DNA from: Anaerolineae bacterium
Lineage (GTDB): Bacteria; Chloroflexota; Anaerolineae; 4572-78; J111
Assembly: GCA_016926805.1 (NCBI GenBank)
Contig: JAFGNV010000187.1
Span: 1 to 64,000 of the forward strand
Length of the DNA stretch: 64,000 nt
Direction: 5' to 3'
Each line of letters starts with the position of its first letter. The first letter of the stretch is position 1. Positions 1-64,000 of this stretch are shown in pieces. Under the pieces are notes generated by a model. That model did not search any database and was not told where the DNA came from. It worked only from the letters and a program-made list of their open reading frames with translations. A program made the position numbers and the translations under genes.

Positions 1-2295
1 CAGACCGAAGGCACTGACCCAACAACGGTCACCGCTGTGGCAGGTGTGGATACCGATGCCGGCAATGACGGCTACTACCTGCCAGCCGACCTGACCATCA
101 CCAAATCAGGCCAGCCGGGTATCGTGATGGCCGGGGACGTGCTCACCTATACCCTGGTTTACACCAACCTCAGCTCGGCAGACGCGCAAGACGTATATAT
201 CACCGATACCTTGCCGGTGAGCGTCACTTTTGGCAGCGTGGTCAGCGAGAATCCCTCCATCAGTGGGCCGACTGTAGCCGGCCGTTTTCTGACCTGGTTC
301 ACGCCCACCCTCGCGGCCAGTGTCTCCGGGCAGATTGTGTTTACGGTTACAACCAATGCCGATGCCAACCCATTTGTTTACAATACCGTGGTCATCACCA
401 CTACCACTCCCGACAGCAATCCTGACAATAACGATGATGATGAAATCACTTTTGTCTCGGTGCCAGGCCAATCCGATTTGGCCATCAGTAAATCGGTTAA
501 TCCCAATGTGGTTGTCGCCGGTCAGGTGATTACCTACACCTTAATCTATGGCAACAATGGCATCGCCGAGGCTCAGGCCGTTTATATCACCGACACTTTG
601 CCTGCCGGCGTCACTTTTGGCGGGGTGGTCAGCGAGAATCCGGCCCTGAGCGGCCCCACCCAAACCGGGCAAAGTCTCACCTGGCACACGCCCACGTTGA
701 CAATCGGCGCGTCGGGCAGCATTGTCTTCACCGCAACGGTTAATAGCGGCGTGAGCGGAACCATCACCAACATGGTCTCCATCACCACCACCACCCCGGA
801 CAGCGATCCGACGAACAACCAGGATGACGCGCCGACGACCGTGCCAACACCCGGCCTGCTGCTGACGCCCGATAATAGCGGCGTCGGCCAGCCCGGTCAA
901 ACGTTGACCTACACCCACATTCTGACCAACACTGGCGACATTACCGATACCTACCTCATCACCTGGACGTATACCAACGGCTTCACCACCACGGTGAATA
1001 CCACCAGTGTGACCCTGCCGCCGGGCGGCAGCACGGTGCTGACCGTGCCCGTGACCATCCCCCCGACGGCCACCAGCGGCGACACCAGCACGGCCACTAT
1101 CACCGCAACCTCAACGGTCAATCCGGGTCTGCACGACACGGTGTACGACACGACAACCGTGGAAACGCCCGGCATGGTGGTTGAAAAACTGGTCAGCCTG
1201 GCCCGGGTTGCCCCGCACCAAGAGGTGACTTACACCATCCGTATCACCAACACCGGCGACATCACCTTGACCACAGTGCGAGTGGTGGATACCTTGCCGC
1301 CAGGTTTTACCTACGTGGCTGGCAGCGGTGTCCCCACGCCCGATAGCATAACCGGCGGACAATTGGTATGGAACGATGCCAGCGCCGGCGCAGGTCTAAC
1401 ACCGGGACAAACCACCGACGTTATTTTTAGAGCGACCATGCCGACCACCACCGATACCTACATCAACACCGCGGCCGTCACCGGCACGCATCCCACCGGC
1501 GTTATCACCGACAGCGACACCGCGCCGGTAGTTGTGACCGACCCGGCGGTAGAGGTCGCCAAAAATACGGTGCCCCCCGGTGCGACAGACGGGTTGATCA
1601 CCTTCACCATTCGCATTACCAACATCGGCCCCAGCACCCTAAATCAGGTGCCGCTGGTTGACCACTTTACCGGCCCGGTGGTATACGTTGGTGGAAGTCC
1701 AGCAGCCGATACGGTGGATAACGTCAATCAAGTAGTGGATTGGGATGATTTAACCGTCAATTTTGGCCGTGATCTGGCCCCCAACCAATCATTTGTGCTT
1801 ACCACCGTCTTTTCGTTGACCACCCATAGCACTACCTTTACCATGACCAACGTGGCCACCGTCACCAACGCACTGGATGTTTATAGCAATACGGCCAACG
1901 ATGACAGCGACGCCGCGCTGGTCGTCAACCAGCCCACGGCCATCCAACTGCTCTACTTCAACGCCGTTCGGTCGGGGGCCTGGGTCAATTTGAACTGGGC
2001 CACGGCCGTGGAACTTGACAACTACGGCTTCCGCCTGCTGCGCAGCGCCACCGGCTCTTTGGCCGACGCCACTGAGATTGCCTTTGTGCCTGGCCAGGGT
2101 TACGGCACGGCCAGCGGGGCCACGTACACCTTTACCGATAAAACTGCGGCCGCCGACCAAGCTTATACCTACTGGCTGGTGGATGTAGACGTGAATGGCG
2201 TGGAAACGCGCCATAACCCGGTGACGGTTGACGTGGTGGATATTGACCAGGGCGGCAATCACACCATCTTCCTGCCGCTCATCTTCAAACACTAA
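1..2295 (+). CDS. DUF11-repeat secreted/surface protein, 5'-truncated by window edge
   Basis: Frame is open from base 1 (QTEGTDPTTVTAVAG...). Several DUF11-type repeats (LTITKSGQPGIVMAGDVLTYTLVYTN, LAISKSVNPNVVVAGQVITYTLIYGN). C-terminus ends HTIFLPLIFKH. Confidence 0.9.
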   Translation, partial: QTEGTDPTTVTAVAGVDTDAGNDGYYLPADLTITKSGQPGIVMAGDVLTYTLVYTNLSSADAQDVYITDTLPVSVTFGSVVSENPSISGPTVAGRFLTWFTPTLAASVSGQIVFTVTTNADANPFVYNTVVITTTTPDSNPDNNDDDEITFVSVPGQSDLAISKSVNPNVVVAGQVITYTLIYGNNGIAEAQAVYITDTLPAGVTFGGVVSENPALSGPTQTGQSLTWHTPTLTIGASGSIVFTATVNSGVSGTITNMVSITTTTPDSDPTNNQDDAPTTVPTPGLLLTPDNSGVGQPGQTLTYTHILTNTGDITDTYLITWTYTNGFTTTVNTTSVTLPPGGSTVLTVPVTIPPTATSGDTSTATITATSTVNPGLHDTVYDTTTVETPGMVVEKLVSLARVAPHQEVTYTIRITNTGDITLTTVRVVDTLPPGFTYVAGSGVPTPDSITGGQLVWNDASAGAGLTPGQTTDVIFRATMPTTTDTYINTAAVTGTHPTGVITDSDTAPVVVTDPAVEVAKNTVPPGATDGLITFTIRITNIGPSTLNQVPLVDHFTGPVVYVGGSPAADTVDNVNQVVDWDDLTVNFGRDLAPNQSFVLTTVFSLTTHSTTFTMTNVATVTNALDVYSNTANDDSDAALVVNQPTAIQLLYFNAVRSGAWVNLNWATAVELDNYGFRLLRSATGSLADATEIAFVPGQGYGTASGATYTFTDKTAAADQAYTYWLVDVDVNGVETRHNPVTVDVVDIDQGGNHTIFLPLIFKH

Positions 2296-2304
2296 AAGGC
2301 AGTC

Positions 2305-2340
2305 GCGCGCGGAGGGGGCAGATCTGCCCCCTCCGCGCGC
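2305..2340. terminator. Perfect 36-bp GC-rich palindrome just downstream of the DUF11 gene; probable terminator or cruciform
   Basis: gcgcgcggagggggcaga/tctgccccctccgcgcgc, self-complementary over 36 bp with no loop, 10 bp after the stop codon. Confidence 0.55.
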
Positions 2341-2393
2341 CGGATCAAAACCGGGGAGGGTGCAAAGGGATGCGTCCCAATTTTTAGACCAAA

Positions 2394-2426
2394 AGACCCC
2401 AGGAGTTTCAAAAACCCCTGGGGTCT
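2394..2426. repeat. REP-like intergenic palindrome
   Basis: agaccccagg ... cctggggtct, 10-bp perfect arms with a 13-nt AT-rich centre. Confidence 0.5.
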
Positions 2427-2469
2427 GCCAAAAATCTGAGACAAACCCAGCCCAAAGTGGATCATTGAC

Positions 2470-5412
2470 ATGCGTCAAAAATACGGGTTAATAATAGGCA
2501 TTATCTTTCTGATAGGATACGTTTGGCCGCAGCCGGCCCTGGCGCAAGAACCGGGGCCGGTTGTGCTAGAGGCGACGGCGCAGGGACTTAGTTTAACCTG
2601 GACGCCGCCGGCCTACAGCCTGACCACGGTTGAGTTTGAGGGGCAGGTCTACAGCCAATTGCGCCTGCCAGACTTAATCTCGGCGGGACAACCCGGCTCG
2701 CCCGAACTGCCTCTTTACAGCGGTTTGATTGGCCTGCCGCCCACCGGCGGCGCGCACCTGCACCTGAGCGAGGTCGAACGTGAGGTGGTAGCTCTACCGC
2801 ACCCGGTCTGGCCCGCCTCCACGCCGCAGCCTGTCTTTTTTGCCAACTCCTCGGTCCCGCCTGTTGGCGGCTCCACCACCCACCGGCCCGATCCGACCCT
2901 TTACGCCACCAACAGCTTTTACCCGCCCCACATCGCCGAGCTGGGGCCGGTAGAACAAATGCGTGACCATCGCCTGGCCCGGCTGGTCATCCACCCCCTG
3001 CGGGTCAACCCGGCCAGCGGCCAGATGGAGGTCATTCGCCGCCTGCGCCTGGAGATTACCTTTGACCAACCCGGCCCGGCGCTCAACGGTTTGGCCGCTC
3101 AAGCCAGGCCAAATCCGTTTGACCGCGCCCTGGCCGCCACACTCATCAACCCCCAAGCCAGCCAATGGACAATCTCCCGGCCCACGCCGGGTTTATCCGC
3201 CACCTCGGTTGGCGCGCTGGCGGAGACAGACCTGTTCAAAATCACGGTCAATACCCCCGGTCTGTATGTTTTAACCTACAATGACCTGTTGACGGCCGGC
3301 CTGCCGGTGGCTACGTTGGACCCGCGTACCTTGCAGGTCAGCCACGGTTGGCCACGCCAGGAGGTAGCAATTTGGATTGAAGGCGAAAACGACGGCGCGT
3401 TTAATCCCGGCGACCGGCTGCTGTTTTATGCCGAACCCGCGTTTAGCCGTTTTGTTGACTACGATGTCTATTTTTTGAGTTATGGACAGGGGACGGGCCG
3501 GCGTATGGATAGCCGTTCGGCCAACCCGACCGGTCTGCCGCCGGGCGTGGCCTGGCGCACTGCTGTGGCCGAAACCAATCAATTTTACGAACCGTACTAT
3601 CCAGGCCGCGATGGCGATTACTGGTATTGGGACAATCTACGCCGGCCTGACATCGCTGCGGCCACTTATGCGCTACCGGTCGAGGCGCCCCTGACTTCCG
3701 GCCCCGTGGCCACGCTGACCCTTTGGCTGCAAAGTTACACCGACCCCGTGCAAAATCCCGACCACCGGCTGGCCGTCTCATTAAACAGCACTGCCCTGGG
3801 CGAGCACACGTGGAACGGCAGCCAGGCCCTCACGGTCACCTTAACTGCGCCGTCCGGCCTGTTGGTCAACGGAACCAACCAAATCGGCCTGTCGCTGCCG
3901 GGGTTGAGCGGGGTAACGGTCGAAGGTACGTGGTTTGATGCGCTATCGCTGACATATCCCACCGGCCAAGCCGGGGCAGGTCAGCTTATTTTTCAGGGCC
4001 AGGCCGGGACAAAAGCTTACACTTTGACCCAGTGGTCTGAGGCTAATTTCCACGTTTACGACATTACCGACCCGGCCAATCCCCACCGTTTGAGCGATTA
4101 CGTGGTCACTCCCCAGGGGGCAAATTATAGCCTGACCCTCGGCGATGCCGGGCCGGACGCAGCCCGCTATTTGGTTGCGCCCAACAGTCGCTTAAAATCG
4201 CCCCAGGCCATCACCCCGGCGGCAATTCTGAGCGACCCGCCGGAGGGCGCGGATTATATTATTATCACCCACGCCAACTTTGCCGCCGCCGTGGCGCCCC
4301 TGGCCGCGCACCGGGCCGGGCAGGGTCTGCGCATGGCCACGATAGACGTGCAGGCAATTTACGATACCTTTGGCGAGGGGCGCATGGACCCGGCGGCGAT
4401 CAAAAACTTTTTGTCGCACGCCTACACCACCTGGCCCTCGCCCGCGCCTGCCTACGTGCTGTTGGTGGGCGACGGCAGTTATGATTTTAAAAATTATAGC
4501 GGCTATAACCCGTCCACTTTTATCCCGCCCTACCTGGCTCATGTTGACCCCTGGTGGGGCGAAACCGCGTCGGATCATCAATTTGTCACCCTGAGCGGCG
4601 CTGACCCTCTGCCGGAATTATCGATTGGCCGCCTGGCCGTCAACACCCCGGCCCAGGCCGCGACGGTGGTGGACAAAATCATTCATTACGAAACCAATCC
4701 CACGCCCGGCGAGTGGAACGCCCGCCAGTTGTTTGTGGCCGATAACGACGAACCTGCCTACAATCTTTATTTTCACGCCGACTCAGACCAGGGTTATAGT
4801 CAAGTTAATCCACCGTTTGTGGGGCAGCGCTTTTACTACAGCGACAGGGCTGGCAACCCAACCTACATTTACACCGACCCCAATACCCTACGCTCGGCCT
4901 TGTTGAACAGCATTAATTACGGCGCCAATTTAATTACCTTTAACGGGCACAGTTCGTGGCTGCAATGGGCGGTTGAGGGCATTTTACGCTATTATCCGCC
5001 ACCCTATACCGGGCCAAATGATTTGACCTCACTGCACAATCAATACCGGCTGCCGATAGTGCTGGAAATGACCTGCTTTACCGGCTCGTTCCACCGGCCC
5101 GAGGTGGCTACTTTAGATGAAAGCCTGCTGAATTTAGCGGGAGGTGGCGCGGTGGCGGTGTGGGGCAGCACGGGCCTGGGCGTCTCAACCGGGCACGTAT
5201 CGCTGCAACATGGATTTTATCAGGCGGCTTATACTCAAGGCAAAACCCAACTGGGCGCAGCCACCCTGGCCGGTCAGATGGAATTATATGCCACCGGGCT
5301 GCACCAAGATTTGCTCGACACCTTTATGTTATTCGGCGACCCGGCCTTGGCTATCAACCTGACCATCATACCTCTGCCCAACCGGGTTTATCTGCCGATT
5401 GTTTTCCGTTGA
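2470..5412 (+). CDS. Gingipain-like C25 family cysteine peptidase, secreted
   Basis: Signal peptide (LIIGIIFLIGYVWPQPALAQ), C25 propeptide-like N-terminal region, catalytic-type motifs NGHSSW and EMTCFTGSF, C-terminal NRVYLPIVFR. Confidence 0.88.
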   Translation: MRQKYGLIIGIIFLIGYVWPQPALAQEPGPVVLEATAQGLSLTWTPPAYSLTTVEFEGQVYSQLRLPDLISAGQPGSPELPLYSGLIGLPPTGGAHLHLSEVEREVVALPHPVWPASTPQPVFFANSSVPPVGGSTTHRPDPTLYATNSFYPPHIAELGPVEQMRDHRLARLVIHPLRVNPASGQMEVIRRLRLEITFDQPGPALNGLAAQARPNPFDRALAATLINPQASQWTISRPTPGLSATSVGALAETDLFKITVNTPGLYVLTYNDLLTAGLPVATLDPRTLQVSHGWPRQEVAIWIEGENDGAFNPGDRLLFYAEPAFSRFVDYDVYFLSYGQGTGRRMDSRSANPTGLPPGVAWRTAVAETNQFYEPYYPGRDGDYWYWDNLRRPDIAAATYALPVEAPLTSGPVATLTLWLQSYTDPVQNPDHRLAVSLNSTALGEHTWNGSQALTVTLTAPSGLLVNGTNQIGLSLPGLSGVTVEGTWFDALSLTYPTGQAGAGQLIFQGQAGTKAYTLTQWSEANFHVYDITDPANPHRLSDYVVTPQGANYSLTLGDAGPDAARYLVAPNSRLKSPQAITPAAILSDPPEGADYIIITHANFAAAVAPLAAHRAGQGLRMATIDVQAIYDTFGEGRMDPAAIKNFLSHAYTTWPSPAPAYVLLVGDGSYDFKNYSGYNPSTFIPPYLAHVDPWWGETASDHQFVTLSGADPLPELSIGRLAVNTPAQAATVVDKIIHYETNPTPGEWNARQLFVADNDEPAYNLYFHADSDQGYSQVNPPFVGQRFYYSDRAGNPTYIYTDPNTLRSALLNSINYGANLITFNGHSSWLQWAVEGILRYYPPPYTGPNDLTSLHNQYRLPIVLEMTCFTGSFHRPEVATLDESLLNLAGGGAVAVWGSTGLGVSTGHVSLQHGFYQAAYTQGKTQLGAATLAGQMELYATGLHQDLLDTFMLFGDPALAINLTIIPLPNRVYLPIVFR

Positions 5413-5505
5413 AATTATTCTCCGCCCCCCAAAATTCATTAATCAATGTTAGCCGAAAATTCGGCTTGCCGGGCCGTGGCCTTACGCCTCTTCAAGCCTG
5501 CAATT

Positions 5506-6579
5506 TTAGGTGGGCAAAAAGAAGAAGGCCACCCCCAAGATAAAGTACACGGCCAGAAGCTGCGCCCCTTCCAACCAATTTGTCTCCCCATCCAGTGAAA
5601 CCAGGGTGGCCACGAGAACCGCCACAATGACCGCCAGCAATTCAAATTGGTTAAAAACCAGGTTCAACGGTTGGCCAAACGCCAGGCTGATGAACACCAG
5701 CAGCGGCGCTACAAACAGCGCAATTTGCAGGCTAGAACCCAGGGCAATCTCCAGACTCAATTCCATCTGGTTCTTCAGCGCCACCTGCACCGCCACCAGG
5801 TGTTCGGCCACATTGCCAATGATGGGAATGAGGATGATGCCCAGGAAGAACTCGCTCAAACCGGAGGCGACCATCACCGCATCCACCGTATGTACCAGGA
5901 TTTCACTCAGCCAGACCACAGCCGCGGTAGAGACCGCCAACACCACCACTGCTGTTTTCAGCGGCCAGCACGGCGCTTCTGCGGACGCGGTCGGGGTCAG
6001 CGCACTCGCGGTGGCACGCAAGCTGAAGATCAACCCCAGCCCATAGAGCACCATCATCACCCCCGCCACGCCCAGGCTAATGGCTTCGCTGGTCATGGCC
6101 GGCAGACTCTGGCCGCTGAGAGTGTGGTTAAACACGGAGGGCACCGTGAGCGCGACCACAGCGAGAACCAGCATAGTGGCATTCGTGGCCGCGTGCACCC
6201 GATCGAAGCGCTGGGTGCCATTCTTCAGACCGCCTAACAAAAGGCTGAAGCCCATCACCAACAGCAAGTTGCCGATGATCGAGCCGGTGATCGAGGCCTT
6301 GACCAACTCCAATAAGCCGGCCTTGATAGCCACAATAGTGATAATCAATTCGGCTGCATTGCCGAGGGTTGCATTGAGCAAGCCCCCAATCTTTGGACCG
6401 GTGACAACAGACAGCGCCTCGGTTGCCTCACCGATGAGGCCGGCCAGGGGAATGAGGCCTACACATGCGGCGATGAAATTAAAGGTGGGATGCGCCCCCA
6501 GGAGGCTGCCCAGTACAGCGAGAGGAAAGCCGAGCAACAAATAATATGATGGCTTGATCATTTTTAAAGCCTTCAGCAC
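5506..6579 (-). CDS. cax: Calcium/proton exchanger (CaCA/Cax family)
   Basis: Two alpha-repeat motifs (GEATEALSVVTGPKIGGLLNATLGNAAELIITI; IIGNVAEHLVAVQVALKNQMELSLEIALGSSLQIALFVAP) and a multi-TM profile. Confidence 0.92.
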   Translation of the reverse strand: MLKALKMIKPSYYLLLGFPLAVLGSLLGAHPTFNFIAACVGLIPLAGLIGEATEALSVVTGPKIGGLLNATLGNAAELIITIVAIKAGLLELVKASITGSIIGNLLLVMGFSLLLGGLKNGTQRFDRVHAATNATMLVLAVVALTVPSVFNHTLSGQSLPAMTSEAISLGVAGVMMVLYGLGLIFSLRATASALTPTASAEAPCWPLKTAVVVLAVSTAAVVWLSEILVHTVDAVMVASGLSEFFLGIILIPIIGNVAEHLVAVQVALKNQMELSLEIALGSSLQIALFVAPLLVFISLAFGQPLNLVFNQFELLAVIVAVLVATLVSLDGETNWLEGAQLLAVYFILGVAFFFLPT

Positions 6580-6625
6580 TAGCTTCTCCTTAAGCTCATC
6601 GGCCTTTTTGCCAATTTCTCGGCCG

Positions 6626-6655
6626 ATTATACCCCCTTATCCTCTCCCCGGTCAA
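6626..6655 (-). promoter_or_regulatory. Sigma70-type promoter for cax
   Basis: On the minus strand TTGACC-18 bp-TATAAT, upstream of the cax start. Confidence 0.55.
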
Positions 6656-7157
6656 TGTCATCGATAACAACTATCGCCAGCTAAGAGATCGACTCCATCC
6701 CGTCCCTTCGCGGGCAGTCGCCGGGTTTTCACAGCTTTTTGAGAGTTTATATTTATCCGGCCGGTGGCGATGAAAGGCTTTGCTCAAGATAAAAAACCAA
6801 CCATCCTTCAGCAGTTTCTTCCAGGCGAAGTTGTAGAGTCTGGCCCGGCAGGCCCAGATTTAAAATGAGCAGTGCCATCTGCGCCAGTCGGACTTTAAAA
6901 AGATGCCAGGCTATCACTATATCGCGGTTATAACGCTTGAAAACTGGGAGGGCCGTTGAGTTTTTTCAATTCTTGTGCTAAAGTGAAAACAGGTTTTGTA
7001 GTTCAATGGAGTCTTACTACAACCAGCCCCCTAACAGCGGCTTTCTGAGAAGCCAACTATAACTCTGGTTACGCGGTAGTTGGGCCAGGGAACGCCGGGT
7101 TTGTTGGGCCGCAGTAAATTGATGGGTCACTCTGGCGTGAGGAAACAGAACAAGCTT

Positions 7158-9194
7158 ATGAATCAAAAAAACGAAGATGGATACGAACTGTGGTTACGTT
7201 ATCGCCGGGTGGACAACCCGGATCGATTGAGACAGTACCGCCAGGCAATCAGCCGGGCGACAGTCCTCGGCGCAAGTGAGACCGCCGAGATTATCCGACG
7301 CGAACTGGGGCGGGCTTTACCGGCCTTGTTGGACAGGGCGGTGCCACTCTCGGAGCAACGGCCAACCGGCAATGCCCTGGTGGTAGGCACGGCTGGTGAC
7401 CTGAAGCCCCTCGGCGTAAGCATACCCCAGGTTCAACGCCAGAACCTGGGCGAAGAAGGATTTCTCATCCGTTCCCATCAGGCAGGTGGTGACACCTGGA
7501 TTGTGATTACGGGCAACGCCGAAACGACCCTGCTGACCGGCGCATTTCATTTTCTACGCCTGCTCCAGACCCACCAAAACATCGATAACTTAAATATTTT
7601 GAGCCGTCCCCGGATTCGCCACCGCCTCCTTGCTCACTGGGACAATCTCGACGGCTCAATCGAGCGCGGCTATGCGGGCCAATCTCTGTGGCAGTGGGCC
7701 GAACTGCCAGAAACCATAGACCCTCGCTACCACGACTACGCCCGGGCCTGCGCATCTATTGGCCTCAACGGCGCTTGTCTGAATAATGTCAATGCCCAGG
7801 CTCAAAGCCTAACCACCGCTTACCTGGAAAAAGTGGCGGCACTGACCGATGTCTTCCGGCCCTACGGCATGCGGGTTTACCTGTCGCCGGTTTTTTCTGC
7901 GCCAATGCAACTCGGCGGCCTGCCCACCGCCGACCCACGAGACCCGGCCGTCACCAAGTGGTGGCAGAAAAAAGTGGACGAAATTTACCGCCTGATTCCC
8001 GATTTTGGCGGATTCCAGGTGAAGGCCAATTCGGAGGGCCAGCCGGGGCCGCAGGACTATGGCGCCAACCACGACGACGGGGCCAATATGCTAGCCGAGG
8101 CACTGGCACCACACGGGGGTATATTGCTGTGGCGGGCCTTTGTTTATGATGTCAGTGTTGACCAGGACCGGGCCAAGTGCGCCAACAAGGAGTTTGAACC
8201 GCTGGATGGCAAGTTCCGGCCCAACGTTTTGGTGCAGGCCAAAAACGGCCCCATTGATTTCCAACCCAGAGAACCCTTCCACCCCCTCTTTGGGGCCATG
8301 CCACAAACACCGCTGGCCCTGGAAGTGCAGATTACCCAGGAATATCTGGGCCAATCGATTCACCTGGTATATCTGGCCGACATGTGGAAGGAAGTGTTGG
8401 ATGCAGACACCTATGCCAGGGGACCAGGCTCAACCGTGGCTAAAATTGTGGATGGCTCAGTATTTGGACACAATACATCGTGCATTGTGGGGGTGGCCAA
8501 TACCGGCTCAGATCGGAACTGGTGCGGCCATCATTTCTCTCAGGCCAACTGGTACGTCTTTGGCCGCCTGGCCTGGGACCACCAATTGAGCACGGAAACC
8601 ATCACCGAGGAATGGGTGCGGCTGACCTGGTCGAACGACCCGCTTGTTCTGCAATCCATCAAACCCATGCTGCACGGCTCCTGGCCCGCCTGCATTGACT
8701 ATATGACTCCCCTGGGTTTGCACCACATCATGCAAGAAGGCCATCACTACGGCCCCGACCCGGCCTTTAACAGCGCCCCGCGCCAAGACTGGAACTGCGT
8801 ATACTATCATCGGGCCGATAGGGAGGGCATTGGTTTTGACCGCAGCAGCAGCGGGAGTAACGCCGTCGGCCAGTATCACCCCCCGCTGCGGGAGCAGTTT
8901 GGCAATCTGACCACCTGCCCCGAAAAATATTTGTTGTGGTTTCATCATGTGCCCTGGACCCATCGCCTCCAATCTGGGCGAACGCTTTGGGAAGAAATGC
9001 AACATCGGTATGATGAAGGCGTGGCCTTTGTGGAAAAGATGGTGGACATCTGGCAGGGTTTGCAGGCCACCATTGATTCCCAGCGTCACCAACACGTCAG
9101 CCAACGATTGGCCCAACAACTCGAAAACGCCCGTAAATGGCGAGAAGTCTGTCTCAATTACTTCGGGCAATTTGTCAGCGGTGAGGATACCTGA
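7158..9194 (+). CDS. aguA: Alpha-glucuronidase, GH67
   Basis: GH67-like throughout (ELWLRYRRV..., KANSEGQPGPQDYGANHDDGANMLA, DFQPREPFHPLFGAMPQTPLALEVQITQEYLGQ, VGVANTGSDRNWCGHHFSQANWYVFGRLAWD). ATG at 7158 preferred over the ORF start at 7080. Confidence 0.92.
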   Translation: MNQKNEDGYELWLRYRRVDNPDRLRQYRQAISRATVLGASETAEIIRRELGRALPALLDRAVPLSEQRPTGNALVVGTAGDLKPLGVSIPQVQRQNLGEEGFLIRSHQAGGDTWIVITGNAETTLLTGAFHFLRLLQTHQNIDNLNILSRPRIRHRLLAHWDNLDGSIERGYAGQSLWQWAELPETIDPRYHDYARACASIGLNGACLNNVNAQAQSLTTAYLEKVAALTDVFRPYGMRVYLSPVFSAPMQLGGLPTADPRDPAVTKWWQKKVDEIYRLIPDFGGFQVKANSEGQPGPQDYGANHDDGANMLAEALAPHGGILLWRAFVYDVSVDQDRAKCANKEFEPLDGKFRPNVLVQAKNGPIDFQPREPFHPLFGAMPQTPLALEVQITQEYLGQSIHLVYLADMWKEVLDADTYARGPGSTVAKIVDGSVFGHNTSCIVGVANTGSDRNWCGHHFSQANWYVFGRLAWDHQLSTETITEEWVRLTWSNDPLVLQSIKPMLHGSWPACIDYMTPLGLHHIMQEGHHYGPDPAFNSAPRQDWNCVYYHRADREGIGFDRSSSGSNAVGQYHPPLREQFGNLTTCPEKYLLWFHHVPWTHRLQSGRTLWEEMQHRYDEGVAFVEKMVDIWQGLQATIDSQRHQHVSQRLAQQLENARKWREVCLNYFGQFVSGEDT

Positions 9195-9444
9195 CAACAG
9201 ATAGGGACTTCTCCCCGCTCTCTCGCCACCCAGATCCGCCTGGTCGCCCAATCCGCCCCCACACGCCAACTGCCATCGACGCCGTGGTAGTAATGCTCCC
9301 CAACGATAGTAGCGATACACCCGAGGTTCTCCTGGAAATCAAGCCCAGAATGTGGGAGGTGGTTCCAGACCAGACGGCCCAATTTGTGATTGCAATTAGG
9401 TGATTTTTTTACAGGGTCTGTAAAATTTCTCCTTACCAAAATGG

Positions 9445-10683
9445 TTATGATGTTGGCAGCACAAAACTGAACTGCGTGCCCTGCCCCACCTGGCTGTCAA
9501 CCCAAATCCGACCCTGGTGAGCCTCGACAATGCGTTTGGCAATGGCCAGGCCCAGGCCGGTGCCGCCGGTTTCACGGCTACGGCTTCTTTCGCCCCGGAA
9601 AAACTGGTCAAACACGTGGGGCACATCCGCCGGGGTAATGCCCTCGCCGGTATCAATTACATCTACCTGTACGCCATCCGGCGTTGTTTTGGCGGTCAGG
9701 GTAATGGCATTTCCCGCCGAGGTGTGTTGAACGGCATTTTGCACCAGGTTATACAACACCCGCTGGATTTTGGCCGGTTCGGCCGGGATCAGGGGCAAAT
9801 CCTCGCTAAAGACGCCTCCCCTCAATAAAACACCTTTGGCTCTGGCCTGAACCTGCATGGTTTCTAACACATCCGAGAGCAGGTCATTCAGATCGACCGG
9901 CTCCAATTGCAGTTGGACGTGTTCCGTTTCCAGTTTCGACAACTCAAACAGGTCATTGATGAGATTAGACAGATTTTCAATCTGAGAGCGAATAGTGCCG
10001 TAGTAGCGCTGCACGTCAGTGGGATCGGTTACCATGCCGTCGGCCAGGGCCTCAATCATGGCCCGGATGGAGGTGAGCGGCGTGCGTAGATCGTGGCTAA
10101 CGGCGGCAATCAAATCGCGGCGGGCCTGTTCCAACGTTTTCTGCCGGGCAAACGACTGCTGCAATTCGTCGGCCATTTTATTGAAAGCCTGGGCCACATC
10201 GGCCAACTCATCCACTTCCTCTATCTTGACCCGCGCTGAGAAGTTGCCAGCCGCAATTTTTTGCGCCCCCTGTTGTAGCAAACTCAAAGACTGGGTCATA
10301 CTGCTTGCCAACAAATAACCAAACGAGGCCGAAAGGATACCGGCAAACAATAACAGCAGGCCCAGCAGTAGAAAGTCGTGGGGGGAAACAAACATCAACT
10401 GGGAAGTCACATACACGTTTACCAACGTAATAACCACACCCAGGCCGTAGGCCAACAATACTTTATAACGAATACTGGACAGCCATTTGCGTCCCATAAC
10501 GAAAACAAGGTAGCCAATCAACAACGAAGGCACGCTGGAGGTCAACAAAAACTGAACCAATGCCTTCAGGTCATCCATGGGGGCCTGCATGATATAACCG
10601 GCAACGGCCACAGCCGTCAAAAAGGCCCCCACCAAGCCCAGAAGCGGGGGCCAAATTGTTTTAAGATTTATTCTGGCGTTCAT
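9445..10683 (-). CDS. HAMP-domain sensor histidine kinase
   Basis: Four predicted TM segments, HAMP region, H-box AVSHDLRTPLTSIRAMIEAL, N-box NLVQNAVQHT, G-box GTGLGLAIAKRIVEAHQG. ATG at 10683 follows the RR stop. Confidence 0.93.
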   Translation of the reverse strand: MNARINLKTIWPPLLGLVGAFLTAVAVAGYIMQAPMDDLKALVQFLLTSSVPSLLIGYLVFVMGRKWLSSIRYKVLLAYGLGVVITLVNVYVTSQLMFVSPHDFLLLGLLLLFAGILSASFGYLLASSMTQSLSLLQQGAQKIAAGNFSARVKIEEVDELADVAQAFNKMADELQQSFARQKTLEQARRDLIAAVSHDLRTPLTSIRAMIEALADGMVTDPTDVQRYYGTIRSQIENLSNLINDLFELSKLETEHVQLQLEPVDLNDLLSDVLETMQVQARAKGVLLRGGVFSEDLPLIPAEPAKIQRVLYNLVQNAVQHTSAGNAITLTAKTTPDGVQVDVIDTGEGITPADVPHVFDQFFRGERSRSRETGGTGLGLAIAKRIVEAHQGRIWVDSQVGQGTQFSFVLPTS

Positions 10684-10687
10684 CAAT

Positions 10688-11392
10688 TTATTCCCCTGCC
10701 GCAAACTTATAGCCTATCCCCCAGACGGTCAAGATATGTTCTGGTTTGGTTGCATTCTGCTCAATCTTTTCCCGCAACCGACGCACGTGCACGGTAACGG
10801 TACTGGCATCGCCAAAAAAATCATAGCCCCACACGTTATCCAGCAACTGATTACGGGTAAAAACCTGGTTAGGATGATTCATCAGGAACCAGAGTAAGTC
10901 AAACTCTTTGGCGGTCAACACCACCTCCCGCTCGCTTCTAAACACCTGGCGGGTGGCTGGGTTGATGACGATAGCGCCCCTGACCAATGGTTGAGCCTGG
11001 GGGTCCACCAGGGGTTTGGCTCCGGCGCGACGCAGCACGGTTTTGACCCGGGCCACCAGTTCTTTAGGGCTGAAAGGTTTGGTGACGTAATCGTCCGCGC
11101 CCAATTCTAACCCGGTAATTCGATCCGACTCTTCACCTTTGGCGGTCAACATGATGATAGGAATATCAACCTCACCCTGCCGCAATATCCGCGTAATCTG
11201 CAAACCGTCAACTTGGGGCAACATCAGATCGAGCACAATCAGATCTGGTATTTTACGGTCGATAGCGGCCAGAGCCGCCTCGCCATCGGCCGTAACCTCA
11301 ACTTCAAAGCCTTCTCGCCGTAGATACAGTTCGACCACTTCTCGAATGTTCGGTTCGTCGTCAACCACCAGGATACGTTGTTTGGCAGGCAC
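10688..11392 (-). CDS. OmpR/PhoB-family response regulator
   Basis: Receiver domain (ILVVDDEPNIREV, DLIVLDLMLPQVDG) and winged-helix output domain (VWGYDFFGDASTVTVHVRRLREKIE). Confidence 0.95.
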   Translation of the reverse strand: MPAKQRILVVDDEPNIREVVELYLRREGFEVEVTADGEAALAAIDRKIPDLIVLDLMLPQVDGLQITRILRQGEVDIPIIMLTAKGEESDRITGLELGADDYVTKPFSPKELVARVKTVLRRAGAKPLVDPQAQPLVRGAIVINPATRQVFRSEREVVLTAKEFDLLWFLMNHPNQVFTRNQLLDNVWGYDFFGDASTVTVHVRRLREKIEQNATKPEHILTVWGIGYKFAAGE

Positions 11393-11427
11393 GTTGACCT
11401 CACTTTTTTGGCTCGTTTACCGATTTT

Positions 11428-12225
11428 TTATAACACTTCTTCAACCAGCAACGCCTGAATTATCTCTTCCTGCTTGTCGTAACCACCCTCGCCGAGGTGA
11501 ATGTACCGGATATTTCCTGCTTTGTCAATAATGTATTTGGCCGGCCAGTAGTGGTTATTGTAAGCGCGCCAGGTTTGCCAATCGTTGTCGATGGCGATGG
11601 GGTAAGGCACATCCAAACGAACAATGGCTTCTTTCACATTATCTATGTCGCGCTCGTGGCTAAATTCCGGGGTATGCACGCCGATGATAACCAAACCGTC
11701 GTCGTTGGTCTCGTTATACCATTCCCTCAACGAGGGAATTACATGGATGCAATTAATTCAGCCATACGTCCAGAATTCAATAATAACCACCTTCCCCTGC
11801 AAGTCGGCCAGGTGCAGCGGCTCCGAGTTGAGCCAGACCTCATTGTTCAATTCCGCCGGGCGGCCAAGCACAGGCAGGTTGGCCAAAAGTTGAAGTTGAC
11901 CCGTGGTTGGCCGGGGGTCGATTTCTGCCGTTACCGGCGACGTTTTCTCGCTGGTAATCATTTCTGGAGTTGTTGCTTCTGCCGTTGGTTCGGTTTCGGC
12001 CACAATGTCCTCTTTCGGGACCATTATTTCTTCAGTCGTCGGGGTGGTGGGGGTATCTTTTTGAGCAATGCCGGCGTTTTCAACACCCGGCTCCTCGGAT
12101 TGAGCCACCACTGGGGGCGGCGATTCTTCCGGTTTCACCCCCGCTGAACCTGACTCAACCGCGCTGCAAGCGGTCAAAAGGATTGAACCACAGAGCAAGA
12201 ATTGTAAGTAACTTAATCGCGTCAA
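11428..12225 (-). CDS. Candidate selenoprotein: TlpA/DipZ-like redoxin lipoprotein with Sec (UGA at 11758..11760) in a UxxC motif
   Basis: ORFs 11758..12225 and 11428..11730 share one frame. The joined reading is ...LHLADLQGKVVIIEFWTYG-U-INCIHVIPSLREWYNETNDDGLVIIGVHTPEFSHERDIDNV...YWPAKYIIDKAGNIRYIHLGEGGY... (265 aa). Lipobox LLTAC at the N-terminus. RBS AGGAG upstream of a TTG start. Confidence 0.85.
11721..11739 (-). promoter_or_regulatory. Candidate bacterial SECIS hairpin
   Basis: Minus strand ATTCCCTC-GTT-GAGGGAAT: perfect 8-bp stem with a 3-nt loop starting with G; 26 nt between the UGA and the loop. Confidence 0.75.
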
Positions 12226-12319
12226 GCTAAATTCTCCTTTCCATCGTCAGGATTGATGTTGGCAAATTTAGTTTAAGCGAGAAATCTTACAATTTTATTG
12301 CACGGCAAACCCCAAACAA

Positions 12320-12354
12320 AACCCGCGAAGGGGAGGTGCATTCCTTCGCGGGTT
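12320..12354 (-). terminator. Rho-independent terminator of the 12389..14161 gene
   Basis: aacccgcgaagg / ccttcgcgggtt 12-bp stem, followed on the minus strand by TTTGTTT. Confidence 0.7.
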
Positions 12355-12388
12355 AAGATTACTTAAATGTGGTTTTAATCAGGATCGC

Positions 12389-14161
12389 TTATTTTTGTTT
12401 GATCAGCAAGTCGTAATCTATGTCCAACACCGAGTCATTTCGGACCCGGATGAAATAAATAGTGTTTGACACCAAATGACCGTCCCAAACCCAGGTATGA
12501 GTATCGGTTACCTTATTGTATCTCAGATCGCTTCCTGCGCCCAGGGGCACAATCTGGTCGGTGTCGCCACGCCGCCAGAGCTGTTGCTCCTGGTAGGGAT
12601 AAATTTCCACATTGACATGATTAGAAATATGACCCATGCCGGGAGTATGATTAAGTTCAATCAAGTAGGAACGGAACTCGAACCTGTCGGGGTCGGCAAT
12701 TTTGTTTTCAAACTGATACCAGATGTCTTCACCGGCGGCCAACTTGGCCCGGGTATGCCCCAGCCCAATGATCAGCGGCGAGCCGATGTCGTTACCGGTA
12801 GGGGTCAGTTCTATGTATGGCGGGAATGGGTTAGCATTGACCAGTGGCGGGCCCATTTCGATATTGATAATATCATCGGGAATGAGATGGTAATCAATCC
12901 ATTCCTGGCTGCCGTTGGTGAGCTTCACAAAATACTGGTCGCCATCGAGCACCGCGCCACGCCATAAACGCTCGCCGGTGTTGTAATCTCCATCTCGAGA
13001 CACCCACGAGCCAACCCCAAAATGGGCCATATCGTCCGGCGTGCCGCGTTCCCAAATTTGGTATTGACTGCCGGTAAACATTTCAAAGGTCACCAGGCTG
13101 GCAATGTTTGGCTCGCCGGGGGTAAAAAAGATGGTTAGCGACATGTCCTCAAGAAGTTTACCATCCAACTTGCCGGGAGTAAACGTGTACCAGTGTTCGG
13201 CGCCGGGAGCCATCCGGCCGGTGTTGGGACCTTGCAGCAATTTGATCGGCTGATTGGGGTAAATACTGTATCCCTGGGTGGGGTCAGGGGAGGTGGTGGT
13301 TATCACTTCCGCGCCATTGGCCCCCTCCGTCTGGCCGGCCGTGGTGGTAACGCTGGCATCGGGATTGATCGGCACCAGGGCAGATGAAACATCGCCCAAC
13401 GGTAACCAACCCAGCGCAGCCGCCGACATTAGCCACAGGGCGGCCTCTTGCGGCGGCAATCCGTGGATGGCCTGAGCCGCCAGAAGCCAGTTGGTAGAAA
13501 CAGGGGCGCCGTCTGGTTGGATGGGTAAGGTATCAATTATAGAGGCCTGCCCACCCAGGTCCGGAGCGGTAAATTCAATGGGGGATACGCCGCCCGACAC
13601 GCTGATAGCCGCCGGAATGACCGGCTGGCCAGAAGTTGAAGCAGGAGCGGCAATAGCTTCAAGTCCTGGGCTTTTCTGTCCCAAAGCAGTCAGGCGATAT
13701 TGCACCGGGCTGGGCGAGATATTGAAAACGCGCACGTAATATACGTCGGTAGGCGCTACGGGACCGGCCCAAAAACGCTCACCGGTGTTCACATCAAAGT
13801 CGGCGCTGGCCGGCATGCCCAGCCCCAAGCTATCAATCGGACCGCTGTTGTCTTTGAGCCAGGCCTCTACCTGGACAAAATTGAACACCTGAAAATTCAC
13901 CCGGCTGGCCACGGCCCGGCCTTCGGCCTCAAAATTGAGGCTGAGCACCACCGAATTGTAGGCGGGATCGCCCAAATCCGCACGGCTGTAAGCGTACCAA
14001 TATTCTTGCCCCGGATTGAGCGTGCCGGTGTTCAACCCGCTCACCAGTAAATCGGCGGCATAGGGGCTGCTGCCCACCATACCCTGTCCAGCCCAAACCG
14101 GAATGGCTGTTACCAGTAACAAAACAGCCAGCAAAATTACTATCTTTATTGCTGTTTTCAT
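12389..14161 (-). CDS. Secreted protein with three PPC-like beta-domain repeats, function unknown
   Basis: Signal peptide (IVILLAVLLLVTAIPVWAG). Three repeats marked by LNPGQEYWYAYS / MAPGAEHWYTFT / LAAGEDIWYQFE, the first two also carrying (V/Y)NTGERxWxGxV. Confidence 0.75.
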   Translation of the reverse strand: MKTAIKIVILLAVLLLVTAIPVWAGQGMVGSSPYAADLLVSGLNTGTLNPGQEYWYAYSRADLGDPAYNSVVLSLNFEAEGRAVASRVNFQVFNFVQVEAWLKDNSGPIDSLGLGMPASADFDVNTGERFWAGPVAPTDVYYVRVFNISPSPVQYRLTALGQKSPGLEAIAAPASTSGQPVIPAAISVSGGVSPIEFTAPDLGGQASIIDTLPIQPDGAPVSTNWLLAAQAIHGLPPQEAALWLMSAAALGWLPLGDVSSALVPINPDASVTTTAGQTEGANGAEVITTTSPDPTQGYSIYPNQPIKLLQGPNTGRMAPGAEHWYTFTPGKLDGKLLEDMSLTIFFTPGEPNIASLVTFEMFTGSQYQIWERGTPDDMAHFGVGSWVSRDGDYNTGERLWRGAVLDGDQYFVKLTNGSQEWIDYHLIPDDIINIEMGPPLVNANPFPPYIELTPTGNDIGSPLIIGLGHTRAKLAAGEDIWYQFENKIADPDRFEFRSYLIELNHTPGMGHISNHVNVEIYPYQEQQLWRRGDTDQIVPLGAGSDLRYNKVTDTHTWVWDGHLVSNTIYFIRVRNDSVLDIDYDLLIKQK

Positions 14162-14475
14162 GGGGTCTATATCCTTCCTTCCACAACACCAAGCACTAAC
14201 TTTAGCGGCAGACGGCCTTATTTCTACCCTCGCCTTTTTACGTTATGGCCAATACTCCCGGCGGAGTGTTCCCATGTGGCCAGGCATAACAAGGCAAGAT
14301 AGCACGGTTTGTCTGATATGTCAATTTCAATCAGTAATGAATTTTTAAGACTAAAGCATCCACTTTTGATTCTGTGTCAGATCAAATGAGCACGTCATGC
14401 CACATTCATGGGTTTTGCTCAGACTACACCAGGGATAGTAGCTGCTCCAATAAGTTAGGGGCGGTACTTACAAAT

Positions 14476-15768
14476 CTACGGGATTGGGTCATGGTGATAT
14501 AAAACCGTATGAAGATCAGGATAGTTATGATGATCACTGTTTTCAAATGTTACGTTTTTGGTAATCACATTAGGTCCTGATTTGGCAAATAATACCACAT
14601 CTGACTCTATGCTACGAGCCGGGTAGAAGACGTGTCCAGAGCCAATTCGACAATTGTGTCCAACACATCCTCCCAAAACCGGCAAACCAACCTCGCGTAA
14701 TTTCCCTTGATGAAAAACTCTTAATGGTTTGGGGAGAAGGTTGAAATCGGTAAACGTATTACCGGCCCCAATAAAAGTATTACGGCCAACAACGCTCAAC
14801 TGCAAACAGGTATTCTGCGCCACCAAAGAGTTTTCCATCAGAGTAGTGAAAAATAAAGCCGCTCGAAAACCCAGGTAACAACCATCGCCAATCACGCTCA
14901 ACATCAGTTGAACACCCTGCATGATATTGACGTTATCACCAATGAGGCAAGCATTAATCACCGAACCGGGACCAATGGTAACATTATCCCCAATAATAGT
15001 TGGACCTTGAATAACTGCTTCGGGATCAATTTGGGTGTTTTTTCCAACCACAACCAGCGGCGAGGACGAAAGGAACTGCTTACGCTCTAACAAAGAACGC
15101 CAGAATATTTTTGCCATCAGCGGCAAACGATTTAAAGAATTTTCAACACGCGCGCCATGGGCAAAAATTCCAAAAGGGCCATTAGCTATAAAAATATGCA
15201 CCCAATTCTCAACGGAAAGGAACGACCTTAAGGGGACATTAAATGCCAAATCCCCTGTCTCATTTGCCATGTAGGTAGGCACATGGTAATAGCCCATTTC
15301 TCTGGGTAGTGTATCTATGATGACAGGTTGGGGTGTTTCTTCGGTCATCTGTGAACCGTTGGGGCAATAAAACAGGTCGGCCACATACACCTCCCCTTGC
15401 CGCCGGATGCCATCCTGAACCGGCAGGGCGTGGTTTGCAATAGCCGCATCATCTTTGGCAAAGGCAATTTGAGCTGGCCGATCCAACTGGCGGGCCGCAG
15501 CAATAAAGGCAGCAAAGAGGAATTCATCAAAGAAGAGATTATCGCGGTAAACAATTGTCTCCCCGGCAAGGATGGTGGCGGGCAAAGAAGAAATCTCCTC
15601 GAATGAGTTGAACTCAAGCTCTTCGCGGCAATAAGGACTCAGCACATTCCGTTGATAGAGCCAGAGTGGTGTATTCATTATACGTAAATCACGCGCAGGC
15701 TCATTAAACGGGGGGATAGGGGTTTGATCCCGAATGATAATCTTTTTCATGGGGTTCGTCTCCTCCAT
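14476..15768 (-). CDS. Left-handed beta-helix (hexapeptide-repeat) protein, sugar nucleotidyl/acyltransferase-like
   Basis: Hexapeptide series TQIDPEAVIQGPTIIGDNVTIGPGSVINACLIGDNVNIMQG... C-terminal; ATG probably at 15750 (MKKIIIRDQ). Confidence 0.7.
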   Translation of the reverse strand: MEETNPMKKIIIRDQTPIPPFNEPARDLRIMNTPLWLYQRNVLSPYCREELEFNSFEEISSLPATILAGETIVYRDNLFFDEFLFAAFIAAARQLDRPAQIAFAKDDAAIANHALPVQDGIRRQGEVYVADLFYCPNGSQMTEETPQPVIIDTLPREMGYYHVPTYMANETGDLAFNVPLRSFLSVENWVHIFIANGPFGIFAHGARVENSLNRLPLMAKIFWRSLLERKQFLSSSPLVVVGKNTQIDPEAVIQGPTIIGDNVTIGPGSVINACLIGDNVNIMQGVQLMLSVIGDGCYLGFRAALFFTTLMENSLVAQNTCLQLSVVGRNTFIGAGNTFTDFNLLPKPLRVFHQGKLREVGLPVLGGCVGHNCRIGSGHVFYPARSIESDVVLFAKSGPNVITKNVTFENSDHHNYPDLHTVLYHHDPIP

Positions 15769-15851
15769 CTGGTTGCAGGGTATGCATCACCATATTTAAT
15801 TGCCCGAGTTGCTAAATTCAATAAATATAACGCATTCTCTCAATATTTTGG

Positions 15852-15882
15852 GGTAGGGACAGAATAATATTCTGTCCCTACC
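15852..15882. repeat. Intergenic palindrome, 14-bp arms
   Basis: ggtagggacagaat-aat-attctgtccctacc. Confidence 0.65.
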
Positions 15883-15962
15883 GAGTAAATACGTGAACTC
15901 ACCCCTGTCGATTGAGACAATACAATATGACAGTTCGGGAACAGATTTAGATGAATCTTGAA

Positions 15963-16457
15963 TCAGAGTGTAATGATCGTGGCCGAATTGCTGGCCGTAT
16001 CATAAACCGCACAGGTGGCCCGGCCTTTCCAACCCAACACCTCGCCCGGATTCAGCCACAGGCAATCGCCAATTCGCTCCTCGTGGAGTTCGTGCGTATG
16101 CCCACAAAATACAGCCTGATAATCTCCGGTACGAGCCAGCGCCTCGGCATAAAAGGGATAATGGGTCACCGCGATTTTGACGCCATCAAATTCAAGTTCC
16201 GCATACTCCCCGTGCAGTTTTAAATTTGGATACTGAGTGTGGGCCACATTGGAGATGGTAAAACGGTCGCCGTCGCCGTTGCCAAATACACAGTGAATCT
16301 CACCCCCAAACCCACCGGCCATTTCTCTGGAGGGAATGGGCGAACAAAAATCGCCGCAAAATATCAGGGCCTGCACCCCTCGCGCCTTAAAAATCTCCAA
16401 GGCCCGGCGCAAGTTTTCAAGATTATCGTGTATATCCGACAAAACCCCAATCAACAT
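15963..16457 (-). CDS. YfcE/MJ0936-type metallophosphoesterase
   Basis: GVLSDIHDN, CGDFCS, FGNGDGDR, VTHYPF, CGHTHE motifs. Confidence 0.9.
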   Translation of the reverse strand: MLIGVLSDIHDNLENLRRALEIFKARGVQALIFCGDFCSPIPSREMAGGFGGEIHCVFGNGDGDRFTISNVAHTQYPNLKLHGEYAELEFDGVKIAVTHYPFYAEALARTGDYQAVFCGHTHELHEERIGDCLWLNPGEVLGWKGRATCAVYDTASNSATIITL

Positions 16458-16651
16458 ATTAAACCTCCTGTAACTCTATGTACTTGAACAGGCACCCAGT
16501 TTATCAAGCTTAGGGCCAATTGGCAAAAGCAGGAACAAGGCAACTCGAATGGTAACTTGCTCCTCCAAACAACCTTAACCGGCTTGCCTCACCCCTATGG
16601 GAAAATTCACTTTATTAAAAAACCCACGTTTAACGTTCAACCTTTAGTATG

Positions 16652-16675
16652 GTATAATGCAACCATACATTATAC
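16652..16675 (+). promoter_or_regulatory. Extended -10 promoter (TGGTATAAT) overlapped by an inverted repeat
   Basis: TATAAT at 16653..16658 with upstream TGG; gtataatg / cattatac 8-bp arms, 8-nt spacer. Confidence 0.5.
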
Positions 16676-16691
16676 GGGAGCAGGAAGGTCG

Positions 16692-18068
16692 GTGGGACAC
16701 AAACTAAAATTTGTTCTCTCAGACTTACACATTGGCGCCGGTTACGCCAGTAACCCAAGTTACCCTGGTAACCCCTTAGAAGATTTCAGGGCCGACAATG
16801 AACTAGTCGTTTTTTTACATAGAATCTGGCAAGAGAGCAGGCAGAACCAACGCGAGACTGAGCTGATTATCAACGGCGACTTCTTTGAATTCTTACAGGT
16901 TCCCGCCGTAGACGGTTACGAACCGGAAAGAACATATCCACCCGAAGCTTTTGTTGACTCGTCACAGGACGCCTCGCTCAAACGTCTCAACATCATTGCC
17001 CAGGGACATCCAGAAGTATTCGACGCGCTATCTGATTTTATCCACGTAGAGCATCCCCAACGACGGATCACCATTATCAAGGGCAATCACGATGTCAATC
17101 TCTTCTGGCCCGGCGTCAAAAGTCGCCTGCGGGAGATATTGGGGGCTTCGGGAACCCGCGCCTCGTTGCTGCTCTTTGCCGACGAGTTTGTCAGCCGGGA
17201 AAAAATCTACGTTGAACACGGGCATCAACGAGCCGAGAAAATAAATCGCTACCGGGATTTCTTCGATCCCCGCGCCCTCGATGATCCGCGGCAACTCTAC
17301 TATCCGGCCGGGTCCTGCTTTGTCATCGACGCCTTCAACACCATCGAACATGAGCATTGGTTTATCGACCACCTCAAACCTATTACCAGCCTGATCTGGT
17401 ATACTTTATCCTGGAATTTTGAGCTGGCCGGCCAAATGTTGGTCCATTTCATAAGGCATACCTCTCCTGACGAGAATGATAATTTGCTTCAAGAATTACA
17501 GGATGCCGACCGGCGGCGCGAGCTGGCCCGTCGCTATACCACTGAACCGGCTTTTCGGCAGCACTTCCATCAACGACTCCACCCATATTTAAACGCATCA
17601 CCCTCCGACAACAACAACGCCGCCACCCATTCCCTCCTTGAGGTCGGTGACAATGCCATGGCCCTGGGCCAGGCCGACCAGCAACAGCAACACACCATGC
17701 TACGCCAGGCGGCGGAAGCCGTTGCTCAACGGGAAGGAGCTTGGGCGATAATGTTTGGCCACACCCACTACCCGGTCCAAGAAACTCTGAGCAACGAAAG
17801 TGTTTATATTAATACCGGCAGTTGGATAGAAGACTTTTCGGACGCCTCGCCGGAAACCTGGGAAGCTCTGTTCAATCATACCCGTTCTCCTCTCAACGAA
17901 ACCAGGCTCTTGCCCTACGCTCGCATTGATTACGACGAACAGGACATGCCCACGGCCAGACTTTTATATTTTGACCCAACGGCCAGCCAACGTAAAGAAA
18001 CATTCCCAGGCTCTCTCTGGCGTAAATTCAACTGGCTTACCCGTATTTTGCCAGGCGGCAGGCAGTAA
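16692..18068 (+). CDS. Metallophosphoesterase (LpxH-like calcineurin fold)
   Basis: FVLSDLHIGAG, INGDFFEF, IIKGNHDVN, VEHGHQ, MFGHTHYPV. GTG at 16692 with RBS aggaagg preferred, because the ORF start at 16557 lies upstream of the -10 box. Confidence 0.85.
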   Translation: MGHKLKFVLSDLHIGAGYASNPSYPGNPLEDFRADNELVVFLHRIWQESRQNQRETELIINGDFFEFLQVPAVDGYEPERTYPPEAFVDSSQDASLKRLNIIAQGHPEVFDALSDFIHVEHPQRRITIIKGNHDVNLFWPGVKSRLREILGASGTRASLLLFADEFVSREKIYVEHGHQRAEKINRYRDFFDPRALDDPRQLYYPAGSCFVIDAFNTIEHEHWFIDHLKPITSLIWYTLSWNFELAGQMLVHFIRHTSPDENDNLLQELQDADRRRELARRYTTEPAFRQHFHQRLHPYLNASPSDNNNAATHSLLEVGDNAMALGQADQQQQHTMLRQAAEAVAQREGAWAIMFGHTHYPVQETLSNESVYINTGSWIEDFSDASPETWEALFNHTRSPLNETRLLPYARIDYDEQDMPTARLLYFDPTASQRKETFPGSLWRKFNWLTRILPGGRQ

Positions 18069-18074
18069 TTAACA

Positions 18075-19280
18075 ATGACCCTTGAACTGAACCAGGTCGC
18101 TCCGCAAGTAAAAGCAATGGGGCAAAGTTTGGCGGCGCAAAGCCCTCTCCGCGATGAGGCTGTGCAATCCGCGCAGGCCCTGTTACAACAATTCTCCACT
18201 AACTTCACCACCCTTAACCACCGTCTCCAACTGGCCGAAAAAGTACAGCCCAAACTGCGCTTCGATTGGGTCGGCGCGGCCCCCACCACCGAAGCCCTGG
18301 GCAACAACTATCCACTGCCGCCCTCCGCAGAACGGGTCACCGTCATTGCCAGCGACGGCTCCCAGATATTGCCCAATCGCCACGCCATAACCCTCTACTA
18401 CCTCATCAACATCGGCAGCATTGTGTACCGCCACGGCTCCAATCTCAAACCGGAAACCTACAATCCCAAGCCGTTGCTCTACTATACCCCGGAGGAACTG
18501 CTCGACGAGCAGGGGCGACTCATTTCGCCGGGCGAGGTCAACGTTAAGCGTGATTTGGCCGAGCTGAAAGTTCTGGTCGATCTGGCCCCGGTCTACACCC
18601 GCGACACAACAGAGCCGGTGGTAGCCCTGATGGACGGCCAGCTCACGCTGCGGGTGATTGATTTGCCCTTTGACCAGCAGGAAAAACGCCAGGCCGAGTA
18701 CATAAACCTGCTCGACAAACCGCGCCAGAGCGGGGCCTTGCTGGCCGGTTATGTCGACCGACCCCGCAGCACGTTTGTATTGGCTCTGCTGCATCTGGCC
18801 AAACTGGAACCGGCCGATATTACCGAGGAAAATTTGCGCCAGAATCCGTTTCGCCATTTAACCGATCTCGAACTGTTTGCCTTTCTCGGCCCCGGCGAAC
18901 GCAGCGCAATCTTTGCCGTTAAAGGAAAAAACTATGACGTGTACCACCGCAGCGGCCACGCCATCCACTTCTTCTACCTCAACGTGAGTCACAACCAAAC
19001 CACCCCCCACCTGGCCCGGGTTGAAGTACCGGCCTGGTTGGCCACGGACCCGACCGCAATTGACACCTTGCAGGCCACCCTGGTGCGGCAAGCTCGCCTC
19101 ACCGGCGGTTATCCCTACGTATTGGCCCGCGCCGACGAGTTGGCCGTAATCTCCGGCGAAGAGCGCGAAGCAGTAGAGATGATGCTGGCCGTAGAAATGC
19201 GCCGGCACGGTTTGATCCCGGAAATATCCTTGAAACAACGCAACAAAAACGCCTTTAGATTTGGAAGAAGAAAGCCTTAA
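18075..19280 (+). CDS. nurA: NurA-domain nuclease
   Basis: VIASDGSQI motif with downstream ALMDGQLT, NurA architecture; begins 6 bp after the upstream stop. Confidence 0.85.
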   Translation: MTLELNQVAPQVKAMGQSLAAQSPLRDEAVQSAQALLQQFSTNFTTLNHRLQLAEKVQPKLRFDWVGAAPTTEALGNNYPLPPSAERVTVIASDGSQILPNRHAITLYYLINIGSIVYRHGSNLKPETYNPKPLLYYTPEELLDEQGRLISPGEVNVKRDLAELKVLVDLAPVYTRDTTEPVVALMDGQLTLRVIDLPFDQQEKRQAEYINLLDKPRQSGALLAGYVDRPRSTFVLALLHLAKLEPADITEENLRQNPFRHLTDLELFAFLGPGERSAIFAVKGKNYDVYHRSGHAIHFFYLNVSHNQTTPHLARVEVPAWLATDPTAIDTLQATLVRQARLTGGYPYVLARADELAVISGEEREAVEMMLAVEMRRHGLIPEISLKQRNKNAFRFGRRKP

Positions 19281-19283
19281 ACC

Positions 19284-19883
19284 ATGACCACTAACTTCAC
19301 CATTGGGTGGGTTCTACGGGCCAGTACCACCGGCTTTACCGTCGGTTGCCGGGTACTCCAGCCTAACGTTCCTCAATTTGGCGATCTGGTCAAAGTGCCC
19401 CTGCCGAATGAGAAAACCTACATCTTTGGTTTGATCCACGATGTGCAGGTGCAAGATGACCCGGCCGTGCGCCAACTGATTTTGGCCGGCGACATGGAAA
19501 CGGAAGCTATCCTGGATCAACGCGAAAATCGACTGGTGCCGATTGAAATCAGCGTGCTGGTAGTCGGCTACCAGCGCGGCCAGGAGATTATCCAGGGTCT
19601 GCCACCCCAACCGCCCGTCAGTTTGGATCTTCTGACCATGGGTGATGAAACCGACCTCCGCGCCTTTACCCAACAACTGGATTATTTACGCCTGGTGCTC
19701 AACGCCCCCCATGTGCCCGCCGATGAACTCCTGGTGGCTAACCTGCGCCGGGCTGCGGCCGCCCGTCCGCTTGAAACTCGCCGCCAGTTCCTTCTAAACG
19801 CCGGACGAGAACTCGCTCGCCTGCTCAGTTTTGACCTGGTGCGGCTGGACGCCCTTCTCCGCCGCATTAAACCGGAGGATTGA
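19284..19883 (+). CDS. HerA-associated (HAS)-barrel-like stand-alone protein
   Basis: Small beta-rich N-terminus (IGWVLRASTTGFTVGCRVLQPNVPQFGDLVKVPLPNEKTYIFGLIHDVQVQDD) resembling HAS-barrels; 3 bp after nurA. Confidence 0.6.
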   Translation: MTTNFTIGWVLRASTTGFTVGCRVLQPNVPQFGDLVKVPLPNEKTYIFGLIHDVQVQDDPAVRQLILAGDMETEAILDQRENRLVPIEISVLVVGYQRGQEIIQGLPPQPPVSLDLLTMGDETDLRAFTQQLDYLRLVLNAPHVPADELLVANLRRAAAARPLETRRQFLLNAGRELARLLSFDLVRLDALLRRIKPED

Positions 19884-20476
19884 TGAAATACAGCCGGGAA
19901 CAAATCAACCAACTTCTTAACCGGGGACAACGCCCCCTCTGGTTAGCTGGCGCCGATCTGAGCGGCGTTGATTTGCAGGGCCTAGATTTGAGCCAGGCCC
20001 GTCTCTTGCGGGCCAATCTCAACGGCGCCGATTTACGCAAGGCCAATCTCTGTAGAGCGGACCTTACCTATGCCAATCTCAGCCAGGCTGATCTCAGCGA
20101 GGCCCAACTGATTGAAACTTGGCTCAGCGGCGCCAACTTGCAGCAGGCCAACTTCAGCCACGCCAACCTGGAAAAGGCAGATTTGAGCCGCACCGTCGCC
20201 AGCGAGGCCAACTTTGGGGGAGCCAATCTGAGCCAGGCAAATCTGAGCGAGAGCAACTTGTGCGGCGTCAATCTCGGCGAGGCCAACTTGCGGCAGGCCA
20301 ATCTAACCGAAGCCAATCTCCAGCAGGCTAATTTGAGCGCCGCCGATTTGTATCAGGCCATCCTCCGAGAAGCCGACTTGAATAAGGCCAATCTGGCGCA
20401 AGCCAATTTAGAAGATACCAATCTGGAACTTGCCGTGATGCCAGATGGAACAGTGAATGTGGAAAATGAGAAATAG
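19883..20476 (+). CDS. Pentapeptide-repeat protein
   Basis: Long A(D/N)Lxx run (ADLSGVDLQGLDLSQARLLRANLNGADLRKANL...); TGATG overlap with the upstream gene. Confidence 0.92.
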   Translation: MKYSREQINQLLNRGQRPLWLAGADLSGVDLQGLDLSQARLLRANLNGADLRKANLCRADLTYANLSQADLSEAQLIETWLSGANLQQANFSHANLEKADLSRTVASEANFGGANLSQANLSESNLCGVNLGEANLRQANLTEANLQQANLSAADLYQAILREADLNKANLAQANLEDTNLELAVMPDGTVNVENEK

Positions 20477-20549
20477 GTGACGGTCACTTTTGTCGACTTT
20501 TGTCCACTAAATATAAGTGGCCCAAAATCCTAAGAAGTATGAGGACGCC

Positions 20550-23006
20550 ATGAAATTCCGCTCCTGGCCCGGTTGGGTAAAACGGTTGTCCAAGACCGTT
20601 TCGCTGCCCCAGGCAATAGCCGCGGCAGCGCCGCGCGAACATGAGGTGATGACCCGCCTGATGGAAACCAGTCCGGCCGGAATTACCCTGGTTGACCGTC
20701 AGGGGCGCATTACGTTTGCCAATCAGCGGGCCGAAAGTGTGTTGGGTTTGACCAGAGACCAAATTACCAGCCGAACGTACAACGCCCCGGTGTGGCACAT
20801 TACCGACTACGAGGGCAGACCATTTCCTGATGAACAACTGCCTTTCGCGCGGGTGATGGCTACCAAACAGCCGGTATACGACGTGCGCCATGCTATCCAG
20901 TGGCCTGACGGGCGGCGCGGATTGCTCTCAATTAATGGCGCACCGTTGTTTGACGAAAAAGGTGAAGTCGAGCAGGTGGTTATGACCATTGCCGATGTCA
21001 CCGAGCAAGTATTGATAGAAAAAGCTCTTCATATTCAGCGCGACCTGGTGCTGGCGCTCAGTTCAACGGACAACCTGACCGAAGCCTTTAACCAGTTCCT
21101 GGAAACAACTCTTCAAATAGAAGGAGTCGATTGTGGGGGCGTGTATCTGGTGGATAGACAGACCGGAATGCTCAACCTGGTATCGGCCAAAGGATTATCA
21201 GCTCAATTTGTGAAACACACATCCCACTACCAGGCCGACGCCCCCCAGTTTCGTCTGGCCATGACCGGTGAGCCTGTTTACACAAACTATGCCAAATTCC
21301 TGCCAAATCAAGATCAAGCCCCCCCACAGGAAGGTTTACGGGCCCTGGCCATTATCCCGGTTCAGTACGAGGGAAAAATGGTGGCCGTTTTGAATTTGGC
21401 CTCCCACACTTTTGATGAAATTCCTCTCAGCGCCCGCAAGGCCTTTGAGATTATGGCCGCTCAGATTGGCGGAGCTGTGGCCCATGTCAGAACCGAAGCA
21501 GCCCTGCGAGAAAGTCAGGAAAACCTGCAAACGTTGTTTGACACCCTGGACGATTTTTTGTTTATTCTTGATAAACAGGGGCGCATTCTCCACGTCAACC
21601 CGGTGGTAGAAACCCGTCTGGGCTACCCGGCAGAGGAACTGGCGGGGACCAACCTGCTGGCGATTCATCCCGAGGCGCAGCGGGAAGAAGCCGCCACAAT
21701 TATAGCCGACATGTTAGCCGGAAAGATCACCTTTTGTTCCATTCCTTTGCAGGCCAAAAACGGCGCGCTCATTCCGGTTGAAACAAAGGTGACGTATGGC
21801 AAGTGGAGCGGCCGGGATGTTTTGTTCGGTATTTCTCGTGACATCACCGAGCGCAAACAGGCCGAGGAAACCTTCCGCCAGCGCAATCGCGAGTTGGCCC
21901 TGCTCAATCAGGCCGGGCGGGCGCTAAGTTCTACCCTGGCCCTGGATCAGGTGTTGAAGACGGTGCTTGAAGAAGTCCACCGTTTGCCGGATGTGCTGGC
22001 CTGCTCGATCTGGTTGATTGACCCGGAAACCAGAGAACTGGTTTGCCGCGAAGTCACCGATCCCAAAAGCCAGATCGTGCGCGGCTGGCGGCTGACGCCG
22101 GGTCAGGGTTTGGCTGGATGGGCGGTTCAACACAAGCAGAGTCTCAACGTGCCCGATGTTCTCACCGACGAACGCTACTTTAAGGGCGTTGATGAGAAAA
22201 CCGGGCTTAATTTACGGTCGGTTCTCACCGTTCCCCTGCAAGTTAAACAGAGAGTTATTGGGGTGATGCAAGTAGTCAACGAAACTCCCCATCGCTTTGA
22301 TGAAAACTATCAAACCCTGCTGGAATCTCTGGCCTCAACCGCGGCCATCGCCATTCAGAACGCGCAATTGTACGAACAAGCCCGCCAGGATGCGGACACA
22401 AAGCTGGCTCTATTCCACGAGGTGAACCACCGGGTTAAGAACAACCTGACGGCCATTATCGGCCTGCTCTACGCCGAACGACACCACGCCACGTTAGAAG
22501 GCCGTACCTTACAAGACATCATCAACACCCTGGTCAATCGGGTTCAGGGCCTGTCAACGGTTCACGAACTGCTTTCGGCTGCCGAATGGCGGCCCTTGCC
22601 TTTGAGCGATTTAGCCTTGCAGATTATCAATGCCGCTTTGCACATTCTTTCGTCGGTGCAACGGGTGGTAGTAGACGTTCAACCATCACCGGTTGAGGTG
22701 TCTCCGACACAAGCCAATCATCTGGCCCTCGTCATCAATGAATTGGCAACCAATTCTATGAAATATGCCCTCTCAGAACAGGACAGAGCCAAAATCACGG
22801 TCCGGATCCGTCAGAATGAAAATACGGTGCACTTTGAATTCCGCGACAACGGGCCGGGTTTCCCCGAGGACGTGTTGAAACTGGAGCGATCCAATGTGGG
22901 CTTGTATCTGATAGAAACCATCGTGCGCAATAGTCTGAATGGTGAACTTACTTTACGCAATGAACACGGCGCCGTTACCATTATTCGCTTTAATGTTATG
23001 CCATGA
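20550..23006 (+). CDS. PAS/GAF sensor histidine kinase, HisKA_2 family
   Basis: PAS domains, GAF domains, ALFHEVNHRVKNNLTAIIGLL H-box, ATPase motif RDNGPGFPED. Start at 20550 (MKFRSW) likely. Confidence 0.9.
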   Translation: MKFRSWPGWVKRLSKTVSLPQAIAAAAPREHEVMTRLMETSPAGITLVDRQGRITFANQRAESVLGLTRDQITSRTYNAPVWHITDYEGRPFPDEQLPFARVMATKQPVYDVRHAIQWPDGRRGLLSINGAPLFDEKGEVEQVVMTIADVTEQVLIEKALHIQRDLVLALSSTDNLTEAFNQFLETTLQIEGVDCGGVYLVDRQTGMLNLVSAKGLSAQFVKHTSHYQADAPQFRLAMTGEPVYTNYAKFLPNQDQAPPQEGLRALAIIPVQYEGKMVAVLNLASHTFDEIPLSARKAFEIMAAQIGGAVAHVRTEAALRESQENLQTLFDTLDDFLFILDKQGRILHVNPVVETRLGYPAEELAGTNLLAIHPEAQREEAATIIADMLAGKITFCSIPLQAKNGALIPVETKVTYGKWSGRDVLFGISRDITERKQAEETFRQRNRELALLNQAGRALSSTLALDQVLKTVLEEVHRLPDVLACSIWLIDPETRELVCREVTDPKSQIVRGWRLTPGQGLAGWAVQHKQSLNVPDVLTDERYFKGVDEKTGLNLRSVLTVPLQVKQRVIGVMQVVNETPHRFDENYQTLLESLASTAAIAIQNAQLYEQARQDADTKLALFHEVNHRVKNNLTAIIGLLYAERHHATLEGRTLQDIINTLVNRVQGLSTVHELLSAAEWRPLPLSDLALQIINAALHILSSVQRVVVDVQPSPVEVSPTQANHLALVINELATNSMKYALSEQDRAKITVRIRQNENTVHFEFRDNGPGFPEDVLKLERSNVGLYLIETIVRNSLNGELTLRNEHGAVTIIRFNVMP

Positions 23007-23022
23007 AAGATGCGCGAAAATA

Positions 23023-23760
23023 ATGCGGTCAAAGAAAATTATCAGCCTGGTGGTGGTATCTATCATTACATGTGTCTGTTTGACTCTCGGGGGGGGATTG
23101 ACTTTGGGTTTTGGGCTGAGTCGCACCATTGACGGGTTGATGGCCAAACCGGCAGAAACCGCCACGCCACAAGCGGCGACCTACCAACCGGCTGAACGTC
23201 CGGCTCCGCGTGGGCAATTATTGCTGGCCGATGATTTTAGCCAGGAAAAGTGGAAGGTAGCCAGCGACAATGACCACCGCAAAGGTTACGCCGACGAAAG
23301 ATATTTTATTGTGGTAAATGTGCCGCAATATAACTACTGGTCTCTATCGCAGGGGACTTACCAGGATTTTATCCTGGAAGTGGAAACTATCCAATTGGCC
23401 GGGCCGGTTGACAACGATTACGGGGTTATCTTGCGCCACCAGGACGACGCCAATTTCTACAGCTTTGAAATCAGCAGCGATGGCTTCTACACGTTTACCA
23501 AACTGGTCGATGACCAACTGTTCAATATTATTCCCTGGCGGGAGAGCAGGGTTATCAAGCCAAAACAGGGTAACATCCTTCGTGTGGAGGCAGTTGGCCC
23601 TAATTTTACTTTTTATCTCAACGATAAGCTGGTTGATGCGGCCATAGACTCAGACTTCAGCCAGGGAGATATTGGTTTGGTGGTAGGCACCAACCAGGAG
23701 GCCGGCGCCCACGTAGCTTTTGATAACCTAAAAGTGTGGTCGGCGGAAAAAATCAGGTAG
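23023..23760 (+). CDS. Membrane-anchored protein with LamG/DUF1080-like beta-sandwich domain
   Basis: N-terminal TM; LLLADDFSQEKWKV...YGVILRHQDDANFYSFEISSDGFYTF...GDIGLVVGTNQEAGAHVAFDNLKVW. Confidence 0.7.
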   Translation: MRSKKIISLVVVSIITCVCLTLGGGLTLGFGLSRTIDGLMAKPAETATPQAATYQPAERPAPRGQLLLADDFSQEKWKVASDNDHRKGYADERYFIVVNVPQYNYWSLSQGTYQDFILEVETIQLAGPVDNDYGVILRHQDDANFYSFEISSDGFYTFTKLVDDQLFNIIPWRESRVIKPKQGNILRVEAVGPNFTFYLNDKLVDAAIDSDFSQGDIGLVVGTNQEAGAHVAFDNLKVWSAEKIR

Positions 23761-23833
23761 CAAGGTTGCCAGGCAGCAAGTCTCAAGAAACACTACCAGG
23801 AAAAAATGGATAACCTGTTATTTTGCCGCCATG

Positions 23834-24670
23834 TCAGGGTATGGCCTGCTGCATGTACACGGTCCGAATAGGATAGGGAATGTTAATGCCTTCTCGCTCA
23901 AAAGCAAGCTTAATACCCTTAACAGCGACATCGAGGGTGGAGAAATAATCAGTCTGGTGCGGGTCAATCCAAAAGTAAAGGGTTGCGTTGATTGAACTCT
24001 CGCCGAACTCCTTGAAAATTACGCTCGGGGCCGGTTCAGCCTGAAGCACGCCCGGCAAATCTGCCACCACCGCCAGCATGGTGTCGTGGGCTTTTTGCAG
24101 GTCGGTCTCGTAACCCACGCCAATGTCCAGGCCCAGGCGTCGTTTTTCTGGCTTGGAGTAGTTGGTAATGGCATGGGTGTAAACCTGGGCATTGGGCACC
24201 ACTACCAGCAAACCATCCCAGGTACGGATGGTGGTCGCCCGAATCTGGATGTCGGTGACGGTGCCGCTGTAACCGGCCACCTCAATGGCCTCGCCAATAT
24301 CAAACGGCTGCTGCACCAACAGCAAAATTCCGGCCACAAAATTCTCGGCAATGTCTTTGAGCGCAAAGCCAATGGTGAAGCCAAGAATACCCAACCCGGC
24401 CACAAAACCGGTCAGGTTAAAGTCAACCTGCTGCAAGGCCCACACGGTGCCCAACACAATCAGGGTCCACCGGGTTAGGCGGGAAAACAACATCGACAGC
24501 TCCGGGTCAACCTGACGTTTTGCCGTGGCCTTTTTTACCGCCCTGGCCGCCAGATTGGCCACATAAAGCATTACCAGGAAAATAACAATGGCTACCAAAA
24601 GCTTAGGAATAAAGATGATAGTGTTTTCGATCAGTTTTTGAATTGGCTCTCCCAAAAAATCGTAATTCAT
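23834..24670 (-). CDS. mscS: MscS-family small-conductance mechanosensitive channel
   Basis: GFTIGFALKDIAENFVAGILLLVQQPFDIGEAIEVAGYSGTVTDIQIRATTIRTWDGLLVVVPNAQVYTHAITNYS. Start at 24670 likely. Confidence 0.93.
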   Translation of the reverse strand: MNYDFLGEPIQKLIENTIIFIPKLLVAIVIFLVMLYVANLAARAVKKATAKRQVDPELSMLFSRLTRWTLIVLGTVWALQQVDFNLTGFVAGLGILGFTIGFALKDIAENFVAGILLLVQQPFDIGEAIEVAGYSGTVTDIQIRATTIRTWDGLLVVVPNAQVYTHAITNYSKPEKRRLGLDIGVGYETDLQKAHDTMLAVVADLPGVLQAEPAPSVIFKEFGESSINATLYFWIDPHQTDYFSTLDVAVKGIKLAFEREGINIPYPIRTVYMQQAIP

Positions 24671-24747
24671 AATTGGTTCACTCCATTTGTAATTTTCTGT
24701 TTGTCCAATAGTATTAAAACTGGCCTGATAAGCAAATATTAGCAGAG

Positions 24748-26427
24748 ATGAGGAACCCAACCATGGTTGATAAAAACCTCAACGAATTGGACGAGTTTTT
24801 CTCTCGCCCCACCCGTGAATTGGGCATGATTATCGGTGGCTCGTTGAGCAAGGGGCTGGAGGTCAAACTGAATCCCGACGCCCCGGTGGAAGACGTTGCC
24901 GTGGGACGATATGTGACCATCCAGGGAACGCAGTTGAAATTTTTTGGCATGATTACCGACGTGATTCTGGACAGCATCAACCCCCAAATTGAAAAAACCC
25001 CGCCGGATGTGAGCGATCCCTTTTTGCGAGCCGTGTATGCCGGCAACAGCGTGTTTGGCCGCATTCACGTATCGCCCATGCTGGTACTGGATAAAAACGC
25101 CGACGAACCCCGTCCGGTCAAAACCATTCCCGGTCACTTTGCGGCGGTGCACGTGGCCACCGAGGAAGATGTCAACATGGTCTTTGGCCGGGAAGACGAG
25201 GCGCACTTTCACATTGGCGAGCCGTTGGATATGGAAGATGTGCATATTAACCTGGATTTGCCGCGAATGGTCGAACGGAGCCTGGGCGTGTTTGGCAAGA
25301 GCGGCACCGGCAAAAGTTTTTTAACCCGCCTGCTGCTGGCCGGGGTCATTCAGCGCCGCGTGGCCGTGAGCCTGATTTTTGATATGCACAACGATTACGG
25401 CTGGGAGGTCCAAACCGAAGGTCGGACCAAAGTGAAAGGACTCAAACAGCTTTTCGGGTCACAAGTGGCCATCTTTACCCTGGATGAGGAGTCCACCCGG
25501 CGCCGGGGGGTATCGCCCGATGCCACTGTAGTTCTGGATTGGGCCGAAATTCAACCCGAAGACCTGGAAACCCTGCGTACCACCCTCAACCTGAGCGACC
25601 AGATGATTGGCGCGGCCTATAGTTTGCGCCGGGAATGGGGACCGGGTTGGATTAAACGACTACTTGATGCCAACAGCGTTGACCTGGAAGAGTTGACCGC
25701 AAACACCACCATTAATCGCTCCAGCCTGGATGCCCTCAGCCGCCGCCTGGAACGGCTGACGCGTTTTGATTTTTTGCGTGACAGTTGGAAGGGTGACTCG
25801 GCCCAACGTATTATTGAATATCTGGAAAAAGGCATGAGCGTGGTGCTGGAATTTGGTCGTTACGGCAACTCACTTGAGGCCTATATCCTGGTGGCCAACT
25901 ATCTTACCCGCCGCATCCACCGCATGTATGTTGAACGGATGGAGCGCGCTCTGGGTGAGACTGGTCAAGAACCACGCCAACTGTTGATTGTCATTGAAGA
26001 GGCACACAAGTTCCTCGACCCGCAGATTGCCCGGCAGACCATTTTTGGCACCATTGCCCGCGAATTGCGCAAGTACAATGTTACCCTGCTCATTGTGGAC
26101 CAGCGCCCCTCGGGCATTGATGAAGAAGTGATGAGCCAAATTGGTACGCGCGTCACCGCCTTACTGGATAACGAACGCGACATCAACGCCGTGTTTACGG
26201 GCGTTTCCGGGGCCGGTGCCCTCCGCGAAGTATTGGCCCGCCTGGACACCCGGCAGCAGGCCCTGATATTGGGCCACGCCGTGCCCATGCCGGTGGTTAT
26301 TCACACCCGCACCTACAACACCGACTTTTACGCCGCGATGGGGTTTCAAGAAACCGCCGATTTACGTAGTAATCGAGAAGAAAGAGTCAATCTGCTCAGA
26401 GGAGAACCAGAACCGGGGATCGACTAG
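24748..26427 (+). CDS. herA: HerA-like DNA translocase ATPase (DUF87)
   Basis: Walker A GVFGKSGTGKSFLTR, Walker B LLIVIEEAHKFLDP, N-terminal HAS-barrel, C-terminal GTRVTALLDNERDINAVFTG. Confidence 0.9.
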   Translation: MRNPTMVDKNLNELDEFFSRPTRELGMIIGGSLSKGLEVKLNPDAPVEDVAVGRYVTIQGTQLKFFGMITDVILDSINPQIEKTPPDVSDPFLRAVYAGNSVFGRIHVSPMLVLDKNADEPRPVKTIPGHFAAVHVATEEDVNMVFGREDEAHFHIGEPLDMEDVHINLDLPRMVERSLGVFGKSGTGKSFLTRLLLAGVIQRRVAVSLIFDMHNDYGWEVQTEGRTKVKGLKQLFGSQVAIFTLDEESTRRRGVSPDATVVLDWAEIQPEDLETLRTTLNLSDQMIGAAYSLRREWGPGWIKRLLDANSVDLEELTANTTINRSSLDALSRRLERLTRFDFLRDSWKGDSAQRIIEYLEKGMSVVLEFGRYGNSLEAYILVANYLTRRIHRMYVERMERALGETGQEPRQLLIVIEEAHKFLDPQIARQTIFGTIARELRKYNVTLLIVDQRPSGIDEEVMSQIGTRVTALLDNERDINAVFTGVSGAGALREVLARLDTRQQALILGHAVPMPVVIHTRTYNTDFYAAMGFQETADLRSNREERVNLLRGEPEPGID

Positions 26428-26470
26428 ACCCTTTTTCCCAACTATACCCAAAATCTCCTAACCTCTTCTC

Positions 26471-26499
26471 TTGCCACACGCCCCTATGTTGGCTATAAT
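26471..26499 (+). promoter_or_regulatory. Sigma70-type promoter of lepB
   Basis: TTGCCA-17 bp-TATAAT, 43 bp before the ATG. Confidence 0.65.
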
Positions 26500-26541
26500 T
26501 TCAACAGTAGAATCTGAACGCAATGCGGTAACTGCCTAAAG

Positions 26542-27525
26542 ATGTCATTCTCATTTAACGATCCAGAAAATTCAAACCCATCTTCAAATCCAAATTTTGC
26601 CGACTCTGATTCTCTCGGCCATGTCCCAAGATCCAACTCCCCTGAGGAGGAGGATATAGCCTTGTCGGACACGCTCCCCTTACCTGCTTTTGACCCCACC
26701 AAAACCGAAGACGAGGCTCCTCTCAAAGCTCTGGCCAATGATTTACCCAAGTTGGAGGCTATTCTAAAAAACCAGCAACTGGCGCCCCCGCCGCCGCCTC
26801 CCCAACACATCTATCAGGTTTCCTCAGCCGAGCCGGATTGGTCGGAATACACCCTCCCTCCGTTGGACGCAGATGATAACCAGACCGAACCGGCAGAAGA
26901 GAAACCATCCGGCTGGCAAATGGCCTGGGCGGTATTGCGTGAAGTTGGCGAAACAGTTATCCTGACCCTCGTCATCTTTTTCTTGATCCAAACCGTCATC
27001 CGTAACTTTCGGGTGGTTGGCACCAGTATGGTTGACAATCTCCACGACGGCCAATATCTCATTATCGACAAGTTGACCTACAGCGACCTTTTCCAGGGTA
27101 TGGGCTGGGGTGGCCCCCGCCACGGCGATGTGGTGGTATTTGAACCGCCCAACCGTCCGGGAGAAGATTACGTGAAGCGCATTGTCGGGCTGCCAGGCGA
27201 AACCATCGCGGTTGACAATGGGACGATATATGTTGACCACGAACCTCTGGCAGAACCCTTCAAACCTAAAATGCCCAGATATCATGTGCCCGAAACTGCT
27301 ATCCCCGAGGGGTATGTTTACGTTTTGGGCGATAATCGCAATAATTCTAACGACTCGCATAATTGGGGACCGCTACCCATTGAAAATATCGTTGGCCGGG
27401 CCTGGATATCCTACTGGCCGCCCGACCGATGGGGCGTTATTCCAAATGATGCCCCTACCGATGAAGCCACGCTCAAACACTTTTTGCGTGAGATGGTCCC
27501 AAATGCCAATGCGGGAAATGAATAG
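26542..27525 (+). CDS. lepB: Signal peptidase I with long acidic N-terminal extension
   Basis: VVGTSMVDNLHDGQYLIIDKLTY, GDVVVFEPPNRPGEDYVKRIVGLPGETI, YVLGDNRNNSNDSHNWGPLP. Confidence 0.93.
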   Translation: MSFSFNDPENSNPSSNPNFADSDSLGHVPRSNSPEEEDIALSDTLPLPAFDPTKTEDEAPLKALANDLPKLEAILKNQQLAPPPPPPQHIYQVSSAEPDWSEYTLPPLDADDNQTEPAEEKPSGWQMAWAVLREVGETVILTLVIFFLIQTVIRNFRVVGTSMVDNLHDGQYLIIDKLTYSDLFQGMGWGGPRHGDVVVFEPPNRPGEDYVKRIVGLPGETIAVDNGTIYVDHEPLAEPFKPKMPRYHVPETAIPEGYVYVLGDNRNNSNDSHNWGPLPIENIVGRAWISYWPPDRWGVIPNDAPTDEATLKHFLREMVPNANAGNE

Positions 27526-27709
27526 CGTGTTGGTACCAAACGTTAGTGCTGAAAACAGGCTTTAAAGTATCTTGTATCAAGTTAATAGCAAGCTTGGGAG
27601 TATAAAAAACCGGGGGGATAAAAATTCTGGTCGGTGCTCAACCATCATCACCGCTGGCGCAATTTGGAAATAACGTCGGCGCAGAAATTGCTAAAGAGGC
27701 GCAAACATT

Positions 27710-27934
27710 ATGAACATCTGTCCATCTTGCCACATGGGTCGTTTGCAGCGACGGATCATGGTTTACCTGCAATGGTACGACAACTCCCTGCTAATTACCA
27801 ATCGGATGCCCGCCGTAGTGTGTGACGTTTGCGGCGAGCGCATTTACGACAGCGATGCGGTAGAGAGTCTCCAACAACTGCTCTGGGCTTATCCGCCCAG
27901 TACCGGTCGGTCCATATCCAGCAGTAATACTTAG
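27710..27934 (+). CDS. YgiT-type zinc-finger protein
   Basis: MNICPSCHMGRLQ...VVCDVCGERIYDSDAVESLQQLL. Confidence 0.75.
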   Translation: MNICPSCHMGRLQRRIMVYLQWYDNSLLITNRMPAVVCDVCGERIYDSDAVESLQQLLWAYPPSTGRSISSSNT

Positions 27935-27969
27935 CAAGAAACTTTCTGGCTTTTGGACCAAAACAAACT

Positions 27970-28004
27970 TTCTTGTTCCCTAACTGAGTTTTGGAACAAG
28001 AAAA
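27970..28004. repeat. Intergenic hairpin, 11-bp perfect arms
   Basis: tttcttgttcc ... ggaacaagaaa. Confidence 0.45.
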
Positions 28005-28075
28005 CCTTAAACGCCGAGTTGTTTTGAGAAAAAGCCTTAAGCGGGGCAATACCTCCCCAGATTCGAGAACTACGC

Positions 28076-28591
28076 ATGAGCACAATTCGACCGCTTTCCA
28101 CAGGCCGGGTTACCGCCGATTTTTTTACCAATAGTTATCGCCTGTCGGCCAGCGTGTTGGTCTACAAACGGCGTCTGATAGATATTCTGGGCGACCGGAC
28201 TACGGACTACCTGGATCTGGTGGACATTTACGTCTCCCGGGTCAACAGTCCGGGTAACATTGTAGCAACGTATCTCAAAGGTTCGCTGGTGAAACAAGAA
28301 ATTAATTTTATTCTTCTGCCCAGCTTGTCCGAGAGTATCTCCAAGGATCGATTCTACACGCCCAACCGGGTTACGCTGCCAATATTCATTACCGTACCCT
28401 CGTTTGAAATTAGTGGCCAGTTTCAATGGATGGGTGATCTAGAAGTCAAAAAGATCATGGCAACCGATGTACAAAAATTCTTGCCTATCCTGGACGGCAC
28501 TGTCCGTAATGCTCATTTTCCCGAGGTAACATACGAAGGACCGGCTTTGCTGGTCAACAAAGCCCGCGTTGAAGTGTTATGCATGGGATGA
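28076..28591 (+). CDS. Conserved-looking hypothetical protein upstream of the CpaE-like gene
   Basis: Intact 171-aa ORF, 13 bp before a receiver-CpaE gene; no family recognised. Confidence 0.7.
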   Translation: MSTIRPLSTGRVTADFFTNSYRLSASVLVYKRRLIDILGDRTTDYLDLVDIYVSRVNSPGNIVATYLKGSLVKQEINFILLPSLSESISKDRFYTPNRVTLPIFITVPSFEISGQFQWMGDLEVKKIMATDVQKFLPILDGTVRNAHFPEVTYEGPALLVNKARVEVLCMG

Positions 28592-28604
28592 CCGGAATTA
28601 AATT

Positions 28605-29711
28605 ATGGCCAATATTCTAGTTATTGATGACGACAAAAGCATCCTGCGCCTGTTAGAATTCACCATCAGGCGAGCCGGACACAATATGATTCCCTGCACC
28701 GATAGCGTGCAGGGCCTGGCTCAGGCCGAAGCCCAAAAACCGGACCTGATTGTGGCCGATGTGATGATGCCCAACATGACCGGCTACGAATTTTGCCGGC
28801 AGGCACGCAGCAAGTCTTCGCTTGAGGACACGCCCATTATCATCTTTTCGGCGCGCTTTCAACCCGTTGATAAACAAACCGCGCTGGAGGCAGGTGCCAC
28901 AGATTACCTACCCAAAACAACCTCGCCCGACCAGTTAATCAGGCGCATCAATGAACTTGTAGCCCATACGGCCAAACCGGCAGCCACGCGCGGTGTAGTT
29001 GGTTTGTTCAGTTTGCGGGGCGGTTCAGGGGTAACCAGCCTGGCGGTGAATATAGCCATTGTTCTGGCCCGCGGCCATGGCAAACCTACGGCCCTGGTAG
29101 ACCTGGCCCGGCTGGGGGGACACGCGGCCCTGATGCTGGGTGTCCGCCCAACCAGCAATATTGCCCAGGCCCTGGCGAGTACCCAGGCTGAGCTTACCCC
29201 AGAGGTCATCAAACCCTATCTCATGTCTCACAACTCCGGGGTATATCTGCTGGCCTCCTCTCACGTCTATGGTCAGGAGTTGTTGCTGACCGATGGCCGT
29301 TTGGCGCAACTGGTGGCCATTTTGAAAGCGGGCTTTGCCTTTACGGTGTTGGATACACCCTGCTTTTGGGAACCAGATTTTGCCCCTACCCTGCAACAGT
29401 TTGATAAAATCGGTCTGGTGCTAACGCCCGACATGCCCTCGATCCAATCAACGGTCATTGCCCTACGGAGTCTGGCCCAACTGGGTGTTACCGAAGACAA
29501 AATTGCGTTGGTGGTGAATCAGATTATGCCCCAAGGCGCATTACCCCTGGAAACCATCCAAAAAGCAATCAAACGCCCTCTAGCCGCCAGTATCCCCTAT
29601 GACCCCGACATGGTCAAAGCCATCAATAGCGGCCAACCACTCGTTCTGAGCAATCCCGATTCCGGGGGAGCCACTGCTATCGCCGGGCTGGCGAACACCC
29701 TCCTGAGTTAA
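28605..29711 (+). CDS. Receiver domain fused to CpaE/TadZ-like MinD-type ATPase
   Basis: ILVIDDDKSILRL...DLIVADVMMPNMTGYEFCRQ, then VGLFSLRGGSGVTSLAVNIAIVLARGHGKPTALVDL. Confidence 0.85.
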   Translation: MANILVIDDDKSILRLLEFTIRRAGHNMIPCTDSVQGLAQAEAQKPDLIVADVMMPNMTGYEFCRQARSKSSLEDTPIIIFSARFQPVDKQTALEAGATDYLPKTTSPDQLIRRINELVAHTAKPAATRGVVGLFSLRGGSGVTSLAVNIAIVLARGHGKPTALVDLARLGGHAALMLGVRPTSNIAQALASTQAELTPEVIKPYLMSHNSGVYLLASSHVYGQELLLTDGRLAQLVAILKAGFAFTVLDTPCFWEPDFAPTLQQFDKIGLVLTPDMPSIQSTVIALRSLAQLGVTEDKIALVVNQIMPQGALPLETIQKAIKRPLAASIPYDPDMVKAINSGQPLVLSNPDSGGATAIAGLANTLLS

Positions 29712-29748
29712 TCCAAATATTGGCACAGACCCGAAATAAAGCCACGGT

Positions 29749-29777
29749 TTGACCGAAATTAACAATAATGGTATATT
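29749..29777 (+). promoter_or_regulatory. Sigma70-type promoter of tRNA-Glu
   Basis: TTGACC-17 bp-TATATT, 26 bp before the tRNA. Confidence 0.65.
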
Positions 29778-29802
29778 ATCCGCCTGCCGGATGGCGTTAT
29801 CC

Positions 29803-29875
29803 GCCCTCGTCGTCTAGGGGACTAGGACACAGCCCTTTCAAGGCTGCGACACGGGTTCAAATCCCGTCGAGGGCA
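29803..29875 (+). tRNA. tRNA-Glu (UUC)
   Basis: Acceptor gccctcg/cgagggc, anticodon arm cagcc-ctttcaa-ggctg, T-arm acggg-ttcaaat-cccgt. Confidence 0.96.
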
Positions 29876-29897
29876 TTCTGATTTGAACAGGTATTAG

Positions 29898-29924
29898 GGG
29901 TGAGTTTGAGACTCACCCTTTTTT
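29898..29924 (+). terminator. Rho-independent terminator of tRNA-Glu
   Basis: gggtgagt-ttgag-actcaccc-tttttt. Confidence 0.85.
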
Positions 29925-30082
29925 ATTTTGATTTGAATTGTAATCGGTTGATCGATTTTCGCCTGGCCGCAGTAACAAATCACTTGCAACAGGGTTGGCA
30001 ACCGAGGCATCATCAGTTTTTTCAGCCAGAAATATTGTCAATTCATTCACGGGTACAGTACTACCCCCGCTTCACTATAAAT

Positions 30083-30110
30083 AAAAAGGCCGTCCAACTG
30101 GGAACGGCCT
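30083..30110 (-). terminator. Rho-independent terminator of the zinc-ribbon gene
   Basis: Minus strand aggccgt ... acggcct followed by TTTTTATTTAT. Confidence 0.65.
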
Positions 30111-30131
30111 CTCTTGCTCAAAACAACCCAC

Positions 30132-30593
30132 TCAAATGAAAGCCAACAAATGCGGAGATACATCGCGTATCCCGATCGAGGAAAACTCTTTCATTATATC
30201 TTCGTTGGAAAATACGCTGATGATGCCAGCCAGCAAGAAGCAACAACAGCACAACACCAACAGTGCCACTACAGCAATGATGATATAACGTTGCGTATCG
30301 CTTTTACCATTGCCATCACCACCAGCCGGGGGAATAGGCGGTGAGGATGGCGCCCCGGTTTCAAACTCGGCGTCTTCGGCCTGTTCCATCTCGGCGGCCA
30401 GATTGGCTACATCGTCCTGGCTAACCGCCACAGTTTTTGCTTCCTCGGAAATTTCACTCACCGTAGACAGGATAGTGCGGTCGCTATCCTCCTCCTCGGG
30501 TGGTTGATCAACCTCACCTTCCAGAGGAGTACCACACTCCGCACAAAAACGAGCATCGGCTTCATTTTTAGCGCCACAGGTTGGACAGTTCAT
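30132..30593 (-). CDS. Zinc-ribbon membrane protein
   Basis: MNCPTCGAKNEADARFCAECGTPL plus one TM (YIIIAVVALLVLCCCCFLLAGIISVF). Confidence 0.8.
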   Translation of the reverse strand: MNCPTCGAKNEADARFCAECGTPLEGEVDQPPEEEDSDRTILSTVSEISEEAKTVAVSQDDVANLAAEMEQAEDAEFETGAPSSPPIPPAGGDGNGKSDTQRYIIIAVVALLVLCCCCFLLAGIISVFSNEDIMKEFSSIGIRDVSPHLLAFI

Positions 30594-30666
30594 GTTTCTG
30601 ATATCTCCCAATTATTTAAGTTTTATCCTATTTTACCAAAAGATACTGCTTTTAACAACCCTTTTC

Positions 30667-32007
30667 TTACGGATTGGCAGGAATTTCGGTTGGCGCGCCC
30701 AATTCAGGCATATCAAGCGGTAAACGGCGAGATATTTTCCACTGGCCTTCTACCCATCGCATGGCATAACGGGCTCTTTCTTCACCAGCATTACCCTTGA
30801 TAACAAATATGATATCAACAACATTCGTCTGCGCCTCTTCGCCGGTCACTACATCCCGGCCACCGCCGGCTACCAACAGATCAATGTCGGTTTCCAATTG
30901 CGGGTAGTAACGCAAATAACTCACCGAAATATCCGGTGTTCGATTAAAACTGGGCAGGCCAAAGTAGGTTGGATTATCATTATTAAATTCCTGGTATGCA
31001 TCTCCAATAGGATCCAAGAACAGCTCGGTTTTCCAGCGAGCCTCATAATTGCGGCACAGAGCTTCACCGGAACCACCACACGTTGAGGCATAAAAAGCCA
31101 GGACAATCTTTTCTGGAAAGGTAGTATCAAGGATATTGCCGGGCGACTCGCCAGAAAAATCTACCGTGGAAACAATAGGAGCGGCCAGTTTTCTATCTAA
31201 TTCCGTTGGTCCGTAATGTTTGTCCCAATATGTATTTGTGCTTGGCATAACCCCGTAAACAGAACGATTGACCAGCTGGCTACGCTCGAAACCGTTTCGA
31301 TCAAGCACCGTAACTTGCTTGCTGTTGCTATCAAAATACGCGCCGCCGCTACCCCGGAAGAAACCGATGGGTTGGTAACGTGGCGGCGCATCACGCGGAA
31401 AGTCCCATATCTCCGAGTTCTCCCTAAAACGGAAGATACCTAACTCTTGAGCCCCTTTGCTTAAAATCTCATCCAGATCTTCACCGTTAGGCCCATTTTC
31501 ATCGTTAGTTACCTGCTCTAATTCAATGGCCACGTCGCTTTCACCCAGATAATCGCGATTGGGGGGGAGAAGGGCATAAGGGAAAATAACGGGGGGGTTG
31601 CCCCGATCGTTATCATAAACCATTACTTTTACCGGGCTGGCATCATTTTTCAGGTCAAACTGGTAAGAAACAATCCACTCCTTGTAACCATCGCCGTCTG
31701 TATCCAAACGCATTATATCTTTTACCGCCAGGCTATCCTCAAGGTTTTTGGGTACAGCGTGCTCAAAGGAGACAAACTGCTGAAAACTCATCTGGTAAGC
31801 CGTATTGCGCAGCAGAGGCATGGGGTCTTGTCGAGTCAGCAGAAAGTAAAAGGTAAGCGCAGTACCGCCTATGGCCAGAACCAATAGGAAGTCTACAAGA
31901 ATCTGCAACAGATCAGCCAAATTCAAAAAAGAACCCCGGCGCAGAATAAACAGAAAAGCGCTAATCGCCAGGAAAAACAGGAATAGTATTCTGAGATCGG
32001 GACTCAA
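30667..32007 (-). CDS. Hypothetical membrane-anchored protein
   Basis: Two N-terminal TM segments followed by a large soluble domain; no family recognised. Confidence 0.75.
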   Translation of the reverse strand: MSPDLRILFLFFLAISAFLFILRRGSFLNLADLLQILVDFLLVLAIGGTALTFYFLLTRQDPMPLLRNTAYQMSFQQFVSFEHAVPKNLEDSLAVKDIMRLDTDGDGYKEWIVSYQFDLKNDASPVKVMVYDNDRGNPPVIFPYALLPPNRDYLGESDVAIELEQVTNDENGPNGEDLDEILSKGAQELGIFRFRENSEIWDFPRDAPPRYQPIGFFRGSGGAYFDSNSKQVTVLDRNGFERSQLVNRSVYGVMPSTNTYWDKHYGPTELDRKLAAPIVSTVDFSGESPGNILDTTFPEKIVLAFYASTCGGSGEALCRNYEARWKTELFLDPIGDAYQEFNNDNPTYFGLPSFNRTPDISVSYLRYYPQLETDIDLLVAGGGRDVVTGEEAQTNVVDIIFVIKGNAGEERARYAMRWVEGQWKISRRLPLDMPELGAPTEIPANP

Positions 32008-32220
32008 AATTGACCTCCTCTTTGGCCCGTTTTCATTACCATCCTATAAAATATAGAGTCAACAAACTCTCTGCCGGAAACGAGCAGATTGTCATATCAG
32101 TCACAAAGGTAAATACGATATGGTTACTATTCAAATTCTACACTATGTAGACATAAAGTGCAAACATTTATTAGAATTTTCTATTATGTAAAACGATATC
32201 TGGTATCTTTAAAATAAGGA

Positions 32221-32393
32221 GACTCATGTCAAGTACAAGTGCAAATATCCAAACGCAAACAGGAAATATTGGCGCGGTCACCCTCACCCCTGCCCCTCTC
32301 CCGGGGGGCAAGGGGAAAAGCTGCTCCCCCTCCCTGTGGGCGAGGGTTGGGGTGAGGGCTAGATTACGTCTGCACTTGTTCTAAACATGAGCC
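32221..32393. mobile_element. MITE-like element with 23-bp imperfect terminal inverted repeats
   Basis: gactcatgtcaagtacaagtgca vs reverse complement of tgcacttgttctaaacatgagcc: 19/23 identical. Internal ccctcacccc...ggggtgaggg palindrome. Confidence 0.55.
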
Positions 32394-32456
32394 AAAAAGA
32401 GTCGGCCCGGACTTGGTCATCCGGGCCGGCCGAACAGCTTTGAGATTCACTCCCGC

Positions 32457-34877
32457 TCATGAAGCTGCCGCGCTTTTGCCGCTTTTCTTTTTTGCCGAAT
32501 GCATCGAAACCAGCGATGTTTTGAGAACGTCTTCCAGGTTATCGGCAAACACAATGGTTAACTCCCGCTGTACTCTCTTGGGCACATCAACCATATCCTT
32601 TTTGTTGCGGGCTGGAGCAATAACCGTGGTGATACCGGCCCGATAGGCGGCCAGAATCTTCTCTTTGAGGCCGCCAATCGGTAAAATTCTGCCTCGCAAG
32701 GTAATTTCTCCGGTCATAGCTACATCGTGGCGAACCTTCACGTTAGATAGGGCCGAAATGAGCGCCGTAGCCATGGTCACCCCGGCGCTGGGACCATCCT
32801 TGGGAATGGCTCCCTCGGGGACGTGCAGGTGAATGTCATAACTTTCAAAAAACGAAGGCTTGATACCGTACTCTTTGGCGTGAGTGCGGGCAAAAGACAA
32901 CGCCGCCTGCGCCGACTCCTGCATCACTTCACCTAACTGGCCGGTCAGGGTTAGTTGACCTTTGCCCGGCATCAGCGTGACTTCAACCGGCATAATGTCG
33001 CCACCGGCCTCGGTGTAGGCAATCCCGGTAGCCACCCCCACCTGGTCTTCCCTTTCCCCCAGTTGCTCAATAAATCGAGGCGGCCCCAGGTATCTGGCCA
33101 GACCTTGCCGCGTAATTGTTTTGGGATTGATTTTATTCTCGGCCAATCGGCGCGTTAACCGCCGACAAATCTGGCCAATATCTCGTTCCAGGTTGCGCAC
33201 GCCCGCTTCAAAGGTGTATTCACGGATAATGCCTTTTATCGCTCCATCGGTTATTTTCAGTTCCACATCACCCAGGCCGTGTTCTTCAATTTGGCGGGGA
33301 ATAAGAAACTGGCGGGCAATCTGCAATTTTTCTTCCTCAATGTAGCCGGAGAATTCAATTACCTCGGTGCGGTCACGCAAGGCCGGTGGTATCGGATCCA
33401 ACACATTGGCGGTCGTAATAAAGAACACCTTCGACAGGTCGTAGGCCAATTCCAGGTAATGGTCGGAAAAACTGTTGTTATGTTCGGGGTCAAGCGCTTC
33501 TAGCAGAGCTGCGCTGGGATCGCCCCGAAAATCAGCGCCGACTTTGTCAATCTCATCGAGCATGAACACCGGATTGATAGTCCCGGCCCGGCGCATATAC
33601 TGGATAATCCGTCCCGGCATCGCCCCGATGTAAGTGCGGCGGTGTCCTCGAATTTCAGCCTCATCGTGGATGCCGCCCAGGCTAAAGCGCACAAACTCGC
33701 GGCCCAATGCCCCGGCAATCGAGCGACCTAACGAGGTTTTGCCCGTCCCTGGCGGTCCCACGAAACACAAAATTGGGGTGCGCATCTTATCCCCGGCCCG
33801 TTGTTTAACGGCAATATGCTCCAAAATCCGTTCTTTAACTTTGGGAATCCCGTAATGGTTACTATCCAACACCTGGGCTACGTGATTAATATCGGTATTA
33901 TCTTCGGTCGCCTTGAGCCAGGGTAATTCGATCAACCAATCCAGGTAAGTCCGAATCATGCCGACTTCGGGCGCTGCCGGCGGCATCGCTGCCAGACGGT
34001 TGAGTTCTTTTTGCGCCTTGGCCTTCACCACCTCGGGCAACTCGATTTGGGCCAGTTTCTCCCGCAGTTCATTCAATTCAGCCGTCTGGAAGTCTAACTC
34101 ACCCAGCTCAGTTTGAATCGCCCGCATTTGTTCCCGCAAAAAATGCTCGCGCTGTCCCTTATCAACTTCCTGCTGCACCTGGTCTTGAATCCGAGATTCC
34201 AGTTCCAACACGTCCAATTCTTGGGCCAGCAAAATACTCAAGTGCTGCAAACGCGCGGTGGGTTCAGCCGTATCCAAAATTTGCTGGCGCTGCCCCACCT
34301 TAAAATCCATCACCGAGGCAATCATGTCGGCCAACCAGCCAGGCTCATCGATGTTCATGGCCGCCACGTAAGCATCGTCGGGAATATTGCGGTTGAGCTG
34401 GACGCATTTTTCAAACAAGGCCAAAACTGCCCGCATCAGGGCCTCAGTCGAGAGGGTCTTCTCGCCTGTTTCATCAAGGGGTTGCACCCGGACTTTGTAG
34501 TAGGGTTCTTCCTGGACAAATTCTGTAATCCGCACCCGCTGCTCACCCTGCACCAAAATATTCATACTGCCGTCAGGAATTTTCAACATCCGGCCAACAA
34601 CCACATGCGTGCCAACCCGGTATAAATCGTCAATCGACGGCTCTTCCACATCAATATTGCGCTGGGCCACCACAATCAATTCGCTTTTTTCGGCCAGCGC
34701 GGCCTCCAGGGCCAACATCGAGCGATCTCGTCCCACAAAAAGCGGAGTCAGCATCCGCGGAAAAACCACTGTGTCCCGCACCGGCAACAGGGGCAATTCG
34801 AGTTCATCCAGTTTGTTTAGTTCGCTTAGCTTGTTTATTTCGATAGGTAGATCGAATTCTTGTTCGAATGCTTCCAT
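32457..34877 (-). CDS. lon: ATP-dependent protease La (Lon)
   Basis: [20 protein letters not shown], Walker [16 protein letters not shown], catalytic [19 protein letters not shown]. Start at 34877 (MEAFEQEFD) preferred. Confidence 0.97.
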
Positions 34878-35058
34878 TAAGTCAGAAAAGACTCCCGGCC
34901 AACAGAATTTTTTCAACCTGGGCCATCGCCGTACAGAGAAGGGGAAACAACGGGGAAATACCCCCACCCCTGGCCCTTCGGGCAATTCTTCGACCTTATT
35001 GCCCAGGCCGAAATTTTTAATAAAGATATAGTACCATAAATAGAGGGTTTGCCCAATT

Positions 35059-35159
35059 AGCAGGATAAAAGTGACGCCTCTGTGCAGTTGGGTGTAAGTA
35101 AGTCCTAGTAATCCTAAGTTTCAACACCCAACTGCCTGAGTGTTTCGCGTCAGCCTGCT
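35059..35159. repeat. About 100-bp imperfect palindromic element
   Basis: gcagttgggtgt / acacccaactgc perfect 12-bp inner arms; outer agcagg...tgacgc / gcgtca...cctgct. Confidence 0.45.
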
Positions 35160-35226
35160 GCCTATATCAGGCATTTTGATCAAATGCCAAGAAAAACACC
35201 TGTCAATCTATTAACGCCGCGAAATA

Positions 35227-36594
35227 CTAGCCCCAACCTTTTTTCATATCGCCAATCACCGGATCAATGGGGGGTAAGGGCAAGTTATTACGCCGGAGCC
35301 AGGCCTCACGAGCATCGGCCACACAAAAAAGCGAGCCGGTAACGCAAATCACATCACGCGGTTGAGCCACGGCCAGCGCCTCGTCCAGCGCGCTTTCTGC
35401 AGTTGGCCTGGTTGTCACCTTATATCCCAAACTTTGCGCCGTTGCGGCTAACATTTCGGGGGTGGCAGCCCGAGGATGGCGAGACCGGGTCATCAAAACC
35501 CGGTTAGACAGGGGCAACAGGTTTTTCATCAGGGCCGTGTATTCGTGATCGGCGGTGGCCCCAATAATCAAGATAATCTCACGTCCGGGCAGATAGGTCT
35601 TTAGCGTCCGGCTCAAGTTTTCCGCCGAGTCGCCGTTCATTGCGCTGTCGATAATAACATAAGGGTCACGGCTCAGGATCTCCATCCGGCCCGGCCATTG
35701 CACGACCCGCAAACCGGCCAGGACCGCACTTTGAGGAACGGTCAACCGGGCGCGCTGGGAGAGACCGGTAACAGCCGCCATTGCCGTGACTGCATTGGTA
35801 ATTTGGTGCGCTCCCAGCAGGGGCAACCAATAGGCCCGGCCGCCCACGTAAAACGCCTGTCCCTTGAGCGTCACTCGCCCCGGCTGCCAGCGCCAGGTCT
35901 GGGCGTCACCAACAACCATCAGATTCGCGCCTCGTTCATCGCAAACTTCTTCGATAATGGTCATGGCTTCGGGCACTTGCGGCGCGCTCACAACCATTGC
36001 CCCCGGTCGAATGATTCCGGCTTTTTCATGGGCAATCAGGGTCAGGGTGTCGCCCAATAACTGGACGTGGTCGTAGCTGATGGAAGTGATGACCGCCACG
36101 GCCGGGTCGATGACATTGGTGGCGTCCAAGCGCCCACCCAGCCCTACTTCTAACACAGCCACATCAACTTCCGCCTCGGCAAATGTGACAAAGGCCAGGG
36201 TGGTAACCATTTCAAAAACAGTCAGGCCGGGGATGGCCTCAAAGTGAGGGCGGAGCCGGTTGACCAGCCGGGCAATATGTTCCTCGCTAACCATCTCGTC
36301 GCTTATCCGAATGCGCTCTCGAAAACTATGCAAATGGGGCGAGATGTAAAGCCCGGTGCGGTAACCGGCTGCCCGCAAAATACTCTCGGAAATGGCCGCG
36401 GTTGAACCCTTGCCTTTGGTTCCGGCAATCAACAACGAGGGAAATTGCCGGTGCGGGCTACCCAGGCGAGCGAGCAGGGTTTGCATGCGACCCAGGTCCA
36501 ACAAATCCTCGTTGTATTTGGGCATCATGCGACGTTCAAAATTGATGTGGCCGTAGATGTAGGTCAGGGCCTCGAGGTAAGTATTGATTGACAC
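35227..36594 (-). CDS. folC: Bifunctional folylpolyglutamate/dihydrofolate synthase
   Basis: LIAGTKGKGSTAAISESILRAAGYRTGLYISPHLHSFRERIRI; VDVAVLEVGLGGRLDATNVI. Confidence 0.95.
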   Translation of the reverse strand: MSINTYLEALTYIYGHINFERRMMPKYNEDLLDLGRMQTLLARLGSPHRQFPSLLIAGTKGKGSTAAISESILRAAGYRTGLYISPHLHSFRERIRISDEMVSEEHIARLVNRLRPHFEAIPGLTVFEMVTTLAFVTFAEAEVDVAVLEVGLGGRLDATNVIDPAVAVITSISYDHVQLLGDTLTLIAHEKAGIIRPGAMVVSAPQVPEAMTIIEEVCDERGANLMVVGDAQTWRWQPGRVTLKGQAFYVGGRAYWLPLLGAHQITNAVTAMAAVTGLSQRARLTVPQSAVLAGLRVVQWPGRMEILSRDPYVIIDSAMNGDSAENLSRTLKTYLPGREIILIIGATADHEYTALMKNLLPLSNRVLMTRSRHPRAATPEMLAATAQSLGYKVTTRPTAESALDEALAVAQPRDVICVTGSLFCVADAREAWLRRNNLPLPPIDPVIGDMKKGWG

Positions 36595-36622
36595 AGAATA
36601 TTCCGTCTATCTATGCCTGTGG

Positions 36623-38401
36623 TCAAGCAATCAACAATCGTTGAACTTCTGCTGCGGCCACCTCCGGCTCCAGCTTTTTGAACAACGGGGCAGGCTGGCG
36701 CAGCAATTGGCCCGGCAATAGCTGGCTGGGTTCCCAACGTCCGGTTGCCTGGCTGCCATCATAGCCCAGGGCCACGTGTTCGCGTTGCTGCTCACTGAAG
36801 CTCCGGGTATATTGACGGCCAAAGAGCTGGCCGTTGTAGCCCAAAAATTCATGCAAAAGCTGGCAGGTGTGGGGCAGAAATGGAGCCAGGAGAATCTTCA
36901 AGCTATCAATCACCCGCAACGCCACGTAGATCGAGGTTCCGGCAGCGGCTGGGTCTTCTTTAATCATCTGCCAGGGGGCCTTGCGATCCAAATACACGTT
37001 GGCCAGCCGGGCCAGACGGAAGGCTTCGTCGAGAGCCGCTTTCAGTTTTACTTCGGCCAGAAGCTGGCCAACCGATTCAAACCCGGCTTCGACTTCGGCC
37101 AGAATTTGCCGGTCGGTAGCGTCCAATCCGTTCGGGCCAATCTGCGGCACCTGGCCGTTATAGCGTTTGTAGGCAAAACCCAACACCCGATTGGCCAGGT
37201 TACCCCAGGTGGCCACCAATTCATCGTTGTTACGACGGACAAAATCTTCAAAAGTAAAATCGGTATCGCGGCTCTCCGGGGCAATGAAGGTGAGGTAGAA
37301 ACGGATAGGGTCGGGATCAAAACGTTCCAGCAGATCGGGCGCCCAGATAGCCCAGTTGCGGCTGGTGCTCAACTTCTGACCTTCCATGTTCAGATATTCG
37401 TTCGACGGCACATCGTAGGGCAAATTGAGCAATTTGTCGGGGTCGTCTTCATACAGGCGGCGACCCGTGCCAATCAACTCGGCGGGCCAGATAACGGCGT
37501 GAAAGGGAATATTGTCCTTGCCGATGAAGTAATAGGTTTTGGCCGAGGGGTCGTACCACCAATCTTTCCATTTTTCCGGCTCGCCGGCATTGGCCGCCCA
37601 TTCGATGCTGGCGCTGAAATAGCCAATAACGGCCTCAAACCACACGTAAATTCGTTTCCCGGCGTACCCTTCCAGGGGAATAGGAATCCCCCATTCCAGG
37701 TCACGGGTGATGGGCCGGCCTTTCAATCCCTCCTTAATGTACTGGCGACTGAAGTTGATGACATTGGGTCGCCAATAATCCTTGTCCGCCAGGTATTCTT
37801 CTACGGCGGGGCCGAGTTTGGCCAAATCCAGGTAAAAATGCTCGGTTTGGCGCAAAACAGGCGTGGTACCGTCGGTTTTACTGCGCGGGTCAATCAGCTC
37901 GGTGGGATCAAGCAATTTTTTGCAGTTGTCGCACTGGTCGCCGCGGGCGCCAAGGTAACCGCAATGAGGACAGGTGCCTTCAATGTAACGGTCGGGCAGA
38001 AAACGACCCTCGTTTTCGGAGTAGAATTGTTGCTCGGTTTGGGTGTAGAGGTAACCGTTGTTCAGGCAGGCAGTGAAAACGTCCTGAGACACACGATGAT
38101 GATTTTCGGTATCGGTGTGAGTGAACAAGTTGTAGGTGATCCCGATGCGCTGGAAAGTGTCCAAAAAACGCAGGTGGAAGCGCTCAAACAATTCCCGAGG
38201 TGACACGCCTTCAGCGTCGGCGCGCAAGGTAATGGGCGTGCCATGCGAATCGGAGCCGGAAACCATCAACACCTTGTTGCCTTTGAGTCGATGGTAGCGG
38301 GCAAAAATATCCGGCGGCAAATAGGCCCCGGCCAGATGGCCAATGTGTAAATCGCCGTTGGCGTAAGGCCAGGCAGTGCAGACCAGGATGTTCTCAGGCA
38401 T
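36623..38401 (-). CDS. metG: Methionyl-tRNA synthetase
   Basis: ILVCTAWPYANGDLHIGHLAGAYLPPDIFARY; zinc knuckle CPHCGYLGARGDQCDNC; KLSTSRNWAIW. Confidence 0.97.
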   Translation of the reverse strand: MPENILVCTAWPYANGDLHIGHLAGAYLPPDIFARYHRLKGNKVLMVSGSDSHGTPITLRADAEGVSPRELFERFHLRFLDTFQRIGITYNLFTHTDTENHHRVSQDVFTACLNNGYLYTQTEQQFYSENEGRFLPDRYIEGTCPHCGYLGARGDQCDNCKKLLDPTELIDPRSKTDGTTPVLRQTEHFYLDLAKLGPAVEEYLADKDYWRPNVINFSRQYIKEGLKGRPITRDLEWGIPIPLEGYAGKRIYVWFEAVIGYFSASIEWAANAGEPEKWKDWWYDPSAKTYYFIGKDNIPFHAVIWPAELIGTGRRLYEDDPDKLLNLPYDVPSNEYLNMEGQKLSTSRNWAIWAPDLLERFDPDPIRFYLTFIAPESRDTDFTFEDFVRRNNDELVATWGNLANRVLGFAYKRYNGQVPQIGPNGLDATDRQILAEVEAGFESVGQLLAEVKLKAALDEAFRLARLANVYLDRKAPWQMIKEDPAAAGTSIYVALRVIDSLKILLAPFLPHTCQLLHEFLGYNGQLFGRQYTRSFSEQQREHVALGYDGSQATGRWEPSQLLPGQLLRQPAPLFKKLEPEVAAAEVQRLLIA

Positions 38402-38548
38402 AGGATGCCTCCTCTGAGCAAAAGGTTTGTGGTTTGGTGGCGTGGCGCGTGTTGCGTCGTGCGTGAGGGATATTATCTATGAAACGGCAGTAATAAGCAA
38501 CCTGAAAGAAGTGGGATAATTGTTACCCGGAGATAGGCGGCGTAATCA

Positions 38549-39031
38549 TCAAAACCGCGCAGATTTTTCGTTTGATTTTCTGGGCAAAATTTCCAGGGTG
38601 AGACAATACTCACGGAAACCGGCAGCTTTCCAAAACTGGATGGCGCGGGAGTTGGACCACAGGGCCTCCACCAGCCGGCGTCTGTTTTGGGGCCAGATGT
38701 CGTTGAGCAGAATTTGCATCGCCCGGCGACCGATTCCCTCTCGCCGCCGGTGGCGCACCACAAAAAATTGGCGCAGGTAGATTTCCGCCCCGTCGTTCCG
38801 GTAGAGGGCGTAAGCCACAACTGCGCCATCTTCTTCAAAAATGATGGCCTGGTAGTCTGTGCCCAACCAGCCTCGCATCCGGCCTTCCAGTTCGGGCACG
38901 GTCATGGGGTTGCGATGCCCTTCGTCGCGGATGAGTTGATGGTTGAGTTGGGCCAGAAGGGGACAATCGTTGGGGGTGGCATGGCGATAGCGCATACAAC
39001 ATCCCCTTACCGATAATCCCACGTTAACCAC
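38549..39031 (-). CDS. GNAT-family N-acetyltransferase
   Basis: IYLRQFFVVRHRRREGIGRRAMQILLNDIW acetyl-CoA-binding motif. True start probably the ATG at 38995 (MRYRHATPND). Confidence 0.85.
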   Translation of the reverse strand: MVNVGLSVRGCCMRYRHATPNDCPLLAQLNHQLIRDEGHRNPMTVPELEGRMRGWLGTDYQAIIFEEDGAVVAYALYRNDGAEIYLRQFFVVRHRRREGIGRRAMQILLNDIWPQNRRRLVEALWSNSRAIQFWKAAGFREYCLTLEILPRKSNEKSARF

Positions 39032-40449
39032 TCGACCGTCAAATTACCGGCCAAATCCCATTCAGCCACATAGAACTTGCCGTAGCGGCCCTGGCTGGTT
39101 TTGTAACAGCCGGTCATCAGGGCGGTGCCGTTGCCGGTATTGATCGGCTGGCCGTAGCTGGCTGTCAGGCACCTATCCAGGGTAATGTCGCCGTAGGACG
39201 AACTCAGGAGCGCCCCTGTGGCACCACGTTGGGGGATAAATTGTTTCTTCTGCCCGTCCCAATAAAAATCCACATCGGAGCCGATGGTATCCTGCACCAC
39301 GCCCTGGTCAAAATCGATACTCTGGCCGTGAACAATACGGTTTCTGCCGCTCCGCAGCACCGGCACGGTGGTGGGGGTAGGTCCGGCCACCTGAATGCTC
39401 AACTGGGCGGTGGTTTCTCCGGCGTCGTTGCGAGCGATGAGGGTATAGGTGGTGTCGCTGGTAGGGGCAATGGTTTTGCTGCCCGGCGCAACCACGCCCT
39501 CTTCCACCCCGTTGTGGCGCAGATAGGCCGTTTTGGCATTGGCCAGATCCCAATTGAGGGTCACGCTCTCGCCAGGGGCGATAATGTAACGGTCGGCGGT
39601 AAAACTGTAGATGGTAGGTTTGAAATTATCGGTCCCCAAATCCGATGGCGCCGTTTCCGTTGCCGGAGCGCTGGGTTCGGGGGGTATCTCGGCCACTGGC
39701 ACGCCGCCGGTGTTGATGGCAGAGGAGAATTCGCCCCCTGCGGCCACCCAGCCCACCTCGCCCTGCGCCGAGGGATAGACAATCTGCCACCAGTAACCCA
39801 GTTCGTCCCGGCCCACAATTTCGGCAGACTGGTTCTGGGCCAACCGGCCGATAACGGGGTAAGCCGTGCCCGGCCCGCTCCGAACGTTCAGGGCAATCAG
39901 AGCCGTAACAATGGGTTTGAGTTTAACCTGATCGCCGGTTGACCCAGGTGTGGGGGTAGGTATGGGTATGGACGTTGCCGGGGGCGAGGTAGGGGTATCG
40001 GGCACAGCCGTGGGCAGCAGTTCAACCGGCACCGGCGTGGGGAGTATCTCGCTCCCGGTATCGCCCACCTCAACCACCACCTGAACCGGCTCACTGGAAT
40101 CACCGTCCAAACTAAAGGCCACGGCCTGAATAACGTAGCTGCCATCGCGCTCGGGTGTCCACACGTAACTGGCCACAAAGGCGTTAACCGGCGGGTTGAC
40201 CACTTCCACGTAAACCGGTTTGCCGTTGATGGTCACCTCTACCTGAGCCACCCCCACTGCATCGGTCGCGCCAAATTCCAGGGTAACCGCTTGCCCCACG
40301 GTAAAGCGGCTGCCCTCACCTGGCGCCGATATGGTCACAACGGGTCGGTCGGATTGGGCCGCTGGCTTACCCGATGTGGCGCAGGCAGTGACTGCCAGAA
40401 ATAGTCCCAGGATAATCAGCAAGATAAATCGTCGGCTAAACTTCCTCAT
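39007..40449 (-). CDS. Lipoprotein with Ig-like and bacterial SH3 domains
   Basis: Lipobox LAVTAC; SH3b ALNVRSGPGTAYPVIGRLAQNQSAEIVGRDELGYWWQI. Confidence 0.82.
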   Translation of the reverse strand: MRKFSRRFILLIILGLFLAVTACATSGKPAAQSDRPVVTISAPGEGSRFTVGQAVTLEFGATDAVGVAQVEVTINGKPVYVEVVNPPVNAFVASYVWTPERDGSYVIQAVAFSLDGDSSEPVQVVVEVGDTGSEILPTPVPVELLPTAVPDTPTSPPATSIPIPTPTPGSTGDQVKLKPIVTALIALNVRSGPGTAYPVIGRLAQNQSAEIVGRDELGYWWQIVYPSAQGEVGWVAAGGEFSSAINTGGVPVAEIPPEPSAPATETAPSDLGTDNFKPTIYSFTADRYIIAPGESVTLNWDLANAKTAYLRHNGVEEGVVAPGSKTIAPTSDTTYTLIARNDAGETTAQLSIQVAGPTPTTVPVLRSGRNRIVHGQSIDFDQGVVQDTIGSDVDFYWDGQKKQFIPQRGATGALLSSSYGDITLDRCLTASYGQPINTGNGTALMTGCYKTSQGRYGKFYVAEWDLAGNLTVEWLTWDYR

Positions 40450-40675
40450 CAGACCTCTCCTTTGTTCAAACGCCTGATTGATCCATTTTCTTGCGGTCAG
40501 CGGCAACAACTATGCCCGGCATAAATCAATAACAAATGGGATTGGACGAACTTTGGGCGACGCGGTTGGTGGTTGCCTGATAAAAAATCGTCATCTGAGG
40601 TAGGGTAGATCGGCGAGACTACCGGGGAATTTGATGCCAACTTTTAAACAACGTGGCGGCAGAATTGCCCGATCC

Positions 40676-41410
40676 TCACCAAGCCGTAACCGGCGATGGT
40701 TGCGGTTCATAACGTCCTTGCCGATCATTTTGCCGTACCGCAAAAATGTCCCGAAACATGCGAACAGTATCACGTACCGGATGGACCTTGCTTTCGGCCT
40801 GGTAATACCAGTGAATGGGGACCTCGATGATGCGGTAGCCTCGTTTTTGGGCAATATACAGGATTTCCACGTCGAACCCGAAGCCAGCAATGGTTTGGCA
40901 GGAGAAGAGGTCCCGGGTTACGGAATGGTGAAAACATTTGAACCCGCACTGGGTATCTTCAAAACCCGGCACGGCCAACACCTTGACCAGCCAATTGAAG
41001 ACCCGTCCCATCATGTGACGATAACCCGGCTCGTTATAACGAATAGCCCCTTTTGCTTCGCGGGAGCCAATGGCTATCTGGTAACTGTTTTGTTGGGGAG
41101 GTAAAAATTTGGGTAATTCGGTGATAGGCATGGCCAGGTCGGCATCACACAACAGGGTATATTCACCCCTGGCTTGCAGCATGCCAACTTTCACGGCATG
41201 GCCTTTGCCTCCGTGCTCGGCCCGGATCAAGCGCACACCGGGGTGTTGGGTCGAAAGCGCTTCGACAATTTCGGGCGTGCGGTCAACACTGCCATCATCG
41301 ACAATCAGTACCTCGGCTTCGTAATCCTGGCCAGTGATGAATTCAGTCACCTGGGACAGAGTGCGCGGCAACCGAGACTCCTCGTTGTAGGCCGGAATCA
41401 CTATGGTCAA
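40676..41410 (-). CDS. GT2 glycosyltransferase, dolichyl/polyprenyl-phosphate hexose synthase-like
   Basis: TIVIPAYNEESRLPRTL, VLIVDDGSVDRTPEIV, LLCDADLAMP, DTQCGFKCF. Confidence 0.92.
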   Translation of the reverse strand: MTIVIPAYNEESRLPRTLSQVTEFITGQDYEAEVLIVDDGSVDRTPEIVEALSTQHPGVRLIRAEHGGKGHAVKVGMLQARGEYTLLCDADLAMPITELPKFLPPQQNSYQIAIGSREAKGAIRYNEPGYRHMMGRVFNWLVKVLAVPGFEDTQCGFKCFHHSVTRDLFSCQTIAGFGFDVEILYIAQKRGYRIIEVPIHWYYQAESKVHPVRDTVRMFRDIFAVRQNDRQGRYEPQPSPVTAW

Positions 41411-41616
41411 AAAAGGGGAGGAAATTTGACGATTGATAGTGCTCTACTCCAAACAACTAAAATGGCCTCGCCCGTGGCAACGAAGGCAAGGCATGATACA
41501 CGTCCCCTGTTCTTTTGGCAAAAACGGATTTATGACCAATACCCCAACTGGTCATCTTGTTAAGCCTTTGCTATAATGCAGGCTACATACTGTCAGCAGT
41601 TATCCTTTAGCGGAGC

Positions 41617-42363
41617 ATGTCAGTGGATATACGAGAACTTGTGGAGCAATATCATGCCGGGAATCGTGATTTTAGAGGCGTCGACCTGACCGGTTTTGTG
41701 TTATATGGCGTCAATCTGAGCGAAGCCAATTTCCAGCGGGCCAATTTGAGCAAGGCCAAATTGATAGAAGCCAATTTACGGGGCTGCAATTTAAGCGAGT
41801 CCATTTTAATTGAGGTCAATCTCACCCATGCCGATTTGAGTCATAGCAACCTCAATTGGGCTAAATTGAACGGGGCCAATCTGGTCCAGGCCAAACTCAT
41901 GCAAACCAATATGATTGAAGTGAATCTGAGCCGAACCAAATTATACGAGGCCGATCTTAGCGAGGCTATTCTCAGTTGGGCCGATTTGAGCTGGGCCAAA
42001 CTGTACGAAGCTCAACTAAGCTGGGCCAACCTCAACGGGGCTAACCTGAGCCGGGCCCGCCTCATTGCTGCAAATTTGAACGAAGTAGACCTCAGCGAAG
42101 CCGGTTTGGCCTCGGCGGATTTGAGTTATGCCGACTTGCGCGAGGCCAAGTTAAGATTCGCCAATCTGGAAGAGGCCATTCTGCGTCGCGCTAATCTCAG
42201 TGGCACCGACTTGCGTGACGTCAATCTCGCCGAAGCCGACCTGACCGGGGCACAGTTGAATTGGGCCAACCTGAGCGGGGCCAAAGTGAGTCAGGATCAA
42301 CTGGACCGGGCGGCCGGTCTGGAAGGCGTCATCCTGCCCGATGGGTCGATTTATGCCGGGTAA
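41617..42363 (+). CDS. Pentapeptide-repeat protein
   Basis: Continuous A(N/D)LSx/AKL repeats over about 200 aa. Confidence 0.92.
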   Translation: MSVDIRELVEQYHAGNRDFRGVDLTGFVLYGVNLSEANFQRANLSKAKLIEANLRGCNLSESILIEVNLTHADLSHSNLNWAKLNGANLVQAKLMQTNMIEVNLSRTKLYEADLSEAILSWADLSWAKLYEAQLSWANLNGANLSRARLIAANLNEVDLSEAGLASADLSYADLREAKLRFANLEEAILRRANLSGTDLRDVNLAEADLTGAQLNWANLSGAKVSQDQLDRAAGLEGVILPDGSIYAG

Positions 42364-44857
42364 GCTAAACCCCAAATACCAACGCCGTCTGCTGGCTTTG
42401 TGTTTGGGGCTGTTCTTATTTTCCATTTATCTATTCAGTTATCGGGGCGGCTTTCACTCGATTGACGAGGTGGCCATGTATGCGGTTACCGAAAGCCTTG
42501 CCAAATTCGGTCGTTTTAACATCGATCAAATTGCCTGGATTCAGTGGACGACCACTCAAGCCGAGGCCCAGGGTTTTTTTGGCCAGGACGGACACGTTTA
42601 CTCCAAAAAAGGCCTGGCCCTCTCTTTGGCACAGGTTCCCTTCTATTGGCTGGCCCTGCATCTACCGGGCATTGGCATGCTGCAAACCGTGTCGCTGCTG
42701 AATGTGGTGATTACCGCGGCCACCGGTCTGCTTATCTTCATGTTTCTCCACCGGCTGAATTTCTCCACCCAAACCTGTGTTGTTACTGCTTTAATTTTTG
42801 GCCTGGCCACCATTGCCGCTGTATACGCCAAGTATCTCTTCAGCGAACCGCTGGCCGGATTGTTATTGCTGCTAGCGGCCTACATGCTATTTGCCTATGG
42901 TCAAGAGGGGGGACTGCGGCATGTGGTCATTGCCGGGCTGGCCGCCGGTTTTGCTGTTGTCACCCGCGCCAACAATCTATTTACCCTGCCGGTGTTTGGG
43001 TTATATTTGATCTGGATTACAGGCCGACCCGTTACTAAAGTTCAGCGAGATCATGGACCGCAGACCGCGTATTCTGTATTCCGTATTCTGTACCTCGCCT
43101 TACGTTCAGTCCTCATTCCCCTCGTGGTATTCATCGCCGCTCTGGCCATTCCCGGCCTTATTCTGATGGGCTACAACGCTATTCGCTCCGGCAACCCGTT
43201 TGACACCGGCTACGATCTGGCCCTCTTTTCGCCCAATATTCTGCTGGGACTCTATAAATTATTGTTCAGCCCCTTGCGGGGTTTGTTTGTCTACACGCCC
43301 ATCTTGTTGTTGAGCCTGCCCGGCTGGTGGTATCTGCGTAAAACCCATCCGGCCGAGGCCTGGCTTTTAGCCGGGTTGGTCGGAATTACGCTTGTGCTTT
43401 TCTCAGCCTGGTCCTCCGGCGAGGGGCTTTCCTGGGGCAGCCGTTTTCTGGTGCCGGTGATTCCCTTTTTTCTGATTAGCCTGGCACCAATGGTTGAAAA
43501 GACAGTAAGTAGTGGGGTAGCAAATAGCAGCATGAGCTGGTTGCCCCCCTCCAGCTCTTTCCACAGGGGGGAGAATCCGCCAACTTTCCTCCCTTTGGGG
43601 GGGATTGAGGAAGGGCTTTCCACCCAAACGGGATTTACCGCCCTACGCCTTACGTTTTACGCTCTGCTCCTTCTCTCCCTGCTCATCCAATTCCTCGGTA
43701 TCGCTATCAACCCCTGGATTTTTCTGGCCAGGCTGCAAGAAAAATTTGGTGGGGAGTTCTTTTTAGAAAAAACTGCCGCCCTTTACAACTTTCGTTATAA
43801 CCAAATTGCCGGACAAATCCAGGCCTGGTCGCTGCAAAATTCAGACGTGGCCTGGTGGCAACCGTGGGGATTCGATGGGCTGGCCTTTGGTTTGAGCCTG
43901 GTTTTGGTTTTATTCTCCGGCTGGCTCCTGTGGCAACAACTGGCCGCCCACCACCGGCCATCGACCGCTACAAAAAAATTTACCAACCTCACCCCTCACC
44001 CTTCATCCTTCACCCTTTATGCCTCCCTCCTACTCCTTCCGGCCATCATCACCTACGCCCTGCTCGCCCGCTACTACCACACCGACCGGCAATTCGGCCC
44101 ACCCGACGACACCTACACTCGCGCGCTCAACACGGCGGCAAGCCGGGGTAATAGTGACGATCAAATCGCCACCGTGGCCCAATACCACTATCACGTACCG
44201 ATGAATCGCTTCAAGGCCAGCATTCCCCTCACCGGCTTTGCGCAACAATCGTGGCCGCTGCCACAAACCGCCCTGCCACTATTGCGAGATGTTACGGCTG
44301 GATCAAGTGTATGGCTGGTGACCGTCGGTTTTCAACCCGCCGCGGCCAGCAACGCCGCCGAGCAATGGCTAACCTTCAACACCTTCAAAGTCAGCGATGA
44401 ATGGCTGGACGGCAGCGTGCGCTTGGCGCGTTATGCCACCCAAAAACCAAAAACAATCCGCCCCATCAATGCCACGCTGGGCCAGGCAGAAGTGCAGTTA
44501 GCCGAAGTCAACTTGGTGGAAACAATCCAACCCGGAGCAACTCTGCCCGTGGAATTTTTCTGGTTGGCGCTCGATCAGCCCCAAGCGGACTACAATCTCT
44601 TCCTCCAACTTCTCGATATGGACGGAACTCTCATTGCCCAGCACGATAACCCGCCCAATGGTGGCTACACACCCACCTCCACCTGGCAGCCCGGCCAGCC
44701 TGTCACCACCCGCCACGCTCTGGCTCTCCCGGCCGATCTGGCTCCCGGCGAATATCAATTGATTGCGGGCCTGTACCATCCGGTCACCGGAGTGCGTTTG
44801 GCCGTGGCCAGCGGCGGTGATTGGGTCAATTTGGGCAGTGTCACCATCAAACGTTAA
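42341..44857 (+). CDS. GT-C-like multi-TM glycosyltransferase with C-terminal accessory domain
   Basis: N-terminal acidic loop GGFHSIDEVAMYAVTESL, many TM helices, C-terminal ADYNLFLQLLDMDGTLIAQHDNPPNGGYTPTSTW...GEYQLIAGLYHPVTGVRL. Confidence 0.8.
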   Translation: MGRFMPGKLNPKYQRRLLALCLGLFLFSIYLFSYRGGFHSIDEVAMYAVTESLAKFGRFNIDQIAWIQWTTTQAEAQGFFGQDGHVYSKKGLALSLAQVPFYWLALHLPGIGMLQTVSLLNVVITAATGLLIFMFLHRLNFSTQTCVVTALIFGLATIAAVYAKYLFSEPLAGLLLLLAAYMLFAYGQEGGLRHVVIAGLAAGFAVVTRANNLFTLPVFGLYLIWITGRPVTKVQRDHGPQTAYSVFRILYLALRSVLIPLVVFIAALAIPGLILMGYNAIRSGNPFDTGYDLALFSPNILLGLYKLLFSPLRGLFVYTPILLLSLPGWWYLRKTHPAEAWLLAGLVGITLVLFSAWSSGEGLSWGSRFLVPVIPFFLISLAPMVEKTVSSGVANSSMSWLPPSSSFHRGENPPTFLPLGGIEEGLSTQTGFTALRLTFYALLLLSLLIQFLGIAINPWIFLARLQEKFGGEFFLEKTAALYNFRYNQIAGQIQAWSLQNSDVAWWQPWGFDGLAFGLSLVLVLFSGWLLWQQLAAHHRPSTATKKFTNLTPHPSSFTLYASLLLLPAIITYALLARYYHTDRQFGPPDDTYTRALNTAASRGNSDDQIATVAQYHYHVPMNRFKASIPLTGFAQQSWPLPQTALPLLRDVTAGSSVWLVTVGFQPAAASNAAEQWLTFNTFKVSDEWLDGSVRLARYATQKPKTIRPINATLGQAEVQLAEVNLVETIQPGATLPVEFFWLALDQPQADYNLFLQLLDMDGTLIAQHDNPPNGGYTPTSTWQPGQPVTTRHALALPADLAPGEYQLIAGLYHPVTGVRLAVASGGDWVNLGSVTIKR
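43069..43114 (+). repeat. Heptamer short tandem repeat inside CDS
   Basis: GTATTCT GTATTCC GTATTCT GTACCTC followed by GCCTTACGTTC AGTCCTC. Confidence 0.75.
43643..43663 (+). repeat. Heptamer short tandem repeat inside CDS
   Basis: CTACGCC TTACGTT TTACGCT. Confidence 0.65.
43991..44025 (+). repeat. Heptamer short tandem repeat inside CDS
   Basis: ACCCCTC ACCCTTC ATCCTTC ACCCTTT ATGCCTC. Confidence 0.75.
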
Positions 44858-44866
44858 ACAGGAACC

Positions 44867-47632
44867 ATGAAATTACCAAACCTGCCGCAAAAACTGATTA
44901 TCCTGGGCCTGACGTTGTTTGCCTTTTTCCTGCGCGCTTACCGGCTCGACTTTCAGAGCTACTGGATTGACGAGGGCTGGACCGTGTACTTTGCCAACCT
45001 CTCCCTGGCCGAGTTGTGGCATTTGCTGCAAGTCGCCGAGATTATGCCCCCCTTCTACCATCCTTCTACCATTTACTGGGTCAAACTGGTCGGTGATAGT
45101 GAGTTTGCCATGCGGTTCTACTCGCTGGTGTTTGGGGTTATGGCGGTTCCTTTCACCTATCGGTTAGGTAAGGCCCTGGGCGATGACCGTCTGGGCCTGC
45201 TGGTTGCCCTATTGATGGTCGTATCGCCCTACCAAATCTGGCACTCGCAAGAAGCGCGGATGTACAGCATCCTCACCGCCGCCTCGGCAATGAGTATGTG
45301 GGGCTTTGTGAAGTGGTATCAACGCGGCGGTTGGCGTAACTGGTTCATTTACATGGTTGGCATGGTTTGGGCCATCATGACCCACTACCACGGGGTGGTA
45401 CTTATTGGCATTCAGGGTTTGTTCTTGCTGCTCACCTGGCGCCGTCATTGGCGGGGGTATTTGCGCTGGGGCGCCTCACTTATGGTAATGCTGCTCATTT
45501 TTCTTCCCTGGCTCATCTCTGGCGGAAATTTGCTGCAAAGCTACATTAATTGGATCACCCAACCCACGCTGTGGGACTCGTATCTCCGCAGCGCCATTGC
45601 CTACAGCGTTGGCGAGCTGGTTCCCCCCGCTCAGGCCCTTCCTCTGGTTCTGGTGTTTGTTGTTACCTATGGCCTGGGATTAATCTATACCACATGCCGC
45701 CGGTGGGGAAAATGGGACGGCCCGGAAATGCTGGCCTTTTTAATAGCCTATACCCTTGTCCCCAACCTCGCAGCCTGGCTCTATGGCGAGTTCCGCACTA
45801 CGGTTTATTTTGAACGCTACCTGATTCTGGTTCAGATTGGTTACTTGCTGACCGTGGCTATTGGAATTTTGGCCGTGGTTGATGGCTTACCTCGTTTGAT
45901 AGCCTACTTCAAACACCATCAGCCTGCCCTACAATCAACATCACTATCAAGATTTACCGCTGCCCTCCTACTCCTCACCCTGGTTGGCATCAACGGTTGG
46001 GTGCTCAATCACTATTATGATGACCCCCTTTACGCCAGGCCCAACTGGCGAGCCGTAGCCAAAACCATCGAAGCCTTCGGCCAGCCCGGCGACGCCATCC
46101 TGCTCACTGGCGACGGTGGGGAGCATGCCTTTAACTATTACTACCACGGCAACTTGCCTGTGTATTATCCCTTTAACATCTCCCCCCATCGCCAGGAACA
46201 ACGCCCAGAGGGTGAAAAAGCCCGGCAATTGCTGGCCGACATCGTGGCCAAACATCAACGCCTGTGGTATACGCCCTACGGCATGTATCTTGATCCAATG
46301 CTGGAGAACTGGCTGGCCGAACACACTTACCCGGCCTGGCACAGCTGGCTGGGCCGCAAACGGTTGGCGCTATACGATACCCAGGTTGTTACGGGTCGGT
46401 TAGAAACCCTCAACGCCCATTTTGCCGACTCCTCCGGCCAGGGGCCAATCCTGGTCAGCCTTGCCCTGCCAAACGATTCCACCGCCGCCAGCGACCTGCT
46501 ACCTCTCACGCTCACCTGGCAAACCGAAACCTCCCTCTCCACCAACTACCAGCTATCCCTGCGCCTCCTCAACCCCTTTGGCGACACCTTCAGCCAAAGC
46601 GACTGGCCACCCCTGACGGCTATTACCCCAACCTCTGCCTGGCCCACACATCAACCTATCCTCGACCGGCGTAGCCTGTGGATTCCCGCCGATGTCCCCC
46701 CCGGCGTCTACGCCCTGCAACTGGTCGTCTACAACCCGGCCTCCGGCCAGCCTCTTGGCGAGCCGGTGACAATTTTCGGCATCAGCGTAGACGCCGCCCG
46801 GATAACCCCACCCCTCCCGGCCCTCTCCATACCCCATCCAATGCACCAATCCCTGGGCAACCTGACCCTGGTGGGCTATGCCGCGCCCGACCAAATCCAG
46901 CCCGGCCAACAGACCTGGTTGTGGCTCTATTGGCAGGTCCAAACCATCCCCAATCCGCAAACCGTTACTCGCTTGACCCTCAGCAGCGAAGGCGACATCA
47001 TTACCCTCGATCTCCCCCTGACCGAATCCGTCGGCCCGGTCGACTTATGGCAACCGGGGCAGGTGCGGCGGGCCGTGTATCATTTGCCCACCAGTCCCCG
47101 TTTAAACGGCCCCCAGGCAACCATCACCGTCGCGCTGGTCTCGCCGGAGGGACAGGTTAGCGGGGAAACGAGCGTGGCCCGGGTAAACCTGCAAACCCGC
47201 CCCCGCCAATTTGAGGTTCCCGACCTTGCCCATCCCACCAATATCACTCTGGGCGATGCGGCGCAGATCAAACTTCTCGGCTACGATGTGCCCGCTCCCA
47301 GACTCAACCCTGGTGATACCCTGCCGGTCACGCTCTACTGGCAAGCTGGGGCCGAGATGGACCTGGACTACACCGTGTTTGTGCAACTGCTCAACGCGGC
47401 CGGGCTGGTGGTCAGCCAGGTCGACCTGCCGCCCCTGGCCGGAGCTGCCCCCACCACCACCTGGCTCCCCGGCGAAATCCTGACCGATGCCTACACCCTC
47501 CCCCTGCCGCCCGACCTGCCACCCGGCAACTACCGCCTCATTACCGGCCTCTACCACGCCCCCACTGGGCAACGGTTGCCGGTGTCTGCTGGGGGTGATT
47601 TTGTGGAGTTGCCCCAAATTGCGGTAAAATAG
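44867..47632 (+). CDS. GT39/ArnT-like membrane glycosyltransferase with several C-terminal beta-domains
   Basis: RAYRLDFQSYWIDEGWTVYFANLSLAELW (DE loop), SPYQIWHSQEARMYSIL, C-terminal LDYTVFVQLLNAAGLVVSQVDLPP...PPGNYRLITGLYHAPTGQRLPV. Confidence 0.88.
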   Translation: MKLPNLPQKLIILGLTLFAFFLRAYRLDFQSYWIDEGWTVYFANLSLAELWHLLQVAEIMPPFYHPSTIYWVKLVGDSEFAMRFYSLVFGVMAVPFTYRLGKALGDDRLGLLVALLMVVSPYQIWHSQEARMYSILTAASAMSMWGFVKWYQRGGWRNWFIYMVGMVWAIMTHYHGVVLIGIQGLFLLLTWRRHWRGYLRWGASLMVMLLIFLPWLISGGNLLQSYINWITQPTLWDSYLRSAIAYSVGELVPPAQALPLVLVFVVTYGLGLIYTTCRRWGKWDGPEMLAFLIAYTLVPNLAAWLYGEFRTTVYFERYLILVQIGYLLTVAIGILAVVDGLPRLIAYFKHHQPALQSTSLSRFTAALLLLTLVGINGWVLNHYYDDPLYARPNWRAVAKTIEAFGQPGDAILLTGDGGEHAFNYYYHGNLPVYYPFNISPHRQEQRPEGEKARQLLADIVAKHQRLWYTPYGMYLDPMLENWLAEHTYPAWHSWLGRKRLALYDTQVVTGRLETLNAHFADSSGQGPILVSLALPNDSTAASDLLPLTLTWQTETSLSTNYQLSLRLLNPFGDTFSQSDWPPLTAITPTSAWPTHQPILDRRSLWIPADVPPGVYALQLVVYNPASGQPLGEPVTIFGISVDAARITPPLPALSIPHPMHQSLGNLTLVGYAAPDQIQPGQQTWLWLYWQVQTIPNPQTVTRLTLSSEGDIITLDLPLTESVGPVDLWQPGQVRRAVYHLPTSPRLNGPQATITVALVSPEGQVSGETSVARVNLQTRPRQFEVPDLAHPTNITLGDAAQIKLLGYDVPAPRLNPGDTLPVTLYWQAGAEMDLDYTVFVQLLNAAGLVVSQVDLPPLAGAAPTTTWLPGEILTDAYTLPLPPDLPPGNYRLITGLYHAPTGQRLPVSAGGDFVELPQIAVK

Positions 47633-47662
47633 GCATTCACCACAGTTATGAGACAAAAACCA

Positions 47663-48496
47663 ATGTCAAAAATGTCAGATCAGGCTTACCTTTTAACAAA
47701 CCAATACAAGAATGCCGCCAACCTGAACGCCCGATTTCAACTGCATGCCCTTTTCAGTACCAACAAGTACGGTTGGCATCAATGGGTTTTCGATCACTTC
47801 AATCTGGCCGCCCCCAGCCGAATCCTTGAATTGGGCTGTGGCTCCGGTTATTTATGGTTGGAGAATCTGGAACGTATTCCCCAGAGTTGGGAAATCACCC
47901 TCTCCGACTTCTCAGCGGGAATGGTGGACCAGGCCCAGGTCAATCTGCAAACCAGCCAGCGTCCCTTCAACTTTGAAACTATCGATGCGCAATCCATTCC
48001 TTACGACGATGAAACTTTCGACGCGGTCATTGCCAATCATATGCTCTACCACGTACCGGATATGGCCAGGGCGTTGGTGGAAATGCGGCGAGTTCTGAAA
48101 CCCGGCGGACGTTTTTACGCCTCAACCGTGGGTGAAATGCACATGCGCGAACTCGATGAGTTAGCCCGCAAGTTTGAGCCTGACGTAGCATTACTATTTG
48201 ATGGAGATCAAACCCATGCCTTTACTCTTGAAAATGGGGCCGACCATCTGTCACCCTGGTTCAGCAGGGTTACCCTGCATCAATATGAAGATGCTCTGGA
48301 AATTACCAGCGCTGAACCTCTGGTGGCTTATGTCCTGTCGATGTTGAGACTCACCGAAACCATGCTGGTGGGAAATAGGATCGCCGAATTTACCGATTTT
48401 ATCAAACAAGAATTGGCACGGCACGGTTCGATCCACGTGAGCAAAGCCTCCGGCCTTTTCGAAGCAGTTCGAATGGACGATGAGAGGATACCTTGA
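47663..48496 (+). CDS. SAM-dependent class I methyltransferase
   Basis: ILELGCGSGYLWLENL, TLSDFSAGMVDQAQ, FDAVIANHMLYHVPDMARALVEMRRVLKPGGRFYASTVG. Confidence 0.92.
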   Translation: MSKMSDQAYLLTNQYKNAANLNARFQLHALFSTNKYGWHQWVFDHFNLAAPSRILELGCGSGYLWLENLERIPQSWEITLSDFSAGMVDQAQVNLQTSQRPFNFETIDAQSIPYDDETFDAVIANHMLYHVPDMARALVEMRRVLKPGGRFYASTVGEMHMRELDELARKFEPDVALLFDGDQTHAFTLENGADHLSPWFSRVTLHQYEDALEITSAEPLVAYVLSMLRLTETMLVGNRIAEFTDFIKQELARHGSIHVSKASGLFEAVRMDDERIP

Positions 48497-49362
48497 GTGC
48501 TACAACTTACTCCAACGCCGAAGCGTTTTTGCAGACAACCCAGAAATTTCTGGAAGAAAACGAAGCCGCCAACAGCCTGTTGCTGGGCATTTGCTTCTGG
48601 CTCAAACATAATCCCGACCGGGTCAAAACGACGCCCTACTTGATGACGGTTGAGGCTGGGGGTAGCTTGGTTTTGGCCGCGGTGATGACCCCACCCCACA
48701 ACCTGGTCATTTACGGACAAACTACCAACCGTCAGGCATTCGCGATCTTCACGCAAAGGTTACTGGTAGATAATATTTCGCCGCCCGGCGTGTTGGGTCC
48801 GGCGCAGGTGGCCCAGGGTTTTGCCTCAGCCTGGGCTGAAGCGTCCAGAATAGAATTCAAAGACGGGATGCGCCAGCGTATTTACGAGTTGCGCAACGTC
48901 ATCCCGCCGCAACAGGCAACGCCCGGCCAAATGCGCCTGGCCACAGAGGATGAAGTCGATCTGGTCACCGCATGGGCGCTTGCCTTTCAGTCTGAGGCGT
49001 TGCAGCCAGGCGACCCCGGCGAAACCCGCGAGATGATAGAACATCGAATTGGCCAGCAGGAGATTTTTCTGTGGGACTGTGGGCAGCCCGTCTCGATGGC
49101 AGCCAAAGCCCGGCCCATTTCAAACGGCATCTCGGTCAATCTGGTCTATACCCCTCCTGAATTCAGGCGACGCGGCTACGCCACCGCAGTTGTGGCCGCC
49201 TTAAGCCAACTGCTGTTAGACTCGGGCTGGCAATTTTGCGCCTTGTTTACCGATTTATCCAATCCAACCTCAAATCACATTTATCAGGCAATCGGTTATA
49301 CGCCCGTGTGTGACTTTAATGAATATATTTTTGCCCCGGCAACAAACGAGAAATCGCCGTGA
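48493..49362 (+). CDS. GNAT-family N-acetyltransferase
   Basis: VNLVYTPPEFRRRGYATAVVAALSQLLLDSG; 4-bp overlap with the methyltransferase. Confidence 0.85.
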   Translation: MSATTYSNAEAFLQTTQKFLEENEAANSLLLGICFWLKHNPDRVKTTPYLMTVEAGGSLVLAAVMTPPHNLVIYGQTTNRQAFAIFTQRLLVDNISPPGVLGPAQVAQGFASAWAEASRIEFKDGMRQRIYELRNVIPPQQATPGQMRLATEDEVDLVTAWALAFQSEALQPGDPGETREMIEHRIGQQEIFLWDCGQPVSMAAKARPISNGISVNLVYTPPEFRRRGYATAVVAALSQLLLDSGWQFCALFTDLSNPTSNHIYQAIGYTPVCDFNEYIFAPATNEKSP

Positions 49363-51689
49363 AACCATGGTCCCGTATTGATTGGTTCATTTTAATCCTG
49401 CTGGCCGCCCTGGTGACACTTTTTTACTGGCGCATCCTCACCCCTGATCTGGCCGACCGCCAATCCTTTCCTCCCGGCGATTTTAGCGCCCAGTTCTGGG
49501 CTTTTACCACCTTTGAAGCCCGCGAGTTGAGCGCGGGACGGCTCCCCCTATGGAATCCTTACACCTTTGCCGGGGCGCCTTTTTGGGCCGACGTGCAAGC
49601 GGCAGTTTTTTATCCCCCCAGTTTGCTCACCCTGCTCCTATCCGCGCCGGGGGGCTTTTCCCTGTTCGCCCTGGAAGTTGAAGCCGTCGTCCACTTCTGG
49701 CTGGCCGCAACGCTGATGTATCTCTTTATCCGGGAGATTACCCAGAACCGACCGGCCGCCTTTATCGCTGCCCTCGTCTTTACCTTTAGCGGTTATCTAA
49801 CCGGCTACCCCGGTCAACAGTTGGCCGTTTTGGAAACCGACGTTTGGTTGCCCTTGATCCTGTTCTTTATTTATCAAGCCAGCCAGCGAGTCGACAAACT
49901 TCCCCCCCCTGCCCTGCCCTACCCCTCCCCGATTCCCTCGCTCTTGTTGGCTGGCCTGGCCTGGGGTTTGGCCCTGCTGGCCGGTCACCCGCAGAGTGCG
50001 CTCATTATCGCTTATGTCAGTACCGCCTACTTCTTTTTCCTGTGGTTGGCCGGGGGTCAGGAATCAGGGGTCAGAGGACGGACAGCACACTTTACGTTCC
50101 ACGTTTTAAGCATTGTTCGGACCTGCGGCTACTGGCTCATTTTTATTGTTACCGGTCTGGCCCTGGCCGCCATCCAGTTTATTCCGGCGGTAGAATATAC
50201 GCTGCTGTCGGTCCGATCGGCAGGAACTTACGAGCAAATGTCGGGCGGGTTTCCCCTGCCCGATATTATTCAATTCCTCTTGCCGGGCCAACTCAGTCTC
50301 TATTCCCCCCTGTACGTGGGAGTCGTTGGCCTGGTTCTGGCGCTGTGGGTCATCTTCGCCCACCCCAGTCGACATACCACTTTCTGGGCTGTAGTGGCGA
50401 TGGTGGCTTTGCTGATTTCGTTTGGCGGCAACACCTTTTTTTACAGCCCCCTTTACTTGTTCACCCCCGGCTTCTCCATTTTTAGAGGCCAGGAACGTTG
50501 GGCCTTTGGAGTAGCCTTTGGTCTGTCGGTGTTGGCCGGGTATGGGTTTAAGGAGTTGGTGAGACAGGTCACCCATAACACCTCGCCGCACGTTCCTCAT
50601 TCCCTCCTACGTTTCACTCAATACCTCTTCTTCTTCGCTCTGCTTCTCACCTTCCTGTTCTTCTTCGGCCTAAATTACACCGGCTGGACGCCTGCCAGCC
50701 CGTTTTATAACCTGCTGGGCGCCGCCACGCTGCTCACGTTGCTCCTGATCCTCACCTGGCTCTTGTGGCGATTCTCCACCCGGTTGCATCCAGTCATTTT
50801 TACCGGCCTGGCCGCCGGGCTGATCTGTTTTGACCTGTTCACGGCCAACTGGCAAACCAATCTTTATCCTCAACTGCCGGAATGGCACACTCAAATGCCT
50901 GATACTGTGGCGGCCATCAAACAGGATGCCGCAACCGCACCCGGCGAGCCTTACCGCGTTTACAATGAATTCCGTCTGTACGACAACTATGGCGTACCAT
51001 TTGAAATCGAAGACCTCTGGGGCGCCAGCCCGCTTCGCCCCGACCGCTACGATAAATTTCTGGCCCCGCCCATGCCCATCGAACGGACCTGGGAGCTGCT
51101 GAACGTTAAATACGTTATCACCTGGCGAGAAGAGCTTTACCTGCCTTCAACCATCATTTACCAGGAACCGGTAGACGACGGCAGTACTACCTACGTTCAT
51201 CGTCTCGACAACGTTGGCCCGCGCGCCTGGCTTGTCAATCAAGCCCAAATCGCCGACGATGCCACTATTCTACAAAAAATCGCTGATCCCAATTTTGACC
51301 GCTGGCGCATCGCCTTGCTGGAAGTTGAGGCCGTCCCCTATATCGCCCCAATCAGCCAATCGGCCAATCGGCAGTCACCAGACCAAGCACCCCGCTTCAC
51401 GCAATACTCACCCCAATTCATCACGGTACAAGTGACAACCGATCTTCCGGCCCTGCTCATCCTCAGCGAAACGTCTTACCCCGGCTGGCGGGCTGCCATC
51501 GACGACCAACCCGCTCCCCTTCTCCGCGCCGATTATATTCTCCGCGCGGTGCCGGTTCCTCCCGGTGAGCACGCGGTTGAACTGACGTTTCGCCCACTCA
51601 CGTTTACCGTTGGGGCAATTGTCAGCGGGCTGGCGGCACTCGTTGTCATTGGGCTTGTCCTTTTCTATCGTCGCCGGAGCGCAACCTGA
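49359..51689 (+). CDS. YfhO-like multi-TM membrane protein
   Basis: GDFSAQFWAFTTFEARELSAGRLPLWNPYTFAGAPFWADVQAAVFYPPSLL; C-terminal LLILSETSYPGWRAAIDDQPAPLLRADYILRAVPVPPGEHAVELTFRP. Confidence 0.85.
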   Translation: MKPWSRIDWFILILLAALVTLFYWRILTPDLADRQSFPPGDFSAQFWAFTTFEARELSAGRLPLWNPYTFAGAPFWADVQAAVFYPPSLLTLLLSAPGGFSLFALEVEAVVHFWLAATLMYLFIREITQNRPAAFIAALVFTFSGYLTGYPGQQLAVLETDVWLPLILFFIYQASQRVDKLPPPALPYPSPIPSLLLAGLAWGLALLAGHPQSALIIAYVSTAYFFFLWLAGGQESGVRGRTAHFTFHVLSIVRTCGYWLIFIVTGLALAAIQFIPAVEYTLLSVRSAGTYEQMSGGFPLPDIIQFLLPGQLSLYSPLYVGVVGLVLALWVIFAHPSRHTTFWAVVAMVALLISFGGNTFFYSPLYLFTPGFSIFRGQERWAFGVAFGLSVLAGYGFKELVRQVTHNTSPHVPHSLLRFTQYLFFFALLLTFLFFFGLNYTGWTPASPFYNLLGAATLLTLLLILTWLLWRFSTRLHPVIFTGLAAGLICFDLFTANWQTNLYPQLPEWHTQMPDTVAAIKQDAATAPGEPYRVYNEFRLYDNYGVPFEIEDLWGASPLRPDRYDKFLAPPMPIERTWELLNVKYVITWREELYLPSTIIYQEPVDDGSTTYVHRLDNVGPRAWLVNQAQIADDATILQKIADPNFDRWRIALLEVEAVPYIAPISQSANRQSPDQAPRFTQYSPQFITVQVTTDLPALLILSETSYPGWRAAIDDQPAPLLRADYILRAVPVPPGEHAVELTFRPLTFTVGAIVSGLAALVVIGLVLFYRRRSAT
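50087..50107 (+). repeat. Heptamer short tandem repeat inside CDS
   Basis: ACACTTT ACGTTCC ACGTTTT. Confidence 0.65.
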
Positions 51690-54310
51690 TGGCCACCTCC
51701 CAAGCCAACATCGTCAAATCAACCGCCAGAATCGCCTGGCTGGCCTTCACTACCGTGATGGTCATTGCTTTCTTTTGCCGCTTCTACCGTTTGGCCGACC
51801 ACCCCCTGGGAATCTTTTACGACTCGGCCATCAATGGTCTGGATGCCGTTCGACTGATGCAACGTGGCGGGCACAGCGTTTTTATTCCCACCAACGGCGG
51901 GCGAGAAGCACTTATAGTGTATCTACTTATCCCTTTCATCTGGCTCTTTGATACAACACCCTTTGCCGTCCGCGCCTTAACCGCCACCACCAGCCTGCTG
52001 ACGGTAGCCCTGCTCTTTGGCTTTCTAAAATCGGTAAGTTGTTTGGATTTTGGGGCCGGACGGGGCCGTCTGACAAACCGGTTGACCCCGCCCGTTACCT
52101 CTACATTCCCCATGTCCACCAACCTCCGGCTTGCCACGCTGGCCGGGTTGACTCTGGCTGTCTCGTATTGGGATATTGTGGTCGGCCGGCTGGGGGTACG
52201 GGCCGTGCTGGTAGCCTTGTTTTCGGTGCCTATGTTCTGGTTGTTTCTCAAAGGTTGGGTCACCAACCAGAAACGCTGGTTCATTCTTTCCGGCGGGCTG
52301 ATGGGGCTGATCGGTTATACCTATTTTGCCGCCCGACTGTTACCCATAATTTTGCTATTGGTGGTGATCCCAGAATTTTTTATTCGCCCCAAAGAACGGT
52401 TAAGCAGGCACGGAAGTGGCCTGCTCGCCTTTGTCTTTTCCGCGTTGGTTGTTTACCTGCCCATGGCCTGGTACATGATCACCCATCCGGTCCAGTTCAC
52501 CACCCGTGCGTTTTCGGTGATGGTCTGGAATTTTCTCGATACCCCCGCCGACATCGTTGCCGAAATTGGGCGCAACGTCTGGCGCGTCCTGGGCTTCTTT
52601 TGCTGCGCCGGCAGCCCCAATCCCATCTTCGGGGTGCCCGGACATCCCGGTTTGCACCCCTTGCTTGCGCCGTTTCTGCTCATCGGACTCATTTTGGCTT
52701 TAAAAAACTGGCGGCACATAGTTTACCGCCTGGTTGCCTGCTGGTGGCTCATTGGGCTTGGCGCCTCCATCATTGCCATCGAAGCCCCCCACCCCCTCCG
52801 TTTGATTGTCGCTGTTGTGCCAACGGCGATTCTGGCGGCCCTGGGTTTGATTTCCGCCTTCAACTGGTTACAGGTACGCGGCAGCCAATGGCTATCGCGC
52901 TTACAGGCCGCCTCGCCTTTTGCACTTCACCTTTCGCGTTTCACGCGGCACGTTTTGCCCTGGCTGCCCTTGGTCATCATCCTGGCTACCGTTCCCGATA
53001 CCTTTCGGACCTATTTTATCGATTGGACCAAACTGCAAGCCACCCAGGGCGCCTACGATTACGGCGCGGTGGCTATCCGCGATGCCGTGCTTGAACACAG
53101 TGCGGACAACCCGCCTATCTACCTGCCCTTGACCCGCTTCAACGACTCGCCTTTACTTTTTTATCTGAGTAGCCGGTTTCCCCGGCACGCTGCCTTGGCC
53201 GCATTGCCCGCAAAAGAGGCCCTGGTCATTGCCCCGGGAAAAAATCAAACCGAAACAACCTGGGTGCGTCTGCAAAATGGAACAGCGATGGTGCTCCCCC
53301 CTCTAACCGTAGCGGGCCAACAACTGGTTCAGACCGCCCTCACGGCTGGCGCGGCAAACCCTATTCGCACCATTACCGGCGAAACTGCGGCTCGCCTGGG
53401 GTATCTTGCCACCGATCCAGCCCAATTTCTGCAACAGCCGGGCCAGCCGTTGGCCGCTATCTTTGGCCCGGTCCAATTGACCGGCGTCAATTATCCAGCA
53501 ACCATTAATTCTACAGCGCACGCCGTCCCTGTTACCCTGTTTTGGCAAGCCGCAAGTCAGATAACCGACGAGTATGAAGTCATCCTGCATCTGGTAGATG
53601 ATAAACACCGGGTGTGGGGCGATGGGAGTGGGCGTCCCAATGATTGGGTTTATCCCACCACTTTTTGGCGACCGGGCCTGGACGAGATAGCCGCTCTGCA
53701 AAATGTCAACATTGAGGCTGGCCCCTTACCGCCGGGACGCTATTGGTTGGCTGTGGCCATGTATGACCCGGTTGCAGCCCAACGCCTGCCTCTCACCAAC
53801 CCCCCAAGCAACTCGCCTGATACACTTTTTGTCGGGCCGCTCAAAGTTGCATTGCCCCCGCCGACACCTATCGCCCCGCTGGCGGAAGAGATTAACTTTG
53901 GCGAGGTCATCCGGCTGGTGGGAGTTGAACCCAATCGGCTGGCTGTTGCGGCCGGGGAGCCGGTCAGCATTAAGCTGCTGTGGGAAACCTTAAACAACCC
54001 CAAGCTTGACTATACCGTATTTGTCCATTTGCTTGACCAGGATGATAATATCATTGCCGGTCATGATACGCAGCCACTCGAGGGTGATTACCCCACCTCT
54101 ATCTGGACGCCAGGCGAGCGTATTCTCGACCCCCATACCTTGCCTACGGCTGCCTCCCTGCCTTCGGGCCAATATCGCCTGGCCATTGGCCTTTATTACC
54201 AACCGACAGGAATTCGACTACCCCTCAACCTTGCCGGTGGCCAAGCAGAACCGGAAGGACGGCTGATTTTGCCGCAGAGGGTGACCATTATGGCCCCCGG
54301 TACTAAGTAG
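51689..54310 (+). CDS. GT39-like membrane glycosyltransferase with two C-terminal accessory domains
   Basis: RFYRLADHPLGIFYDSAINGLDAVRLMQRG..., C-terminal LDYTVFVHLLDQDDNIIAGHDTQPLEGDYPTSIWTPGERILDPHTLPTAASLPSGQYRLAIGLYYQPTGIRLPL; TGATG coupling with the upstream gene. Confidence 0.87.
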   Translation: MATSQANIVKSTARIAWLAFTTVMVIAFFCRFYRLADHPLGIFYDSAINGLDAVRLMQRGGHSVFIPTNGGREALIVYLLIPFIWLFDTTPFAVRALTATTSLLTVALLFGFLKSVSCLDFGAGRGRLTNRLTPPVTSTFPMSTNLRLATLAGLTLAVSYWDIVVGRLGVRAVLVALFSVPMFWLFLKGWVTNQKRWFILSGGLMGLIGYTYFAARLLPIILLLVVIPEFFIRPKERLSRHGSGLLAFVFSALVVYLPMAWYMITHPVQFTTRAFSVMVWNFLDTPADIVAEIGRNVWRVLGFFCCAGSPNPIFGVPGHPGLHPLLAPFLLIGLILALKNWRHIVYRLVACWWLIGLGASIIAIEAPHPLRLIVAVVPTAILAALGLISAFNWLQVRGSQWLSRLQAASPFALHLSRFTRHVLPWLPLVIILATVPDTFRTYFIDWTKLQATQGAYDYGAVAIRDAVLEHSADNPPIYLPLTRFNDSPLLFYLSSRFPRHAALAALPAKEALVIAPGKNQTETTWVRLQNGTAMVLPPLTVAGQQLVQTALTAGAANPIRTITGETAARLGYLATDPAQFLQQPGQPLAAIFGPVQLTGVNYPATINSTAHAVPVTLFWQAASQITDEYEVILHLVDDKHRVWGDGSGRPNDWVYPTTFWRPGLDEIAALQNVNIEAGPLPPGRYWLAVAMYDPVAAQRLPLTNPPSNSPDTLFVGPLKVALPPPTPIAPLAEEINFGEVIRLVGVEPNRLAVAAGEPVSIKLLWETLNNPKLDYTVFVHLLDQDDNIIAGHDTQPLEGDYPTSIWTPGERILDPHTLPTAASLPSGQYRLAIGLYYQPTGIRLPLNLAGGQAEPEGRLILPQRVTIMAPGTK
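52929..52956 (+). repeat. Heptamer short tandem repeat inside CDS
   Basis: ACCTTTC GCGTTTC ACGCGGC ACGTTTT. Confidence 0.65.
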
Positions 54311-54332
54311 ACATAAAATATTTAGATACAAG

Positions 54333-54361
54333 TTGACCTTAACAAAAAGTCGGGATATACT
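54333..54361 (+). promoter_or_regulatory. Sigma70-type promoter upstream of the parA pair
   Basis: TTGACC-17 bp-TATACT; a second -10-like TATAAT lies at 54414..54419. Confidence 0.5.
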
Positions 54362-54424
54362 ATTAACAATGTTAAATTTGACACCGCCTCGAAATTACGC
54401 TACGGTGTAAGAGTATAATGAAAG

Positions 54425-54505
54425 AAAAGGAGTGATGAAGAAGTAAACTGCGTTCCTCGGCTAACTTGAGATGTTTAGCTGGGTTACACGCAATCATCAC
54501 CTTTT
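54425..54505 (+). ncRNA. Candidate structured leader RNA (three nested stems) with a micro-ORF
   Basis: gtgatga/tcatcac closing stem, tgcgt/acgca, cggctaac/gtttagctg apical hairpin; AAAGGAG-tg-ATGAAGAAGTAA micro-ORF (MKK*) in the 5' arm. Confidence 0.4.
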
Positions 54506-54523
54506 GTTGTAAAAGAGTATAGT

Positions 54524-55291
54524 ATGCGCAAAATTGCCATTGTGGGTTTTAAAGGCGGAATAGGCAAAACAACCACCTGCGTCAACTTGGGTGCGGCTCT
54601 GGCCCTGCGCGGACATCGCACCCTCCTCATTGATACCGACACTCAGGCCAACGTTACCATGGCCCTGGGCCTGAAAAAATATGAGAAAACGCTAACTCAT
54701 GTGCTGTCGCACAAAGCAACCGCCCAGGATTGTGTGGTAAAAGCCAGAAAAAACCTGGAGGTTATCCCCAGCGACATCGGCCTGTTTAAGGCCCAACAAC
54801 GGATGGTGTTGGAGATGGCCCGCGAGGAAATATTCGAAGATCTGTTTGCCGAGCTAACCGATTACGAATATCAAATACTTGATTGCGCGCCATCGGTGTC
54901 TTTGCTCACGGTTAACACTCTGGCCTATGTCGAGGAGGTTTTTATCCCGGTTTCAATGGAAATGCTGGCCGTATCCAGTGTTGAACAATTTATTAACTAC
55001 CTCAAAGATATCAATCGCGTTATGGGACGCCAGACGGCTATTCGACTGATTATCCCCACCCTTTACGACCCTCGCCGAAAAATAAGCCAGCAAGTAGTCC
55101 ATACCCTCAAAAAAATGGGGCCGCTTGTGGCTGATCCAATCTGGATTGATACCAGACTATCGGAAGCGCCGGGTAAAGGCAAAACCATTTTTGAATATGC
55201 CCCCCGCAGCCGTGGCGCTATAGATTACGCCCGCTTGACCGAGTTTGTGGTGGAGATGCCGCCCATCGGTACAAACCACAAAGGAACCTGA
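54524..55291 (+). CDS. ParA-family ATPase
   Basis: FKGGIGKTTTCVNLGAALALRGHRTLLIDTDTQANVTMALG; YQILDCAPSVSLLTVNTL. Confidence 0.92.
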   Translation: MRKIAIVGFKGGIGKTTTCVNLGAALALRGHRTLLIDTDTQANVTMALGLKKYEKTLTHVLSHKATAQDCVVKARKNLEVIPSDIGLFKAQQRMVLEMAREEIFEDLFAELTDYEYQILDCAPSVSLLTVNTLAYVEEVFIPVSMEMLAVSSVEQFINYLKDINRVMGRQTAIRLIIPTLYDPRRKISQQVVHTLKKMGPLVADPIWIDTRLSEAPGKGKTIFEYAPRSRGAIDYARLTEFVVEMPPIGTNHKGT

Positions 55292-55318
55292 CCATCATTG
55301 GAGGACTAAGAAAAGAAA

Positions 55319-56095
55319 ATGACCCGAATAATCGCTATTGCCAATCGAAAAGGTGGGGTGGGTAAAACAACTACCGTCATCAACTTGGGGGTTGCCCTGG
55401 CTCAAATGAAGCAAAAAGTGCTGGTTTTGGATCTGGATCCGCAGGGTGCACTTTCAGCCGGGCTGGGCATAAACGCCTCAGGTCTGGATGACACCATCTA
55501 TACTGTTCTGATGGATAACGACTACCCCATTAGCCGCGTGGTTCAGCCCGTCCAGGCCTACCTGGATCTGATTCCGGCCAACGCTGACCTGTCTGCCGCA
55601 GAAATTGAGTTGATTCCCGAAATTCGACGCGAGTTGGTGCTGCGCCGGGTTCTGGAACCACTTAACTCCTGGTACGACTTTGTTTTGATCGATTGTCCGC
55701 CCAGCCTAAATTTATTGACCATTAACGCTCTCTGCGCCAGCCAGGAAGTCATTATTCCGCTGCAATGCGAGCATTTTGCCACTCGCGGGATTCAAATGAT
55801 GCTGGATACCATCAACCGCATTAAAGACCGGCTGAATCCCGAATTGGAACTGCGCGGCATCCTGGCCACCATGTATTCAACCGGCACTATCCACGCCCGC
55901 GAGGTGTTGGAAGAGATTCGCTCCACGTTTGGCGATAAGATCTTTGATGTGATCATCTACAAAAGTATCCGCTTTGCCGAAGCGTCGGAGGCCAACAAGG
56001 CCATTGTTGAGCACTCCAGCAAACACAAAGGTGCCAAGGCGTATATCAAACTGGCCAAAATCATTCTTGACGGAACCGCCGACGAGGACGAATAA
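55319..56095 (+). CDS. ParA-family ATPase (second, tandem)
   Basis: NRKGGVGKTTTVINLGVALAQMKQKVLVLDLDPQGALSAGLG; DFVLIDCPPSLNLLTINAL. Confidence 0.94.
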   Translation: MTRIIAIANRKGGVGKTTTVINLGVALAQMKQKVLVLDLDPQGALSAGLGINASGLDDTIYTVLMDNDYPISRVVQPVQAYLDLIPANADLSAAEIELIPEIRRELVLRRVLEPLNSWYDFVLIDCPPSLNLLTINALCASQEVIIPLQCEHFATRGIQMMLDTINRIKDRLNPELELRGILATMYSTGTIHAREVLEEIRSTFGDKIFDVIIYKSIRFAEASEANKAIVEHSSKHKGAKAYIKLAKIILDGTADEDE

Positions 56096-56114
56096 TCCCC
56101 AACCGGATTGTGCT

Positions 56115-58733
56115 GTGACCAAACGGAGTACGAGAAAAAGCAACAACCCCTCGCCACGGTTTCGCTTCTCACTGTTTTACTTGTCAACGGTCATCGTTAT
56201 TGCCTTGGGGCTGCGCGTTATCAAGTTAAACCAACTCCCCTTATCTTTGAGCCTGGATGAGGCCACCAATGGTCTGGACGCGCTACAACTTCTCCGCCAG
56301 ACATGGTTGACTCCTTTTTTACAAAATAATTTTGGCCGCGAAACCCTTTTCTTTTATCTTCAGGCCGTAGCCCTCCAGTTTTACGGCATCTCTATTTTTT
56401 CCCTCAGATTTGCATCTGTTCTGGTCGCCACCTTGACCATTCCCCTGATGTATGTTACCGGGCAACGCTTCAAACTCGATACTTTGTTTGTTTCCTCCAA
56501 TAGGAAATCTTTTCTGCCCGCCACCAACTTGCTGGCCGCCACCGGCCTGGCCGTGTCTTACTGGCACATCTTTTTCAGTCGACTCGGCCTGCGGGCCATC
56601 TTGCTCCCCCCTCTCGTTCTGGTCCTGGTCTGGTGTTTCTGGCGAGGCTGGGATGATGAAAGCAAGGAAGTAGAGAACCAGACGGGTGACAGAGGTTTTC
56701 CCCTCCACCAAAAACAACGATACTGGCTCATTGTCGCAGGCTTCTTCTTGGGTTTAACTTTTTACACTTACCTGGCTGCCCGGCTCTTGCCGCTTCTCTT
56801 TTTTACTTTCTTCATCGTCGAATTAGTCAGGCACAAGACCAATCGTTGCCGAAAACTGGTTGATTTTCTCATTTTTAACTTGACGGTGGCTTTGGTGATT
56901 GTGCCCCTGGCGCTTTACTTCTACCAACATCCCCAGGCCTTGAGCAGCCGCACCCAGGCCCTTTCAATCTTGGCCGCAGGCAATCCTCTGCCCGCGCTGG
57001 CCCATAACCTCACCAGCCTGCTGGCCATCCATTTTGGCGGAGGCGCCTGGTTGGGCCAATGGCCTTCACTTGATGGGCTATTCGCTCTGGGTTTATTCAT
57101 TGGCCTGGCTGTTTGCATCTATCATTTCAAAAAACCGGCCTGTCTTTTTCTGCTACTCTGGTGGTTCATCGGCACCGCGCCAGTGGTCATCTCCCAACAG
57201 GATTGGACGGGCACTACTACGCTCTTGCGCGGCATTCTGGCCTGGCCGGCCATGTTTCTGCTTGCTGCTATCGGGTTAACTTTCTCCGTCCGATTGATCC
57301 TGCAACAACTCAATAAGCTGCATCGGGCTATATCCCCGCACTTGGTCGAAATTCTATTCCTTTGTTTCATCCTCATTTTTGGCAGTGTTACCAGTATTTA
57401 CAACTATTTTTCAGTTTGGGCTGCCACCTATAATAAATTTAGCGATCATCCCCCTTATCTGGCCCGTTACCTCAACCACCAAACCGACCAACTCACCCTG
57501 GTCCCCCTGAAATTCTACGGCGAAAGCGTAGGCAACTTTCTCCTCCAGGCTCATTACCCCAGCCTGACCAATCTTGACCTCAAGAAACTACACGCCTTGC
57601 TTGAGTCCAATCAACCTGCCGTGTATTTATTACCCGCCGACTCGCCCAATGAGTCGGTGTTTGTGCTGCTTGCTCCCGCGCTCAATGGACAGGGCACGGC
57701 CTATCTCCTGCCGCCGTTAACGCTGGCCCAGGTTGAGACGCTGACCAGCCAGAGTAAATCTGCGCCACCCCTGGCAACCATACGCGACAGCGAACAAGAA
57801 CCCATCGCCCACGTTTATCCTCTCCCGGCTGACGCCGCCTTTCTTCCATCCCCTACCCCCGCCGATACACCACCCACACCTATTCAGGCCAGCTTCAACG
57901 GCGACATTTTGTTACTTGACTACCAGGTCGAACCGGCCGTCCTCAAACCCGGCGAAACCGTCACCCTTTCGCTCGACTGGCAGGCCCTGCGCCCTATCGA
58001 CGGCGATTATTATCTGTTCGTTCACCTGTTTGACCTTCCCACCGGACAGCGCCACGGCCAAATCAACGCTCCTCTCACCGGCATGTTGTTCGATGCCCAC
58101 CGTTGGCCCGCTGGCCTGACCGTGCCCGACCGCCACTACTTCACCCTGCCAATGGATGCGCCGGAAGGAGTCTATCGGTTTGAAGCAGGTTTGTATCACG
58201 CCGCCTCTCTGGAACGTCTGCCGGTGACCCCGACTTCCACCCAGCCGCCCAAGCCCGACGACAAAGTTATCCTGGGCAAATTTCACGTTGGGCAGCAGCC
58301 ACCCCTGCCGCCTTCAATCCCCCTCACTAATGTCCAGTTTGGTGACTGCATCGCCCTGCTCGGCCTCGACGTTGGAACAGGTTTGTCCGACGCCCCCCTT
58401 CAACGCGGACAAAACCTGAATTATAAACTGTACTGGCAGGCTCTGGCTCCCATCGCCAAAGATTACGTTGTTTTCACGCACCTGTTAGATACTGAAAGCA
58501 ATATTCAAGCCCAACAGGATAATCCGCCTCAACAAGGCCGCTACCCAACTTCCTGGTGGGATACCGGAGAAATTGTCATCGACTCCTACAATCTATCTCT
58601 ACCCCCAAACTTAGCCCCCGGCTGGTATACCCTCCGCCTCGGACTATACGAAGCCGAAATCGGCCAGCGCCTTCCGCTCAAAAACCAGCCCCAAGATTTT
58701 GTCGATTTGCCAAATTTGATTACAGTTGAGTAA
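56115..58733 (+). CDS. GT39-like membrane glycosyltransferase with two C-terminal accessory domains
   Basis: RVIKLNQLPLSLSLDEATNGLDALQLL; C-terminal KDYVVFTHLLDTESNIQAQQDNPPQQGRYPTSWWDTGEIVIDSYNL. GTG at 56115 preferred; the longer ORF overlaps parA. Confidence 0.87.
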   Translation: MTKRSTRKSNNPSPRFRFSLFYLSTVIVIALGLRVIKLNQLPLSLSLDEATNGLDALQLLRQTWLTPFLQNNFGRETLFFYLQAVALQFYGISIFSLRFASVLVATLTIPLMYVTGQRFKLDTLFVSSNRKSFLPATNLLAATGLAVSYWHIFFSRLGLRAILLPPLVLVLVWCFWRGWDDESKEVENQTGDRGFPLHQKQRYWLIVAGFFLGLTFYTYLAARLLPLLFFTFFIVELVRHKTNRCRKLVDFLIFNLTVALVIVPLALYFYQHPQALSSRTQALSILAAGNPLPALAHNLTSLLAIHFGGGAWLGQWPSLDGLFALGLFIGLAVCIYHFKKPACLFLLLWWFIGTAPVVISQQDWTGTTTLLRGILAWPAMFLLAAIGLTFSVRLILQQLNKLHRAISPHLVEILFLCFILIFGSVTSIYNYFSVWAATYNKFSDHPPYLARYLNHQTDQLTLVPLKFYGESVGNFLLQAHYPSLTNLDLKKLHALLESNQPAVYLLPADSPNESVFVLLAPALNGQGTAYLLPPLTLAQVETLTSQSKSAPPLATIRDSEQEPIAHVYPLPADAAFLPSPTPADTPPTPIQASFNGDILLLDYQVEPAVLKPGETVTLSLDWQALRPIDGDYYLFVHLFDLPTGQRHGQINAPLTGMLFDAHRWPAGLTVPDRHYFTLPMDAPEGVYRFEAGLYHAASLERLPVTPTSTQPPKPDDKVILGKFHVGQQPPLPPSIPLTNVQFGDCIALLGLDVGTGLSDAPLQRGQNLNYKLYWQALAPIAKDYVVFTHLLDTESNIQAQQDNPPQQGRYPTSWWDTGEIVIDSYNLSLPPNLAPGWYTLRLGLYEAEIGQRLPLKNQPQDFVDLPNLITVE

Positions 58734-58757
58734 CATCAAATTTGGGAGACCGAACGA

Positions 58758-60836
58758 TTGGCCATCCATCCGATTGGCAAGGAAACAAATTCTCAATCGC
58801 TATACCCTGCGCCCGGCAGCCGCAAGTTATCCAGCCTACGTTTTACACCTTACGCCTCACGGATCCATCTCCCCATCTTGCTCATTCTCCTCCTGGCCTT
58901 CTTCCTGCGCGCCTACCACCTGGATGCTCAGGCTCTACGCGGCGACGAAGCCGCCACCGTCCATTATTCGGCCATGCCCATCACCGAATTGTGGGAACTG
59001 TCCCGCGTCACCGACCCCCACCCGCCGCTGTTCTATCTCATGCTCCATCCCTGGCAATGGCTCATGGGCGAAAGCGCCTGGATAATGCGTTTTGCCGGGG
59101 TAACGGCCAGCGTGTTAACTGTGGCGGCTCTCTATACCCTGGCCCGCCTTACCCTACCATCAACAACCACCAGTCTGCTGGCGGCGGCACTCATTACCGT
59201 CAATCCCCTTCAAATCTGGCTGGCGCAGGATGTCCGTTCCTATCCTTTCTTCACCCTCTTCGGTCTTCTCTCGTCCTGGGCGTTATGGTCGGCCCTCAAT
59301 CGCCCCACCCGCCGTATTTCTCGTTCGGCTCATGCCTCATCGCTCATCCCCTGGCTGCTCTACATCCTCCTCACCGTTGCCTGTTTCTACACCCATTACT
59401 ACACCATCTTTCTGATGACGTTTCAGGCCCTGTTCGTTCTGCTCAATATTAAAAAATTTTGGTTCAAAAAATGGCCCTGGCTGGTCAGTCAGGTTGCCAT
59501 CAGCCTGTTCATCATCCCTGCCCTGCTTCTGGCCCGTAACCTGGCCGGTGAAGCCGCCGGCGGCATCGACACGATTCCCACCGCCGAGATTCTCCGTCTG
59601 GCCTCCACTGCCCTCCTCACCGGCTTCACCCTCGATGCCAGCCGCGGCCTGTGGGTCAGTTTCCTCCTGGCCCCGGTTTGGATCATCGGTCTGGTCAGCC
59701 TGCTGCGGCGCAATGTCACCTCTGGCGTATTTTGGGGCCTGTTTTTTGCCGTTCCCGTCCTCAGCGTCATCGTCCTCTCCATAGGCCGGCCTTTTTTCAA
59801 AGAGCGGTTTCTCGTCCAGGCCCAGCCCGCCTTTGAACTGTTCCTGGCCGCCGGTTTTGTCACCTTGTGGCAAGCAGGACGCCCAGCCCGCCTCCTCAAT
59901 CACACCTCATACCTGGTAACTTTTTTACCTCGTCTCGTCGCCATCCTGCTCTTCGCCGCCCTTCTCTATTTCAACCTGCACACCCTCAGCAACTACTTCA
60001 CCAACCCGGCTTACGCCAAATCGCCGCCGTGGCAACTCTATCGAGATTACGTCAGCAGCAAAGCCCGGCCCAACGACGTGATGCTGACCAACTTCCCCGA
60101 AGCCGCCATCAGCTACTACAGCCCCAACCAATTGCCGTTTTACGTGGTTCCGGTCGAACGCGACCGACCCGTTGCATACCGGCTGAAACAGACCGAACAA
60201 ATTGCCGGAGCCTACCGGCGCATCTGGTTCTTACCCATGCTGCAACAGGGATTTGACGAAGAAGGCGCCGTGCTCCACTGGCTCGACCGTCACGCCGACC
60301 GGGTTGACCAGACCTTCTTTCCGGCCTACCACGTCAACCTGTACCTCAGCCCGCCCGCTATTGACGCCACCCTCATTCCCCAGCCCGTCACCTTTGCCCA
60401 CGGCCTTCACCTGCGGGGCTATCAGGTTTTTGATGAAGCTGGCGACTCGCGCCTGACCGGCCAGCAAACGCCACTCTTGACCCTGGAACCCGGCGACGAA
60501 TTCACTCTCTCCCTCTCCTGGCACGCCGATGGCCCAACGCCGATACCCTACACCGTGTTCACTCATCTCATCGCCGCCGACGGCTTCAACCAGACCGGCC
60601 GCGATAACCAGCCGGTTTGGGGCACCTATCCCACCACCACCTGGACGCCCGGCGAAAAAGTTATCGACAAATACACCCTGGCCCTGCCCGAGAGCATCCC
60701 TCCCGGCAACTATTGGCTCCACCTCGGCTGGTATCAAAGCGCTACCCTGGAGCGCGTGCCGGTCCTGGATGAGGCGGGTCAACCGGGTGAGGACCACGTT
60801 GTGCTGAGTATGGTCGTTCGGGTGGCAGAGAATTGA
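58758..60836 (+). CDS. GT39-like membrane glycosyltransferase with C-terminal accessory domain
   Basis: RAYHLDAQALRGDEAATVHYSAMPITELWELSRVTDPHPPLFYLMLHPWQWLMGESAWIMRF; NPLQIWLAQDVRSYPFFTL. Confidence 0.9.
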   Translation: MAIHPIGKETNSQSLYPAPGSRKLSSLRFTPYASRIHLPILLILLLAFFLRAYHLDAQALRGDEAATVHYSAMPITELWELSRVTDPHPPLFYLMLHPWQWLMGESAWIMRFAGVTASVLTVAALYTLARLTLPSTTTSLLAAALITVNPLQIWLAQDVRSYPFFTLFGLLSSWALWSALNRPTRRISRSAHASSLIPWLLYILLTVACFYTHYYTIFLMTFQALFVLLNIKKFWFKKWPWLVSQVAISLFIIPALLLARNLAGEAAGGIDTIPTAEILRLASTALLTGFTLDASRGLWVSFLLAPVWIIGLVSLLRRNVTSGVFWGLFFAVPVLSVIVLSIGRPFFKERFLVQAQPAFELFLAAGFVTLWQAGRPARLLNHTSYLVTFLPRLVAILLFAALLYFNLHTLSNYFTNPAYAKSPPWQLYRDYVSSKARPNDVMLTNFPEAAISYYSPNQLPFYVVPVERDRPVAYRLKQTEQIAGAYRRIWFLPMLQQGFDEEGAVLHWLDRHADRVDQTFFPAYHVNLYLSPPAIDATLIPQPVTFAHGLHLRGYQVFDEAGDSRLTGQQTPLLTLEPGDEFTLSLSWHADGPTPIPYTVFTHLIAADGFNQTGRDNQPVWGTYPTTTWTPGEKVIDKYTLALPESIPPGNYWLHLGWYQSATLERVPVLDEAGQPGEDHVVLSMVVRVAEN
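58836..58863 (+). repeat. Heptamer short tandem repeat near the 5' end of the CDS
   Basis: CTACGTT TTACACC TTACGCC TCACGGA. Confidence 0.7.
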
Positions 60837-63800
60837 GGCAAGAACTTTTGACGCGATTCAAGACGCTAAAGCAATACACGCCTCTGCTGGCGGTGGTGCT
60901 GTTCTACATGGTGTTGGCTGTGGCCTATGCCAGCCTGGTTCCCCTGGGTGAAGTCCCCGACGAACCGGCTCACGTGAACTACGCCCGTTTTCTGGCAGAA
61001 AGGGGACACCTGCCAACCACCCTCGCCGAACGTGAGGCCGCCGGTTATCGCTCGGCCTGGCCGCCGCTATATCATTTATTGGTCAGCCGTCCCTTTGTGG
61101 CAATGGACGACATACCCCCTACCCATCTCAAATCCGTGGGCGATACCCCTCGCCGCCTCATCCCCACCAACGGCCAGACCATCGCTGCCTTCATCCACAC
61201 CGAAGACGAAGCCTGGCCCTGGCAGGGCATTACCCTGGCCTGGCATCTGGGACGTTTCATTTCCGTCCTGTTCACCGGCCTGACCGTCATCATCACTTAC
61301 CTCATTGCCCGGCGGTTGACCGCCCGGCAGGATATCGCTGCCGCCACGGCTGCCCTGACGGCCTTCATCCCCCAGGTTCTGTTTATCGGCAGCGCGGTCA
61401 GCGATGACAATTTGCTCATTACCCTCGCTGCATTGATTTTTTTGATACTCGTCATATACACCCAACGCGCCACCTTGCCCGGCATTGGCTTGATGTTTTT
61501 CCTGGGACTCCTGCTGGGATTGGCCACCGTGACCAAGTATAACACCCTGCCCCTCTGGGCCATTACCCTGCTCTGGCTGGGCTGGTTGAGCCTGGGACGG
61601 CATCGAACCAGGGTCTCAAAACCATTCGTGACCTTGCTCAACCGGATGATCGTTCTGTTGCTGGGGGCGGCGCTGACGGCCGGTTGGTGGTTCATCTTCA
61701 TCTGGCGCAACTTCAACCAGGTCAACGCGCGGGGCTGGCTGTCTGGCTCGCTGGCGGCCCTCACCGCCGGCACCGCCGATGCATCGCTGCGACAACTTGG
61801 CCGTGGATCAACGGTCGCCTTGCCCCCCCTCACCGCCTGGCTGGAATGGTTCAGCACCCTGTTTACCTCATTTTGGGGCCTTTTTGGCGGCGGCGCAACC
61901 ATCAAACTACCCGGCTGGGGTTACTGGTTGTTAGCCTTCTTCTGCTTGCTGGCCATTACTTCCGTTCTTTTTCAAATATTCCGCGCCCCAGCAGCTACAA
62001 CTCGAAATTTGCCACTTCATCTCTTTTTGCTCACCCCTGTCTTTTTTCTCGCTCTCCCTATCCTGCGTTTCATCCTGACCGGCAACATCGTCGAAACCGC
62101 TCAGGGCCGACACCTTTTTCCCGCTCTGCCCGCCATCACCCTGGCCCTGGTCTGGGGATTGTCAAAGCTGAACTTACGCCATCTGCCAGGCCAGCGAATG
62201 TTACCCGCCATCCGTTTTATATTTAACCCTTTCCTGCTTCCCCTCGTTCTGGTCAGCTACACCTTCCTGCTCAGTCTCTACGCCCTCTTCCTCATCCACT
62301 CTCGTTACCCGCCCCTTCTTCCCTTGCGAACAACGCCCCAGGCCGCAACCGCCAAAAATATAGTCAAAACCAAACTTGCCAATGGCATTATCCTGCTTGG
62401 CTACCAGCTCGATTCGGCTGCCGCAGGCGTTCTGCCGGTAACGCTGGTCTGGCAGGCCGACGCTATTCCAACTCAAGACTATCTCATCAACCTGACCGTG
62501 GCCGACTCCGCCGGTCTGCCCCTGGGTGGCTGGCTGGGCCATCCCGTTGGGGGGCGCTACCCCACCCGCGCCTGGGACAACGGCGACATTCTGGTCGATG
62601 CCATTCCTATTCCCCTGCTTCCCGGCGTATCCGCCAACAATGCCATCCTAACCCTCCAACTTCTCGACTCCACCGTCCAACCTGCCACCGAACCGCTGAC
62701 TCTCACCACCCATCTCTCTCTTCCGTCTGCTCTCTGGCCTGCTTCACCTCTGCTCCCTCCCCATCTCCGCGCCGACGACTTGCCGCCCGAATCTCCCTTC
62801 ACCTACCGCAGCACGCTCAGTTTTATCTTGCCTGGCGTCACAACCCCGCCTGACCTCATCGCTCCCTCCGGCCAAAGCTTCGCGCCTGCTCGCTTCATTT
62901 CAGGTTCCAACGGCAACCTCGCCTACTTCATGGTTCAGGTCCACTGGCCCAGCGGCGACTATCAACTCTCCCAACTGCCTGCCCCTTCCCCCTCATTCCC
63001 TATCAAAAATCGCCCGCGTCAGTTCGAACCGCCACCGCTGGAATATCACGTCAACGCCAACTTTGCCGATCATCTTACCCTGCTCGGGTATGACCTGCCC
63101 CAACGCCGCGTCCAACCCGGCCAGAGCTTTCCGGTCACCCTGCACCTGCGGGCCGAACGCCCTATAGGCCGCAATCTGGTCATCTTCAATCACCTGCTTA
63201 ACCAGCAAGCCACCCAATATGGCGGCGAAGACCGCATCCCGCTCCAATACTATACCACCCTGCTATGGGTGCCCGGTGAAATTGTGTCCGACACCTACCC
63301 GGTTCCGGTCGATCCGACCGCACCCCCCGGCATCTATTGGCTTGATGTGGGCTTTTATCCCGACGACCAGCCGGAGTTTTCTCTGCCGCTGTTTGCCAAC
63401 GGCCGGCCCCTCAACCGCAACAGCGTCCGGCTGGTGCCAGTTAAAGTCGGCGGCCCGCCGCCGGATGTCACTATTGACGCCGCCAATCCGCAACACCCGA
63501 TTCACCAAACCTTTGACCAGCAAATCAGCCTGCTGGGGTTCAACCTGAGCGATAAAAATGGCAGCCCCATCACCAACTTGCAACGGGTGCCGCGCAACTC
63601 CCAACTCACCTTCTTCTGGCAGCCCCAAACCATTCCCCAGGCTGACTATACCGTTTTCATCCATCTGCTCAATCGCAACCGCAATCTTGTCGCCCAGTTC
63701 GACGGCCCACCCGCCCGGGGTAGTTATCCCACCAGTTTATGGGACCCCGGCGAAATCATTGTTGACCCCCATCTCGTCGGTGACCTCACTCCCGGCCATT

Positions 63801-63907
63801 ACACCTTGCAGGTCGGCCTGTACCGGCCCGGCACCGGCGAACGACTGCCGCTGGCAGAGACACCAGAAAACGCCCTGGAACTCCTGGCGTTTGAAGTTGG
63901 CGATTGA
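60833..63907 (+). CDS. DUF2142/GT-C-like membrane protein with about three C-terminal accessory domains
   Basis: VPLGEVPDEPAHVNYARFLAERGHLPTT, multi-TM, C-terminal ADYTVFIHLLNRNRNLVAQFDGPPARGSYPTSLWDPGEIIVDPHLVGDLTPGHYTLQVGLYRPGTGERLPL; 4-bp overlap with the upstream gene. Confidence 0.85.
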   Translation: MRQELLTRFKTLKQYTPLLAVVLFYMVLAVAYASLVPLGEVPDEPAHVNYARFLAERGHLPTTLAEREAAGYRSAWPPLYHLLVSRPFVAMDDIPPTHLKSVGDTPRRLIPTNGQTIAAFIHTEDEAWPWQGITLAWHLGRFISVLFTGLTVIITYLIARRLTARQDIAAATAALTAFIPQVLFIGSAVSDDNLLITLAALIFLILVIYTQRATLPGIGLMFFLGLLLGLATVTKYNTLPLWAITLLWLGWLSLGRHRTRVSKPFVTLLNRMIVLLLGAALTAGWWFIFIWRNFNQVNARGWLSGSLAALTAGTADASLRQLGRGSTVALPPLTAWLEWFSTLFTSFWGLFGGGATIKLPGWGYWLLAFFCLLAITSVLFQIFRAPAATTRNLPLHLFLLTPVFFLALPILRFILTGNIVETAQGRHLFPALPAITLALVWGLSKLNLRHLPGQRMLPAIRFIFNPFLLPLVLVSYTFLLSLYALFLIHSRYPPLLPLRTTPQAATAKNIVKTKLANGIILLGYQLDSAAAGVLPVTLVWQADAIPTQDYLINLTVADSAGLPLGGWLGHPVGGRYPTRAWDNGDILVDAIPIPLLPGVSANNAILTLQLLDSTVQPATEPLTLTTHLSLPSALWPASPLLPPHLRADDLPPESPFTYRSTLSFILPGVTTPPDLIAPSGQSFAPARFISGSNGNLAYFMVQVHWPSGDYQLSQLPAPSPSFPIKNRPRQFEPPPLEYHVNANFADHLTLLGYDLPQRRVQPGQSFPVTLHLRAERPIGRNLVIFNHLLNQQATQYGGEDRIPLQYYTTLLWVPGEIVSDTYPVPVDPTAPPGIYWLDVGFYPDDQPEFSLPLFANGRPLNRNSVRLVPVKVGGPPPDVTIDAANPQHPIHQTFDQQISLLGFNLSDKNGSPITNLQRVPRNSQLTFFWQPQTIPQADYTVFIHLLNRNRNLVAQFDGPPARGSYPTSLWDPGEIIVDPHLVGDLTPGHYTLQVGLYRPGTGERLPLAETPENALELLAFEVGD

Positions 63908-63970
63908 CCGGAATCCCAAACGCCGGGCGTTCAACGCTGCCGGTCAAAAACATCGAAAGGTAACAACGTA

Positions 63971-64000
63971 ATGTATTGGATTGTCTTCTTTGGCCTCATC
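63971..64000 (+). CDS. Start of a further gene (MYWIVFFGLI...), truncated by window end
   Basis: ATG with hydrophobic N-terminus; upstream aaaggtaac as possible RBS. Confidence 0.3.
   Translation, partial: MYWIVFFGLI

Follow-up and report, generated by a model that had tools for sequence, protein, structure and literature searches.

A probable selenoprotein family of DipZ-type redoxins in Chloroflexota, with an in-frame UGA at the active site

We propose, with a probability of about 95% judged from sequence, that a gene of an Anaerolineae bacterium encodes a single 265-residue lipoprotein in which an in-frame UGA is read as selenocysteine (Sec) by the host SelA, SelB, SelD and tRNA-Sec, under the direction of a SECIS element. 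The UGA and the hairpin that follows it have been kept in dozens of related bacteria, which argues for a real selenoprotein. The gene lies in a stretch of 64,000 nucleotides, referred to here as the window, and the relevant features within it are as follows.

12234 to 12240, minus strand: ribosome-binding site AAAGGAG, located 8 nt 5' of the TTG start (from sequence).
11428 to 12225, minus strand: coding sequence of the redoxin lipoprotein, with a TTG start at 12225-12223 and a TAA stop at 11430-11428; 265 residues including the proposed Sec156.
12166 to 12177, minus strand: lipobox LTAC (residues 17-20), preceded by a hydrophobic signal segment (from sequence and the lipobox consensus).
11884 to 12165, minus strand: low-complexity Pro/Thr/Glu-rich linker from the lipid anchor to the domain (from sequence; low model confidence).
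11440 to 11883, minus strand: thioredoxin-fold domain of the DipZ type, residues about 115-262 (model pLDDT about 97; PDB matches).
11758 to 11760, minus strand: in-frame UGA, the proposed selenocysteine codon and first residue of the UxNC active site (TGA, TGC or TGT in the homolog column).
11721 to 11739, minus strand: proposed bacterial SECIS hairpin, 8-bp stem and GTT loop (from position, covariation and association with Sec on the tree).
10688 to 11392, minus strand: OmpR-type response regulator, a conserved neighbor (Pfam Response_reg 1.9e-34, Trans_reg_C 2.2e-31).
9445 to 10683, minus strand: histidine kinase, a conserved neighbor (domains HAMP, HisKA and HATPase_c).

Two minus-strand open reading frames, 12225..11758 and 11730..11428, lie in one frame, and the gap between them consists of the TGA at 11760-11758 and nine sense codons. 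An earlier note on this DNA had described this split and a continuous read-through product of 265 residues, and both were borne out when the sequence was re-read: the TGA is the sole interruption of the frame, which continues for 109 codons to the TAA. Upstream, at about 12320-12354 on the minus strand, there is a strong inverted repeat, AACCCGCGAAGG...CCTTCGCGGGTT, followed by a T-rich stretch. This is likely the terminator of the gene upstream of the redoxin, which therefore probably has its own transcript start. A 590-residue protein with no Pfam match is encoded at 12389-14161 (minus strand), and the same protein is found upstream of the redoxin at three other loci (L055, L104 and L131).

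Domain analysis of the read-through product gave Pfam matches that span the UGA and exceed the cut-offs: AhpC-TSA (1.4e-14), Redoxin (6.1e-11) and Thioredoxin_8. The active site reads WTYG-U-INC, with the UGA at its first position, and residues W152, C159, W227 and P228 are invariant among 30 aligned sequences. Both the redox motif (UINC) and the conserved Trp-Pro loop are present, as is the case for TlpA/ResA/DipZ-like redoxins. An AlphaFold model was built from the 30 aligned sequences with Cys substituted for Sec, and the best PDB match is DipZ of Mycobacterium tuberculosis both by sequence (1.2e-40) and by fold (1.1e-19), followed in the sequence ranking by SOQ1 and NHLRC2; the Pfam matches across the UGA and the rank of DipZ confirm the TlpA/DipZ-type thioredoxin fold suggested previously. 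The protein falls below the threshold of the ResA subfamily model NF002854 (60.7 bits versus a curated cut-off of 170). The C-terminal thioredoxin domain of DipZ (2hyx, 5cyy) is the nearest solved structure and shares the W-x-Y-x-C-x-N-C pattern, but carries Cys where the window redoxin has UGA, and the match is limited to this domain, the window redoxin being a small lipoprotein. NHLRC2 and SOQ1, thioredoxin-NHL proteins (6gc1, 7djj), belong to the same thioredoxin subfamily; NHL repeats are absent from the window redoxin, whereas long UGA homologs in other Chloroflexota families have them, as NHLRC2 and SOQ1 do. The lipoprotein signal was judged by eye, as LTAC behind a hydrophobic stretch, and by the lipobox consensus the protein is predicted to be an extracytoplasmic lipoprotein.

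Homologs were collected from 301 Chloroflexota genomes, from 396 genomes of the class and by a scan of genome contigs, which yielded 127 homologous loci with a readable active-site column, some of them near-copies of one another. Across these loci, which represent many families, the column contains TGA in 68, TGC in 42 and TGT in 17 cases, and no other codon. The UGA thus falls on the catalytic first Cys, as had been claimed, and Cys occupies the UGA column in 59 of the 127 loci, the alignment check that the earlier note had proposed. Two apparent UAA codons at the column (G607 and G463), considered as possible Sec by UAA, both proved to be Cys and were rejected. UGA homologs come in three forms, namely a short lipoprotein-like one, a long one with NHL repeats and, in family f33, a divergent group. 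The long form (L088-L100, from other Chloroflexota families) carries the UGA in WTFC-U-INC together with a conserved hairpin of its own; NHL repeats were seen in L091, the single long-form protein examined in full, and we regard these proteins as candidate NHLRC2-like selenoproteins. In family f33, L086 and L087 are two facing or diverging genes, each with WTYT-U-PVC. On a tree of 120 sequences there are 12 changes between Sec and Cys, at least 8 of which are forced by well-supported branches.

The hairpin at 11739-11721 reads ATTCCCTC-GTT-GAGGGAAT. Its 8-bp stem, G-first loop and 26-nt distance from UGA to loop agree with the earlier description, and it forms part of the predicted fold. The folding check proposed in the earlier note was upheld in that respect but not in terms of stability: taken by itself, the 71-nt stretch has an ordinary folding energy (z -1.25, with 26 of 200 shuffles as good). 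Because free energy is a weak criterion here, comparative and synonymous-codon tests were used in its place. When the codons of the window gene are replaced by random synonymous ones, a hairpin at this exact site, given the encoded peptide, has P = 0.0075. The real significance of the hairpin is its recurrence in relatives, where its position is constant within the main Sec clade. Of 37 distinct Sec genes of the short form, 28 form all eight pairs at the identical offset and 4 more form seven of them; another 4 carry a 6-bp variant, ATCCCT-AGTTTG-AGGGAT, and the last (L148) has a shifted stem resembling that of the long form. Compensatory changes from C-G to T-A are found in L038, L063, L133, L142 and L127, from T-A to C-G in L137 with a Glu to Gly change, and from T-A to G-C in L139, where Ser becomes Ala and Arg becomes Gln. 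Pairing is therefore preserved despite an amino-acid cost, which is attributed to selection on the RNA.

The hairpin also follows the Sec codon. With randomized synonymous codons the median P is 0.0065 for the 37 Sec genes versus 0.56 for 14 short Cys genes, and in Cys versions the hairpin is mostly lost. Genes of the long form bear a hairpin of their own in the same place, with seven pairs in 11 of 13 sequences. Of eight independent Sec/Cys contrasts, a mean of 6.6 show the hairpin accompanying Sec and none show the opposite (median sign-test P 0.016). One Cys gene, L024, retains the 8-bp stem and has C where the loop G stood; it looks like a fossil SECIS left after a recent Sec-to-Cys change. 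UGA homologs of family f33 showed no strong hairpin at the usual position, so their SECIS, if any, differs. A search of Rfam returned no named element at the hairpin.

The machinery for Sec insertion is present in the host genome, a metagenome-style assembly of 5.34 Mb in 222 contigs. SelA, SelB and SelD score 577, 334 and 361 bits, respectively, and SelD has its own in-frame TGA at the active site. The tRNA-Sec (anticodon TCA) was located by pattern search at the end of contig C116; it is cut 5' by the contig end, so that the first 12 model positions are absent, and scores 50.9 bits versus a gathering score of 47. The top-scoring tRNA-Sec matches in the host are in fact tRNA-Ser or tRNA-Leu and were rejected. 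The host search for selA, selB, selD and tRNA-Sec suggested by the earlier note thus found them all, the tRNA being 5'-incomplete. In the phylum sample SelA occurs in all 49 genomes with a UGA homolog and in 51 of the 64 whose homologs all lack the UGA (Fisher P 5e-4, uncorrected for relatedness). SelA is widespread in the phylum (244 of the 301 sampled Chloroflexota genomes), so its presence alone says little, and the association is supportive rather than decisive. As a discriminator of Sec from Cys we consequently set SelA presence aside as weak; the informative part is that no UGA homolog in the phylum sample lacks SelA. Among 77 selected genomes, the two UGA-bearing ones that had no SelA match are both 78% complete. 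Three further host proteins of the AhpC/TSA family (L151, L152 and L153, on contigs C11, C53 and C116) each have exactly one in-domain TGA, in contexts that include FVU-ATE and GGU-TIQ, and are probable selenoprotein peroxiredoxins by sequence.

If the UGA were a true stop, the gene would be a nonsense pseudogene of recent origin, or it would encode a short, 155-residue lipoprotein. TGA is indeed an ordinary stop in this genome, ending 21 of the 50 long frames of the window, and a truncated copy exists in G488, the one same-genus genome. There, the homolog at L131:1485-1797 is missing its start, the UGA and the entire 5' half, and the junction falls within the hairpin, at its 3' arm. Conservation persists in what remains (dN/dS about 0.09), and the missing part reflects either a deletion of very recent date or faulty assembly. 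A true stop is nevertheless very unlikely, given the same codon in the same column at 68 loci across many families, the covariation of the hairpin, and the state of the downstream part, which is open and under purifying selection. Past the UGA, comparisons of the window gene with Sec relatives give pS of 0.5-0.9 and pN of 0.15-0.32, and dN/dS is about 0.1-0.22 where synonymous sites are unsaturated, similar to the codons before the UGA; in the comparisons with L111 and L080 these sites are saturated and give no usable dN/dS. The earlier argument that 109 open, family-like codons speak against a decaying pseudogene was therefore sound, and relatives retain the UGA with an intact downstream half.

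Read-through by a leaky or recoded tRNA could in principle insert Trp or Cys with no selenium involved, and the assignment of Sec is itself made from sequence. We consider this highly improbable, since the termination of ordinary host genes by TGA excludes global recoding, the homolog column holds Cys and never Trp, the hairpin is tied to the UGA, and the host possesses Sec machinery that includes a SelD with its own UGA. The assembly being metagenome-style and in 222 contigs, one might also suspect a sequencing or assembly error for TGC or TGT in this genome alone. This explanation is barely credible: the UGA stands in the same place in independent same-family assemblies (L102, L103, L106 and L115), and a single TGA is present in 46 of the 70 class genomes having a close homolog, as tallied from search rows, which rules out a base-call error.

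In the selenoprotein interpretation that we favor, the hairpin just past the UGA would direct Sec insertion by the host system, and the product would be anchored outside the membrane, presenting a DipZ/TlpA-type thioredoxin domain with a Sec-x-x-Cys site. The selenolate of Sec156 would attack a disulfide or another oxidized substrate in the cell envelope, and Cys159 would resolve the resulting selenenyl-sulfide. A CcdA-type membrane protein may feed electrons to the redoxin; a possible source is a CcdA-like membrane protein encoded on another host contig, where it adjoins another TlpA-like gene (24.8 bits versus a Pfam cut-off of 27.1).

The genomic neighborhood offers a further indication of function. 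The response regulator begins 35 nt after the redoxin stop, the ATG of the kinase lies 4 nt after the regulator stop, and the redoxin and regulator likely share an operon. The order redoxin, regulator, kinase is kept in the host family, while a regulator-kinase pair (L059, L080) or a kinase (L024, L025, L038, L133, L135, L142, L144) precedes the redoxin in other families. Conservation in two gene orders argues for a functional link, and the two-component neighborhood suggests a role of the redoxin in redox signaling or envelope stress. As an addition compatible with the selenoprotein reading, the redoxin could serve the adjacent system as its redox partner or be its target, and in this way report on oxidation of the envelope or repair it. 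We hold this only tentatively and at less than even odds: adjacency may reflect simple co-regulation, and many loci have no similar regulator within 1.5 kb downstream of the redoxin.

UxxC selenoproteins as such have been catalogued before. A 2026 inventory of 119 prokaryotic selenoprotein families (PMC13188914) includes "UGC-containing TlpA" and, in its Table 1, "Redoxin family protein PF08534 UxxC" (representative HEU0032618.1), "Thiol-disulfide isomerase-like cd02966 UxxC" and a Prx-like thiol:disulfide oxidoreductase with UxxC; the GOS survey lists a Prx-like 3 with UxxC (PMC2398784). The UxxC entries have the superfamily, the motif and the insertion machinery in common with the window redoxin. 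In the text of the inventory that was read (PMC13188914), no entry is of the DipZ or NHL type or comes from Chloroflexota, and a literature search covering few subscription papers gave no DipZ-type selenoprotein; the search likewise gave no report of human or plant NHLRC2 or SOQ1 as selenoproteins. The NF041054 model (WAxxUGC_long) describes a ResA-like selenoprotein with the motif UGC, as opposed to UxNC here; it does not match the window redoxin, and one homolog reaches 18.7 versus 300 bits. Neither the window redoxin nor four relatives reach the cut-off of any NCBIfam model. The earlier designation of the protein as undescribed consequently stands for the family and fails for the class. Its family is set apart from the catalogue entries by their descriptions and may overlap with an existing one; the DipZ-type redoxin would be a new selenoprotein family within the known UxxC kind.

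A more far-reaching proposal is that a widespread, unnamed Chloroflexota selenoprotein family of the DipZ/NHLRC2 type, with many Sec/Cys switches, acts outside the membrane as redox partner of an adjacent two-component system, the two forming a selenium-based circuit for redox sensing or repair in the envelope; we advance this as speculation that is on balance unlikely. For annotation, pipelines with no model for the family would report the gene of each UGA-bearing genome as two fragments, and correct annotation would add a selenoprotein family, comprising short lipoprotein and long NHL forms, to a phylum rich in SelA. The forced changes between Sec and Cys, at least eight in number, and the remnant hairpin in L024 would provide a natural series in which to ask why Sec is kept or dropped.
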